The translations under genes were made by a program, and so were the position numbers. Shown piece by piece: positions 1 to 43,124 of a stretch of 43,124 nucleotides of DNA. Where the stretch lies: the NCBI GenBank assembly GCA_015060835.1, contig SUXT01000012.1:1-43124 (forward strand). Direction: 5' to 3'. This DNA comes from Bacteroidales bacterium. Its GTDB lineage: Bacteria; Bacteroidota; Bacteroidia; Bacteroidales; Bacteroidaceae. How positions within the stretch are numbered: the first letter of the stretch is position 1; the number at the start of each line of letters is the position of its first letter. The notes beneath the pieces are model-generated. The model did not search any database. It worked only from the letters and a program-made list of their open reading frames with translations, and was not told the origin of the DNA.

Positions 1-75
1 AATGAGAAGGCGAGGGCTACAGCTGCTAAATATCTTGATGCCATAGAGAATGGAGAGAGGGATTTCAGATTTTAG
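1..75 (+). CDS. hydG: HydG, C-terminal 24 residues (partial)
   Basis: The window opens inside a reading frame that ends at TAG 73-75. Its last residues read GERDFRF, which resembles the conserved C-terminus of the [FeFe]-hydrogenase maturase HydG (GERDLYF type). HydG is a radical SAM tyrosine lyase that makes the CO and CN ligands of the H-cluster. The stop lies five bases before the hydF start, so the two genes are probably cotranscribed. The assignment rests on the short tail and on the neighbour. A different gene upstream of hydF is possible but less likely. Confidence 0.7.
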   Translation, partial: NEKARATAAKYLDAIENGERDFRF

Positions 76-80
76 AGGCC

Positions 81-1268
81 ATGAGTGAAACAGCACGTTC
101 CAATCGCTATCATATAGGAATCTTCGGCAGACGCAATGCCGGAAAATCTTCGTTGATAAATGCAATCACAGGACAGGATACCTCTATAGTATCTTCTACG
201 GCGGGAACAACTACCGACACAGTGTGGAAGAACATCGAACTTCCGGGTATCGGTGCCGCAGTGCTTGCCGACACAGCCGGTTACGACGATTGCGGGCCGT
301 TGGGCGAAATGCGCGTACAGCGTACGAGACAGTCGGCTGCCCGCGTGGACCTTGCCATTATTCTGCTTGACGGTCAACCACAGGATATTGCACCGGAGAG
401 AGAGTGGGGCGCTCTGTTCGCTTCGCTGAATACACCTATAATATATGTTATGGGCAAGGGCGATGCTCCCGAAGCACAAAGTTGCTGTAAAGAGTGGGAG
501 AGTGTGCTTGCGAAAAATGTGCTGTGTGTTTCTGCAAAGACAAGAGAGGGTATTGATGAACTTCTTGCATCAATGGCTGCAATATTCAGCAGTGGCGACA
601 ATCTTGACGATATTACATATTCGCTTGCCGGTAAAGGTGATGTTGTGGTGCTTGTAATGCCGCAGGACGCCCAGGCACCGCATGGCAGACTTATACAGCC
701 GCAGGTGTTGACTCTTCGTAATCTGCTTGACAAGCATTGTCTTGCACTCTGTTGCACACCCGAAGAGCTTCCGGATATGCTCGGTATGCTGACAACCCCG
801 CCTAAGCTTATCATAACTGATTCGCAGGTATTTGCTGATGTCCAGAAGTTGACACCGCAAGGAACTGCACTTACCTCTTTTTCTATACTTATGGCGCGAC
901 ACAAGGGCGATGTCGATGCTTTTCGCGCAGGTGCACAGCTCCTGCTGAATATGCCTGAAAACGGTCGCATACTAATAGCGGAGGCCTGTTCGCATATTCC
1001 TAAAAATGAAGATATAGGGCGCGTAAAACTCCCCCGTTTGCTGCGCAAGAAGTTTGGCGAGAATCTGAAAATTGATATTGTGGGCGGAAATGATTTCCCC
1101 GAAGACCTCACACCTTATAATCTTATAATTCATTGTGGTGCCTGCATGTTTACCCGTCGCCATGTGCTCAACCGGTTACGCATGGCTAAGGCACAAGGTG
1201 TGCCTATGACAAATTATGGTATTGCCATTGCAGCGCTTACCGGAATTTTGGGTAAGGTTAAAATATAG
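81..1268 (+). CDS. hydF: [FeFe]-hydrogenase maturation GTPase HydF
   Basis: 395 residues. HydF is the GTP-binding scaffold that carries the 2Fe subcluster made by HydE and HydG and hands it to apo-hydrogenase. The N-terminal G domain has a P-loop GRRNAGKSS at residues 16-24, followed by a DTAG switch II motif. The C-terminal cluster-binding site fits the family pattern CxHx(44-53)HCxxC: C303, H305, H351, C352 and C355, with 45 residues between the two histidines. Length is normal for the family. It follows hydG by five bases and is followed by a hairpin terminator, so it is the last gene of its operon. The organism therefore probably makes H2 in fermentation. The hydrogenase itself is not in the window. 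Confidence 0.96.
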   Translation: MSETARSNRYHIGIFGRRNAGKSSLINAITGQDTSIVSSTAGTTTDTVWKNIELPGIGAAVLADTAGYDDCGPLGEMRVQRTRQSAARVDLAIILLDGQPQDIAPEREWGALFASLNTPIIYVMGKGDAPEAQSCCKEWESVLAKNVLCVSAKTREGIDELLASMAAIFSSGDNLDDITYSLAGKGDVVVLVMPQDAQAPHGRLIQPQVLTLRNLLDKHCLALCCTPEELPDMLGMLTTPPKLIITDSQVFADVQKLTPQGTALTSFSILMARHKGDVDAFRAGAQLLLNMPENGRILIAEACSHIPKNEDIGRVKLPRLLRKKFGENLKIDIVGGNDFPEDLTPYNLIIHCGACMFTRRHVLNRLRMAKAQGVPMTNYGIAIAALTGILGKVKI

Positions 1269-1361
1269 AAATTTGAATACCTTTTAACCAAATGTTCGGA
1301 TATTTGAGCATTTTCGGGAATATTCAGAACATTATTATCCATGCGAAAATATATAATTTTG

Positions 1362-1400
1362 TGCCGTCAGCAATTTGAAAATTTGCTGACGGCATTTTAA
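1362..1400 (+). terminator. Rho-independent terminator after hydF
   Basis: A perfect 12-bp stem (1362-1373 with 1383-1394) containing GCCGTCAGC, a 9-nt loop and a short T-rich tail. It lies 94 bases after the hydF stop. The rest of the 310-base gap between hydF and the ATPase operon is AT-rich, with no ORF or RNA gene that I can recognise apart from the promoter candidate at 1500. Confidence 0.8.
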
Positions 1401-1499
1401 TTCTCTTTGGTACTTACAAGGCTTCTTAATTTTTCTGAATTTTTAGAACATATATTTAATAAATAAGGTAGTTAAAGTAGGATTATAAATAAAAAGAGT

Positions 1500-1507
1500 T
1501 ATTTTTG
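1500..1507 (+). promoter_or_regulatory. Candidate -7 box of the V-ATPase operon
   Basis: TATTTTTG matches the Bacteroidetes -7 consensus TAnnTTTG and would start transcription about 65-70 bases before the ATG at 1579. No clean TTTG -33 box lies at the right distance, so this is a moderate call based on position and the -7 match. Confidence 0.45.
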
Positions 1508-1578
1508 CAGTTAATTAGGCTGACCATTTTTTGTGGTTTGCAGTAACGTATTGAGTGAAAATATTAAAAATCAATATA

Positions 1579-2163
1579 ATGGAGAATAAAATTCAAGAAC
1601 TGACCGAGAAAATTTTTAACGAAGGTGTAGAGAAAGGACGTGCTGAGGCCGAGCGCATCATTGCTGATGCAAAGGCTGAAGCTGCATCAATTATAAAAAA
1701 AGCGGAAGCTGAAGCTGAGGAAATCGCAGCAAAAGCACGCAAGGCTGCTGCCGAACTTGATGCTAACACCCGTTCGGAACTCAAACTTTATGGAGCGCAG
1801 GCAATTGGTGCGTTGAAGTCTGAGGTTGCCACCATCGTTACTGATACAATAGTAAAGGAGAATCTTGACGGGGCAATCAAAGATGGACTCCTCAAGGAGG
1901 TTATTCTTAAGATTGCCGAAAAGTGGAACTCAAACGAGCAGTTGGTTATCTCTACAGCTGAAGCTGAGGAACTGAAAGCATTCTTCGCGGCAAAGGCAAA
2001 GGCGCTGCTCGACAAGGGTGTCGAGATAAAAGAGGTAAACGGTGTGAAAGGATTCACTGTATCTCCCGCAGATGGTTCATACAAAGTGAGCTTCGGTGCA
2101 GCCGAATTCGAGTCGTTCCTCAAATCTTTTCTCCGTCCCCAGATTGTTGAACTTCTGTTCTGA
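1579..2163 (+). CDS. ntpE: V-type ATPase subunit E
   Basis: 194 residues from ATG 1579. E is the peripheral-stalk subunit that holds the catalytic head against rotor torque. The protein is rich in Ala, Glu and Lys, with a long N-terminal helix (about residues 5-75) of repeated ADAKAEA-type heptads, then a mixed C-terminal domain. I chose ATG 1579 (MENKIQELTEK) because this is the usual start of bacteroidal E subunits. The in-frame codon at 1555 would only add a short unconserved leader. It is the first gene of a seven-gene operon (E, DUF2764, A, B, D, I, K). No separate G/H partner for the stalk is visible. Confidence 0.9.
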   Translation: MENKIQELTEKIFNEGVEKGRAEAERIIADAKAEAASIIKKAEAEAEEIAAKARKAAAELDANTRSELKLYGAQAIGALKSEVATIVTDTIVKENLDGAIKDGLLKEVILKIAEKWNSNEQLVISTAEAEELKAFFAAKAKALLDKGVEIKEVNGVKGFTVSPADGSYKVSFGAAEFESFLKSFLRPQIVELLF

Positions 2164-2171
2164 TTTATAAA

Positions 2172-3014
2172 ATGAGCGAATATCATTGTTTAGTGGCAGG
2201 ATTGCCGGATATAAGTTTCGACGCGAACAAACTGAGTTTTACCGTCGAAAATTTCAAGAGCGAAATATATCCGCGTCTTACTGCCGATGATGCTGCTAAA
2301 ATCGACCTTTTCTTCTACGGATGGGACAATGCGAATATCATCAAGATACTCAAGCAGGGCAGTGATGCAGAGTTACCGCGCGTAGGAAAATTCGATGCGG
2401 AGCAGATAGCCGAACTTATCGACGCTGCTAAGTGCGGCGATGGATGCCCCAAGCCTTTCCCTTCTTATATGTACGATTTTCTCGTTTACTATTTCGAGAA
2501 TGAGGGTCGTGAAGATATTCTTTTCGAGGATGCTCTCGCAGGTCGTTACTACGACTATGCAACACGATGCGGCAACAGTTTCCTTGAATCGTGGTTCACA
2601 TTCAACAGAAACATAAACAATCTGCAGGTAGCATTCCTCGCGCGCAAATACAAGATGAATATGTCGGAGTGTATAGTAGGCGACGATGAAACGAGCGAGA
2701 CTATACGCAATTCAGCATCAAGGGATTTTGGACTTGCAGGAACAATAGACTATCTTGAACAGGTTCTCAGATTATGCGAATCGGACAAGTTGCAGGATCG
2801 CGAAAGACAGATGGATGAGCTTAGATGGAACTGGTTGGAAGAAAATTCTATATTCAACTACTTTACCGTTGAACGCATATATGTCTTTCTGCAGAAACTT
2901 GACATTGTAACACGTTGGACAAAACTCGATACCGAGGCCGGCGCCAAACGTTACAAGGAATTGATAGACGGTCTGAAAAGCGGGCTGACAATCAACGAAG
3001 AAGATTATCAATAG
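2172..3014 (+). CDS. DUF2764 family protein of V-ATPase operon (probable C-subunit counterpart)
   Basis: 280 residues, beginning MSEYHCLVAGLPDISFD, which is typical of DUF2764. Genes of this family sit between subunits E and A in Bacteroidetes V-ATPase operons, where other bacteria have subunit C (the stalk connector). The predicted fold is almost entirely helical, with no membrane segment or nucleotide site. That fits a structural role at the rotor neck, but the equivalence to subunit C is an inference from position and helical content. It starts 8 bases after ntpE and ends 20 bases before ntpA. Confidence 0.85.
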   Translation: MSEYHCLVAGLPDISFDANKLSFTVENFKSEIYPRLTADDAAKIDLFFYGWDNANIIKILKQGSDAELPRVGKFDAEQIAELIDAAKCGDGCPKPFPSYMYDFLVYYFENEGREDILFEDALAGRYYDYATRCGNSFLESWFTFNRNINNLQVAFLARKYKMNMSECIVGDDETSETIRNSASRDFGLAGTIDYLEQVLRLCESDKLQDRERQMDELRWNWLEENSIFNYFTVERIYVFLQKLDIVTRWTKLDTEAGAKRYKELIDGLKSGLTINEEDYQ

Positions 3015-3034
3015 AAAATAACAATAAATTATAT

Positions 3035-4792
3035 ATGGCAACAAAAGGAAAAGTTACCGGTGTAATTGCAAATATGGTTCTGCTGGCAGTGGATGGCCCT
3101 GTTGCGCAGAACGAAATTTGCTATATTTCTACCGGAGGCGACCGTCTGATGGCAGAGGTCATCAAGATAAACGGCGCAAAGGTATATGTTCAGGTGTTCG
3201 AAAGTACACGCCGACTGAAGATTGGAGAGGAGGCTGAATTTACCGGTCATATGCTTGAGGTTTCTCTTGCTCCGGGTATGCTCTCGAAGAACTACGACGG
3301 ACTTCAGAACGACCTCGACAAGATGGAGGGAGTATTCTTGAAACGTGGTGATTACACCAATCCCCTCGATGAAGATAAAATATGGGCATTTGAACCTATC
3401 GTTAAGGCAGGTGAGAAAGTGCAGGCTGCTGCATGGCTCGGAAAGGTTGAGGAGAATAACCAGCCTCTGAAGATTATGGCTCCCTTCTCTCTCGAAGGCA
3501 CATGGACAGTAAAATCAATAGCCGCGGCAGGAGAGTACAAGATTACGGATACCATTGCAGTGATTGTCAACGAGGCTGGCGAGGAGATGAACATCAACAT
3601 GATTCAGAAATGGCCTGTGCGTGTGGCTATGGGTAACTACAAAGAGAAGCCCCGTCCTTTCAAACTGCTTGAAACAGGTGTGCGCACAATCGATACACTT
3701 AACCCCATAGTTGAGGGTGGTACAGGATTTATCCCCGGTCCCTTCGGTACAGGAAAGACCGTGCTTCAGCACGCAATCTCAAAGCAGGCTGAGGCGGACA
3801 TCGTTATCATCGCTGCCTGTGGTGAGCGTGCAAACGAGGTTGTGGAAATCTTCACCGAGTTCCCCGAACTTATCGACCCCCACACAGGACACAAACTGAT
3901 GGAGCGTACAATCATCATCGCAAATACATCGAACATGCCTGTTGCAGCGCGTGAGGCATCGGTTTATACCGCAATGACAATTGCCGAGTATTACCGTGCA
4001 ATGGGATTGAGAGTTTTGCTTATGGCTGACTCGACATCGCGTTGGGCGCAGGCGCTGCGCGAAATGTCGAACCGTATGGAGGAACTTCCCGGTCCCGACG
4101 CATTCCCTATGGATATTTCGGCAATCATCGCGAACTTCTACAGCCGTGCGGGATACGTTATTCTGAACAACAACGAGGTTGGTTCAATCACATTCATCGG
4201 AACAGTATCTCCTGCGGGTGGTAACCTCAAGGAGCCTGTAACCGAGAATACAAAAAAGGTTGCACGTTGCTTCTACGCGCTTGAACAGGAGCGTGCCGAT
4301 AAGAAGCGTTATCCGGCAGTTAACCCCATCGATTCATATTCGAAATATATCGAATACCCCGAATTCGACAAATATATCTCAGGAATCATTAACGATGGTT
4401 GGCTTGCAAAAGTGAACGAGGCAAAGACCAGACTTCTCCGCGGAAAGGAGATTGCCGAGCAGATAAATATCCTCGGCGACGATGGTGTACCCGTAGAGTA
4501 TCATGTAACATTCTGGAAGTCTGAACTTATCGACTTTGTGGTGTTGCAGCAGGATGCCTTTGATGAGGTTGATGCCGTAACTCCTCTTGAACGTCAGGAG
4601 CAGATTTTGAATCTTGTGATGGATATTTGCCATACAAAGTTCAAGTTCGAGCATTTCCAGGAGGTTACAGTCTTCTTCAAGAAGGTAATCAACCTGTGCA
4701 AGCAGATGAACTACTCTGAGTACAAGTCAGATAAATTCAACGACTATCTTGCACAGATTCAAGAACTCATAGCAACCAAAAAATCTGCATAA
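3035..4792 (+). CDS. ntpA: V-type ATPase catalytic subunit A
   Basis: 585 residues from ATG 3035 (MATKGKVTGVIANM). Subunit A hydrolyses ATP, or makes it in reverse, in the A3B3 head. The N-terminal beta barrel is followed by the A-type non-homologous insertion and the nucleotide domain. The P-loop reads GPFGTGKT at residues 235-242, against GxFGSGKT in most A subunits. The in-frame extension back to 2915 overlaps the DUF2764 gene and is not used. Length is normal. Translation is probably linked to the upstream gene through the 20-base spacer, and ntpB follows 19 bases later. Confidence 0.97.
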   Translation: MATKGKVTGVIANMVLLAVDGPVAQNEICYISTGGDRLMAEVIKINGAKVYVQVFESTRRLKIGEEAEFTGHMLEVSLAPGMLSKNYDGLQNDLDKMEGVFLKRGDYTNPLDEDKIWAFEPIVKAGEKVQAAAWLGKVEENNQPLKIMAPFSLEGTWTVKSIAAAGEYKITDTIAVIVNEAGEEMNINMIQKWPVRVAMGNYKEKPRPFKLLETGVRTIDTLNPIVEGGTGFIPGPFGTGKTVLQHAISKQAEADIVIIAACGERANEVVEIFTEFPELIDPHTGHKLMERTIIIANTSNMPVAAREASVYTAMTIAEYYRAMGLRVLLMADSTSRWAQALREMSNRMEELPGPDAFPMDISAIIANFYSRAGYVILNNNEVGSITFIGTVSPAGGNLKEPVTENTKKVARCFYALEQERADKKRYPAVNPIDSYSKYIEYPEFDKYISGIINDGWLAKVNEAKTRLLRGKEIAEQINILGDDGVPVEYHVTFWKSELIDFVVLQQDAFDEVDAVTPLERQEQILNLVMDICHTKFKFEHFQEVTVFFKKVINLCKQMNYSEYKSDKFNDYLAQIQELIATKKSA

Positions 4793-4811
4793 CAGATAAA
4801 CCGACATTATT

Positions 4812-6143
4812 ATGGCAACTGAAGCATTTCAAAAGATATATACAAAAATTACAGCTATCACCAAAGCTACCTGTTCGCTGAAGGCAACAGGTGTAGGCTA
4901 TGACGAACTTGCTACCGTAAACGGCAAACTCGCACAGGTGGTGAAAATCATGGGTGACGAAGTTACATTGCAGGTTTTTGAAGGTACCGGCGGTATCCCC
5001 ACAAATGCCGAAGTGGTGTTTATGGGCAAAGCTCCCTCGTTGAAGGTTAGCGACCAGCTTACAGGCCGTTTCTTCAATGCATACGGCGATCCTATCGACG
5101 GTGGTCCCGTAGTTGAAGGCCGCGAGGTGGAGATCGGCGGTCCCTCTGTGAACCCTGTGCGACGCAAACAGCCTTCGGAGCTTATTGCAACAGGTATTGC
5201 AGGTATCGACCTCAACAACACCCTTGTAACAGGACAGAAGATTCCTTTCTTTGCCGACCCCGACCAGCCTTACAACCAGGTTATGGCTAATGTGGCATTG
5301 CGTGCAAAGACCGACAAGATTATCCTCGGAGGTATGGGTATGACAAACGACGACTACCTCTATTTCAAGAATCTATTCTCTAATGCAGGTGCTCTCGACC
5401 GTATCATCTGCTTCATGAATACCACAGAGGACCCTGCCGTTGAGCGTCTGCTTATTCCTGATATGTCGCTCACCGCAGCCGAATATTTTGCAGTGGAAAA
5501 GAATCAGAGTGTACTTGTGCTGTTGACAGATATGACAATGTATGCCGATGCACTTTCTATCGTATCGAACCGTATGGACCAGATTCCCTCAAAGGACTCG
5601 ATGCCCGGTTCGCTCTATTCGGATCTTGCAAAGATTTACGAGAAAGCTGTGCAGTTCCCCTCAGGAGGTTCAATCACAATTATTGCGGTAACCACACTTT
5701 CGGGAGGCGACATTACACATGCTGTGCCCGACAACACAGGTTACATCACCGAGGGACAGCTCTTCCTGCGTCGCGACAGTGATATCGGAAAGGTTATTGT
5801 CGACCCCTTCCGTTCGCTCTCTCGTCTGAAGCAGCTTGTGGCAGGAAAGAAGACACGCAAGGACCATCCTCAGGTGATGAATGCCGCTGTCCGTCTGTAT
5901 GCCGATGCTGCAAATGCAAAGACCAAACAAGAGAATGGATTCGACCTTACAGATTATGACAAGCGTACACTCTCATTTGCAAAGGATTACTCAGATAAAT
6001 TGCTGGCTATCGATGTCAACCTCGATACAACTGAGATGCTCGATGTTACTTGGGGATTGTTTGCAAAGTACTTCAAACCCGAAGAGGTGAACATCCGTCA
6101 GGAACTTATTGAAACATTTGGTAAGGTAATGCTCGAAAAATAA
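4812..6143 (+). CDS. ntpB: V-type ATPase subunit B
   Basis: 443 residues. B is the non-catalytic partner of A in the hexameric head. Recognisable features are the N-terminal barrel, the segment GVGYDELATVNGKLAQVV, the central TGIAGIDLNNTLVTGQKIP region (where A has its P-loop and B does not), and SLYSDLAKIYEKA with the conserved LTDMTMYADAL stretch. The stop codon TAA overlaps the ATG of ntpD by one base, so the two are translationally coupled. Confidence 0.97.
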   Translation: MATEAFQKIYTKITAITKATCSLKATGVGYDELATVNGKLAQVVKIMGDEVTLQVFEGTGGIPTNAEVVFMGKAPSLKVSDQLTGRFFNAYGDPIDGGPVVEGREVEIGGPSVNPVRRKQPSELIATGIAGIDLNNTLVTGQKIPFFADPDQPYNQVMANVALRAKTDKIILGGMGMTNDDYLYFKNLFSNAGALDRIICFMNTTEDPAVERLLIPDMSLTAAEYFAVEKNQSVLVLLTDMTMYADALSIVSNRMDQIPSKDSMPGSLYSDLAKIYEKAVQFPSGGSITIIAVTTLSGGDITHAVPDNTGYITEGQLFLRRDSDIGKVIVDPFRSLSRLKQLVAGKKTRKDHPQVMNAAVRLYADAANAKTKQENGFDLTDYDKRTLSFAKDYSDKLLAIDVNLDTTEMLDVTWGLFAKYFKPEEVNIRQELIETFGKVMLEK

Positions 6144-6745
6144 TGATTTCATTCCAGTATAACAAAACATCGCTTCAGCATCTCGAAAAGCAACTGAAGA
6201 TGCGACAGCGTACTCTTCCTATCATCAAGAATAAGGAGAGTGCACTGCGTGTCGAAGTAAAGAAGTGCAAGAATGAGATGGTGGAGTATGATGCCGAGTA
6301 CGAAAGACTGATGGAAAGTTACAAGGAACTTTTCGCACTGTGGAACGACTTCGATGCTTCGCTGGTGAGAACAGGTGACTTTGTAATTGAAAGACAGAAA
6401 GTGGCAGGAGTGAAAGTGCCCGTACTCAAGAATGTTGAATTTGTTGTAGCTCCTTATAGTATGTTCTGTACTCCAAAATGGTATATGGATGGAATAGAAC
6501 TGCTGAAACAGATGGCTTTGACTGCAATAAGGCGCGAACTGCTCGAAAAGAAGTTCGCATTGCTCGAAAGGGCAAGAAAGAAGACTACCCAAAAGGTAAA
6601 TCTCTTCGAAAAGGTGCAGATTCCCGGCTATCAGGATGCTATCCGTAAAATCAAACGATTTATGGAGGATGAGGAGAATTTGTCAAAATCTTCTCAGAAA
6701 ATCCTTAAATCGTTGCTCGAAAATAGAGAGGAGGCTGCCGTATGA
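6143..6745 (+). CDS. ntpD: V-type ATPase subunit D
   Basis: 200 residues. D forms the central rotor shaft, a long antiparallel coiled coil inserted into the A3B3 head. The sequence fits this: charged amphipathic helices at both ends (about residues 1-75 and 120-195) flank a short beta-rich middle. The N-terminal motif YNKTSLQHLEKQLKMRQRTL is typical of the family. Its start overlaps ntpB by one base and its stop overlaps ntpI by four (ATGA). Subunit F, which normally caps D, has no gene in this operon. Confidence 0.93.
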   Translation: MISFQYNKTSLQHLEKQLKMRQRTLPIIKNKESALRVEVKKCKNEMVEYDAEYERLMESYKELFALWNDFDASLVRTGDFVIERQKVAGVKVPVLKNVEFVVAPYSMFCTPKWYMDGIELLKQMALTAIRRELLEKKFALLERARKKTTQKVNLFEKVQIPGYQDAIRKIKRFMEDEENLSKSSQKILKSLLENREEAAV

Positions 6746-8583
6746 TTAGCAGAATGTATAAACTGACCATGCTGGTCTATCATAAGGAGTATGAGGCGTT
6801 TCTCGAAAAGTTGCGCGAAATAGGAGTAGTGCACGTTGTCGAGAAGAACAGCGGCTCGGCCGATTCGCCCGAATTGCAGTCCTTGCTTTCGTTGCACGGA
6901 CGCTGCGAGAGGGTGATGAAGAGACTCGAATCTGTTTCCCGCGAAAATGACAACGTTCCTGCCGAACCCGATAGTGCCGAGCGTGTGATTGAGAAGTGTG
7001 AAGAACTTTTCAGACAGCGCGAACAACTGTTGCAGGAGAAAGTGGCAGTGGAGAAGGATGTTGCAACAATGTCTGTATGGGGCAATTTTGACGATGCACT
7101 TGTGCAGCGGTTGTCCGACGAGGGATATGTGATAAATTTCTTCCAGACTGCTGCTAAGGCTTTTGACCCTGAGTGGGAGAGCAAATATAATGCCATTGTC
7201 GTTAACAGTGTGGCTTCGAAGCTCTATTTTGTAACTGTTACCCACAAGGGTGAGGATTTTGAGATTGAGGCAGAGAAGGTACGTATGTTACCACAGTCGC
7301 TCAGCGAACTTGAGACAAGACTACGCGATATAAATACCGAAATTATTGTATGCGACGACCGCATGGCAAGCTATGCCGAAGAGTATCTGCCTGTGCTGAA
7401 GACCTTTGCCAAGAATCTGCTTGGAAAGATGGAATTCTCGAAGGTGAAACTCGATGGCGAAAAGGTTTCGGGCGACAAACTTGTGATGCTCGAAGGCTGG
7501 GTGCCTGAGGATGCTCTGGAAAATGCAAAGACTTCGCTCGATGCAAGCAGTGTATTCTATGAGGTAAGAAGGGCTCGTCGCGGCGACAATGCTCCGGTGA
7601 AACTGAAGAACAATGCCTATACACGTATGTATGAGGTGCTGACTAAAATGTACGGTATGCCCAGTGCGACAGATTTTGATCCTACACCTATTGTGGCTCC
7701 CTTCTTCTCGCTCTTCTTTGCATTCTGTATGGGCGACGCAGGTTACGGACTTATCCTTATTCTGCTCGGATTCCTGCTCAGAAGCAAACTCGGCAAGGAT
7801 ATGAGAGGAATGATGAATCTTGTAATCACGCTCGGTATATTCACTACTGTGATTGGTGCACTGCTCGGTACTTTCTTCGGAATGAGCCTTCTTGACTCGG
7901 ATATTCCCCAAAGATTGAAGGATTTTATCGTTGCCGGTAATGTGGAACTTTTCGGTTCTGTGTACGACAAGCAGATGATTCTTGCACTTGGAATCGGTGT
8001 GGTGCACATCTCCATTGCCATGACAGTAAAGGCAATCAACAGCACTTTCTTCTACGGCTTCAAAGAGTCGTTGAGCGATTGGGGCTGGTGGCTGATTGTT
8101 GTCGGAGGCGTGTTAGTCGGTGCGCTCACATTTATGAGTGTAATACCTGCTGAGGTTTCAAAATGGGCTTTCATCGCTGTTGCCGGTATAGGTGCAGTTG
8201 GTGTCTATCTGCTCAATAATCTCCGTCGTAATGTCTTTGCAAACATCGGTGCCGGACTTTGGGATACCTACAATATGGCTTCGGGACTTTTAGGAGACGT
8301 ATTGTCGTATATCCGTCTGTTTGCACTTGGTCTTGCAGGCGGTATGCTGGGACAGACCTTCAACAGTCTTGCGATGATGGTCGTGGACGGTACTGAAGGC
8401 TTCGCTGCTGTGCTGGGCTGGATAGGCTTCGGACTGATTATTGTCTTCGGACATACATTGAATATTGCAATGTCCTGCCTTAGCGCATTTGTTCACCCGT
8501 TGCGTCTTACCTTCGTTGAGTATTTCAAGAACGCGGGATATGATGGCAAGGGTGTTGAATATAAACCTTTCAAGAATAAATAA
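6742..8583 (+). CDS. ntpI: V-type ATPase membrane subunit I (a subunit)
   Basis: 613 residues. Subunit I is the stator membrane protein that provides the ion half-channels next to the K ring. The N-terminal 320 residues are soluble and partly coiled coil. The C-terminal half has about seven or eight transmembrane segments, starting near residue 320 (PFFSLFFAFCMGDAGYG, a family signature). The essential arginine is seen in LSYIRLFALGLAGG as R525. The gene starts inside the last codons of ntpD and lies 28 bases before ntpK. Confidence 0.96.
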   Translation: MISRMYKLTMLVYHKEYEAFLEKLREIGVVHVVEKNSGSADSPELQSLLSLHGRCERVMKRLESVSRENDNVPAEPDSAERVIEKCEELFRQREQLLQEKVAVEKDVATMSVWGNFDDALVQRLSDEGYVINFFQTAAKAFDPEWESKYNAIVVNSVASKLYFVTVTHKGEDFEIEAEKVRMLPQSLSELETRLRDINTEIIVCDDRMASYAEEYLPVLKTFAKNLLGKMEFSKVKLDGEKVSGDKLVMLEGWVPEDALENAKTSLDASSVFYEVRRARRGDNAPVKLKNNAYTRMYEVLTKMYGMPSATDFDPTPIVAPFFSLFFAFCMGDAGYGLILILLGFLLRSKLGKDMRGMMNLVITLGIFTTVIGALLGTFFGMSLLDSDIPQRLKDFIVAGNVELFGSVYDKQMILALGIGVVHISIAMTVKAINSTFFYGFKESLSDWGWWLIVVGGVLVGALTFMSVIPAEVSKWAFIAVAGIGAVGVYLLNNLRRNVFANIGAGLWDTYNMASGLLGDVLSYIRLFALGLAGGMLGQTFNSLAMMVVDGTEGFAAVLGWIGFGLIIVFGHTLNIAMSCLSAFVHPLRLTFVEYFKNAGYDGKGVEYKPFKNK

Positions 8584-8596
8584 ACGTAAAATTTAA

Positions 8597-9031
<435 letters not shown>

Positions 9032-9054
9032 TCACTTGATTTATATTATTATCG

Positions 9055-9096
9055 GGGGTGCTGTTGCAAAAACGGCACCCCTGCTTTCTTTTTGTA
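9055..9096 (+). terminator. Terminator of the V-ATPase operon
   Basis: An 11-bp GC-rich stem (9055-9065 with 9071-9081, one T-G wobble) around a 5-nt loop, followed by TGCTTTCTTTTTGT. It lies 24 bases after the ntpK stop. The rest of the 314-base gap up to the glycogen synthase is AT-rich, with no ORF of note and the promoter at 9247. Confidence 0.88.
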
Positions 9097-9246
9097 AATT
9101 ACTAATCTGTTTTCTTTTGATATTTTTCACATAAGTGTCCGTATGTTTGGCTTTTTGATATACGTAATTTTCTTCTTTTGCGTGTAAATGAATTGTATTT
9201 GTGCCATTTAGGTGTGTCAAGATTTTAGTATTTCGAAAATTTGTAT

Positions 9247-9254
9247 TATATTTG
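9247..9254 (+). promoter_or_regulatory. -7 box of the glycogen operon promoter
   Basis: TATATTTG fits TAnnTTTG exactly. A TTTT at 9223-9226 stands 20 bases upstream in place of the usual TTTG -33 box. Transcription would start near 9261, giving a leader of about 85 bases before the synthase ATG. Confidence 0.6.
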
Positions 9255-9345
9255 CACACAAATAGAGGGAAAGGAAGCTTTCTCCCTATTTTGTTTTTAT
9301 TGTGACAGGGTGATTCGAGTGTGAATTACCTTATTTATTAATTAT

Positions 9346-11019
9346 ATGTTGAACATGAAAAATAAAAAATTGTCTCCCGAATATCTTTTCGAGATAAGCT
9401 GGGAGGTGTGCAATAAGGTTGGCGGCATATATACAGTGGTATCTACAAAGGCCCGCACCTTAGCTGATGAAAAGGGGATTGAAGCAATATATATAGGTCC
9501 CGATTTGTGGAAAGAGAGCGTTAACCCTCTTTTTAAAGAGGATAAAAGAATGTGGAAAGGTTGGGTCAAGAAGGCTGCCGAAGAGGGCATAAACGTACGC
9601 TGCGGATATTGGGAGATTCCCGGAAGACCTAAGGTTGTGCTCGTTGATTTCAAACCTTACTTTGAGAAGAAAGAGCAACTTTACGCCGAATTGTGGGATG
9701 ATTTTCAGGTTGACTCACTGCACGGATATGGCGACTACGACGATTCCATGATGTTCGGATATGCAGCCGGACGACTAATTGAAAGTTTTTATAATTTCTA
9801 TTTGAATAAGGATAACAAAGTTGTTGTTCAGGCCCATGAGTGGCAGACAGGCTACGCTGCCCTTTATATAAAGAAGAATCTGCCTCAGGCGGGTACTATA
9901 TTCACTACACATGCTACAAGCATCGGTCGCTCGATTGCTTCAAACGGCAAGCCCTTGTATGACTATTTCGAGGGTTACAATGGCGACCAGATGGCAGCAG
10001 AGCTTAATGTACAGTCAAAGCACTCTGTGGAGAAGCAGACAGCCCACAATGTTGACTGTTTTACAACAGTGAGTGAGCTTACAGCGCGTGAGTGCGAGCA
10101 GCTTATCGAGCGCAAGATTGATGTTATTCTCGAAAATGGATTCGAAAAGGATTTCGTACCCTCGGGTGCAGCTTTCACAAGCAAACGCAAGAAGGCGCGT
10201 CAGCAGAGAATAAAGGTTGTAGAGGCACTCACCGGTACAAAAATCGAGGATAATGCGTTGCTTATAGGTATTGGCGGCCGCATGGAGATGCGCAACAAGG
10301 GTATCGACCTCTTCCTTCAGGCAGTTAAAGGCTTGAGAAGCGTTGAGGGTATCGACCGCGACATTATTGCCTTTGTCGATGTTCCCGCATGGATGGATAC
10401 AGCGAGAGAGGATCTTTGCGAGCGTCTGTCACAAGAGGGTGCAGAGTGGGATACTCCCCTCGAAAATCCCTTCATTACACACAGATTGCACAATATGAAC
10501 GAAGATGCGATTGTATGCGCAATACGCTCTTTGGGACTTGACAATATCAATGGCAGTCGTGTGAAAGTGGTATACGTTCCCTGTTACATGAACGGCAGCG
10601 ATGGTGTATTCGATATGAGCTATTACGACCTGCTCATAGGTAATGACCTCAGCGTATATCCTTCATATTACGAGCCTTGGGGTTATACTCCGCTTGAGAG
10701 TGTTGCTTTCCGCATTCCTACCATCACAACCAACCTTGCAGGTTTCGGTCTTTGGGTTAATTCGTTGCTCGGCAAACAGGGTGAACTGAGTGATGGCGTT
10801 GAAGTAATTCAACGTACTGACAGCAATTATTTTGAAATGTCTGATGTTATTACAAAAACTATTTGTACATTTGCGCTTCAAAATGAAAAAAATGTCGACG
10901 CGATGAGAAAAAAAGCAGCGAAAATTGCTGATAAAGCTCTTTGGAAGTGCTTTATTACCAATTATTTCGACGCATATGACTTCGCGTTGCAACAAGCAGA
11001 AAACAGAAAGAACTTATAA
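9346..11019 (+). CDS. Glycogen synthase, GT3 (eukaryote-like) family
   Basis: 557 residues. It transfers glucose from a nucleotide sugar to the non-reducing end of glycogen. The N-terminus FEISWEVCNKVGGIYTV (residues 15-31) closely follows the GT3 signature of animal and fungal glycogen synthases rather than the KTGGLADV form of ordinary bacterial GlgA (GT5). The C-terminal motif YPSYYEPWGYTPLE contains the expected catalytic glutamate region. Which of UDP- or ADP-glucose it uses cannot be read from the sequence. The start could also be ATG 9355. The phosphorylase gene follows 15 bases later, so synthesis and breakdown enzymes share a transcript. Confidence 0.92.
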   Translation: MLNMKNKKLSPEYLFEISWEVCNKVGGIYTVVSTKARTLADEKGIEAIYIGPDLWKESVNPLFKEDKRMWKGWVKKAAEEGINVRCGYWEIPGRPKVVLVDFKPYFEKKEQLYAELWDDFQVDSLHGYGDYDDSMMFGYAAGRLIESFYNFYLNKDNKVVVQAHEWQTGYAALYIKKNLPQAGTIFTTHATSIGRSIASNGKPLYDYFEGYNGDQMAAELNVQSKHSVEKQTAHNVDCFTTVSELTARECEQLIERKIDVILENGFEKDFVPSGAAFTSKRKKARQQRIKVVEALTGTKIEDNALLIGIGGRMEMRNKGIDLFLQAVKGLRSVEGIDRDIIAFVDVPAWMDTAREDLCERLSQEGAEWDTPLENPFITHRLHNMNEDAIVCAIRSLGLDNINGSRVKVVYVPCYMNGSDGVFDMSYYDLLIGNDLSVYPSYYEPWGYTPLESVAFRIPTITTNLAGFGLWVNSLLGKQGELSDGVEVIQRTDSNYFEMSDVITKTICTFALQNEKNVDAMRKKAAKIADKALWKCFITNYFDAYDFALQQAENRKNL

Positions 11020-11034
11020 TTAAAGAAAAAAGAT

Positions 11035-13602
11035 ATGATTGAAATTAGTAATGCTAATGTTCCTAATTGGAAGACAATTAACGTAAAATCACAGATACCC
11101 GGAGCTCTTAAGAAGCTCGATGTTCTTGCTCACAACATGTGGTGGGCATGGAACGACGATGCGAAAGAACTTTTCGCAATGCTCGATGAGAAACTTTATA
11201 TCGAATGTGGCAAAAACCCCGTTCTCTTGCTTCAGAAACTCGGTTTTGAGAGACTTGAGGAGCTTTCTAAGGACAAGAACGTTCTCGCAGTTCTCGACAG
11301 CGTATATTCACGTTTCGAGAAATATATGAGCGTTAAGCCCGATGCAAACAGACCTTCAGTTGCTTACTTCTGTATGGAGTATGGTCTCTCACACGTTCTT
11401 AAGATCTACTCAGGTGGTCTCGGTGTACTTGCAGGTGACTATCTCAAGGAGGCTTCTGACTCAAATGTAGATATGTGTGCAGTCGGTTTCCTCTATCGTT
11501 ACGGATACTTTACACAGTCTCTCTCTATCGATGGTTCACAGGTTGCAAACTACGAGGCTCAGAACTTCAACACTCTCCCAATCGAGCGTGTAATGGAGAG
11601 CGATGGTACAACACCTATGGTTATCGATGTACCTTTCAACGACTTCCATGTACAGGCTAATGTATGGAAGGTTAATGTAGGTCGTGTTCCCTTGTATCTT
11701 CTCGACACAGACTTCGAGCAGAACAGCGAATATGACAGACCTATCACACACAAGCTCTACGGTGGTGACTGGGAAAACCGTTTGAAGCAGGAGATTCTTC
11801 TCGGTATCGGCGGTATGATCATGCTTGAGAAACTTGGTATCAAGAAGGATATCTACCACTGCAACGAGGGACACGCAGCTCTCTGCAACCTCCACCGTCT
11901 GACAGAGTACATCAAGGGTGGTTTCACATTCGAGGAGGCTCTTGAGATTGTACGTTCAAGCTCACTCTACACTGTACACACTCCCGTTCCCGCAGGTCAC
12001 GACTACTTCGACGAGGCTCTCTTCAGCAAATATATGAGAAACTATCCCGCAAAGCTCAACATTACATGGGACGAGCTTATGGGTATGGGCCGTATCAATG
12101 CTAAGGATAAGTCAGAGCGTTTCTGTATGTCAACATTCGCTTGCAACACTTGTCAGGAAATCAACGGTGTGAGCCGTCTTCACGGTAAGGTTTCACAGTA
12201 TATGTTTGCCGGTATCTGGAAGGGTTACTTCGCTGAGGAGAACCACGTAGGTTACGTAACCAACGGTGTTCACTTCCCCACATGGGTAGCTCCCGAATGG
12301 GATTCTCTCTATGAGAAGTATTTCGATCCTACATTCCGTGGTGACCAGTCAAACGCAAGCATCTGGGAGGCTATCTACAATGTTCCCAACGACGAAATCT
12401 GGGCTATCAGAAAGCAGCTCAAGACCAAGCTCATCGAGCATATCCGCAAGTCATTCAAGGAGACATGGTTGAAGAACCAGGGCGATCCCATGCGTATCGT
12501 TAACCTCCTCGACAAGATTAACCCCAATGCACTTCTTATCGGTTTCGGTCGTCGCTTCGCTACATACAAGCGTGCTCACCTTCTCTTTACAGACCTTGAG
12601 CGTCTTGCCAAGATTGTAAACAACGAAGAGCGTCCCATCCAGTTCCTCTTCACCGGTAAGGCTCACCCCCACGATGGTGCAGGTCAGGGCCTGATCAAGA
12701 AGATTATGGAAATTTCTAAGATGCCTCAGTTCCTCGGCAAGATTATCTTCCTTGAGAACTATGACATGGATCTTGCAAAGATGCTCGTTTCGGGTGTTGA
12801 TATCTGGATGAATACTCCTACACGTCCCCTTGAGGCATCAGGTACATCAGGTGAGAAGGCTCTTATGAACGGTGTACTCAACCTTTCGGTTCTCGACGGT
12901 TGGTGGTGCGAGGGTTACAAACCCGGTGCAGGTTGGGCTCTCAAAGAGCAGCGTACATACCAGAATCAGGAGTATCAGGATCAGCTTGACGCAGCTACAA
13001 TCTACGCTCTTCTCGAAAACGAGATCCTTCCCCTCTACCACGACAACAGAGGTGGTAAAGAGTACTCTGACGAGTGGGTTAAATATATCAAGAACTCTAT
13101 CGCGCAGGTTGCTCCTCACTTTACAATGAAGCGTCAGCTCGACGACTACTACAGCAAGTTCTACAACAAGCAGGCTAAGCGTTACCACCACTTGATTGAG
13201 AATGACTCAAAGGCTGCACGTGCTCTTGCAAAATGGAAAGAGGAGGTTGCTGCCAAGTGGAACGACATTGAGGTTGTTTCTATCGAAAGAGACGAGGCGG
13301 TTATCAACGGCAATATGGAGGTTGGTAAGAGCTATGCAATCTCTGTAGTTCTCGACGAGAAGGGTCTTGACAATGCAGTAGGCATTGAGCTTGTAACACT
13401 TACATCTGATGCTAACGGCAACGATTCTATCTACTCTGTAGAGCCTATGGAGATGGTGAAGAACGAGGGTTCTCTCTTCACATTCAACATCAACTACTCT
13501 GTAAACAATGCCGGTGCATTCAAGGTATGCTACCGTATCTATCCCAAGCACGAGGATCTTCCCCACAGACAGGATTTTGCATTCGTTAAGTGGATGGCAT
13601 AA
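11035..13602 (+). CDS. glgP: Alpha-glucan (glycogen) phosphorylase, GT35
   Basis: 855 residues. It releases glucose 1-phosphate from alpha-1,4-glucan. The first 120 residues form the DUF3417 domain found in this phosphorylase subfamily ([17 protein letters not shown]). The catalytic part has [13 protein letters not shown]-like residues near 110 ([12 protein letters not shown]) and the pyridoxal-phosphate site [10 protein letters not shown] with the lysine at K608. A beta-rich C-terminal extension (about 730-855) is usual for the subfamily. Codon choice is strikingly uniform (ATC, TAC, CTC, GGT, CGT), more than in the synthase before it, which suggests very high expression. A strong terminator follows. 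Confidence 0.96.
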
Positions 13603-13628
13603 TTTCTGCTGTAAGAAATAATTCAGAC

Positions 13629-13668
13629 AAAAATCCGTATTCCGCAGATGGAATACGGATTTTTTCTA
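13629..13668 (+). terminator. Terminator of the glycogen operon
   Basis: A perfect 15-bp stem (13629-13643 with 13650-13664) around a 6-nt loop, with A-run before and T-run after, so it could act in both directions. It lies 27 bases after the glgP stop. Confidence 0.92.
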
Positions 13669-13741
13669 TTTTAATGTTCGTGCAGCATCTTTTGTTTGTA
13701 ATAAAATGTGTATTGTTAATGTATTTCTCGCTGTTTTTTTG

Positions 13742-13749
13742 TAATTTTG
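13742..13749 (+). promoter_or_regulatory. Candidate -7 box for lepA
   Basis: TAATTTTG fits TAnnTTTG. It lies 108 bases before the lepA ATG and directly after the glycogen-operon terminator region. No clear TTTG stands at the -33 position, so confidence is moderate. Confidence 0.5.
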
Positions 13750-13857
13750 CAAAAATATGATTGTATATAGCCTAACTTTGCTTAGCGGAGTGTAACTGTA
13801 TAAAATCAGGCTGCATTAGCCCTATTTGTTTTCTTAATTGTGAAATAGTTACATAAT

Positions 13858-15639
13858 ATGAAGAATATAAGAAACTTTTGTATTATTGCCCATATTGACC
13901 ACGGAAAGTCTACACTTGCCGACCGTTTGCTTGAAACGACAAAGACCATTCAGGTAACAGAAGGGCAGATGCTGGACAACATGGATCTTGAAAAGGAGAG
14001 AGGCATAACCATCAAGAGCCATGCGATACAGATGGAGTATGTCTATAAAGGTGAAAATTATACACTCAATCTGATTGATACTCCGGGACACGTTGACTTC
14101 TCATATGAGGTATCGCGTTCAATTGCCGCATGCGAGGGTGCTCTGTTGGTTGTGGATGCCACGCAAGGTGTTCAGGCGCAGACAATTTCCAATCTTTATA
14201 TGGCCTTTGACCACGGACTTGAGATTATTCCTGTAATCAACAAATGCGATATGGCGAATGCCATGCCTGAGGAGGTTAAGGATGAGATTGTAGATCTTCT
14301 CGGTTGCGACAGGGACGATATTCTGCTTGCATCGGGAAAGACCGGCATGGGAGTGGAGCAGTTGCTTGAGGCTATCGTGGAGCGTATCCCTGCCCCTGTA
14401 GGCGACGAGGAGGCTCCTTTGCAGGCTCTTATCTTCGACTCGGTATTCAACTCGTTCCGCGGCATTATTGCCTATTTCAAGGTTGTCAACGGTGTTATCC
14501 GTACGGGTGATAAGGTTAAATTCTTCAATACCGGTAAAGAGTATGTTGCCGACGAGGTTGGAGTACTCAAAATGAATATGGTTCCGTGCAAGGAACTTAG
14601 AACCGGTGATGTAGGTTATATAATTTCCGGTATAAAGACTTCGAAAGAGGTAAAGGTGGGCGATACGATTACCCATATTGCCCGTCCCTGCGACAGCGCC
14701 ATTGATGGATTTGAAGAGGTAAAGCCTATGGTCTTTGCCGGAGTATATCCTATCGACGCCGAGGATTACGAAGACCTACGCGCTTCGTTGGAGAAGTTGC
14801 AGCTGAATGATGCTTCGCTTACTTTCCAGCCTGAGTCTTCGGCTGCGTTGGGATTCGGATTCCGTTGCGGATTCTTGGGACTGTTGCACATGGAGATTGT
14901 GCAGGAGCGTCTCGACCGCGAATTTGATATGAGTGTGATTACAACTGTACCCAACGTTTCGTATATGGTATACGACAAGCAGGGAGAGGTGCAGGAGGTG
15001 CACAACCCCGGTGGAATGCCCGACCCGACACTGATCGATCATATTGAAGAGCCATATATAAATGCGAGCATCATTACACGTGCCGATTATATCGGTCCTA
15101 TCATGACACTTTGTCTCTCGAAACGCGGAGAGTTGCAGAAACAGGAATTCATCACCGGTAACCGCGTGGATATTCGCTTCCTGTTGCCTCTCGGTGAGAT
15201 AGTGATTGATTTCTATGACAAACTGAAGAGTATTTCTAAGGGATATGCCTCGTTTGACTATCACCCTGCCGGCTTCCGCACTTCTAAACTTATAAAATTG
15301 GATATTCTGTTGAATGGCGAGCCTGTGGATGCTCTTTCTACTCTCACACACATTGACAATGCCTACGGACTTGGCCGCCAGATGTGCGAGAAGCTGAAGG
15401 ATCTTATTCCACGTCAGCAGTTCGATATTGCTCTTCAGGCAGCTATAGGAACAAAAATTATTGCCCGCGAGACAATCAAGCAGGTGCGCAAGGATGTAAC
15501 AGCAAAATGTTACGGTGGTGACGTGTCGCGTAAACGCAAGTTGCTTGAGAAACAGAAAAAAGGTAAGAAACGCATGAAGCAGATTGGAAATGTTGAGGTG
15601 CCGCAGAAGGCGTTCCTTGCAGTTTTGAAATTGGATTAA
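13858..15639 (+). CDS. lepA: Elongation factor 4 (LepA)
   Basis: 593 residues. A ribosome-associated translational GTPase. It has the G1 motif AHIDHGKST (residues 11-19), the switch I segment ERGITIK, G3 DTPGH and G4 NKCD, then domains II, III and V as in EF-G and the LepA-specific C-terminal domain with a basic tail ([18 protein letters not shown]). The segment [18 protein letters not shown] is characteristic of LepA and separates it from EF-G, TypA and RF3. Length is normal. ftsY begins 13 bases downstream. Confidence 0.98.
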
Positions 15640-15652
15640 AAGGATTTTGGAT

Positions 15653-16606
15653 ATGGGATTTTTCAGTTTTTTTTCAAAGGATAAGAAAGAGGTTCTCGAC
15701 AAGGGTTTGTCGAAGACCAAAGAGAGTTTTTTCGGAAAGATTGCCCGTGCAGTTGCCGGAAAGACTACAATAGACGATGATGTTCTCGATAATCTTGAGG
15801 AAATTCTTGTAACATCAGATGTGGGTGTAGATACTACACTTAAGATTGTCGATCGTGTGCAGAAGAGGGTAGCTCGTGACAAGTTCATGACTACCTCGGA
15901 ACTGAATACATTGTTGAAGGATGAGATTGCCGAACTGCTCACAGAGAATAATTCTCAGGATTGCGAAGGCTTCGAAATGCCGACTACTCCCGGAAAGCCA
16001 TATGTCATTATGGTGGTAGGTGTAAACGGAGTGGGAAAGACAACGACTATCGGAAAACTTGCCTACCAGTTCAAGAAGGCTGGAAAAAAGGTTTATCTTG
16101 GCGCAGCGGATACATTCCGTGCAGCTGCTGTTGAGCAACTTGTTGAGTGGGGACGTCGTGTGGATGTACCCGTAGTGAAGCAGAATATGGGCTCTGACCC
16201 CGCTTCTGTGGCATACGACACATTGGCATCGGCAGTAGCAAACAATGCCGAGGTTGTGATAATCGATACAGCCGGCCGACTCCACAATAAGGTTGGTCTT
16301 ATGAACGAGCTCACAAAGATAAAGAATGTGATGAAGAAGATTCTGCCCGATGCACCCAACGATGTGCTTTTGGTGCTCGACGGTTCAACCGGACAGAATG
16401 CTTTCGAGCAGGCGAAGCAGTTTACCAAGGCAACTGAAGTTTCGTCGCTTGCAATCACAAAACTCGATGGCACAGCTAAGGGTGGTGTCGTAATCGGCAT
16501 CAGCGACCAGTTCAAGATTCCTGTAAAATATATCGGTCTCGGTGAGCAGATGGAGGATTTGCAGGTGTTCAACCGTTACGAATTTGTTGATTCTCTCTTC
16601 AAATGA
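15653..16606 (+). CDS. ftsY: Signal recognition particle receptor FtsY
   Basis: 317 residues from ATG 15653 (MGFFSFFSKDKKE). FtsY is the membrane-associated GTPase that receives ribosome-nascent chain complexes from SRP. It has the N helical domain, then the G domain with P-loop GVNGVGKT at residues 123-130, DTFRAAA, DTAGRL and TKLDGTAKGG. There is no long acidic A domain, which is normal for Bacteroidetes. A TTG two codons upstream is in frame, but the ATG is the better start. The stop overlaps the rimO start (ATGA). Confidence 0.97.
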   Translation: MGFFSFFSKDKKEVLDKGLSKTKESFFGKIARAVAGKTTIDDDVLDNLEEILVTSDVGVDTTLKIVDRVQKRVARDKFMTTSELNTLLKDEIAELLTENNSQDCEGFEMPTTPGKPYVIMVVGVNGVGKTTTIGKLAYQFKKAGKKVYLGAADTFRAAAVEQLVEWGRRVDVPVVKQNMGSDPASVAYDTLASAVANNAEVVIIDTAGRLHNKVGLMNELTKIKNVMKKILPDAPNDVLLVLDGSTGQNAFEQAKQFTKATEVSSLAITKLDGTAKGGVVIGISDQFKIPVKYIGLGEQMEDLQVFNRYEFVDSLFK

Positions 16607-17907
16607 TAAAGAACAGAGTAGATGTAATTACGATGGGCTGCTCGAAGAATCTTGTCGATTCTGAGCAGTTGATGCATCGTCTCGCCGAATGTGGCTATGA
16701 GGTTACGCACGACAGTGAGAATCCCGAAGGGGAGATTGCTGTCATAAATACATGCGGATTTATTGGCGACGCAAAGGAGGAGTCGATAAATATGATTCTT
16801 GAGTTCTGTCAGCGTAAAGAGCAGGGCGACCTTAGCAAACTTTATGTAATGGGCTGTCTTTCTGAACGTTATCTTGATGAGCTCAGGGAGGAGATTGCCC
16901 TTGTTGACAAATTCTATGGCAAGTTCGATTGGAGTGGCATTGTAGAGGAACTGAAGAAGAGCTACAACGATGAGGTAAACTACAAAAGAGAACTTACCAC
17001 TCCCTCGCATTACGCCTATCTGAAAATTTCAGAGGGATGCAACAGACGTTGTGCCTATTGTGCCATTCCTATTATTACAGGTTCGCATGTGTCGCGTCCG
17101 ATGGAGGAGATTGTCGACGAGGTGCGTTATCTTGTCGGTAAGGGCGTAAAAGAATTTCAGATTATTGCTCAGGAACTTACATATTATGGCAAGGATCTTT
17201 ATCATCGTCCTGCCATAGCCGAACTTGTCGAGCGCATTTCGGATGTCCCGGGAGTTGAATGGATAAGACTGCATTATGCCTATCCTACAAATTTCCCCGA
17301 TGACCTTCTGCGTGTGATACGCGAGAGGGATAATGTATGCAAATATCTTGATATAGCATTGCAGCATGTCAGTACAAAAATCCTGAAAAAGATGCTCCGT
17401 CCGGTAACAAAGGAGGAGACTTATGCACTTGTAGAGAAGTTACGCCGAGAGGTTCCCGGAATATGTCTGCGTACAACTATGATGGTAGGCTTCCCAGGCG
17501 AAACCGATAAGGATTTTGAGGAACTTATGGAGTTTGTGCGCTGGGCACGCTTCGACCGTTTGGGTGCCTTTGCATACAGCGAGGAGGAGGGTACATATGC
17601 TGCACTGAACTATAAGGACAGAATTTCGAAGAAGAAAAAGCAGGAGCGCCTTGATACACTCATGGCTGTGCAACAGCGCATTTCAACTAACCTCAATTAC
17701 GATAAGGTAGGAAACACATATAAAGTGATAATCGACCGCATAGAGGGCGATTATTATATCGGTCGTACGGAGTACGACTCTCCCGAGGTTGATACAGAGG
17801 TGCTCATTGCAGTGGCAGACGGCGAGCTAAGCATAGGTTCGTTCTATAATGTTGAGATAACAGATGCTACCGAATTTGACCTTATGGGACGCTTGAGTAA
17901 CTTGTAA
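16603..17907 (+). CDS. rimO: Ribosomal protein S12 methylthiotransferase RimO
   Basis: 434 residues. A radical SAM enzyme that adds a methylthio group to an aspartate of ribosomal protein S12. The N-terminal MTTase domain starts with DVITMGCSKNLVDSEQL, including C13, the form typical of RimO rather than MiaB. The radical SAM motif is C146xxxC150xxC153 (CNRRCAYC). A TRAM domain follows at the C-terminus (about 370-434). It is translationally coupled to ftsY and followed at 10 bases by the HU gene. Confidence 0.96.
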   Translation: MIKNRVDVITMGCSKNLVDSEQLMHRLAECGYEVTHDSENPEGEIAVINTCGFIGDAKEESINMILEFCQRKEQGDLSKLYVMGCLSERYLDELREEIALVDKFYGKFDWSGIVEELKKSYNDEVNYKRELTTPSHYAYLKISEGCNRRCAYCAIPIITGSHVSRPMEEIVDEVRYLVGKGVKEFQIIAQELTYYGKDLYHRPAIAELVERISDVPGVEWIRLHYAYPTNFPDDLLRVIRERDNVCKYLDIALQHVSTKILKKMLRPVTKEETYALVEKLRREVPGICLRTTMMVGFPGETDKDFEELMEFVRWARFDRLGAFAYSEEEGTYAALNYKDRISKKKKQERLDTLMAVQQRISTNLNYDKVGNTYKVIIDRIEGDYYIGRTEYDSPEVDTEVLIAVADGELSIGSFYNVEITDATEFDLMGRLSNL

Positions 17908-17917
17908 ATAGTTTATA

Positions 17918-18190
17918 ATGAACAACAAGGAGTTTATAAGTGCGCTTGCAAAAAAGACCGGTGTTACGGTAGCGGATGCAACAGCTAATGTCGAGACGTT
18001 GTTGTCTACAATTATTGCCCGCTTGAAAGATAATGACCAACTGAATATTTCGGGCTTCGGAGTTTTTGAGGTGAAGATGAGAAAGGAAAAGGTGCTTGTG
18101 AATCCCAAGAGTGGGGAACGTATGCTTATTCCTCCAAAATTGGTGCCGGCATTCAGACCAAGTTCAAAGTTGAAAGATAAATTCAAATAG
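17918..18190 (+). CDS. HU family DNA-binding protein
   Basis: 90 residues, a full-length HU/IHF-fold protein. It has two N-terminal helices (MNNKEFISALAKKTGVT), the conserved turn GFGVFEVK, the beta-arm with RKEKVLVNPKSGERMLIPPK, and the C-terminal PAFRPSSKLKD. Like other HU proteins it should bind and bend DNA as a dimer. It lies between rimO and a second HU-domain gene, so the two HU domains could form a heterodimer (inference). Confidence 0.93.
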   Translation: MNNKEFISALAKKTGVTVADATANVETLLSTIIARLKDNDQLNISGFGVFEVKMRKEKVLVNPKSGERMLIPPKLVPAFRPSSKLKDKFK

Positions 18191-18199
18191 CGGGAAATT

Positions 18200-19273
18200 A
18201 TGGATGCAAAATTGAACTATTCTGATATAGTAGCGCTCTTCTCCGAGGCTTGCGGACTATCCATAGCAGATGCGGATGCATTTTCCACTGCCTTTTTCGA
18301 ACTTATAGTCGAGGGACTTGAGTCGGACGGTATCGTGAAAATCAACGGGCTTGGAACATTCAAACTTATAGCGGTGGAGAACCGTGAGAGTGTAAATGTA
18401 AATACCGGCGAAAGATTCGAAATAAAAGGCCACAAGAAGTTGACATTTACACCTGCCGATTCTTTCAAGGAGACTGTAAATGCCCCCTTTGCACTGTTTG
18501 CTCCTGTTGAAGTTGAGGGTGAAATTGAGGGAACCGAAGAGACTGTTGCCGAGACAGCAGATGTTGCAGATGAAGATATTTCTGAAGCAACTATAGAAGA
18601 ACCTGCTGCACCAATAGTTGAAATAGAGGAAACTGTTGCCGATAATCTGCCGGATGAATCTTCGCAAGAGATTGCAGTTCAAAATGTTTCAGATATGGAA
18701 TCGTCAGTGGTAGAAAATGAAACTAATGCCAAAGATGCTGATACTGTCCATCCAGTTGCATCAGATGATACCGAAACGGAAAGCAAACCCGCAGCGAAAA
18801 ACAAGCTCGCGATATTCTCTTTTGCAGCAATTATTATAGCTATATTAAGCATCTCGGCTTATGCTTTTCTTGTTAATGAAGACTCGACCGAGTCCGACAC
18901 CATTGCTGAAAATATAAAAGTCGAAACCGCAATGGCAGTCACTGATGCTGAGGATAAATCACCTGAAAGTGTCATTGCTGACTCTATAGTTTCTGAAGCT
19001 CAGGTTAAAGAGCAGCCATTTGTGCTTGTCGACACTTTGGCTAAGCGCCCACTAGCTGTAATTACGGTAAAGGATACTGTAGATTACAGAATTTCGGGAA
19101 CGGTGGTGGAACATATTGTCGAATTAGAAGAGACACTGATTAAAATATCCTTGAAACATTATGGCGATAAAAGATTGTGGCCCTACATTGTGCAGTACAA
19201 CAATCTGTCGAAGCCTAATGATCTTGCTTGCGGAATGGTACTCAAAATTCCACGTCTTGTGCCAAGATTTTAG
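18200..19273 (+). CDS. HU-domain / transmembrane / LysM fusion protein
   Basis: 357 residues with an unusual domain order. Residues 1 to about 95 are an HU-type fold (GLGTFKLIAVENRESVNVNTG). About 100-200 is an acidic, low-complexity linker rich in Glu, Asp and Ala. About 204-225 is one transmembrane helix (AIFSFAAIIIAILSISAYAF). The C-terminal 302-352 is a LysM-like domain (TLIKISLKHYGDKRLWPYI ... GMVLKIP). With the HU end in the cytoplasm, the LysM end would be in the periplasm near peptidoglycan. It is preceded by HU at 9 bases and probably cotranscribed with it. A role linking nucleoid and envelope is inferred from the domains and not established. Confidence 0.9.
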   Translation: MDAKLNYSDIVALFSEACGLSIADADAFSTAFFELIVEGLESDGIVKINGLGTFKLIAVENRESVNVNTGERFEIKGHKKLTFTPADSFKETVNAPFALFAPVEVEGEIEGTEETVAETADVADEDISEATIEEPAAPIVEIEETVADNLPDESSQEIAVQNVSDMESSVVENETNAKDADTVHPVASDDTETESKPAAKNKLAIFSFAAIIIAILSISAYAFLVNEDSTESDTIAENIKVETAMAVTDAEDKSPESVIADSIVSEAQVKEQPFVLVDTLAKRPLAVITVKDTVDYRISGTVVEHIVELEETLIKISLKHYGDKRLWPYIVQYNNLSKPNDLACGMVLKIPRLVPRF

Positions 19274-19377
19274 GATATTCTTTGCTCCAAATAGGTCATA
19301 AATAAGAAAAATGGGTAAATTCAACAGTGATTAATTCACTTTTATGAATTTTAACATTGCTGTTTAACTAAAAAGCT

Positions 19378-19385
19378 TAATTTTG
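19378..19385 (+). promoter_or_regulatory. Probable -7 box of the Bat operon
   Basis: TAATTTTG fits TAnnTTTG, and an ATTG at 19356-19359 lies 18 bases upstream as a partial -33 box. The start would be near 19392, about 60 bases before the moxR ATG. I see no hairpin in the 178-base gap after the HU-LysM gene. Confidence 0.55.
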
Positions 19386-19451
19386 GCTTCGTTTGAAAAG
19401 CACAGACATTGAAATTAATTTATTGATAGATTAGAAATAACAGATAAGTTT

Positions 19452-20447
19452 ATGAATGGTACAATAGACATTCGTGAATTGAACGAAATGATTGAAAGGC
19501 AGAGTGGTTTTGTAACCAATTTGCAGACAGGTATGAATCAGGTGATTGTAGGTCAGAAGCACCTTGTTGAGTCATTGCTCATAGGTCTTTTGGCAGATGG
19601 TCATGTACTGCTCGAAGGTGTTCCCGGTTTGGCAAAGACACTCGCCATAAAGACTCTTGCGAGCCTTGTTGACGGAGATTTCAGCCGCATTCAGTTTACT
19701 CCCGACCTCTTGCCTGCCGACGTTATCGGTACAATGGTTTACAGTCAGAAAGAGGAGAAATTCAAGTCAAATAAAGGCCCTGTGTTTGCCAACTTCGTGC
19801 TTGCCGACGAGATTAACCGTGCGCCCGCAAAAGTGCAGAGTGCGCTTCTTGAGGCGATGCAGGAGAGACAGGTTACTATAGGTAAGGAGACTTTCCCTCT
19901 GCCGCAGCCTTTCCTTGTGCTTGCTACACAGAACCCCATCGAGCAGGAGGGTACCTATCCTTTGCCCGAGGCACAGGTAGACCGTTTCATGCTTAAAGTG
20001 ATTATCGGTTATCCCGAAATTTCTGAGGAGAAGAAGATTATCAGACAGAATATCACAGGTGAGAAAATAGAAGTAAAGCCTATTTTGAAGCCAGAGGAGA
20101 TTGTTGAGGCAAGAAAGGTTGTAAGACAGGTTTATATTGACGAGAAAATCGAACAGTATATTGCTGATATTGTCTTTGCTACACGTTACCCCGACAAATA
20201 CAATATGCGCGAAATGAAGGATTATATCTCATTCGGTGCTTCGCCTCGTGCATCAATCAATCTTGCTCTTGCAGCCCGCGCCTATGCATTCATCAAGCGT
20301 CGCGGATATGTTATCCCCGAGGATGTGCGTGCAGTTGCACATGATGTATTGCGTCACCGCATCGGTCTGAGCTACGAGGCTGAGGCAAACAACATGACAG
20401 CAGACGAGATTGTCAGCAAAATTCTCAACAGCGTAGAGGTGCCTTAA
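19452..20447 (+). CDS. MoxR family AAA+ ATPase
   Basis: 331 residues. A MoxR-type AAA+ protein, thought to act as a chaperone on the von Willebrand A (vWA) proteins encoded beside it. Walker A is GVPGLAKT, Walker B is VLADEINRA, sensor 1 is ATQNPIEQEGTYPLPEAQVDRF, and the arginine-rich sensor 2 region follows in SPRASINLALAARA. It is the first gene of an eight-gene operon and ends 9 bases before the DUF58 gene. Confidence 0.95.
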   Translation: MNGTIDIRELNEMIERQSGFVTNLQTGMNQVIVGQKHLVESLLIGLLADGHVLLEGVPGLAKTLAIKTLASLVDGDFSRIQFTPDLLPADVIGTMVYSQKEEKFKSNKGPVFANFVLADEINRAPAKVQSALLEAMQERQVTIGKETFPLPQPFLVLATQNPIEQEGTYPLPEAQVDRFMLKVIIGYPEISEEKKIIRQNITGEKIEVKPILKPEEIVEARKVVRQVYIDEKIEQYIADIVFATRYPDKYNMREMKDYISFGASPRASINLALAARAYAFIKRRGYVIPEDVRAVAHDVLRHRIGLSYEAEANNMTADEIVSKILNSVEVP

Positions 20448-20456
20448 TGTTCTTTT

Positions 20457-21326
20457 ATGGAGACGAGTGAGCTGATTAAAAAAGTCCGTAAAATCGAGAT
20501 TAAGACGCGTGGACTCTCGCATAATATATTTGCGGGACAATATCACTCTGCATTCAAGGGACGAGGTATGTCCTTCAGCGAAGTGCGTGAATATCAGTAT
20601 GGCGACGATGTGCGCGATATTGACTGGAATGTTACTGCCCGTTTCCACAAGCCTTTCGTTAAGGTCTTTGAAGAGGAGCGTGAACTTACGGTTATGTTAC
20701 TGGTGGATGTTTCGGAGAGTCTTTCTTTCGGAACAGCCTGCCGTACTAAGCGCGATATGTTGACGGAGATAGCTGCAACATTGGCATTTGCCGCAATACA
20801 GAACAACGATAAGATTGGTGTTATTTTCTTCTCGGACAAGGTGGAGAAGTTTATTCCTCCTCAGAAAGGAAAGAAGCATATTCTTTATATCATACGCGAA
20901 CTTCTCGGATTTGAGCCCGAGAGCAGAAAGACGGATATCAAAGTACCGTTGGAGTTCCTTACAAATGCCATCAAGAAGCGTTGCACAGCGTTTATCCTCA
21001 GCGACTTCATAACAGAATCGGATTATACGAGCGCACTAACCATTGCCAACCGCAAGCACGATGTCGTTGCCATTCAGGTGTATGACCGTCGAGTGGCTGA
21101 GCTGCCTAAGGTGGGGCTTATGAAGATGCTCGATGCTGAGAGCGGCGACGAAGTGTATGTTGATACCTCTTCGTCGAGAGTGCAGAATGCCCACAAAGAG
21201 TGGTGGAGAGAGCAGTGCTCCAAGCGCGAGACTGTTTTTGCGAAAAGTCGTGTGGACTCAGTTTCAATAAGGACAGACGAGGATTATGTAAAGTCACTTA
21301 TAGCCTTGTTTGCAAGGAGAGGATAG
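20457..21326 (+). CDS. DUF58 domain protein with vWA-like fold
   Basis: 289 residues. The family signature is clear: GQYHSAFKGRGMSFSEVREY followed by YGDDVRDIDWNVTAR. The second half is vWA-like, with LLVDVSESLSFG as the metal-site region. It is soluble, without signal or membrane helices. DUF58 proteins are regular partners of MoxR in such operons. Starting at ATG 20457 gives the usual length. Confidence 0.93.
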   Translation: METSELIKKVRKIEIKTRGLSHNIFAGQYHSAFKGRGMSFSEVREYQYGDDVRDIDWNVTARFHKPFVKVFEEERELTVMLLVDVSESLSFGTACRTKRDMLTEIAATLAFAAIQNNDKIGVIFFSDKVEKFIPPQKGKKHILYIIRELLGFEPESRKTDIKVPLEFLTNAIKKRCTAFILSDFITESDYTSALTIANRKHDVVAIQVYDRRVAELPKVGLMKMLDAESGDEVYVDTSSSRVQNAHKEWWREQCSKRETVFAKSRVDSVSIRTDEDYVKSLIALFARRG

Positions 21327-21350
21327 GAGTGCACTTGTTTATTGCGTAAA

Positions 21351-22439
21351 ATGAATATGAAAAATAAATTCAGGATTTTTCTACTTAATATATTTATGGT
21401 TGCTTTCTGTGTAAATGCAACTTCACAGAATGTAACCATAAATGCCGAAATTGATTCTTTTCAGAGGCTTATAGGCGAGCAGGCAAGGATTAAACTTGAA
21501 GTTACGGCCGACAGCAAAAGCAAAATTATATTCCCTGCATTCGATGACAATATTGTCGAAGGCGTGGAGATTGTGCATATGGCCGAACCCGACACTCAGT
21601 ATCTCAATAACAAAAAGCTCATAGAAATCACAAAGGTATACACAGTAACCTCTTTCGATTCATCGCTTTATGTTATTCCTCCTTTCGAGGTTCTTGTCGA
21701 CAGCACTCCTTATTACTCCAAGGAGCTGGCGCTTGCTGTATATACTATGCCGATAGACACAACCAACCTTGATGCATTCTTTGGTCCCAAGGATATTTGG
21801 CGTACAAAATTGATGTGGGACGACTGCAAATATTCTGTTCTCTACTTTGTACTTTTCCTGCTTTTCGTTGCAGCTTTTGTGTGGGTGCTGATACGTTATC
21901 TGAATAACAAGCCTATCATACGCATAGTGAAAATCAAGCCCGAAGAACCGCCGCACACAGTTGCTTTCAAGGAGTTTGAGCGCATAAAGGGTGATGGTAA
22001 ATGGCGCAGTTCGGGAATGACAAAGGAGTATTACACAGAACTTACCGATGCTTTGCGTGAATATATGAACCGTCGCTTCGACTTTAATGCTACTGAAATG
22101 ACAACTTCTGAGATTGTAGAGAATCTGCTCAGAGTGTGTGACAAGGAGAGTATTAAGGAACTTCATGAATTGCTGGTGATGGCCGACCTTGTGAAATTTG
22201 CAAAGTATGAGCCCGCCATGAACGAGAATGACAGGAATATAGTGAATGCTATCGAGTTCGTAAATAATACAAAGATAGAGGTAGCGCCCGAATCACTCCG
22301 CCCGGTGGAGAAGAAGATTGTGAATCATCGTTCAAAGAGACAGAAGATGCTGCTGTTAGTCAGTGTTGCACTGCTTGCTGTTGCTGCAATTGCGCTATTG
22401 GTACTGCTGATATATGAACTTTACTATCTTTTTGCATAG
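21351..22439 (+). CDS. BatD-like membrane protein of the Bat operon
   Basis: 362 residues from ATG 21351 (an ATG at 21357 is also possible). It has an N-terminal signal segment (FRIFLLNIFMVAFCVNATSQ), a beta-rich periplasmic domain, one transmembrane helix near residue 170 (YFVLFLLFVAAFVWVLI), a helical cytoplasmic domain with YTELTDALREYMNRRF, and a final transmembrane helix at the C-terminus. The layout resembles a shortened BatD with an extra tail anchor, and the cytoplasmic segment resembles the end of the BatD encoded at 25264. It stands where many Bacteroides Bat operons have a gene of unknown function. Confidence 0.8.
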   Translation: MNMKNKFRIFLLNIFMVAFCVNATSQNVTINAEIDSFQRLIGEQARIKLEVTADSKSKIIFPAFDDNIVEGVEIVHMAEPDTQYLNNKKLIEITKVYTVTSFDSSLYVIPPFEVLVDSTPYYSKELALAVYTMPIDTTNLDAFFGPKDIWRTKLMWDDCKYSVLYFVLFLLFVAAFVWVLIRYLNNKPIIRIVKIKPEEPPHTVAFKEFERIKGDGKWRSSGMTKEYYTELTDALREYMNRRFDFNATEMTTSEIVENLLRVCDKESIKELHELLVMADLVKFAKYEPAMNENDRNIVNAIEFVNNTKIEVAPESLRPVEKKIVNHRSKRQKMLLLVSVALLAVAAIALLVLLIYELYYLFA

Positions 22440-22463
22440 TAACATATTTATATATAGAAAATT

Positions 22464-23453
22464 ATGATTTTTTCAAATATACTTGCCTTTTTGTTGTTTA
22501 TACCGCTGATAGGATATATCGTGTGGTATATTCTTATCGGGCGTCGCAAGAGTCCGACAATCAAGGTCTCTACAGTTGTCCCATTCTTGAAAAAGGATAT
22601 AAGAAGTTACAAGAACTACTTGTTGCATCTGCCATTTGCTCTGCGTGTGATTGCACTCGCGATGATGATAATGGTACTTGCGCGTCCGCAGTCGACAAAC
22701 AGCTGGCAGAACAGCGATGTTGAAGGAATTGACATCATGCTTGCGATGGACGTGTCTACAAGTATGCTTGCAATGGATCTTGCTCCCAACCGTCTGGAGG
22801 CTGCAAAACAGGTAGCAGCTGAATTCATCAACGGCCGTCCGAATGACAATATAGGTCTTACCATTTTTGCAGGTGAGAGCTTCACACAGTGCCCGCTTAC
22901 AGTTGACCATGCAGTGTTACTGAATATGTTGAATGCTGTCAAATGCGACATTGCTGCGCAGGGAATAATAGAAGATGGTACAGCCATAGGTATGGGAATA
23001 GCCAATGCTGTAAGCCGTCTGAAAGAGAGCAAGGCAAAATCAAAAGTGATAATACTGCTCACCGACGGTTCGAACAACAGAGGCGAAATTTCTCCTGAAG
23101 CAGCAGCTGAGATTGCCAAACAGTTCGGTGTAAGAGTCTACACAATCGGTGTTGGAACAACAGGTGAGGCACCATATCCCTACAATGGTCATGTAATAAA
23201 TGTACCTGTAGAGATTGACGAAACCACATTGAACAAAATAGCAACCATTGCCGATGGAAACTATTATCGTGCAACAAACAACGACAAACTCAAGGAGGTC
23301 TATGAAAAAATCGACAAACTTGAGCGTACAAAATTGCAGGTAAAAGAGTACAGTCGCAAGGAAGAAGAATATGCAATCTTTGCAATCATTGCATTGGCAG
23401 CGCTGATGCTTGAACTCCTTCTGCGCAACACATTGCTGAAAACAATACCTTAA
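22464..23453 (+). CDS. batA: BatA, vWA-domain membrane protein
   Basis: 329 residues. N-terminal transmembrane helices (about 1-20 and 55-75) precede a vWA domain whose metal-ion site reads AMDVSTSML, with a later LTDGSNNRGE, and a C-terminal transmembrane helix (about 305-325). The Bat genes were named for aerotolerance in Bacteroides fragilis. The precise biochemical role remains unclear. It lies 24 bases after the BatD-like gene and 11 before batB. Confidence 0.92.
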   Translation: MIFSNILAFLLFIPLIGYIVWYILIGRRKSPTIKVSTVVPFLKKDIRSYKNYLLHLPFALRVIALAMMIMVLARPQSTNSWQNSDVEGIDIMLAMDVSTSMLAMDLAPNRLEAAKQVAAEFINGRPNDNIGLTIFAGESFTQCPLTVDHAVLLNMLNAVKCDIAAQGIIEDGTAIGMGIANAVSRLKESKAKSKVIILLTDGSNNRGEISPEAAAEIAKQFGVRVYTIGVGTTGEAPYPYNGHVINVPVEIDETTLNKIATIADGNYYRATNNDKLKEVYEKIDKLERTKLQVKEYSRKEEEYAIFAIIALAALMLELLLRNTLLKTIP

Positions 23454-23464
23454 ACACAACAGCC

Positions 23465-24502
23465 ATGAGATTTGCCAATCCCGAATATTTATATCTTCTC
23501 ATTTTGGTTCCGCTTTTTGTAGCGGTCTATATTATTTCAAACCATCGTCGTATTAAGCGGTTGAAGGAGTATGGCGATGCGGCATTGCTAAAGGAACTTA
23601 TGCCCGACCTTTCGGCATATCGCCCGACTGTGAAATTCACTCTGTCGATGGTGGCGATGGTGCTGATGACGGTAGTTCTTGCCCGTCCGCAGTTCGGCTC
23701 GAAAATGGAAACAGTTACCCGACAGGGTATTGAGACAATTATTGCGCTCGACATTTCAAACTCGATGCTTGCAGAGGATATTGCCCCCAACCGTCTTGAA
23801 AAGTCAAAAAAAATTATATCACGTCTCATTGATAAATTCGAGAATGATAAAGTGGGACTGATTGTCTTTGCAGGAGATGCATTTGTGCAGTTGCCCATAA
23901 CCAACGACTTTGTGTCGGCAAAAATGTTCATGGAGACTATTACACCGGCGCTTATAAGCCGTCAGGGAACCGACATTGGTGCTGCAATCAATCTTGCAAT
24001 GAAGAGTTTCACTCCCAATAAAGAGGTTGGAAAGGCAGTGATTGTAATCACTGACGGCGAGAACCACGAGGGTGGAGCAGAAGAGGCTGCAAAGGCTGCC
24101 GTTCAGAATGGAATCTCAATATATATGTTAGGAGTCGGTTCGACTGATGGTGCTCCTATACCTGATGTCTCTTCGGGCGACTATAGACGCGACAAGGAGG
24201 GTAATGTCATCGTTACCAGACTTAACGAGGAGATGAGCCAGAATATCGCTAAAGCCGGTAACGGAGCATATATTCGCGTGGATAATACCAATAATGCACA
24301 GAAACTACTTGAAAAGGAGATTGATAAGCTTGCAAAGGCTGATGTTTCTACAGATGTATTTACAGAGTACGATGAACAGTTCCATCTGGTTGCGTGGTTG
24401 GTACTTATACTCCTCGTTGCAGATATATTGATACTTCCCGGAAAAAGCAGACTTACGAGAAACTTCAACCTCTTCGGCGAAAAAACAGATAAAAACAAGT
24501 AG
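23465..24502 (+). CDS. batB: BatB, vWA-domain membrane protein
   Basis: 345 residues, a paralogue of the preceding BatA with the same layout: two N-terminal membrane segments, a vWA domain with metal site ALDISNSMLAED and ITDGENHEGG, and one C-terminal membrane helix (WLVLILLVADILILPG). The order batA-batB-batC is as in B. fragilis. It is longer than BatA at the C-terminus, ending in a basic tail. Confidence 0.92.
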   Translation: MRFANPEYLYLLILVPLFVAVYIISNHRRIKRLKEYGDAALLKELMPDLSAYRPTVKFTLSMVAMVLMTVVLARPQFGSKMETVTRQGIETIIALDISNSMLAEDIAPNRLEKSKKIISRLIDKFENDKVGLIVFAGDAFVQLPITNDFVSAKMFMETITPALISRQGTDIGAAINLAMKSFTPNKEVGKAVIVITDGENHEGGAEEAAKAAVQNGISIYMLGVGSTDGAPIPDVSSGDYRRDKEGNVIVTRLNEEMSQNIAKAGNGAYIRVDNTNNAQKLLEKEIDKLAKADVSTDVFTEYDEQFHLVAWLVLILLVADILILPGKSRLTRNFNLFGEKTDKNK

Positions 24503-24506
24503 CATT

Positions 24507-25226
24507 ATGTCAAATATCAGATATTATATTATCCTTTCGATTCTCTGCATTTTTACTCAAGCAAATGCACAGAGAGATTATCGCGACTATCTGCGCGGAG
24601 GAAACAAACTCTACACTGACAGCATTTTCGATAAATCGGAAATACAGTACCGCAAGGCGATTGAAAAAGATGCGAATGGCGTGGATGCGTTATACAACTT
24701 AGGCAATTCGCTTCTTTTGCAGAATAAGGCTAAGGATGCTATGGATCAGTATCAGATAGTAGAGAAACGCGAAAACAATCCCGAAAGACTCGCGCAAGTA
24801 CACCATAATAAAGGTGTTATACACCACGGAAGCAAGGATTACGCAGCAGCAGTGGAGGCATATAAGGAATCACTGCGCAAGAACCCGCATGACCATGAGA
24901 CTCGCTACAATCTTGCACTCGCAATGCACCATCTGAAACAGCAACAGCAGCAGGATCAGCAGCAACAACAGCAGGAACAGGAAAAGAAAGAGGAGGAGAA
25001 GCAGGAGCAACAACAGCAGCAGAATCAGAATCAAAAGGAGCAGGAACAACAAGAACAGGAGCAGCAGCAGAATCAACAACAACAGCAACAGGAGCAGCAA
25101 CAGCAGATGTCTAAGGAGAATGCCGAGCAGATGCTACAAGCTGCCATGCAGGACGAAAAAGATGTTCAGGAAAAGGTGAAGAAGATGATGCAAATGCGAG
25201 GCCGCAAACTCGAAAAAGATTGGTAA
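24507..25226 (+). CDS. batC: BatC, TPR protein with glutamine-rich tract
   Basis: 239 residues. It has a signal peptide (about 1-22, ending ANAQ), then two or three TPR repeats (about 28-140, including VDALYNLGNSLLLQ and ETRYNLALAMHHL), then a glutamine-rich stretch at 145-200 and a helical basic C-terminus (EKVKKMMQMRGRKLEKDW). BatC proteins are periplasmic TPR proteins expected to hold partners of the Bat complex. The Q-rich tract is common in length-variable form in such proteins, but here it makes up almost a quarter of the chain. Confidence 0.9.
   Translation: MSNIRYYIILSILCIFTQANAQRDYRDYLRGGNKLYTDSIFDKSEIQYRKAIEKDANGVDALYNLGNSLLLQNKAKDAMDQYQIVEKRENNPERLAQVHHNKGVIHHGSKDYAAAVEAYKESLRKNPHDHETRYNLALAMHHLKQQQQQDQQQQQQEQEKKEEEKQEQQQQQNQNQKEQEQQEQEQQQNQQQQQQEQQQQMSKENAEQMLQAAMQDEKDVQEKVKKMMQMRGRKLEKDW
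24939..25106 (+). repeat. CAG/CAA-rich low-complexity tract in batC
   Basis: 168 bases of interleaved CAG, CAA and GAG codons, encoding residues 145-200 of BatC, with 37 glutamines in 56 residues. Codons are mixed rather than a pure triplet run, which should limit slippage, but the tract is a likely site of length variation between strains. Confidence 0.9.
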
Positions 25227-25263
25227 ACAAAATATACTATTACAATAGGATAGAACAAACATA

Positions 25264-27087
25264 ATGAAGAGACTAATTTCTACATTTACAGGACTTTTTA
25301 TAATATTGGCAGTGGCGTTTGCCGATGAGATATCATTCGTGGCATCCGCACCGAATGCAGTAGTTGTCGGCCAACAATTCAAATTAAGCTACAAGGTGAA
25401 CCGTGGAAACGCAAAAGAGTTGCATATTCCCTCGATTGACGGCTTTACGATACTCATGGGGCCCTCACGCTCATCATCATCGAGCTACAGTAATTACAAC
25501 GGCCAGGTAACATCTACTGTAAGTCTTACATACACATACATTCTGAAAGCAGAAAAGGAGGGTACTTTCACTCTTCCTGCAGCAACAACTGAGGTTGAGG
25601 GCAAACAGGTGAAATCCAATTCAGTGGAGATAAAAGTTCTACCGCAAGACAAGCAGCAGGCAGGTTCACAGACATCGGCACAATCAGGGGGTAGCGGATC
25701 TTCGGCTGAAATAGGTAAGAATGATCTCTTCATGACTGCTATTCTCAACAAGACAAAAATATTCGAGCAGGAGGCTGTGCTTCTGACCTATAAGGTATAT
25801 TCGGCTGTTAATCTCACATCGCTGAACGGTAAAATGCCTACACTCAAAGAGTTCCACATTCAGGAAATTGACCTTCCGCAGCAGAAGGAGTGGCAGCTTG
25901 AGCACTATAATGGCCGCAATTACCGCGCACTCACATGGAGACAATATCTGCTCTTCCCGCAACAGTCGGGAGATATTGAAATCCCCTCGGTGGCATTTGA
26001 AGGCATAGTGGCACAGCAGGTGCGCACAAGTATGGACCCGTTCGATATGTTCTTCAATGGCGGCAGTCAGTATGTCGAGGTTAAAAAGACACTTAATACT
26101 CCTGCCCTCAAGCTAAAAGTAGAAAATCTCCCCTCGGGTAAGCCCGAAGGTTTCTCAGGCGGTGTAGGAGAATTCAATATAAAGTCGAGCCTGAGCGCAT
26201 CAGAAGTCAAAGCTAACGAAGCTGTTACCATGCGCATAACAATTTCAGGCGTAGGTAATATGAAACTGCTGAAGACCCCTGAAGTCAATTTCCCTGCCGA
26301 CTTTGAGGTCTATGATCCTAAAGTCGACAACAATTTCAGCGTTAAGAGCAACGGTCTCTCAGGAAACAAGATTATAGAGTATCTTGTAATTCCTCGCCAT
26401 GCCGGTACATTTACAATCCCTTCGGTTAAATTCTCATATTTCGATGTCAAGCAACAGCAGTACAAGATACTTGAAACAGAGCCTTATACATTGACAGTAG
26501 CTAAGGGCAAGGGTAGTGATTCGCAAGTAGCTACAGGCTATGTGAGCAAAGAGGATCTTAAACTGTTGGGCAAGGATATACGCTTCATAAAGAATGGGGA
26601 TACAAGCTACTTCAGCAAAGAAAATACATTCTTTGCCTCCACCGCATATATGCTTTGCTACCTGATACCCCTCATTCTCTGTATTGCATACATAGTAATC
26701 TACCGCAAGAAGATGACTGAAAATGCCAACCTCACAAAGATGCGTACCAAAAAGGCGAGTAAGGTGGCTGTGAAGCGTCTGAAAGTGGCCAAGCAGATGA
26801 TGGTTGAGAAAAAGAGCAATGAATTCTACGACGAGATCCTGAAGACATTGTGGGGCTATGTGAGCGACAAACTGAGTATTCCTGTATCCAAACTATCAAA
26901 GGATAATATAGAGGCGCGACTCACCGAAAGGGGAGTAGAAGAACCGCTTATTAAGGATTTTGAAACTGTACTCAGCGAAGCGGAATTTGCCCGTTATGCC
27001 CCCGGTAACCCCGGAGAGACAATGGACAAAGTCTACAGCATGGCAATGAATGTTATTACAAAGTTGGAGGATTCGATAAAAAGATAA
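25264..27087 (+). CDS. batD: BatD, large periplasmic/membrane protein
   Basis: 607 residues. It has an N-terminal signal peptide (about 1-20), several beta-sandwich (Ig-like) repeats in the periplasm up to about residue 455, one transmembrane helix near 460-480 (YMLCYLIPLILCIAYIVI) and a helical cytoplasmic domain at 490-607. The family's N-terminal phrase is seen in FVASAPNAVVVGQQFKLSYKVN. A serine-rich loop (SSSSSYS) follows. It directly abuts batE: its stop TAA is followed at once by ATG. Confidence 0.93.
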   Translation: MKRLISTFTGLFIILAVAFADEISFVASAPNAVVVGQQFKLSYKVNRGNAKELHIPSIDGFTILMGPSRSSSSSYSNYNGQVTSTVSLTYTYILKAEKEGTFTLPAATTEVEGKQVKSNSVEIKVLPQDKQQAGSQTSAQSGGSGSSAEIGKNDLFMTAILNKTKIFEQEAVLLTYKVYSAVNLTSLNGKMPTLKEFHIQEIDLPQQKEWQLEHYNGRNYRALTWRQYLLFPQQSGDIEIPSVAFEGIVAQQVRTSMDPFDMFFNGGSQYVEVKKTLNTPALKLKVENLPSGKPEGFSGGVGEFNIKSSLSASEVKANEAVTMRITISGVGNMKLLKTPEVNFPADFEVYDPKVDNNFSVKSNGLSGNKIIEYLVIPRHAGTFTIPSVKFSYFDVKQQQYKILETEPYTLTVAKGKGSDSQVATGYVSKEDLKLLGKDIRFIKNGDTSYFSKENTFFASTAYMLCYLIPLILCIAYIVIYRKKMTENANLTKMRTKKASKVAVKRLKVAKQMMVEKKSNEFYDEILKTLWGYVSDKLSIPVSKLSKDNIEARLTERGVEEPLIKDFETVLSEAEFARYAPGNPGETMDKVYSMAMNVITKLEDSIKR

Positions 27088-27840
27088 ATGATGAAAAAGT
27101 TCATATATACAATAATGTTTGCGGCACTATCTTTGGCAGTGTCGGCACAGACAGACAAGATTGCAGCAGACAGTGCATATGTAAAAGGAGACTATAAGGC
27201 TGCCATTGAAATTTATGAGTCACTTGTTGCAAACAACGGCGAGTCTGCTGATGTTTACTACAATCTTGGAAACGCTTACTACAAAAACGAAAACATAGCC
27301 AAGGCTGTACTTAACTATGAGCGTGCGCTACTGCTTAATCCCGACGACGAGGATATCCGGTTCAATCTGGAGCTTGCACGCAGCAAGACTGTCGACAAGG
27401 TCGCACCTGAATATAAGTTCTTTCTGATGGAGTGGTTGGAGGGAATCATCAATCTGCTCTCAATCTCTGCGTGGAGTATTCTGGCAGTTGTCTCATTTGT
27501 AGTCATGCTGCTTACATTGCTTCTTTTCCTTTTCGGCAAAAGCGTGTCGACCAAAAAAACAGGATTCATCATTGCACTATTCTCTCTCTTTATTACTATA
27601 TTTGCGAATCTATCGGCGCTTCACAGGTATCACTATCTGACCGAGCGCAACGATGCAGTCATAATGGAGCCATCTGTTACAGCAAAAAGTACACCAAGCA
27701 ATTCGGGCACAGAACTGTTCGTTATACACGAGGGACGCAAGGTGAAGATATCGGATGACTCCATGAGGGAGTGGACTGAAATTGAGCTTGAAGATGGAAA
27801 CAAAGGGTGGATACCCTCATCCTCGCTCGAAAGAATTTAA
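27088..27840 (+). CDS. batE: BatE, TPR and SH3-like domain protein
   Basis: 250 residues; start ATG 27088, with a second ATG directly after it. It has a signal segment (MFAALSLAVSAQ), two TPR repeats (about 30-100, including SADVYYNLGNAYYKNENIAKAVLNYERAL in shortened form here as YYNLGNAYYKN), two transmembrane helices (about 125-175) and a C-terminal bacterial SH3-like domain ending in GNKGWIPSSSLERI. It is last in the Bat operon. I see no clear terminator in the 50 bases before the next gene, so readthrough into the PAP2 gene is possible. Confidence 0.9.
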   Translation: MMKKFIYTIMFAALSLAVSAQTDKIAADSAYVKGDYKAAIEIYESLVANNGESADVYYNLGNAYYKNENIAKAVLNYERALLLNPDDEDIRFNLELARSKTVDKVAPEYKFFLMEWLEGIINLLSISAWSILAVVSFVVMLLTLLLFLFGKSVSTKKTGFIIALFSLFITIFANLSALHRYHYLTERNDAVIMEPSVTAKSTPSNSGTELFVIHEGRKVKISDDSMREWTEIELEDGNKGWIPSSSLERI

Positions 27841-27890
27841 TTTTCCCTGCATACCGGGGAAGATAGGTAATTACGGCAAAAAAGGGAATT

Positions 27891-28604
27891 ATGTTTGATT
27901 TGGAGAAGATTATAGAATTTGACAAGCAGTTGCTTCTGATGCTCAATGGCAGTGAATCGCTCTATTGGGACGGGGTGATGAGTGTATATACAACCACTGT
28001 CGTGTGGATACCTTTTGCACTTGCGCTTGTATATCTTTTGATAAAAAACAACAGCATAATGAATTTTGTGGTCCTCCTGCTGATGATTGCCCTTGTGATT
28101 ACTCTTACAGACGGAATCACATCTACTATATGCAAGCCCCTGTTTGCACGTCTCCGTCCCACGCACGACCCTTATATAATGTATATGGTCGATGTAGTGA
28201 ACAACTACCGTGCATATAAATATGGCTTCATGTCGAGCCATGCTGCAAATTCATTCGGAGTGGCTGTCTTTGTGATGCTGCTTGTCAGGCACAGACTGCT
28301 AAGTGTGTCGGTTACCGTGTGGGCACTGATAAACTGCTATTCGCGCATCTATCTGGGTGTGCATTACCCTGGCGATATTCTCTGCGGTGCACTTGTAGGA
28401 ATATTGTGCGGTGCACTTGTATACCGTCTCTATTCGTTCATAAGTGACAAGATGAGAAGAAATTACAACGGATGGGTGTCCGACAATTATACAAAAAGCG
28501 GTTATTCGGTATCTGATGTGCATTTTATGCTGATGGTTCTTTTTGGTACCTTTGCACTGATACCCGTATTTGCATTCATCACCTTGCATAACAAATTTAT
28601 CTGA
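27891..28604 (+). CDS. PAP2 superfamily membrane phosphatase
   Basis: 237 residues with five or six transmembrane helices. The three PAP2 motifs are present: KPLFARLRP (Kx6RP), MSSHAANSFG in place of PSGH, and SRIYLGVHYPGD (SRx5Hx3D). Substrates of such enzymes are lipid phosphates, such as undecaprenyl pyrophosphate, phosphatidic acid or lipid A 1-phosphate, and the sequence does not decide among them. The adjacent acyltransferase gene (8 bases downstream) favours an envelope lipid role. A hydrophilic segment near 190-210 separates the last helix. Confidence 0.88.
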   Translation: MFDLEKIIEFDKQLLLMLNGSESLYWDGVMSVYTTTVVWIPFALALVYLLIKNNSIMNFVVLLLMIALVITLTDGITSTICKPLFARLRPTHDPYIMYMVDVVNNYRAYKYGFMSSHAANSFGVAVFVMLLVRHRLLSVSVTVWALINCYSRIYLGVHYPGDILCGALVGILCGALVYRLYSFISDKMRRNYNGWVSDNYTKSGYSVSDVHFMLMVLFGTFALIPVFAFITLHNKFI

Positions 28605-28612
28605 TCTATACT

Positions 28613-29560
28613 ATGAAACTACTTTTATGTAGAATTTTGTGGGGAGCATGCTATCTGCTGTCATTGCTCCCTTTCTGTATCATATATCTTTTATCTGATT
28701 TAATTTATCTTATAGTCTATTATCTGGTACGTTACCGAAGAAAGGTCGTACGCAAGAACCTTGTAAACTCTTTCCCTGAAAAATCGGAGAAAGAGATTAC
28801 TGTAATTGAGAAAAAATTCTATAAAACACTCTGCGATTATTTTCTCGAAACCGTCAAGATGCGTACTATCAGCGAAAAAGAGATTCGCCGTCGTATGCGC
28901 TTCCCAGGTATAGAGGAGATGGAGAAGGATTCCGCAGCCGGCAAGTCTGTGGTTATGTACATAGCTCACAGCATGAATTGGGAGTATATAACTTCCATTA
29001 CATTGCACATGAATGATACAGGTGCTCAGTTTGCCCAGATTTATCATCCGCTTGAAAACCGTTTCTTTGACGATGCCTTTATAAAATTGAGAGGACGTTT
29101 CGGCTCGCTCTCGATTCCTATGGCCCATACGTTGAGAAAAATCGTTGACTTCAACCGCGAGAAGCGTCCATTTATTATAGGCTTCCTTGCCGATCAAGTT
29201 CCCACATGGGAGGCCATCAACCATTGGGTTGACTTTATGAATCAGGATACTCCGGTGTTTACAGGCACCGAAAAGATTGCAAGACGAGTAGGTGCAACTG
29301 TCTATTATCTCTCGATGAGCCGTGTGAAGAGAGGTTATTTCGAAGGTCGTTTAATCAAGATGCACGATGATGCTTCGAAAACTGAAGAATTTGCACTGAC
29401 AAATGAATATTTCCGATTGGTAAGCGAGGACCTCAAGCGTGAGCCGTGGCTTTGGCTATGGACACATAAAAGATGGAAACGTACTCGTGAGGGTTACGCT
29501 CGCCGTGAAAAGAAGAGAGAGGAGGATCGTCGTCGTCTGATGGAGAACGCTTCGAAATAG
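28613..29560 (+). CDS. Lipid A biosynthesis acyltransferase (LpxL/HtrB family)
   Basis: 315 residues. It has an N-terminal membrane anchor (about 5-35), then the acyltransferase domain. The catalytic motif is HSMNWE (an Hx4E form, as in Bacteroidetes, rather than Hx4D). FLADQVPTWEAI and TGTEKIARRVGATVYYL are further conserved blocks. The strongly basic C-terminus (RREKKREEDRRRL) is typical of this clade. It probably adds a secondary acyl chain to lipid A at the inner face of the inner membrane. Which chain is not determined. Confidence 0.92.
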   Translation: MKLLLCRILWGACYLLSLLPFCIIYLLSDLIYLIVYYLVRYRRKVVRKNLVNSFPEKSEKEITVIEKKFYKTLCDYFLETVKMRTISEKEIRRRMRFPGIEEMEKDSAAGKSVVMYIAHSMNWEYITSITLHMNDTGAQFAQIYHPLENRFFDDAFIKLRGRFGSLSIPMAHTLRKIVDFNREKRPFIIGFLADQVPTWEAINHWVDFMNQDTPVFTGTEKIARRVGATVYYLSMSRVKRGYFEGRLIKMHDDASKTEEFALTNEYFRLVSEDLKREPWLWLWTHKRWKRTREGYARREKKREEDRRRLMENASK

Positions 29561-29584
29561 GAGAGCGTTTTATATTGCATTACT

Positions 29585-31777
29585 ATGAAATTCTTCAGTA
29601 AATATATACCGTTGATGCTGCTGTTTGCAGTATCTTGTACGGGTGTTGATGATACCCGTCTTACAGATTATGTAAATCCTCTTATCGGCAGTGGCGGACA
29701 TGGTCATGTTTTTGTAGGTGCAAATGTTCCTTTTGGTATGGTACAGTTGGGACCTACAAGCATCAACGAGGGATGGGATTGGTGTTCGGGCTATCATAGG
29801 GATGAGGCGACGGTTATAGGTTTTTCGCATACACATCTCAGTGGTACGGGCATAGGAGATATGTTCGATGTAACGGTGATGCCTGTGGTCGGTGAAGTAA
29901 CATACGCACGCGGCACTATTGAGGAACCCGACAGCGGACTCTGGTCTATGGCCGACCGTTCACAGGAGGTTGCCGAGGTCGGGTACTATTCTGTCCCGCT
30001 CGAACGCTACGGAATCAAAGCCGAGATGACTGCTACAGCACGTGTTGGTCTGCATCGCTATACATTCCCCGAAAGCAGTGAGGCTGCTCTTGTGTTCGAC
30101 CTTGAGAATGGCGGCTGTTGGGACGATTCATATAAAGTCTTCATGCAAGCCGAAGGCAACAATCGTATTGTAGGTTACCGCTTTTCTACAGGATGGGCTT
30201 GGAGACAGCGTGTCTATTTTGTTGCTGAATTTGAAGAGCCTTTCGACTGTTTCGAAATTAAAGGTAACGGAGAGTATGGCCGCGCATCCTTCTCGACAGC
30301 CGATGGCGAGCAGGTGTTGTTGAAGGTGGCTCTGTCGCCTGTGAGTATTGATGGAGCAAGGCTTGCGATGGAGAGCGAACTTCCCGGATGGGATTTTGAA
30401 GCAGTCAGGAGCGATGCTCTCGAAGCATGGGAAAAGGAACTTGCTCGTGTGAAAATATCTGTCTCTGAAGACAGCGTTAAACAAATTTTCTATACAGCAT
30501 TGTATCATTCGATGATGGCTCCCATGCTTTTCTCCGATGTCAATGGTGATTACCGTGGAGCAAACGACAGTGTATATAACAATGCGGTTCCGCGTTATAC
30601 AGGCCTTTCGCTGTGGGATACTTATCGTGCAAAGCAGCCTTTTATGACCATCGTACAACCTGAGCGTGCAGGGGAATTTGTTGCAACCATGATTGATATA
30701 TGCGACAAACAGGGCGACCTTCCCGTGTGGCATCTGTGGGGCAATGAGACTGACTGCATGGTTGGTGATCCGGGTATTCCTGTGGTTGCCGATGCCATAG
30801 TGAAGGGAATAGGTGGATTCGACTGCGAGGAGGCTTTTGAAGCCATAAAGCAAACTGCCGCACTGCGCGAGCGAGGTAAAGAGTTCCGCCACGATTATGG
30901 CTATATTCCATGCGACCTACGCGGCGAGGCTGTCGCCTTTGACATGGAGTATGCAATTGCCGACGGCGCTGCTGCAAATGCGGCAAAGGCGTTGGGCAGA
31001 ACGGACGATTACAATTATTTTACAGATAAAAGTCATTCTTACCGTACCTATTTCGATAAGGAGAGTGGATTCATTCGCGGCGTTGACAGCAAAGGCAAGT
31101 TCCGTTCGCCTTTCAATCCCTATTTTGCTGCACACAGGGAAAACGATTACTGCGAAGGCAATGCCTGGCAATATACATGGCTTGTGCCGCATGATATTTC
31201 CGGTTATTCAGGCCTTTTCGGCGGCCGCAAGGCTTGCGTGGAGAGACTCGACTCTCTCTTTCTTGCTCCGTGGATAGAGGAGGGTAATGCCTCGCCCGAC
31301 ATTTCGGGGCTTATAGGGCAGTTTGCCCACGGCAATGAGCCGAGCCACCATATTCTCTACCTTTACACAATGCTGGGCGAACCGCACAAGTGCGCTGAGA
31401 GAGTGCGAGAGGTTATGCGCACACAGTACCGTAACGGCTTTGATGGTCTTTCGGGTAATGAAGATATGGGACAGATGTCAGCGTGGTACATAATGTCTGC
31501 TCTTGGCTTCTATGAGGTGGAGCCTGCCGGTGGCAGATACTGGTTTGGTTCGCCCATAGTGGATAGAGCCGAACTTACAGTAAAAGGCGGCAAATTCACC
31601 ATAGAGACAGTCGGCAATAGCGATAAAAATATCTATATAAAGAGCATCAGTTTAAATGGCAAGGAACACCATCTGCCATATATCGAACATTCAGACATTG
31701 CACCCGGCGGCAAACTTGTGATTGAGATGTGCGACACACCGGCCTTATGGTACGATGCTGATATATTGAGTAAATAA
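29585..31777 (+). CDS. GH92 family glycosidase, lipoprotein (alpha-mannosidase type)
   Basis: 730 residues. It has a lipoprotein signal, LLFAVSC, with the acylated cysteine at residue 18. The residues after it (TGVDD) include acids and might favour surface export. The body is a GH92 enzyme, with GSGGHGHVFVGANVPFGMVQLGP near the N-terminus, YCEGNAWQYTW, GQFAHGNEPSHHILYLY and GNEDMGQMSAW. GH92 enzymes are calcium-dependent exo-alpha-mannosidases with varied linkage preference. It is a lone glycosidase here without SusC/SusD genes, so it is not part of an obvious polysaccharide locus. It ends at a bidirectional terminator shared with the minus-strand hslR gene. Confidence 0.95.
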   Translation: MKFFSKYIPLMLLFAVSCTGVDDTRLTDYVNPLIGSGGHGHVFVGANVPFGMVQLGPTSINEGWDWCSGYHRDEATVIGFSHTHLSGTGIGDMFDVTVMPVVGEVTYARGTIEEPDSGLWSMADRSQEVAEVGYYSVPLERYGIKAEMTATARVGLHRYTFPESSEAALVFDLENGGCWDDSYKVFMQAEGNNRIVGYRFSTGWAWRQRVYFVAEFEEPFDCFEIKGNGEYGRASFSTADGEQVLLKVALSPVSIDGARLAMESELPGWDFEAVRSDALEAWEKELARVKISVSEDSVKQIFYTALYHSMMAPMLFSDVNGDYRGANDSVYNNAVPRYTGLSLWDTYRAKQPFMTIVQPERAGEFVATMIDICDKQGDLPVWHLWGNETDCMVGDPGIPVVADAIVKGIGGFDCEEAFEAIKQTAALRERGKEFRHDYGYIPCDLRGEAVAFDMEYAIADGAAANAAKALGRTDDYNYFTDKSHSYRTYFDKESGFIRGVDSKGKFRSPFNPYFAAHRENDYCEGNAWQYTWLVPHDISGYSGLFGGRKACVERLDSLFLAPWIEEGNASPDISGLIGQFAHGNEPSHHILYLYTMLGEPHKCAERVREVMRTQYRNGFDGLSGNEDMGQMSAWYIMSALGFYEVEPAGGRYWFGSPIVDRAELTVKGGKFTIETVGNSDKNIYIKSISLNGKEHHLPYIEHSDIAPGGKLVIEMCDTPALWYDADILSK

Positions 31778-31779
31778 TT

Positions 31780-31820
31780 GATGAATAAAAAAAAGCGCCG
31801 CGGCGCTTTTTTTATTCATC
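31780..31820. terminator. Bidirectional terminator between GH92 gene and hslR
   Basis: A near-perfect palindrome centred at 31800/31801: GATGAAT, an A-run, AGCGCCG and the matching CGGCGCT, a T-run, ATTCATC (8 A against 7 T). It begins two bases after the GH92 stop. Its right arm contains the stop codon and the final Asp-Glu codons of the minus-strand hslR-like gene, so the same hairpin serves both convergent transcripts. Confidence 0.93.
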
Positions 31821-32228
31821 AAAGTCGAACTCTTCAAAATCGAAATCCGACGCATCCTCTATGAAACTGTCCATTTCGCGACGTTCTTTTTTCGTAGGTC
31901 GGCCTGTTCCGCGTGCTCTGTCTATGAATCCGCTTATGCGGCTCATCTCCAGCAATTCGTACTGTTCTGCTGTTGTTACATTCTCCATCAGTTCAGGTAC
32001 AAGCTTTGCACCCACTCTGTTCTCGGCGCATTTGAGAACCTTGAAAGAGTATGTTATCGGGGATTTTTTTACATCCACAACATCACCCTCTTTCACAGTG
32101 AACGAAGGCTTTACCGCTTTGCCACGGACGAGTATATGTCCCTTTTTGCAAGCTTCAGCTGCTATGCTGCGCGTCTTGTAAATGCGTACAGCCCACAGCC
32201 ATTTATCTATACGTGCCTGACTGTTCAT
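31812..32228 (-). CDS. hslR: S4-domain RNA-binding protein (Hsp15/HslR family)
   Basis: 138 residues. The N-terminal S4 domain ([20 protein letters not shown] through [20 protein letters not shown]) matches Hsp15, which binds stalled 50S subunits carrying peptidyl-tRNA. The tail is very acidic ([14 protein letters not shown]). Its ATG overlaps the pth stop by four bases (ATGA). The pairing of Hsp15 and peptidyl-tRNA hydrolase in one operon makes sense, since both act in rescue of stalled translation. Confidence 0.9.
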
Positions 32229-32809
32229 TCCTTTGTTGTGGGAGTTTTACGGTTGCATGTATTCATGGTGCGTGCAAGACCGATGAAGCAGAAGTTCTTT
32301 ATTATATCTATTGCTGTAGGCACCTGCTGATCTACCATAGGCTGTTCTTCTGTAGCGTCAAATGTACCAAGAACGTACTGCACCTGACGACCTTTGCCGA
32401 AATCATTTCCTACGCCGAAGCGCAGACGTGCGTAAGAGGTGGTACCGAGTGTCTGGGCAATATGCTTCAGACCGTTGTGTCCACCATCGCTGCCTTGTCC
32501 TTTCAGACGCAATGTTCCTAACGGAAGTGCGATGTCATCGGCTATGATTAGTACATTCTCCAGGGGTACCTTTTCGGCCTGCATCCAGTAGCGGACTGCG
32601 TTGCCGCTGAGGTTCATGTATGTGGAAGGTTTCAGCAGTATTATACGATGTCCGCGCATTGAAACTTCAGCCACGTAACCGTACCGTTTGTCGCTAAAAA
32701 CGGTATTGGACGCCTTTGCAAAGGCGTCCAATACTGTAAATCCTATGTTGTGGCGGGTATTGTCGTACTCTTGTCCGATATTGCCCAGCCCGACAATCAG
32801 ATATTTCAT
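32225..32809 (-). CDS. pth: Peptidyl-tRNA hydrolase
   Basis: 194 residues. It cleaves peptidyl-tRNA released from ribosomes. Family signatures are [21 protein letters not shown], including the essential asparagine and the catalytic histidine (TRHN), and [20 protein letters not shown] and [12 protein letters not shown]. Length is normal. It is the middle gene of rplY-pth-hslR, 19 bases after rplY and overlapping hslR by four bases. Confidence 0.97.
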
Positions 32810-32828
32810 TTGCTGTCCTGTTTATGGA

Positions 32829-33425
32829 TTATTTCTTAGCAGCGGCAGCAGCAGCGGCTGAAGCACGTGTTGCCTTAACTGCGCATACGAGTGCTTCCTT
32901 GGGAGTTGTAAGTTCGAGGTTCTCGAATGAGAGGTCAGCAACCTTGATTGATTTGCCAAGCTCCAATGCTGTTACGTCGATGAACAACTTCTCGGGGATG
33001 TTGGTGTATGTAGCCTTAACCTTGAGACGACGCTGCAACTGTACGAGCTTACCACCGGCGCGAACACCTGCTGCAAGACCTTCGAGTTTAACGGGTACTG
33101 CCATTACAATGGGTTTCTCCTCTGTAATTTCGTAGAAGTCTACGTGGAGTACATTGTCCTTTACAGGGTGGAACTGGATCTCACGCATAACAGCCTTAGT
33201 GGGGTTGCCATCGATTGTGAGTTCTACTGTGAAGATGTCGGGTGAGTAGATGAGCTTGCGGAGACCTTCAGCGGGTACGCTGAATGCTGTTGCTACGGGG
33301 TTGCCGTTCTCGTCTTTCTTCTCACCATAAAGGCAACAGGGTACCAAACCTTGTTTACGCAACTCGTTTGTGGCGCGCTTGCCTACTTCGGTTCTGCTTG
33401 AACCAACTACGCTGATTGTTTTCAT
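32829..33425 (-). CDS. rplY: 50S ribosomal protein L25 (Ctc/TL5 type)
   Basis: 198 residues, the long two-domain form. The N-terminal 5S rRNA-binding beta barrel (about 1-95, with RTEVGKRATNELRKQGLVPCCLYG) is followed by the C-terminal TL5 domain with VKLEGLAAGVRAGGKLVQLQRRLKV. The tail is an alanine run ending in two lysines, common in this phylum. It is the promoter-proximal gene of a three-gene operon and reads from the promoter at 33504-33535. Confidence 0.97.
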   Translation of the reverse strand: MKTISVVGSSRTEVGKRATNELRKQGLVPCCLYGEKKDENGNPVATAFSVPAEGLRKLIYSPDIFTVELTIDGNPTKAVMREIQFHPVKDNVLHVDFYEITEEKPIVMAVPVKLEGLAAGVRAGGKLVQLQRRLKVKATYTNIPEKLFIDVTALELGKSIKVADLSFENLELTTPKEALVCAVKATRASAAAAAAAKK

Positions 33426-33503
33426 GATAAAATTGTGTTACTCTAAATTAAGTTAATATAATTGCTTAATTCACCATCACACGGGTGTTTTTTAAAGCGG
33501 TTG

Positions 33504-33535
33504 CAAAGGTAGGCATTTTTTGTCGGATGTGCAAA
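33504..33535 (-). promoter_or_regulatory. Promoter of rplY-pth-hslR
   Basis: On the minus strand, a TTTG -33 box (33535-33532), 20 bases, then TACCTTTG (33511-33504), an exact TAnnTTTG. Transcription should start about 7 bases on, near 33497, giving a leader of about 70 bases. This is the clearest promoter in the window together with the one at 41257. Confidence 0.85.
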
Positions 33536-33573
33536 TCTATAAGTCACAGTTTTACCGAATTATGCAAAAAATA

Positions 33574-33822
33574 TTATTCATCCATTCCCTTGAGTGTCTG
33601 TCGCAGTATATTGTCGAGTGAATCATCGTCGCTGCTCTCCCGTTCCTTGTTGAGTTTTATCAGGAAGTCGGTCAAACTCTTTATTGCCTGATTGATTGTC
33701 GACGGGTCTTCACAGTCGTTTGTTAGCCTTTCGAGCCTGCGGATGAGACGGTGGAAGAGGGCGAGCATTTCGCTCCGCACATCGTCGATTGTGATTTCTT
33801 CTTTCTTTGTTCTTTTTGTCAT
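33574..33822 (-). CDS. Small helical protein of unknown function
   Basis: 82 residues. I do not recognise a family. It has a basic N-terminus (MTKRTKKEE), two predicted amphipathic helices (about 14-35 and 42-62) and an acidic serine/aspartate segment (ESSDDDSLDN) before a short last helix. No membrane or signal segment is seen. It diverges from the phage-like genes that start at 33990 and ends 39 bases before the rplY promoter. A phage origin, such as a small DNA-packaging or regulatory protein, is possible from position only. Confidence 0.65.
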   Translation of the reverse strand: MTKRTKKEEITIDDVRSEMLALFHRLIRRLERLTNDCEDPSTINQAIKSLTDFLIKLNKERESSDDDSLDNILRQTLKGMDE

Positions 33823-33861
33823 TGCTTAGGTATACGGTTTTACTGATTGGTTCGTAATATG

Positions 33862-33869
33862 CAAATATA
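33862..33869 (-). promoter_or_regulatory. Candidate -7 box for the 82-residue gene
   Basis: TATATTTG on the minus strand, an exact TAnnTTTG, about 40 bases before the ATG at 33822. No TTTG is found at the -33 distance. Confidence 0.5.
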
Positions 33870-33928
33870 TGCTCCCCTTTAAATTTTCTGGTTGCTGTAT
33901 TGACATTTTCATTAAGGAGGTGTTGTAA

Positions 33929-33964
33929 ATGTTATTTCCGCAACCTTGTTTCTGCTTTCTGTAG
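33929..33964 (+). CDS. 11-codon ORF with perfect Shine-Dalgarno, possible leader peptide
   Basis: AAGGAGGTG at 33914-33922 is a nine-base complement of the usual 16S rRNA 3' tail, spaced six bases from ATG 33929. The ORF encodes MLFPQPCFCFL and stops at TAG 33962-33964. It ends 25 bases before the first phage-like gene and is out of frame with it. The neighbouring genes use AT-rich leaders without such a site. A TTGACA lies just upstream (33900-33905). It could be a leader peptide that affects the genes behind it, or a remnant of a phage gene start. Confidence 0.4.
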   Translation: MLFPQPCFCFL

Positions 33965-33989
33965 CTTCTTTTGCAGCAAAAAAACTATT

Positions 33990-34544
33990 ATGGAACCAAT
34001 CAGTGCAGTATTATCCGGCATTACCGGAGGATTGAAATTGTTTTCGGGTATCAAGGGATTGTTCGACGGCGACGACGATGCAAGACAAATGTATGAAAAT
34101 GCAAGGGCAGCCGAACAGGCTTGGTACAAACGGAATTATTACAACGACTATTTGAACAGCAGTATGGCACGTGCAGCCATAAAGAGGGTAGAGGATACAC
34201 TCAGCAAGAAAGCGCGTCAGGGCAGAGCATACGCGGCCATTGGCGGAGCTACTCCTGAGTACTCCTTGGCAGCATCAGCCGAAGGATTGCGATCAATGGA
34301 TGGATTGTTGACCAATCTCGCAGCGAGTGAAAGTGAGCGCCGGAATGGAGTCGACGCACAACATTTGAGCAACATGAACTCCATCAACAGCAACGAAATG
34401 TCGTGGAACAGAGGTGTAAGGAAACAGGCTGATGCCGACCTTATAGGCGGTCTCTCGCTCATTGCCGACGCAGTTAAAGGTGCAAAATGGGGCAAAGAAG
34501 AGGAGACTCCGAAAGATAATCAGGGAACAACAAGTGGTGTATGA
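33990..34544 (+). CDS. Phage internal virion / DNA-ejection protein (gp14-like)
   Basis: 184 residues from ATG 33990. The N-terminus is a glycine-rich hydrophobic segment (SAVLSGITGGLKLFSGIKGL), followed by a helical body with alternating Arg, Asn and Ala (MYENARAAEQAWYKRNYYND; SMARAAIKRVEDTLSKKARQ). This plan, with a short membrane-active head and a long polar helix, is that of the small ejection proteins of T7-like and related podoviruses (internal virion protein B). Identity is by layout, not by a diagnostic motif. An in-frame extension to 33900 would start at TTG and add a cysteine-rich stretch; I reject it. The stop overlaps the next start (ATGA). Confidence 0.7.
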   Translation: MEPISAVLSGITGGLKLFSGIKGLFDGDDDARQMYENARAAEQAWYKRNYYNDYLNSSMARAAIKRVEDTLSKKARQGRAYAAIGGATPEYSLAASAEGLRSMDGLLTNLAASESERRNGVDAQHLSNMNSINSNEMSWNRGVRKQADADLIGGLSLIADAVKGAKWGKEEETPKDNQGTTSGV

Positions 34545-34849
34545 GACGCAGGATAGGTTACAGAAACAGCAAGCGGATGGAGCTATTCCTGCTTGCCTCA
34601 ATGCTTGATACAGTGTTGCGCAGCAGGGGAAATGTCGTCGACGAACCTCCCGCAAGATGCAACGACGAAGCACATAAGGATATTATGGACTCCTTGCGCA
34701 ATGCCGATGTGCATGATGTGTCAGTGAGCAAATCCATACTGATGGATGGTCTCGGGAATGGCGATCGAAACACTTCAATTTCGTTCTCGGTATCATTGCC
34801 TGAGAATAAGAGTTCAAAGAAACAATTTATGAGTAAAAACAAAAAATAA
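34541..34849 (+). CDS. Small basic phage-module protein, unknown function
   Basis: 102 residues. No family recognised. The N-terminus is basic (MRRRIGYRNSKR), followed by a short helix (MELFLLASMLDTVL), a polar middle, and a C-terminus rich in Ser and Lys (SSKKQFMSKNKK). It is translationally coupled to the ejection-type gene before it by a four-base overlap and ends six bases before the giant gene, so it is most likely part of the same virion operon. Confidence 0.7.
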   Translation: MRRRIGYRNSKRMELFLLASMLDTVLRSRGNVVDEPPARCNDEAHKDIMDSLRNADVHDVSVSKSILMDGLGNGDRNTSISFSVSLPENKSSKKQFMSKNKK

Positions 34850-34855
34850 ACAATT

Positions 34856-37800
34856 ATGCTTAACGACAATTTAGAGAACCGGGGGATTTACGGTTATTCA
34901 AAATCCAAAGAGAAGAAGCGTATGGATACGATTCTTGACAGTATGCCTGGAAAGGGTATCGAATCGGCCGATGCATTTGTTCCCTCCGAAGGACTTGCCG
35001 AAGTTGGAACCACGCTTGACAGAGTGAACAGCACAGTGGATGTGCTTGGCAACAAAGAACAGCGCAGTGAGTTTCACAGAAACATAGCTCGCGAAAATCT
35101 GGTGCCGACCGACACAGAGCAGCGCCGTCGCCGTCAGTTTGTTCTTTCGGATAATGTAATAGACGATGCTGTCGACGAATATTATCAAAACAGGGTGCTT
35201 CCCGAATTCACTCAGCAGCGTCAAAGCGCCGAAGATAGGGCCTCGGGAATATTCAGAGAAAATGCTGCCGTTCCGGGTGCCGACCCGCTTGCTACAATAG
35301 GTGCAGCCCGCAATGCTGCCGATCCGGCAAGGGTGATTGGCAACACTATGGAGCGTCTCGACAATGACGAACTGAACAGGATAGCCGATGCATATGCCCG
35401 TTACGGAGGTCTCGACACTGATGCTTACCGTAAACATGTACTTGAACCCAATCTGCAAAACAGGATGTATGGCGATTATGTGAAGCGCAGCACCCCTGCC
35501 GGCAGCCTTGAATACATTGGTCGTGGCATCATAGACAACTCAGTTACAGGTAAAGCCATCAAATGGGGTATAGACAAATTTGCCCAATCCGATACGCAGA
35601 CAAAAATAGACAGAGAGGGTATGGCCAATTACAATGCCGGCAGAGCCGAAAATTTCGCTGCCGGTGTAGGTTCTCTTATACTGGATACAGGTATCTTTGC
35701 CGGATTCGGAGGATTGGCCAGAGGTGCTGTCGGAAAATCCACTTCCATGATTACTAAAGGGCTCACATCGCGTTTGGCAGCAAGAGGAGCTTCGAGAGGA
35801 CTTACCGGTGAGGTCGCTGCGCGTATCGTTGACCGTAATTTCTTGCAGACATTGGGTACGCGAATTGCACAGAGCGGTTCAGCACAAGGATTGACTCTTG
35901 GCGCATACGATGCTACGAACAGCGTTGTCGACGACCTGCTTTACGGCGAAGGTATCACAGCAGGCAAGGTCGCAGGTGCTTTCGGCAAAGGCTTTGGTAC
36001 AGGTATGGCTCTTGGTGTTGTCGGTACTCCCCTGCGTCAGGCTGCCAAAGGACTGACAGGCGGGAAGAAAGTGCTTGCTTCAGCCGGTGTGCTCAGTGCC
36101 GAGTCGGCAGTGTTTACTCTCGGTGTAGAGGCAGAGAAACTGGCTGCAGGTGTCGAGGTTGAGCCCATCGACCTCTTGGGCGACTTTGGCGAGAGCGCAG
36201 CAACACTTCTTACAATGCGTATGGCCCACTGGAGACCTCGGGGAGCACAGCAGAAACTGAATGCCGACGGTCGTCTGAGGCCCGAACTTTCGTTCAATCA
36301 TCTTGAACAGCAGGAGATGCGCAGTGCCGGTGTCAATCCCGGAGAGTTCATATCTCATGTCGAGCAGGCCCTTAATCCCCGTTACGGCGGATTGCGTGGA
36401 GTGTCGCGCAACAACTTCATAAGCAATTACGAGAATCTTATGTCAAGCGAGAATCTCTCGGCATCCACACGTTCCAAACTGTTGTATATCGTCGAGAACA
36501 AGATGACTTCAACACCTCCTGTAGGAGTCGATTGCAGCATTAACACCACTGATGCCGGCATTGTGGTGGACATAAAGGACAACTTCGGCAGAAGAGTGGA
36601 GCGTCGTCCCTTTGCCGACCGTAGCGAGGCCGAAGCATTTGTCGACCGCAACAGCGGAGCTCTGCGTCGCAACCGCATAGCGTCGTTGGAAGAGGGATTG
36701 CGCCGAAGCATCGATTCTGAGAACTTTTTCCGTCAAGCCGGAGAATATGCCCGCGAAACAGGTGTCGATGTTAATGAAATTTCAAATGCCATGTACCGTA
36801 AGGCGCAGGGCAAGTCCCTGAGTTCACGCGACATGCAGCTTCTCGATGACATTATGTATCGTTCGAGCTACAGCGACGCCGAACACGGCAACGTGATGCA
36901 CAGCATCCGTATGGGCATCGAGCAGAAATACGGACTACCCAAGGGCACTTTGCTCACCTCCATAGACAAAAGGGTTTCGGAATGCAGCGAAGCCGAGAAC
37001 CATGCTCTTGCCGAATATGAGGCAGCCGTACGCTCTCAGTCAGAGCAGTTGCAGAAAGGTGTCTCGTCCGAAATGCATGCCGATGCCCAAAGACTTATTT
37101 CCGAAAACGGTTTTGAAGGTTACACCGATGACCAGATAAGAAATTACGAGCAGAGATACAATCGTTCTTTTGCTATGCGTCCCTCGCAGGGTAACCCCGA
37201 CCTCATGTCATCATACAGAATATTCCGTCCCAACGAATATGAATATGTAAAGGAGCATGGATTCCCTTATCCTGCCGACGGTGAACCGCGCATCAATCGC
37301 GGAGGCGTATACAATCCCACCCCCATGCACATGTACAGCCATGACGATCTTGCCCGTATGGCTGTGAAGGCAAGGGATGTTGCAAAGAAGTTGAATACCG
37401 ACATCAAACTTGTCTACGATGTTCACGAACACGATTATAACGATCCTTTATCCGGATTTAAAGTAAGTTCAAAGGGGTGGCACGATGCCAAGTCAAACGA
37501 TGTAGTAGTTAATCTTGCGCAGAACGAGAACGTAGAGGATGTCAATTTCACTGTTCTGCATGAGATTGTAGGGCACAAGGGCTTTGACAACCTTTTCGGT
37601 AAAGCCTATGAAGATATGCTTGGCGAGATGTACTTCCGTCTTACTCCCGAAGTGCAGGCACAGGTAAGAAGAGTACAACGCGAGGGCTACGCAAATATTG
37701 AACAGGCACTGGACGAATATCTGGCAAGGATGACTGAGACACTCGACCAGACACCCGCTGAGCGTAGCATGATGCGTCAAATGAAATATTTTTTGCAATC

Positions 37801-39130
37801 TTCGCTCAACCGCATTGGTGTACCCATAAGGGACATTGACGAAAACAGATTGAGGATGCTCCTGCAACAACACCGTAAGGCCATAGAGAACAGAATGCCT
37901 GCAAAACAGCATCGTCAGAGCGTCTTCGGCTCCTTCAGAAGTTCCCATCTCGACGATTCTCAGTATGAGAGTGCGTATGGCGAGGGCTCGGCTATGATGA
38001 GAAACAGATTCCGCTTCATCGGTGAAAAGGGAGCAGCCAATCTCAAGAATTTGAAGAAGAATAAGTTTTCAAGCGACTTGAGCACTGCAAAATTCCTGAA
38101 TCGCAAAAAGAGTGACGCAGCACGCATTAAAAGAAGTACCGGATGGGAGATAGGTGCCGATGGCAAATGGAGATTCGAGATTGACGACAGCGGAATGGAG
38201 GTAAATTATTATCCCGATTTGAAGTTACGTCGCGAGCATCCTAAACTATTCGATATATATAGAAAGGTAAGATACGGCGAACCCATACAATGGACATCGT
38301 CAATGGAGGGTCAGCTGAAAAAAATCAAGTCCTTGTTAGGAAAGTATGAAAGAGAGGGTGTAAAGCTTCCCGACGCGGTGCCCGATGATATTCTCTATGA
38401 TGCATATCCCGAATTCAAGGATATAAATGTTGTCTATAGGAATATGGGCAGAGGGCTTTCGAAATATTCACCCCGTGAAAAGACGCTCTACATCAACAGT
38501 CAGGCCATCGGCACAAACGCTCTTAACAAGAGTGTGGCTATGGAGATGCAAAAGATGATTCAGGCATACGAAGGATTTTCTCAGGGATACCCTTTGAAAC
38601 CTTTCCTTTCCGATGAACTCTACCACCAGGTCAACGAGCCGCTGATTCACACTTTGGATGCGAGAAGTCCCGGTAATCATTACTACGACGGCGACAATGG
38701 AAGGCGCATAAAAGGATTATTACGGGAAAACTATGGCATTGAAAATATAAACGAAGTCCCCGGCGACCCCGATAAGTTCGATGATTTTCGTCTCTCAATG
38801 ATTCGTGCCACACCATCCGCCCTGTCGGGCAATGTCGAGGTACGCAATGTGGGAGAGCGTTTCGACTACTCTGAGGAGGAAAGGAAAATCCCATCGATGT
38901 ACACCGAGTCAATATCTCGTGAACGCCAGGTCAGCCCCAATTCTGTAGGCGATTTATATATGATGCTTAAAGGGCCTCTGGATATCATAAAGGAGATGGG
39001 ATTGTGGAAGTATTATCGTTCAAATAAAGGAAAATTCAACGACAGAGGTTTATATATGGATGGTAATGACACCAAAAATCCTGAAGGTTGGAACGACTAC
39101 ATCCGTATTTTCGGCTACAATGATGATTGA
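34856..39130 (+). CDS. Giant phage polyvalent/ejection-type protein with zincin metallopeptidase domain
   Basis: 1424 residues, no stop or frameshift. N-terminal 1-265: polar helices. About 268-455: glycine- and alanine-rich hydrophobic segments (LILDTGIFAGFGGLARGAVG), as in membrane-active ejection proteins. About 890-960: a metallopeptidase domain with HEIVGH at 902-907 and a likely third ligand in LDEYLAR (E954). About 1090-1250: a second domain opening with TGWEIGADGKWRFEID, a phrase common in phage polyvalent proteins. It ends in MEMQKMIQAYEGFSQG, where relatives carry an HExxH-type LHEIQH; here M1229 and K1233 replace the histidines. The C-terminal 1250-1424 is unassigned. It may be carried in the virion and injected with DNA, cutting host or phage proteins (inference). 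Confidence 0.8.
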   Translation: MLNDNLENRGIYGYSKSKEKKRMDTILDSMPGKGIESADAFVPSEGLAEVGTTLDRVNSTVDVLGNKEQRSEFHRNIARENLVPTDTEQRRRRQFVLSDNVIDDAVDEYYQNRVLPEFTQQRQSAEDRASGIFRENAAVPGADPLATIGAARNAADPARVIGNTMERLDNDELNRIADAYARYGGLDTDAYRKHVLEPNLQNRMYGDYVKRSTPAGSLEYIGRGIIDNSVTGKAIKWGIDKFAQSDTQTKIDREGMANYNAGRAENFAAGVGSLILDTGIFAGFGGLARGAVGKSTSMITKGLTSRLAARGASRGLTGEVAARIVDRNFLQTLGTRIAQSGSAQGLTLGAYDATNSVVDDLLYGEGITAGKVAGAFGKGFGTGMALGVVGTPLRQAAKGLTGGKKVLASAGVLSAESAVFTLGVEAEKLAAGVEVEPIDLLGDFGESAATLLTMRMAHWRPRGAQQKLNADGRLRPELSFNHLEQQEMRSAGVNPGEFISHVEQALNPRYGGLRGVSRNNFISNYENLMSSENLSASTRSKLLYIVENKMTSTPPVGVDCSINTTDAGIVVDIKDNFGRRVERRPFADRSEAEAFVDRNSGALRRNRIASLEEGLRRSIDSENFFRQAGEYARETGVDVNEISNAMYRKAQGKSLSSRDMQLLDDIMYRSSYSDAEHGNVMHSIRMGIEQKYGLPKGTLLTSIDKRVSECSEAENHALAEYEAAVRSQSEQLQKGVSSEMHADAQRLISENGFEGYTDDQIRNYEQRYNRSFAMRPSQGNPDLMSSYRIFRPNEYEYVKEHGFPYPADGEPRINRGGVYNPTPMHMYSHDDLARMAVKARDVAKKLNTDIKLVYDVHEHDYNDPLSGFKVSSKGWHDAKSNDVVVNLAQNENVEDVNFTVLHEIVGHKGFDNLFGKAYEDMLGEMYFRLTPEVQAQVRRVQREGYANIEQALDEYLARMTETLDQTPAERSMMRQMKYFLQSSLNRIGVPIRDIDENRLRMLLQQHRKAIENRMPAKQHRQSVFGSFRSSHLDDSQYESAYGEGSAMMRNRFRFIGEKGAANLKNLKKNKFSSDLSTAKFLNRKKSDAARIKRSTGWEIGADGKWRFEIDDSGMEVNYYPDLKLRREHPKLFDIYRKVRYGEPIQWTSSMEGQLKKIKSLLGKYEREGVKLPDAVPDDILYDAYPEFKDINVVYRNMGRGLSKYSPREKTLYINSQAIGTNALNKSVAMEMQKMIQAYEGFSQGYPLKPFLSDELYHQVNEPLIHTLDARSPGNHYYDGDNGRRIKGLLRENYGIENINEVPGDPDKFDDFRLSMIRATPSALSGNVEVRNVGERFDYSEEERKIPSMYTESISRERQVSPNSVGDLYMMLKGPLDIIKEMGLWKYYRSNKGKFNDRGLYMDGNDTKNPEGWNDYIRIFGYNDD

Positions 39131-39157
39131 TTGTGTAAACTAAAACTATCAGCATAG

Positions 39158-41149
39158 ATGAACAAGTTTTTGAATCGTCGAGTAAGAGCAGGGCACAGCA
39201 ATGGGGAAGAGAGGCTCCCGAAGGGACATAAAAGGGAAACAGCCTTTCTCGAAAAGTGTGCCTCGTGCTGGTACTCTCTGGATGAGGCGCGCCGCAAAAT
39301 GCGGCGCAGCCTCATGTACAGCTACGGCGACCAGTGGGGCGATTATGTCACAGACCCCGATTCGGGACGCTGGATGACAGAGGGCGACCTTATAAAAAAG
39401 AATGGTAAAGTGCCGCTGAAGAACAACATGATTGCCCCAATACTGAGCAACATCGACGGTCAGTTGCGTCAGCATCTTACGCGCCCCGTGTGCGTTGCAC
39501 GCGAACAGAACGAGAGCACGGTGGGAGAGATGATGAGCATTGCCATTGAGTATGTGCACGACATCAACGAGATGGAGGAGGTCGATTCCGACTCCATGCG
39601 CATGCTTCTGAATGGAGGAATGACTGCACAGCGCATCGAGTATGGCATGAATGCTGCAAAAGACAAGTGCGATGTGTGGGTCTATAGTGTAAACCCGGCC
39701 CGTCTGTTTTTCAACACCAATCTCGAAGACGTCAGGCAGTGGGATATAAATTGCATCGGCGAGCTGTTTGATATGCCGCTCGACGATGTTATTGCCCACT
39801 TTGCACGCTCGGCCGAGGATAAGGAGTTTATCCGCAATGCCTACTCTGTGGACTCGGAGTATTACCATGCGGGCAATCGAGGTGTTCAGGGCGACGAGAG
39901 TAGGGAGTTGTCCTTTTACACACCCTCGCGCAACGACCTCTGCCGTGTAATTCTCGGTTGGCATCTCGATTCGCGCGAAGCTTACCGGTGGAACGACCCA
40001 TTGAGAGGTACGTGGGGATATTCTCCCTACAACGATGCCGAGCGGCGCAAATTCGATGCAGAGAACGAGCGCCGGCGACAGCGTGCCTCTCAGTTGGGAA
40101 TAGGCGAGGACGACCTGTTGCTTGTAGAGTACAATTTCGCTACCGAGCGCTATTGGTACTACCGATACATGACTCCTATGGGCGATGTACTTCAGGAGGG
40201 ACGCAGCCCCTATTGGCACGGCGAGCACAATTATGTGCTTCACCTCTATCCTCTTATACAGGGACGGTTGGGCAATTTTGTCGAGCAGTTCATCGACCAG
40301 CAGCGTGCCATCAACCGCACTGCCACGCTCATCGACTTCATTCGCGGAACATCCTCCAAGGGTGTACTTGTGGTGGACGATGATGCCTTCGAGAGCATGT
40401 CGCGCGAAGAGGTCATCGACGAATATGTGCGCTACAATGGTGTGCTCTTTGTGAAACTGAAGCCCGGACAGAGCATCGACGGTGTTGTGCGGCAGTATAA
40501 CAGTGGTGCATCGGTAGCCGGTGACTTTGAACTTCTGAGCCTTCAGCTGCGGCTTATCAACGAAATTTCGGGTGTAAACAGTGCCATGCAGGGACAGGCG
40601 CCCAAGTCGGGTACTCCTGCGAGCCTCTATGCGCAACAGATTCAGAGTTCTTCGCTCAATCTGAGAGGACTCTTCGAGGCCTACCGCACCTTCCGCCGCC
40701 GACGCGACACGAAGCTGATGAAGACCATACAGCAGTTCTACAACGAACAGCGCCACATAGAGCTTGCCGGCAAGGATTATAGCGAGGAGGCAAAATACTA
40801 CAACCCCGACAAAGTGCAGAATGCCGAGATTGACCTCACGATAGCCGAAGGATACAACACTCCCGCCTATCAGATGCTTGCCAACGACTTTCTTATGGAG
40901 CTTTTCCGCTCCCATGCAGTGGATGTGAAGACAGTGCTCGAAAATTGCAGTTTCCCCTATGCCCGCAAGATTCTTGAGGCAGTCAAGCGCAACGAGCAAC
41001 AGTTGCAACAGGGAAAAGCAATGGAGGGTATTCCTCCCGAAATGATGGCGGCTTTGCAACAAGGTATGCAGCAGGGTGGTGGGCAAGCGTCAATGGCGGA
41101 AGATGCCGCAATGCAACCGGATGCACCGCCGGCAGTTGTCCCTCAGTAA
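39158..41149 (+). CDS. Phage portal protein (P22-like)
   Basis: 663 residues. The portal is the dodecameric ring through which DNA enters and leaves the capsid. N-terminal blocks (MYSYGDQWGDY; VPLKNNMIAPILSNIDGQLRQ) and the central segment with FVEQFIDQQRAINRTATLIDF fit the P22-type portal family. The middle region has the long helices expected for the stem and wing. The last 60 residues are rich in Gln, Met and Gly (EQQLQQGKAMEG; MMAALQQGMQQGGG), as in the C-terminal barrel or tail of such portals. It follows the giant gene by 27 bases. In a working phage the terminase would normally be nearby, but none is found in the window. Confidence 0.85.
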   Translation: MNKFLNRRVRAGHSNGEERLPKGHKRETAFLEKCASCWYSLDEARRKMRRSLMYSYGDQWGDYVTDPDSGRWMTEGDLIKKNGKVPLKNNMIAPILSNIDGQLRQHLTRPVCVAREQNESTVGEMMSIAIEYVHDINEMEEVDSDSMRMLLNGGMTAQRIEYGMNAAKDKCDVWVYSVNPARLFFNTNLEDVRQWDINCIGELFDMPLDDVIAHFARSAEDKEFIRNAYSVDSEYYHAGNRGVQGDESRELSFYTPSRNDLCRVILGWHLDSREAYRWNDPLRGTWGYSPYNDAERRKFDAENERRRQRASQLGIGEDDLLLVEYNFATERYWYYRYMTPMGDVLQEGRSPYWHGEHNYVLHLYPLIQGRLGNFVEQFIDQQRAINRTATLIDFIRGTSSKGVLVVDDDAFESMSREEVIDEYVRYNGVLFVKLKPGQSIDGVVRQYNSGASVAGDFELLSLQLRLINEISGVNSAMQGQAPKSGTPASLYAQQIQSSSLNLRGLFEAYRTFRRRRDTKLMKTIQQFYNEQRHIELAGKDYSEEAKYYNPDKVQNAEIDLTIAEGYNTPAYQMLANDFLMELFRSHAVDVKTVLENCSFPYARKILEAVKRNEQQLQQGKAMEGIPPEMMAALQQGMQQGGGQASMAEDAAMQPDAPPAVVPQ

Positions 41150-41161
41150 ATCTCTCATCTA

Positions 41162-41224
41162 AGAAGCTGTTTGAATTTTATTAGAAAATAATTCTATATT
41201 CGCGCTTTTATTCAAACAGCTTCT
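41162..41224. repeat. 15-bp perfect inverted repeat after the portal gene
   Basis: Arms 41162-41176 (AGAAGCTGTTTGAAT) and 41210-41224 are exact reverse complements, separated by 33 bases that hold a small 5-bp inner palindrome (41182-41186 with 41192-41196). No T-run follows, so an ordinary terminator is unlikely. It may be a short MITE- or REP-like element, or an insertion scar. It begins 13 bases after the portal stop. Confidence 0.7.
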
Positions 41225-41228
41225 AAAT

Positions 41229-41266
41229 GTAGAACAAAATAAATCGGGCGATTTATTTTGTTCTAC
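41229..41266. promoter_or_regulatory. 18-bp perfect hairpin palindrome overlapping the Smr promoter
   Basis: Arms 41229-41246 and 41249-41266 pair perfectly around a two-base centre (GG). The right arm contains the TTTG -33 box of the next gene at 41257-41260. It could be an operator for a dimeric regulator, a terminator for the phage-like module, or both. A T-run after it is lacking. Confidence 0.7.
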
Positions 41267-41287
41267 TATTGTCTTATGCTAATTTTG
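41257..41287 (+). promoter_or_regulatory. Promoter of the DUF2027/Smr gene
   Basis: TTTG at 41257-41260, 19 bases, then TAATTTTG at 41280-41287: both Bacteroidetes boxes are exact. The start would be near 41294, which leaves about 25 bases before ATG 41319 and only about 10 before ATG 41304. Confidence 0.85.
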
Positions 41288-41318
41288 CAGACGGTAAGAA
41301 TAAATGAAAAATAGAATC

Positions 41319-42404
41319 ATGAGAATAGGAGATAAAGTACGATTTATTCACGAGACAGGCGGCGGTGTTGTTACCGGCTTCCGCGGTAAAGATATGGTAC
41401 TCGTAGAGGGCGAGGACGGATTCGAGATTCCCATGCCCATAAGCGAATGTGTGGCAATAGACACCAACGAGTACAATTTCGAGAAAAAGACAGTTGCTCC
41501 CAAGCCCGAAGCACCCAAACAGGTGCGCACCGACAGCAAGGGAGCGAAGTCCGAAAAGATTTACGACGATGAACCTGTGGTTACCTATCGTCCCAAAGAG
41601 CGTCCCGAGGGTGAAAGACTGAATGTCCATCTTGCCTTTCTGCCTATGGACGAGAAGGCACTGTCGAAGACACGTTTCGAAGCCTACCTTATAAACGACA
41701 GCAACTACGCCGTCTACTACACATACTCCTCTGCCGAGGGCCGTAGCTGGCGTGTGCGCGGATGTGGTCTTCTGCAGCCCGACTCAAAGTGCTTTATAGA
41801 GGAATTCGGCTACGACGACCTCTCATCCATGGAGCATGTCTGCGTGCAGATACTTCCCTTCAAGGAGGATAGAAGTTTTGTCCTTAAACCCGCTGTGAAT
41901 GTAGAGCGCCGCATAAATACTGTGAAATTCTACAAACTGCATCTTTTCAAGGAGAATCCCTTCTTCGAGGAGGGTGCGATGCTTTACGACATCATTGTGG
42001 ACGACAAGCCTGTGAAAGAGGTGTTCACTGATGCCGAGGAGATGCAGCGCATAATCATTGAGAAGAAAAAAGGCGACACAGCCCCCCAACAGAAGCAACA
42101 GCCTAAATTGCAGAAGGGTAGTGATATTCTCGAAGTAGACCTGCATGCCGATTCGCTTTTGGAGACTACTGCAGGAATGAACAATTTCGATATTCTCAAT
42201 TACCAGCTTGGAGTGGTGCGCAAGACATTAGACGCACACTTGAAGGAAAAGGGCAAGAAGATAGTATTCATTCACGGAAAGGGTGAAGGCGTGCTACGCA
42301 ATGCGATATCTCAGGAGTTGCGCCGCAAATATCCGCGATGCATTTCCCAGGATGCTTCGTTCCAGAAGTACGGCTTCGGAGCAACGATGGTTATCATAAA
42401 ATAG
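41319..42404 (+). CDS. DUF2027 and Smr domain protein
   Basis: 361 residues from ATG 41319 (MRIGDKVRFIHETGGGVVTG), which fits both the family start and the promoter. ATG 41304 would add five residues. The N-terminal KOW-like beta domain and DUF2027 region (about 1-260) are joined by a Lys/Gln-rich linker (QQKQQPKLQK) to a C-terminal Smr domain with DLHADSL and IHGKGEGVLRNAI. Smr domains resemble the endonuclease domain of MutS2 and bind or nick branched DNA or RNA. The biological role in Bacteroidetes is not established. It ends at a bidirectional terminator. Confidence 0.92.
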   Translation: MRIGDKVRFIHETGGGVVTGFRGKDMVLVEGEDGFEIPMPISECVAIDTNEYNFEKKTVAPKPEAPKQVRTDSKGAKSEKIYDDEPVVTYRPKERPEGERLNVHLAFLPMDEKALSKTRFEAYLINDSNYAVYYTYSSAEGRSWRVRGCGLLQPDSKCFIEEFGYDDLSSMEHVCVQILPFKEDRSFVLKPAVNVERRINTVKFYKLHLFKENPFFEEGAMLYDIIVDDKPVKEVFTDAEEMQRIIIEKKKGDTAPQQKQQPKLQKGSDILEVDLHADSLLETTAGMNNFDILNYQLGVVRKTLDAHLKEKGKKIVFIHGKGEGVLRNAISQELRRKYPRCISQDASFQKYGFGATMVIIK

Positions 42405-42412
42405 TAAAAAAG

Positions 42413-42450
42413 TTCCTGCACTGAAAGTAAATTCAAGTGCAGGAAATTTT
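42413..42450. terminator. Bidirectional terminator between Smr and DUF1573 genes
   Basis: A 10-bp stem (42413-42422 with 42436-42445, TTCCTGCACT), extended by three pairs across one bulge. A-rich sequence lies before it and ATTTTTTATC after it. The flanking genes converge on it. Confidence 0.88.
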
Positions 42451-42478
42451 TTATCTCAAAGGTAGATGTAAATCAGAA

Positions 42479-42952
42479 CTAATCGTTTTCGTCAACGGTT
42501 ACTACAGGCACCTCCTCAATGTCGCGGGGAAGCATCTTTCCCGTTATATATAATTTTACCATTTCCTCCTTGGCATTTGTGTGGATGGTTATACTGCGGC
42601 GCATATTTCCGGGCGCCTTGCGCATTCCGTTGTATTCAACCTTTATAACTCCGCTTTCTCCGGGCTTTATGGCATGGGTGGGAATTTCGGGCGCGGTGCA
42701 TCCGCACGAAGCAAATGCCTGATGGATGTATAGGTCGGCATTGCCGGTGTTTGTGAATTTGAACTCACAATGGAGCAGGGCGGTATCCGCTGCAAACGTA
42801 CCGAAGTTGTGCGTCTTCTTTTCGAACTTTATATCGGCATATTTCTTCTCGCGCTTTTCAGTCCCCTGCTTTTCCTTGATTGTGTTCGCTGTTTGGGCAA
42901 ATGCCGGTGTTATGCCTATAAGCAGCAGGAGTATAAATGTGATCTTTTTCAT
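42479..42952 (-). CDS. DUF1573 periplasmic protein
   Basis: 157 residues from ATG 42952; an upstream TTG at 42961 is in frame but not preferred. It has a clear signal peptide (MKKITFILLLLIGITPAFAQ) and then a DUF1573 Ig-like domain, with FEKKTHNFGTFAADTALLHCEFKFTNTG shown here by HNFGTF and FTNTGNADLYI, the pair of cysteines in ASCGCTAPE and PGESGVIKVEYN. Such proteins are abundant in Bacteroidetes envelopes. The function is unknown. Confidence 0.92.
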   Translation of the reverse strand: MKKITFILLLLIGITPAFAQTANTIKEKQGTEKREKKYADIKFEKKTHNFGTFAADTALLHCEFKFTNTGNADLYIHQAFASCGCTAPEIPTHAIKPGESGVIKVEYNGMRKAPGNMRRSITIHTNAKEEMVKLYITGKMLPRDIEEVPVVTVDEND

Positions 42953-42994
42953 GTTATTCAATTTTAATGCTGACTATTTTTGCAATTTATAGTG

Positions 42995-43002
42995 CAAAGA
43001 TA
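42995..43002 (-). promoter_or_regulatory. Candidate -7 box for the DUF1573 gene
   Basis: TATCTTTG on the minus strand, an exact TAnnTTTG, about 43 bases before ATG 42952. The -33 position holds only a partial match (TATTT). Confidence 0.6.
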
Positions 43003-43036
43003 GTGCAAACGAGCGAAATAATGCCAGGCTTACCTA

Positions 43037-43124
43037 AATATTATTTGGTTTTTGTCGTAGTTCTATTTTACTCATTTTACTCATTAAGAATTAAAATAAA
43101 CTACGACAAAAACCAAATAATATT
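43037..43124. repeat. 26-bp perfect inverted repeat at the window end
   Basis: Arms 43037-43062 (starting AATATTATTTGG and running through TTTGTCGTAG) and 43099-43124 are exact reverse complements. A further 7 bp pair (43064-43070 with 43092-43098) after skipping one C. The loop of about 21 bases contains a tandem ACTCATT. The right arm runs to the last base of the window, so the full extent is not visible. It may be the terminator of a gene beyond the edge, or the end of a mobile element. Confidence 0.8.

What the first reader, a model, noticed from the sequence alone, without database searches (positions are those of the whole stretch)
33990..41149. Intact podovirus ejection-and-portal gene set without the rest of a phage
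Four uninterrupted genes (gp14-like ejection protein, small basic protein, 1424-residue polyvalent protein, P22-type portal) sit between two host genes, with no terminase, capsid, tail, integrase or lysis genes in the window. Decaying prophages usually show stops and frameshifts, and a 4.3-kb ORF and a 2-kb ORF both remain open here. That suggests a recent insertion, a split prophage, or selection for a function such as delivery or defence. The layout is seen; the repurposing is speculation.
Basis: partly seen in the sequence, partly recalled or inferred. Interest (0 to 1): 0.75.

Follow-up and report, generated by a model that had tools for sequence, protein, structure and literature searches.

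The report
Inherited phage-particle genes in gut bacteria
The four phage genes in this window are not a leftover infection but part of an intact set of virus-particle genes that a group of uncultured ruminant-gut bacteria appears to have inherited and kept, probably to make virus-like particles that carry the cell's own DNA.

Summary
The genes are there, open, between host genes. They are not a recent fragment: the portal occurs in 41 of 44 genomes of the window's genus, and terminase (43/44), capsid (43/44) and tail-like genes (42/44) are also kept, in this genome on two other contigs. The set is one block in two genomes; in others it is split by ATP synthase genes or lies up to 103 kb apart. 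Frames are nearly all open, under purifying selection, and follow a host gene's phylogeny above chance.

A DNA site, AGGTTGC-N5-TGMCA, often an inverted pair about 40 bp apart, precedes both virion gene groups (window 33889-33905, 33930-33946) and was not found in the related phages scanned. In other genomes it also precedes genes resembling effector-immunity pairs and fibres. A repressor-like gene lies near virion genes in 15 genomes.

Best reading: a gene-transfer-agent-like element of podovirus origin; my searches found none reported for Bacteroidales. Particles, DNA packaging, transfer and effector delivery are inferred. A second portal clade, apparently also split up, occurs in Barnesiella and other genera; 5 of 25 such genomes have stops in the portal.

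The parts
33574..33822 (-). 82-aa gene of unknown function, divergent from the cassette and going with it
   Evidence: Beside the cassette in most genus loci; 25-sequence alignment, 55-77% identical to the window copy; best family hits are weak, E 0.04 or worse; predicted as three helices, mean pLDDT 74.
33889..33905 (+). regulatory-type site TGGTTGCTGTATTGACA (1 mismatch to AGGTTGCNNNNNTGMCA)
   Evidence: the same site stands before both virion gene groups in the genus. With 2 mismatches allowed the window holds 6 matches against 6.5 expected, so the claim rests on position and on the genus.
33930..33946 (-). second, inverted copy of the site (1 mismatch), 41 bp from the first
   Evidence: inverted pairs 39-40 bp apart in 8 genus loci and 50 bp in a ninth.
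33990..34544 (+). P1, 184 aa, putative ejection or internal virion protein
   Evidence: Family profile matches open frames at the ends of the BS-TP4 record; median omega 0.19 over 14 pairs. The role is inferred from position.
34541..34849 (+). P2, 102 aa small basic protein; position held by a variable small protein in relatives
34856..39130 (+). P3, 1424-aa polyvalent protein, shorter than in related phages (LPD23; HExxGHxG motif, peptidase-like by eye)
   Evidence: LPD23 E 7.5e-13; motif in 23 of 33 genus sequences; polyvalent proteins of two of the nearest viral contigs carry InPase and LPD38 and, in one, SNF2 and Eco57I domains, none of which the window protein shows.
39158..41149 (+). P4, 663-aa P22-type portal protein
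   Evidence: PF16510 E 1e-37, phrog_156 E 4.3e-61; 41 of 44 genus genomes; median omega 0.08 over 12 pairs.

Best explanation
The cassette is part of a domesticated, podovirus-derived particle system (a GTA-like element) that the genus inherits vertically. Portal, polyvalent and ejection-type genes are here; terminase, capsid and adaptor-like genes are on a second contig; in this genome the tail-like protein and a lysis cassette are on a third. SHOWN: genus-wide presence, near-complete intactness, purifying selection, agreement with a host gene's phylogeny above chance, break-up of the set to different degrees in different species, one shared promoter-type site in front of both virion gene groups. 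INFERRED: a repressor, perhaps the LexA-like protein coded near virion genes in 15 genomes, acts at that site and lets the genes switch on together in some cells; a short-tailed head is built; the terminase, whose presumed catalytic residues are invariant, fills it with cell DNA because no complete phage genome remains; the cell lyses; particles bind related cells and pass in P1, P3 and DNA. In several species effector-immunity-like pairs and fibre-like genes carry the same site, so the particle, or the lysing cell, probably also releases effectors to which kin are immune.
For: Portal 41/44, tail-like T7 42/44, capsid 43/44, terminase 43/44 genomes of the genus; 11/11 of those at least 90% complete with at most 5% contamination, for each. 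In G016 only prophage-type capsid and terminase were found, so 42 genomes hold the element's own type of each. Nearest viral contigs 58-61% in the portal. Median omega: portal 0.08 (12 pairs), capsid 0.06 (52), terminase 0.08 (34), lepA 0.016 (94). Mantel r with lepA: portal 0.78, terminase 0.66, capsid 0.77, p 0.0002; shared splits 10/19, 12/24, 9/19 against at most 3 in shuffles. Presumed terminase ATPase and nuclease residues invariant among 39 sequences. Portal and capsid on one contig in 11 genomes: 12-35 kb apart in ten, 103 kb in one, against 4.6 kb in BS-TP4; on different contigs at least 29 kb apart in six of 22 genomes computed. Shared site: 62 strict matches in 1.54 Mb of fetched genus loci, 1.5 expected; 32 near P1/82-aa gene, 30 near T3/T4/T1, none elsewhere; 148 whole-genome matches of the longer pattern against 3 of the reversed pattern. 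Effector-immunity-like and fibre-like neighbours.
Against: No particle, packaged DNA or transfer has been seen. In G019 and G030 the whole set is one block of 20-22 kb with a repressor-like gene and little else inside it, which also fits a fixed defective prophage. No endolysin is genus-wide: a phage lysozyme is in 7 of 44 genomes. Tree agreement is partial: strongly supported conflicts with lepA involve 2 portal, 2 terminase and 2 capsid splits; 4 terminase splits conflict with capsid. In G000-G021 terminase dS (0.12) is below lepA dS (0.30). One terminase (G018) has an in-frame TGA and T3 of G005 falls in two frames. No rplY match was found beside the cassette in any other fetched locus, the window's closest relative G021 included. 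Six of 44 genomes, G002 among them, have no exact match to the site; uniform composition would predict about 23 of the 148 matches (my estimate). Absence of the site from 223 kb of phage and prophage sequence is expected by chance too (0.2 expected); it counts only because virion promoters are included. No effector link was seen in the window's own genome: of its three exact site matches the one read lies inside a long frame.
Confidence: 0.62

Rival explanations
1. Same inherited particle, but kept as a weapon: a short-tailed, phage-derived killing particle (PBSX-like in logic) that delivers periplasm-acting effectors to competitors; packaged DNA is a by-product and not usefully transferred.
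For: The site before the virion genes also precedes genes with shared N-terminal parts and different C-terminal domains (DUF6973, DUF5675, two unassigned), followed by a small gene whose start reads as a lipoprotein or secretion signal; one locus has three tandem copies of that gene. A repressor-like gene and one-block layout in two genomes recall fixed defective prophages.
Against: The terminase is retained with invariant presumed catalytic residues, so DNA packaging seems selected. Effectors could be looked for in only part of the genomes. Loading of effectors into particles is not shown.
Confidence: 0.26
2. Ordinary prophage, recent fragment or phage satellite.
For: All main virion genes have phage relatives; contiguous prophages of the related type occur in the genus, e.g. 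G009:C6 and G016:C128; in two genomes the element itself is one block.
Against: Genus-wide and mostly broken up, purifying selection, shared site, host genes as neighbours; no integrase or replication gene recognised among the neighbours that I read or scanned; only 4 viral contigs with the portal, at 58-61%.
Confidence: 0.06
3. The genes were taken over one by one for functions other than a particle (for example a DNA-translocation or storage shell).
For: The gene groups can lie far apart, and the polyvalent protein is shorter than in phages.
Against: The whole morphogenetic set is kept (portal, adaptor-like, capsid, terminase, tail-like, ejection-type) with one shared site.
Confidence: 0.05

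Closest known systems
FpGTA of Faecalibacterium (PMC12946183; abstract, passages and the whole GTA section seen)
   Same: Podovirus-like genes (terminase, portal, capsid) in two separate operons; [quoted passage not shown] no phage replication genes; reported with 40-nm particles holding about 9-kb DNA.
   Different: Different phylum; relation of the gene sets was not tested. Here a polyvalent protein is kept and the gene groups share a site with effector-like genes. No particle has been seen here. The paper's abstract names lateral transduction for Bacteroides.
RcGTA-type elements (PMC9662315 and PMC7947584; passages read)
   Same: Genes at several loci (five for RcGTA), vertical inheritance, phage-derived structural genes.
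   Different: RcGTA is a different phage lineage in Alphaproteobacteria (siphovirus-like from recall); no homology was tested here.
Bacteroides phage BS-TP4 and IMG/VR contigs L202-L205
   Same: Homologues of portal, polyvalent, P1, terminase, capsid, T1, T3, T4, T6 and T7 genes in BS-TP4; portal, terminase, T4, T3, capsid, T5 and T6 in L202-L205, and the polyvalent protein in three of those four.
   Different: Portal, terminase and capsid contiguous; polyvalent protein 5,391 aa in BS-TP4 and 3,104 aa in L202 (cut by the contig or locus end in L203 and L205); BS-TP4 has integrase and replication genes; the shared site was not found.
MuF polymorphic toxins of temperate phages (PMC5576092; abstract and outline seen)
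   Same: Toxin domains varied behind a conserved part, tied to a phage virion module.
   Different: No MuF domain in the effector-like genes scanned; here they are unlinked to the virion genes and share only a site; two of them, one of each kind, had no relative in the phage collections searched.

Membership tests
Gene transfer agent | structural genes descended from a tailed phage | tested here: met
Gene transfer agent | genes part of the host genome, not necessarily one region | tested here: met
   Separate contigs or 12-103 kb between portal and capsid in most genomes; one block in G019 and G030.
Gene transfer agent | vertical inheritance and purifying selection | tested here: met
   with some strong local tree conflicts.
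Gene transfer agent | no integrase or phage replication genes belonging to the set | tested here: inconclusive
   None recognised among neighbours read by eye or scanned with Pfam (seven flanking genes of C5 and C130 and three of the window); whole genomes were not scanned.
Gene transfer agent | expression under host control | tested here: inconclusive
   Shared site before both gene groups; the regulator is not known; a LexA-like candidate is suggested.
Gene transfer agent | particles package random cell DNA | not testable with these tools
   Needs particle sequencing.
Gene transfer agent | gene transfer to recipients | not testable with these tools
   Needs cultures.
Temperate prophage | one contiguous phage genome | tested here: not met
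   In the window genome virion genes are on three contigs with host genes beside them; up to 103 kb apart in G002. Not excluded for G019 and G030, where the virion genes are one block.
Temperate prophage | integrase and replication genes | tested here: inconclusive
   No dedicated search was run; none recognised among the neighbours looked at.
MuF polymorphic toxins | MuF domain in the toxin | tested here: not met
   Searches find DUF6973 or DUF5675 over cut-off, no MuF.
Polymorphic effector-immunity system | conserved N-terminal part, different C-terminal domains, adjacent small gene | tested here: met
Polymorphic effector-immunity system | toxicity relieved by the adjacent gene | not testable with these tools
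   Needs expression tests.

The most novel reading that the evidence does not exclude
A podovirus-derived particle, domesticated independently at least twice in Bacteroidales, that transfers cell DNA and at the same time delivers polymorphic, periplasm-acting effectors to which producers and kin carry immunity: gene transfer tied to kin discrimination in one co-regulated particle.
Probability: 0.28. Interest if true: 0.95.

Novelty: new variant of a known kind. Interest (0 to 1): 0.83.

Why it matters
GTAs are known from few lineages; the authors of a January 2026 paper call theirs the first with podovirus-like morphology and the first in the human gut (PMC12946183). An independent case in Bacteroidales, abundant gut bacteria, would suggest that virus-like gene transfer is commoner in the gut than thought. 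The shared site gives a way to find parts of such elements that lie apart on the chromosome. The link to effector-immunity-like genes would make testable why bacteria keep a costly, probably suicidal particle. Portals of the second clade occur in Barnesiella sp. An22 and An55, which I recall as cultured isolates and which could be tested at the bench.

Tried and rejected
Considered and rejected. Recent prophage fragment: the portal is in 41 of 44 genus genomes. Capsid missing because SU10_MCP passes its cut-off in only 2 of 44 genomes: that model is too distant; a profile built from the genus finds the capsid in 43 of 44. Single origin of all the sets: the portal tree (68 sequences, supports not printed) puts contiguous phages beside this genus and other contiguous prophages beside the Barnesiella-type portals. 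A genus-wide lysozyme: 7 of 44. A 509-aa gene beside T7 in G002: ADP-ribosylglycohydrolase. PDB sequence matches for capsid, T7 and P1: none up to E 1; portal: three portal chains; terminase: T4 Gp17 at E 0.05; 82-aa gene: nothing convincing, best E 0.0017.

On checking I corrected my first account: the set is not scattered in every genome. In G019 and G030 it is one block, and a repressor-like gene lies near virion genes in 15 of the 44 genomes with fetched loci. Its reading as LexA/CI-like is by eye; a PDB search gives LexA chains over residues 115-177 but only at E 0.17 or worse. For these facts I lowered the best explanation from 0.68 to 0.62, raised the killing-particle rival from 0.22 to 0.26 and the ordinary-prophage rival from 0.04 to 0.06, and lowered one-by-one takeover from 0.06 to 0.05 and the novel case from 0.30 to 0.28.

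Led nowhere: structure prediction. Tries met a full queue (99, 100, 108, 115, 121, 125); one job (119) finished late (140) with a moderate model of the 82-aa protein, and its fold search met a full queue (142). Family scans of effector-like and immunity-like genes gave only DUF5675 and DUF6973 over cut-off.

Limits of the counts. The 20 stretches were chosen from the 148 site matches for consensus-like spacers, so the share of effector and fibre neighbours is not an unbiased rate; of the 30 loci returned several sites lie inside long frames and look like chance. In one search frames with internal stops were dropped before counting, and pairs with usable dS are few. The tree used only part of this genus's sequences and left out 9 loci. 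Tail-fibre-like labels for L348, L355 and L363, the lipoprotein and signal readings, and the names ligA, dapA, malic enzyme, atp genes, S4, Pth and L25 are by eye.

Literature. Absence in print rests on searches of an open-licence library; most subscription papers and preprints are not held.
Full report
What is in the window. The four open frames are real and intact. The last is a P22-type portal (PF16510 E 1e-37, phrog_156 E 4.3e-61) and the long one carries an LPD23 domain. Flanking genes are ordinary host genes (and reading of the sequence). An 82-aa gene on the other strand (33574-33822) goes with the cassette. Cassette G+C is 50.0% against 44.9% for the rest of the window.

It is not recent. 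The window is a whole contig of an assembly of 2.64 Mb. The portal was found in 41 of 44 genomes of the same genus, mostly 72-83% identical to the window copy. The three without it are 67-82% complete. The cassette is the same unit in most: 82-aa gene, P1, a small protein, P3, portal. Its neighbours vary: a ligA-like gene is near in 19 of the loci compared, mostly just downstream; in the window's relatives G002 and G021 Smr follows; no rplY match was found in the other fetched loci. Titles of the matching records name Bacteroidaceae or Bacteroidales assemblies, most from the hindgut of ruminants.

The rest of the particle. A terminase related to BS-TP4 gp7 occurs in 43 of 44 genomes, in this genome on contig C5. 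Beside it lie a capsid gene (43 of 44), an adaptor-like gene T6 (SU10_adaptor E 0.007, below cut-off), T1, T3, T4, T5, often T9, and in most a holin-like gene T10 (PF05105 E 3e-4, just below cut-off), T8 and the 950-aa T7 (42 of 44). In G016 the only capsid and terminase matches are prophage-type. In this genome T7 is on a third contig, C130, with T8, a phage lysozyme (PF00959 E 1e-40) and the holin-like gene. The lysozyme is found in only 7 of 44 genomes.

Layout. The set is broken up to different degrees. In G019 and G030 everything from terminase to portal is one block of 20-22 kb. In G023 F-type ATP synthase genes lie between the capsid and portal groups; such genes were found in the fetched virion loci of 15 genomes. 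Portal and capsid share a contig in 11 genomes, 12-35 kb apart in ten and 103 kb in G002. Of 22 genomes computed with them on different contigs, six have them at least 29 kb apart; for the window genome the bound is only 6.7 kb. A 208-aa protein with an HTH-like start and a LexA-like second half (by eye; PDB LexA chains at E 0.17) is coded near virion genes in 15 genomes, in nine of them near T7. It was not found in the fetched loci of the window genome.

Related phages. BS-TP4 has homologues of P1, P3, portal, terminase, T4, T3, capsid, T6, T1 and T7, plus integrase, replication and repressor genes. The nearest viral contigs, L202-L205, are 58-61% identical in the portal, with portal, terminase and capsid contiguous. 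Two polyvalent proteins from them carry InPase and LPD38, one also SNF2 and Eco57I domains; the window's P3 shows only LPD23, though a HExxGHxG motif is kept in 23 of 33 genus copies. In the literature polyvalent proteins are predicted to be injected with phage DNA (PMC5512222, passages read).

Selection and descent. Nei-Gojobori omega medians over pairs with dS between 0.02 and 1.5: portal 0.079 (12 pairs), P3 0.177 (6, maximum 0.92), P1 0.186 (14), terminase 0.084 (34), capsid 0.058 (52), lepA 0.016 (94). In the closest pairs virion-gene dS is of the order of lepA dS (G004-G020: 0.22, 0.28 and 0.21 for portal, terminase and capsid against 0.22; G010-G014: 0.46, 0.34 and 0.51 against 0.25), with one lower case (G000-G021 terminase 0.12 against 0.30). 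Distances correlate with lepA (r 0.78, 0.66, 0.77) and trees share 10/19, 12/24 and 9/19 splits against at most 3 in shuffles, but strongly supported conflicts remain, so some exchange between species is likely. Terminase: KARQWGGST, LTEVG, VDVGG, IE.NTLET and NHDDR are invariant among 39 sequences where aligned; their reading as Walker and nuclease motifs is from recall. Defects seen: one in-frame TGA in the G018 terminase and a T3 in two frames in G005.

A shared site. Comparing the intergenic regions of the two gene groups gave one shared word, refined to AGGTTGC-N5-TGMCA. The strict core GGTTGC-N5-TGMCA occurs 62 times in 1,541,277 bases of genus loci, 1.5 expected from uniform composition; 32 within 400 bp of P1 or the 82-aa gene (23 genomes), 30 within 400 bp of T3, T4 or T1 (19 genomes), none elsewhere. 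Inverted pairs 39-40 bp apart occur in eight loci and 50 bp in one. The window has such a pair with one mismatch each, 41 bp apart. Over whole genomes there are 148 matches of the longer pattern in 38 of 44 genomes, against 3 for the reversed pattern; about 23 would be expected from uniform composition (my estimate), and several sites do lie inside long frames. No strict match was found in 223 kb of BS-TP4, L202-L205 and two prophages, where 0.2 would be expected by chance, nor in 620 kb of the second clade's loci. So the gene groups look co-regulated, in a way that these relatives do not share.

What else carries the site. I fetched 20 stretches around chosen extra sites, 21 sites. Nine adjoin effector-like genes (one truncated), two adjoin immunity-like genes with at most an effector remnant, eight adjoin fibre-like genes or a pair of small proteins next to a glycosyltransferase (PF00535 in the one scanned), two are unassigned (my sorting). 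The effector-like genes come in two kinds: a short leader before DUF6973 or DUF5675 domains, and a long N-terminal part (81-83% identical over 184-193 residues in two species) before unrelated C-termini. Where the downstream sequence was examined, each is followed by a small gene with a lipoprotein or signal-type start; one locus has three copies of it, and several loci hold truncated copies. This is the layout of polymorphic effector-immunity loci. Two of these proteins, one of each kind, had no relative in IMG/VR (a search that reaches close relatives only) or the phage collection. None was seen in the window's genome, where no further search was possible.

Wider distribution. A mixed portal profile hits 34 of 393 genomes of the order, 15 of 207 genera; six genera supply 3-5 genomes each, 25 in all, and five of those 25 have in-frame stops in the portal. 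In the stretches fetched from nine of them, where both were found the capsid lies about 23-29 kb from the portal (G071, G421, G280) or on another contig (G178, G275); the terminase lies 3 to 14 kb from the portal in G111, G302 and G071 and was not seen near the element's portal in the others. What lies between was not identified, so domestication is less well supported there than in this genus. G178 also has a contiguous prophage. In the portal tree these form a clade apart from this genus, with contiguous phages or prophages beside each, which suggests at least two domestications. Five genomes of other genera in this genus's family have neither portal nor capsid match.

Verdict. The best-supported account is a domesticated podovirus particle of GTA type. 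Packaging of cell DNA, transfer, and effector delivery are inferences to be tested; a fixed killing particle is the main rival.

Noticed in passing
window 41160-41228: An imperfect inverted repeat just after the portal gene; about 40 bp of it recur at 39 or more other places in the genome at 89-100% identity (the table stops at 40 matches).
   Followed up: no
L094 and L036 (G023:C28, 1-37400): F-type ATP synthase genes lie between the two halves of the phage set; the window itself has what reads as a V-type ATPase operon at about 1555-9031.
   Followed up: partly
L094 14328-14954 and relatives: A 208-aa LexA-like repressor candidate near virion genes in 15 genomes; possible regulator of the shared site.
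   Followed up: partly
L164-L186, L228-L256 (Barnesiella and other Bacteroidales genera): A second portal clade, apparently also split up; 5 of 25 genomes have in-frame stops in the portal.
   Followed up: partly
G009:C6 (L060, L091, L295, L257) and G016:C128 (L066): Contiguous prophages of the related type in genomes that also carry the inherited portal cassette.
   Followed up: partly
L347 2259-5165: Effector-like gene (DUF6973) followed by three tandem copies (90-100% identical) of a lipoprotein-like gene, as in immunity arrays.
   Followed up: partly
L349, L351, L353, L357, L362: Pair of small proteins (about 98 and 81 aa) behind the shared site, next to a family 2 glycosyltransferase where that gene was looked at; function unknown.
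   Followed up: no
L036 12766-13185 and relatives: A 139-aa lipoprotein-like gene directly after the portal, recovered in 12 genus genomes, without family hit.
   Followed up: no
L288 2139-2966 (G000:C130): An AbiEii-type gene (PF08843 E 5e-36) near the T7 and lysozyme genes.
   Followed up: no
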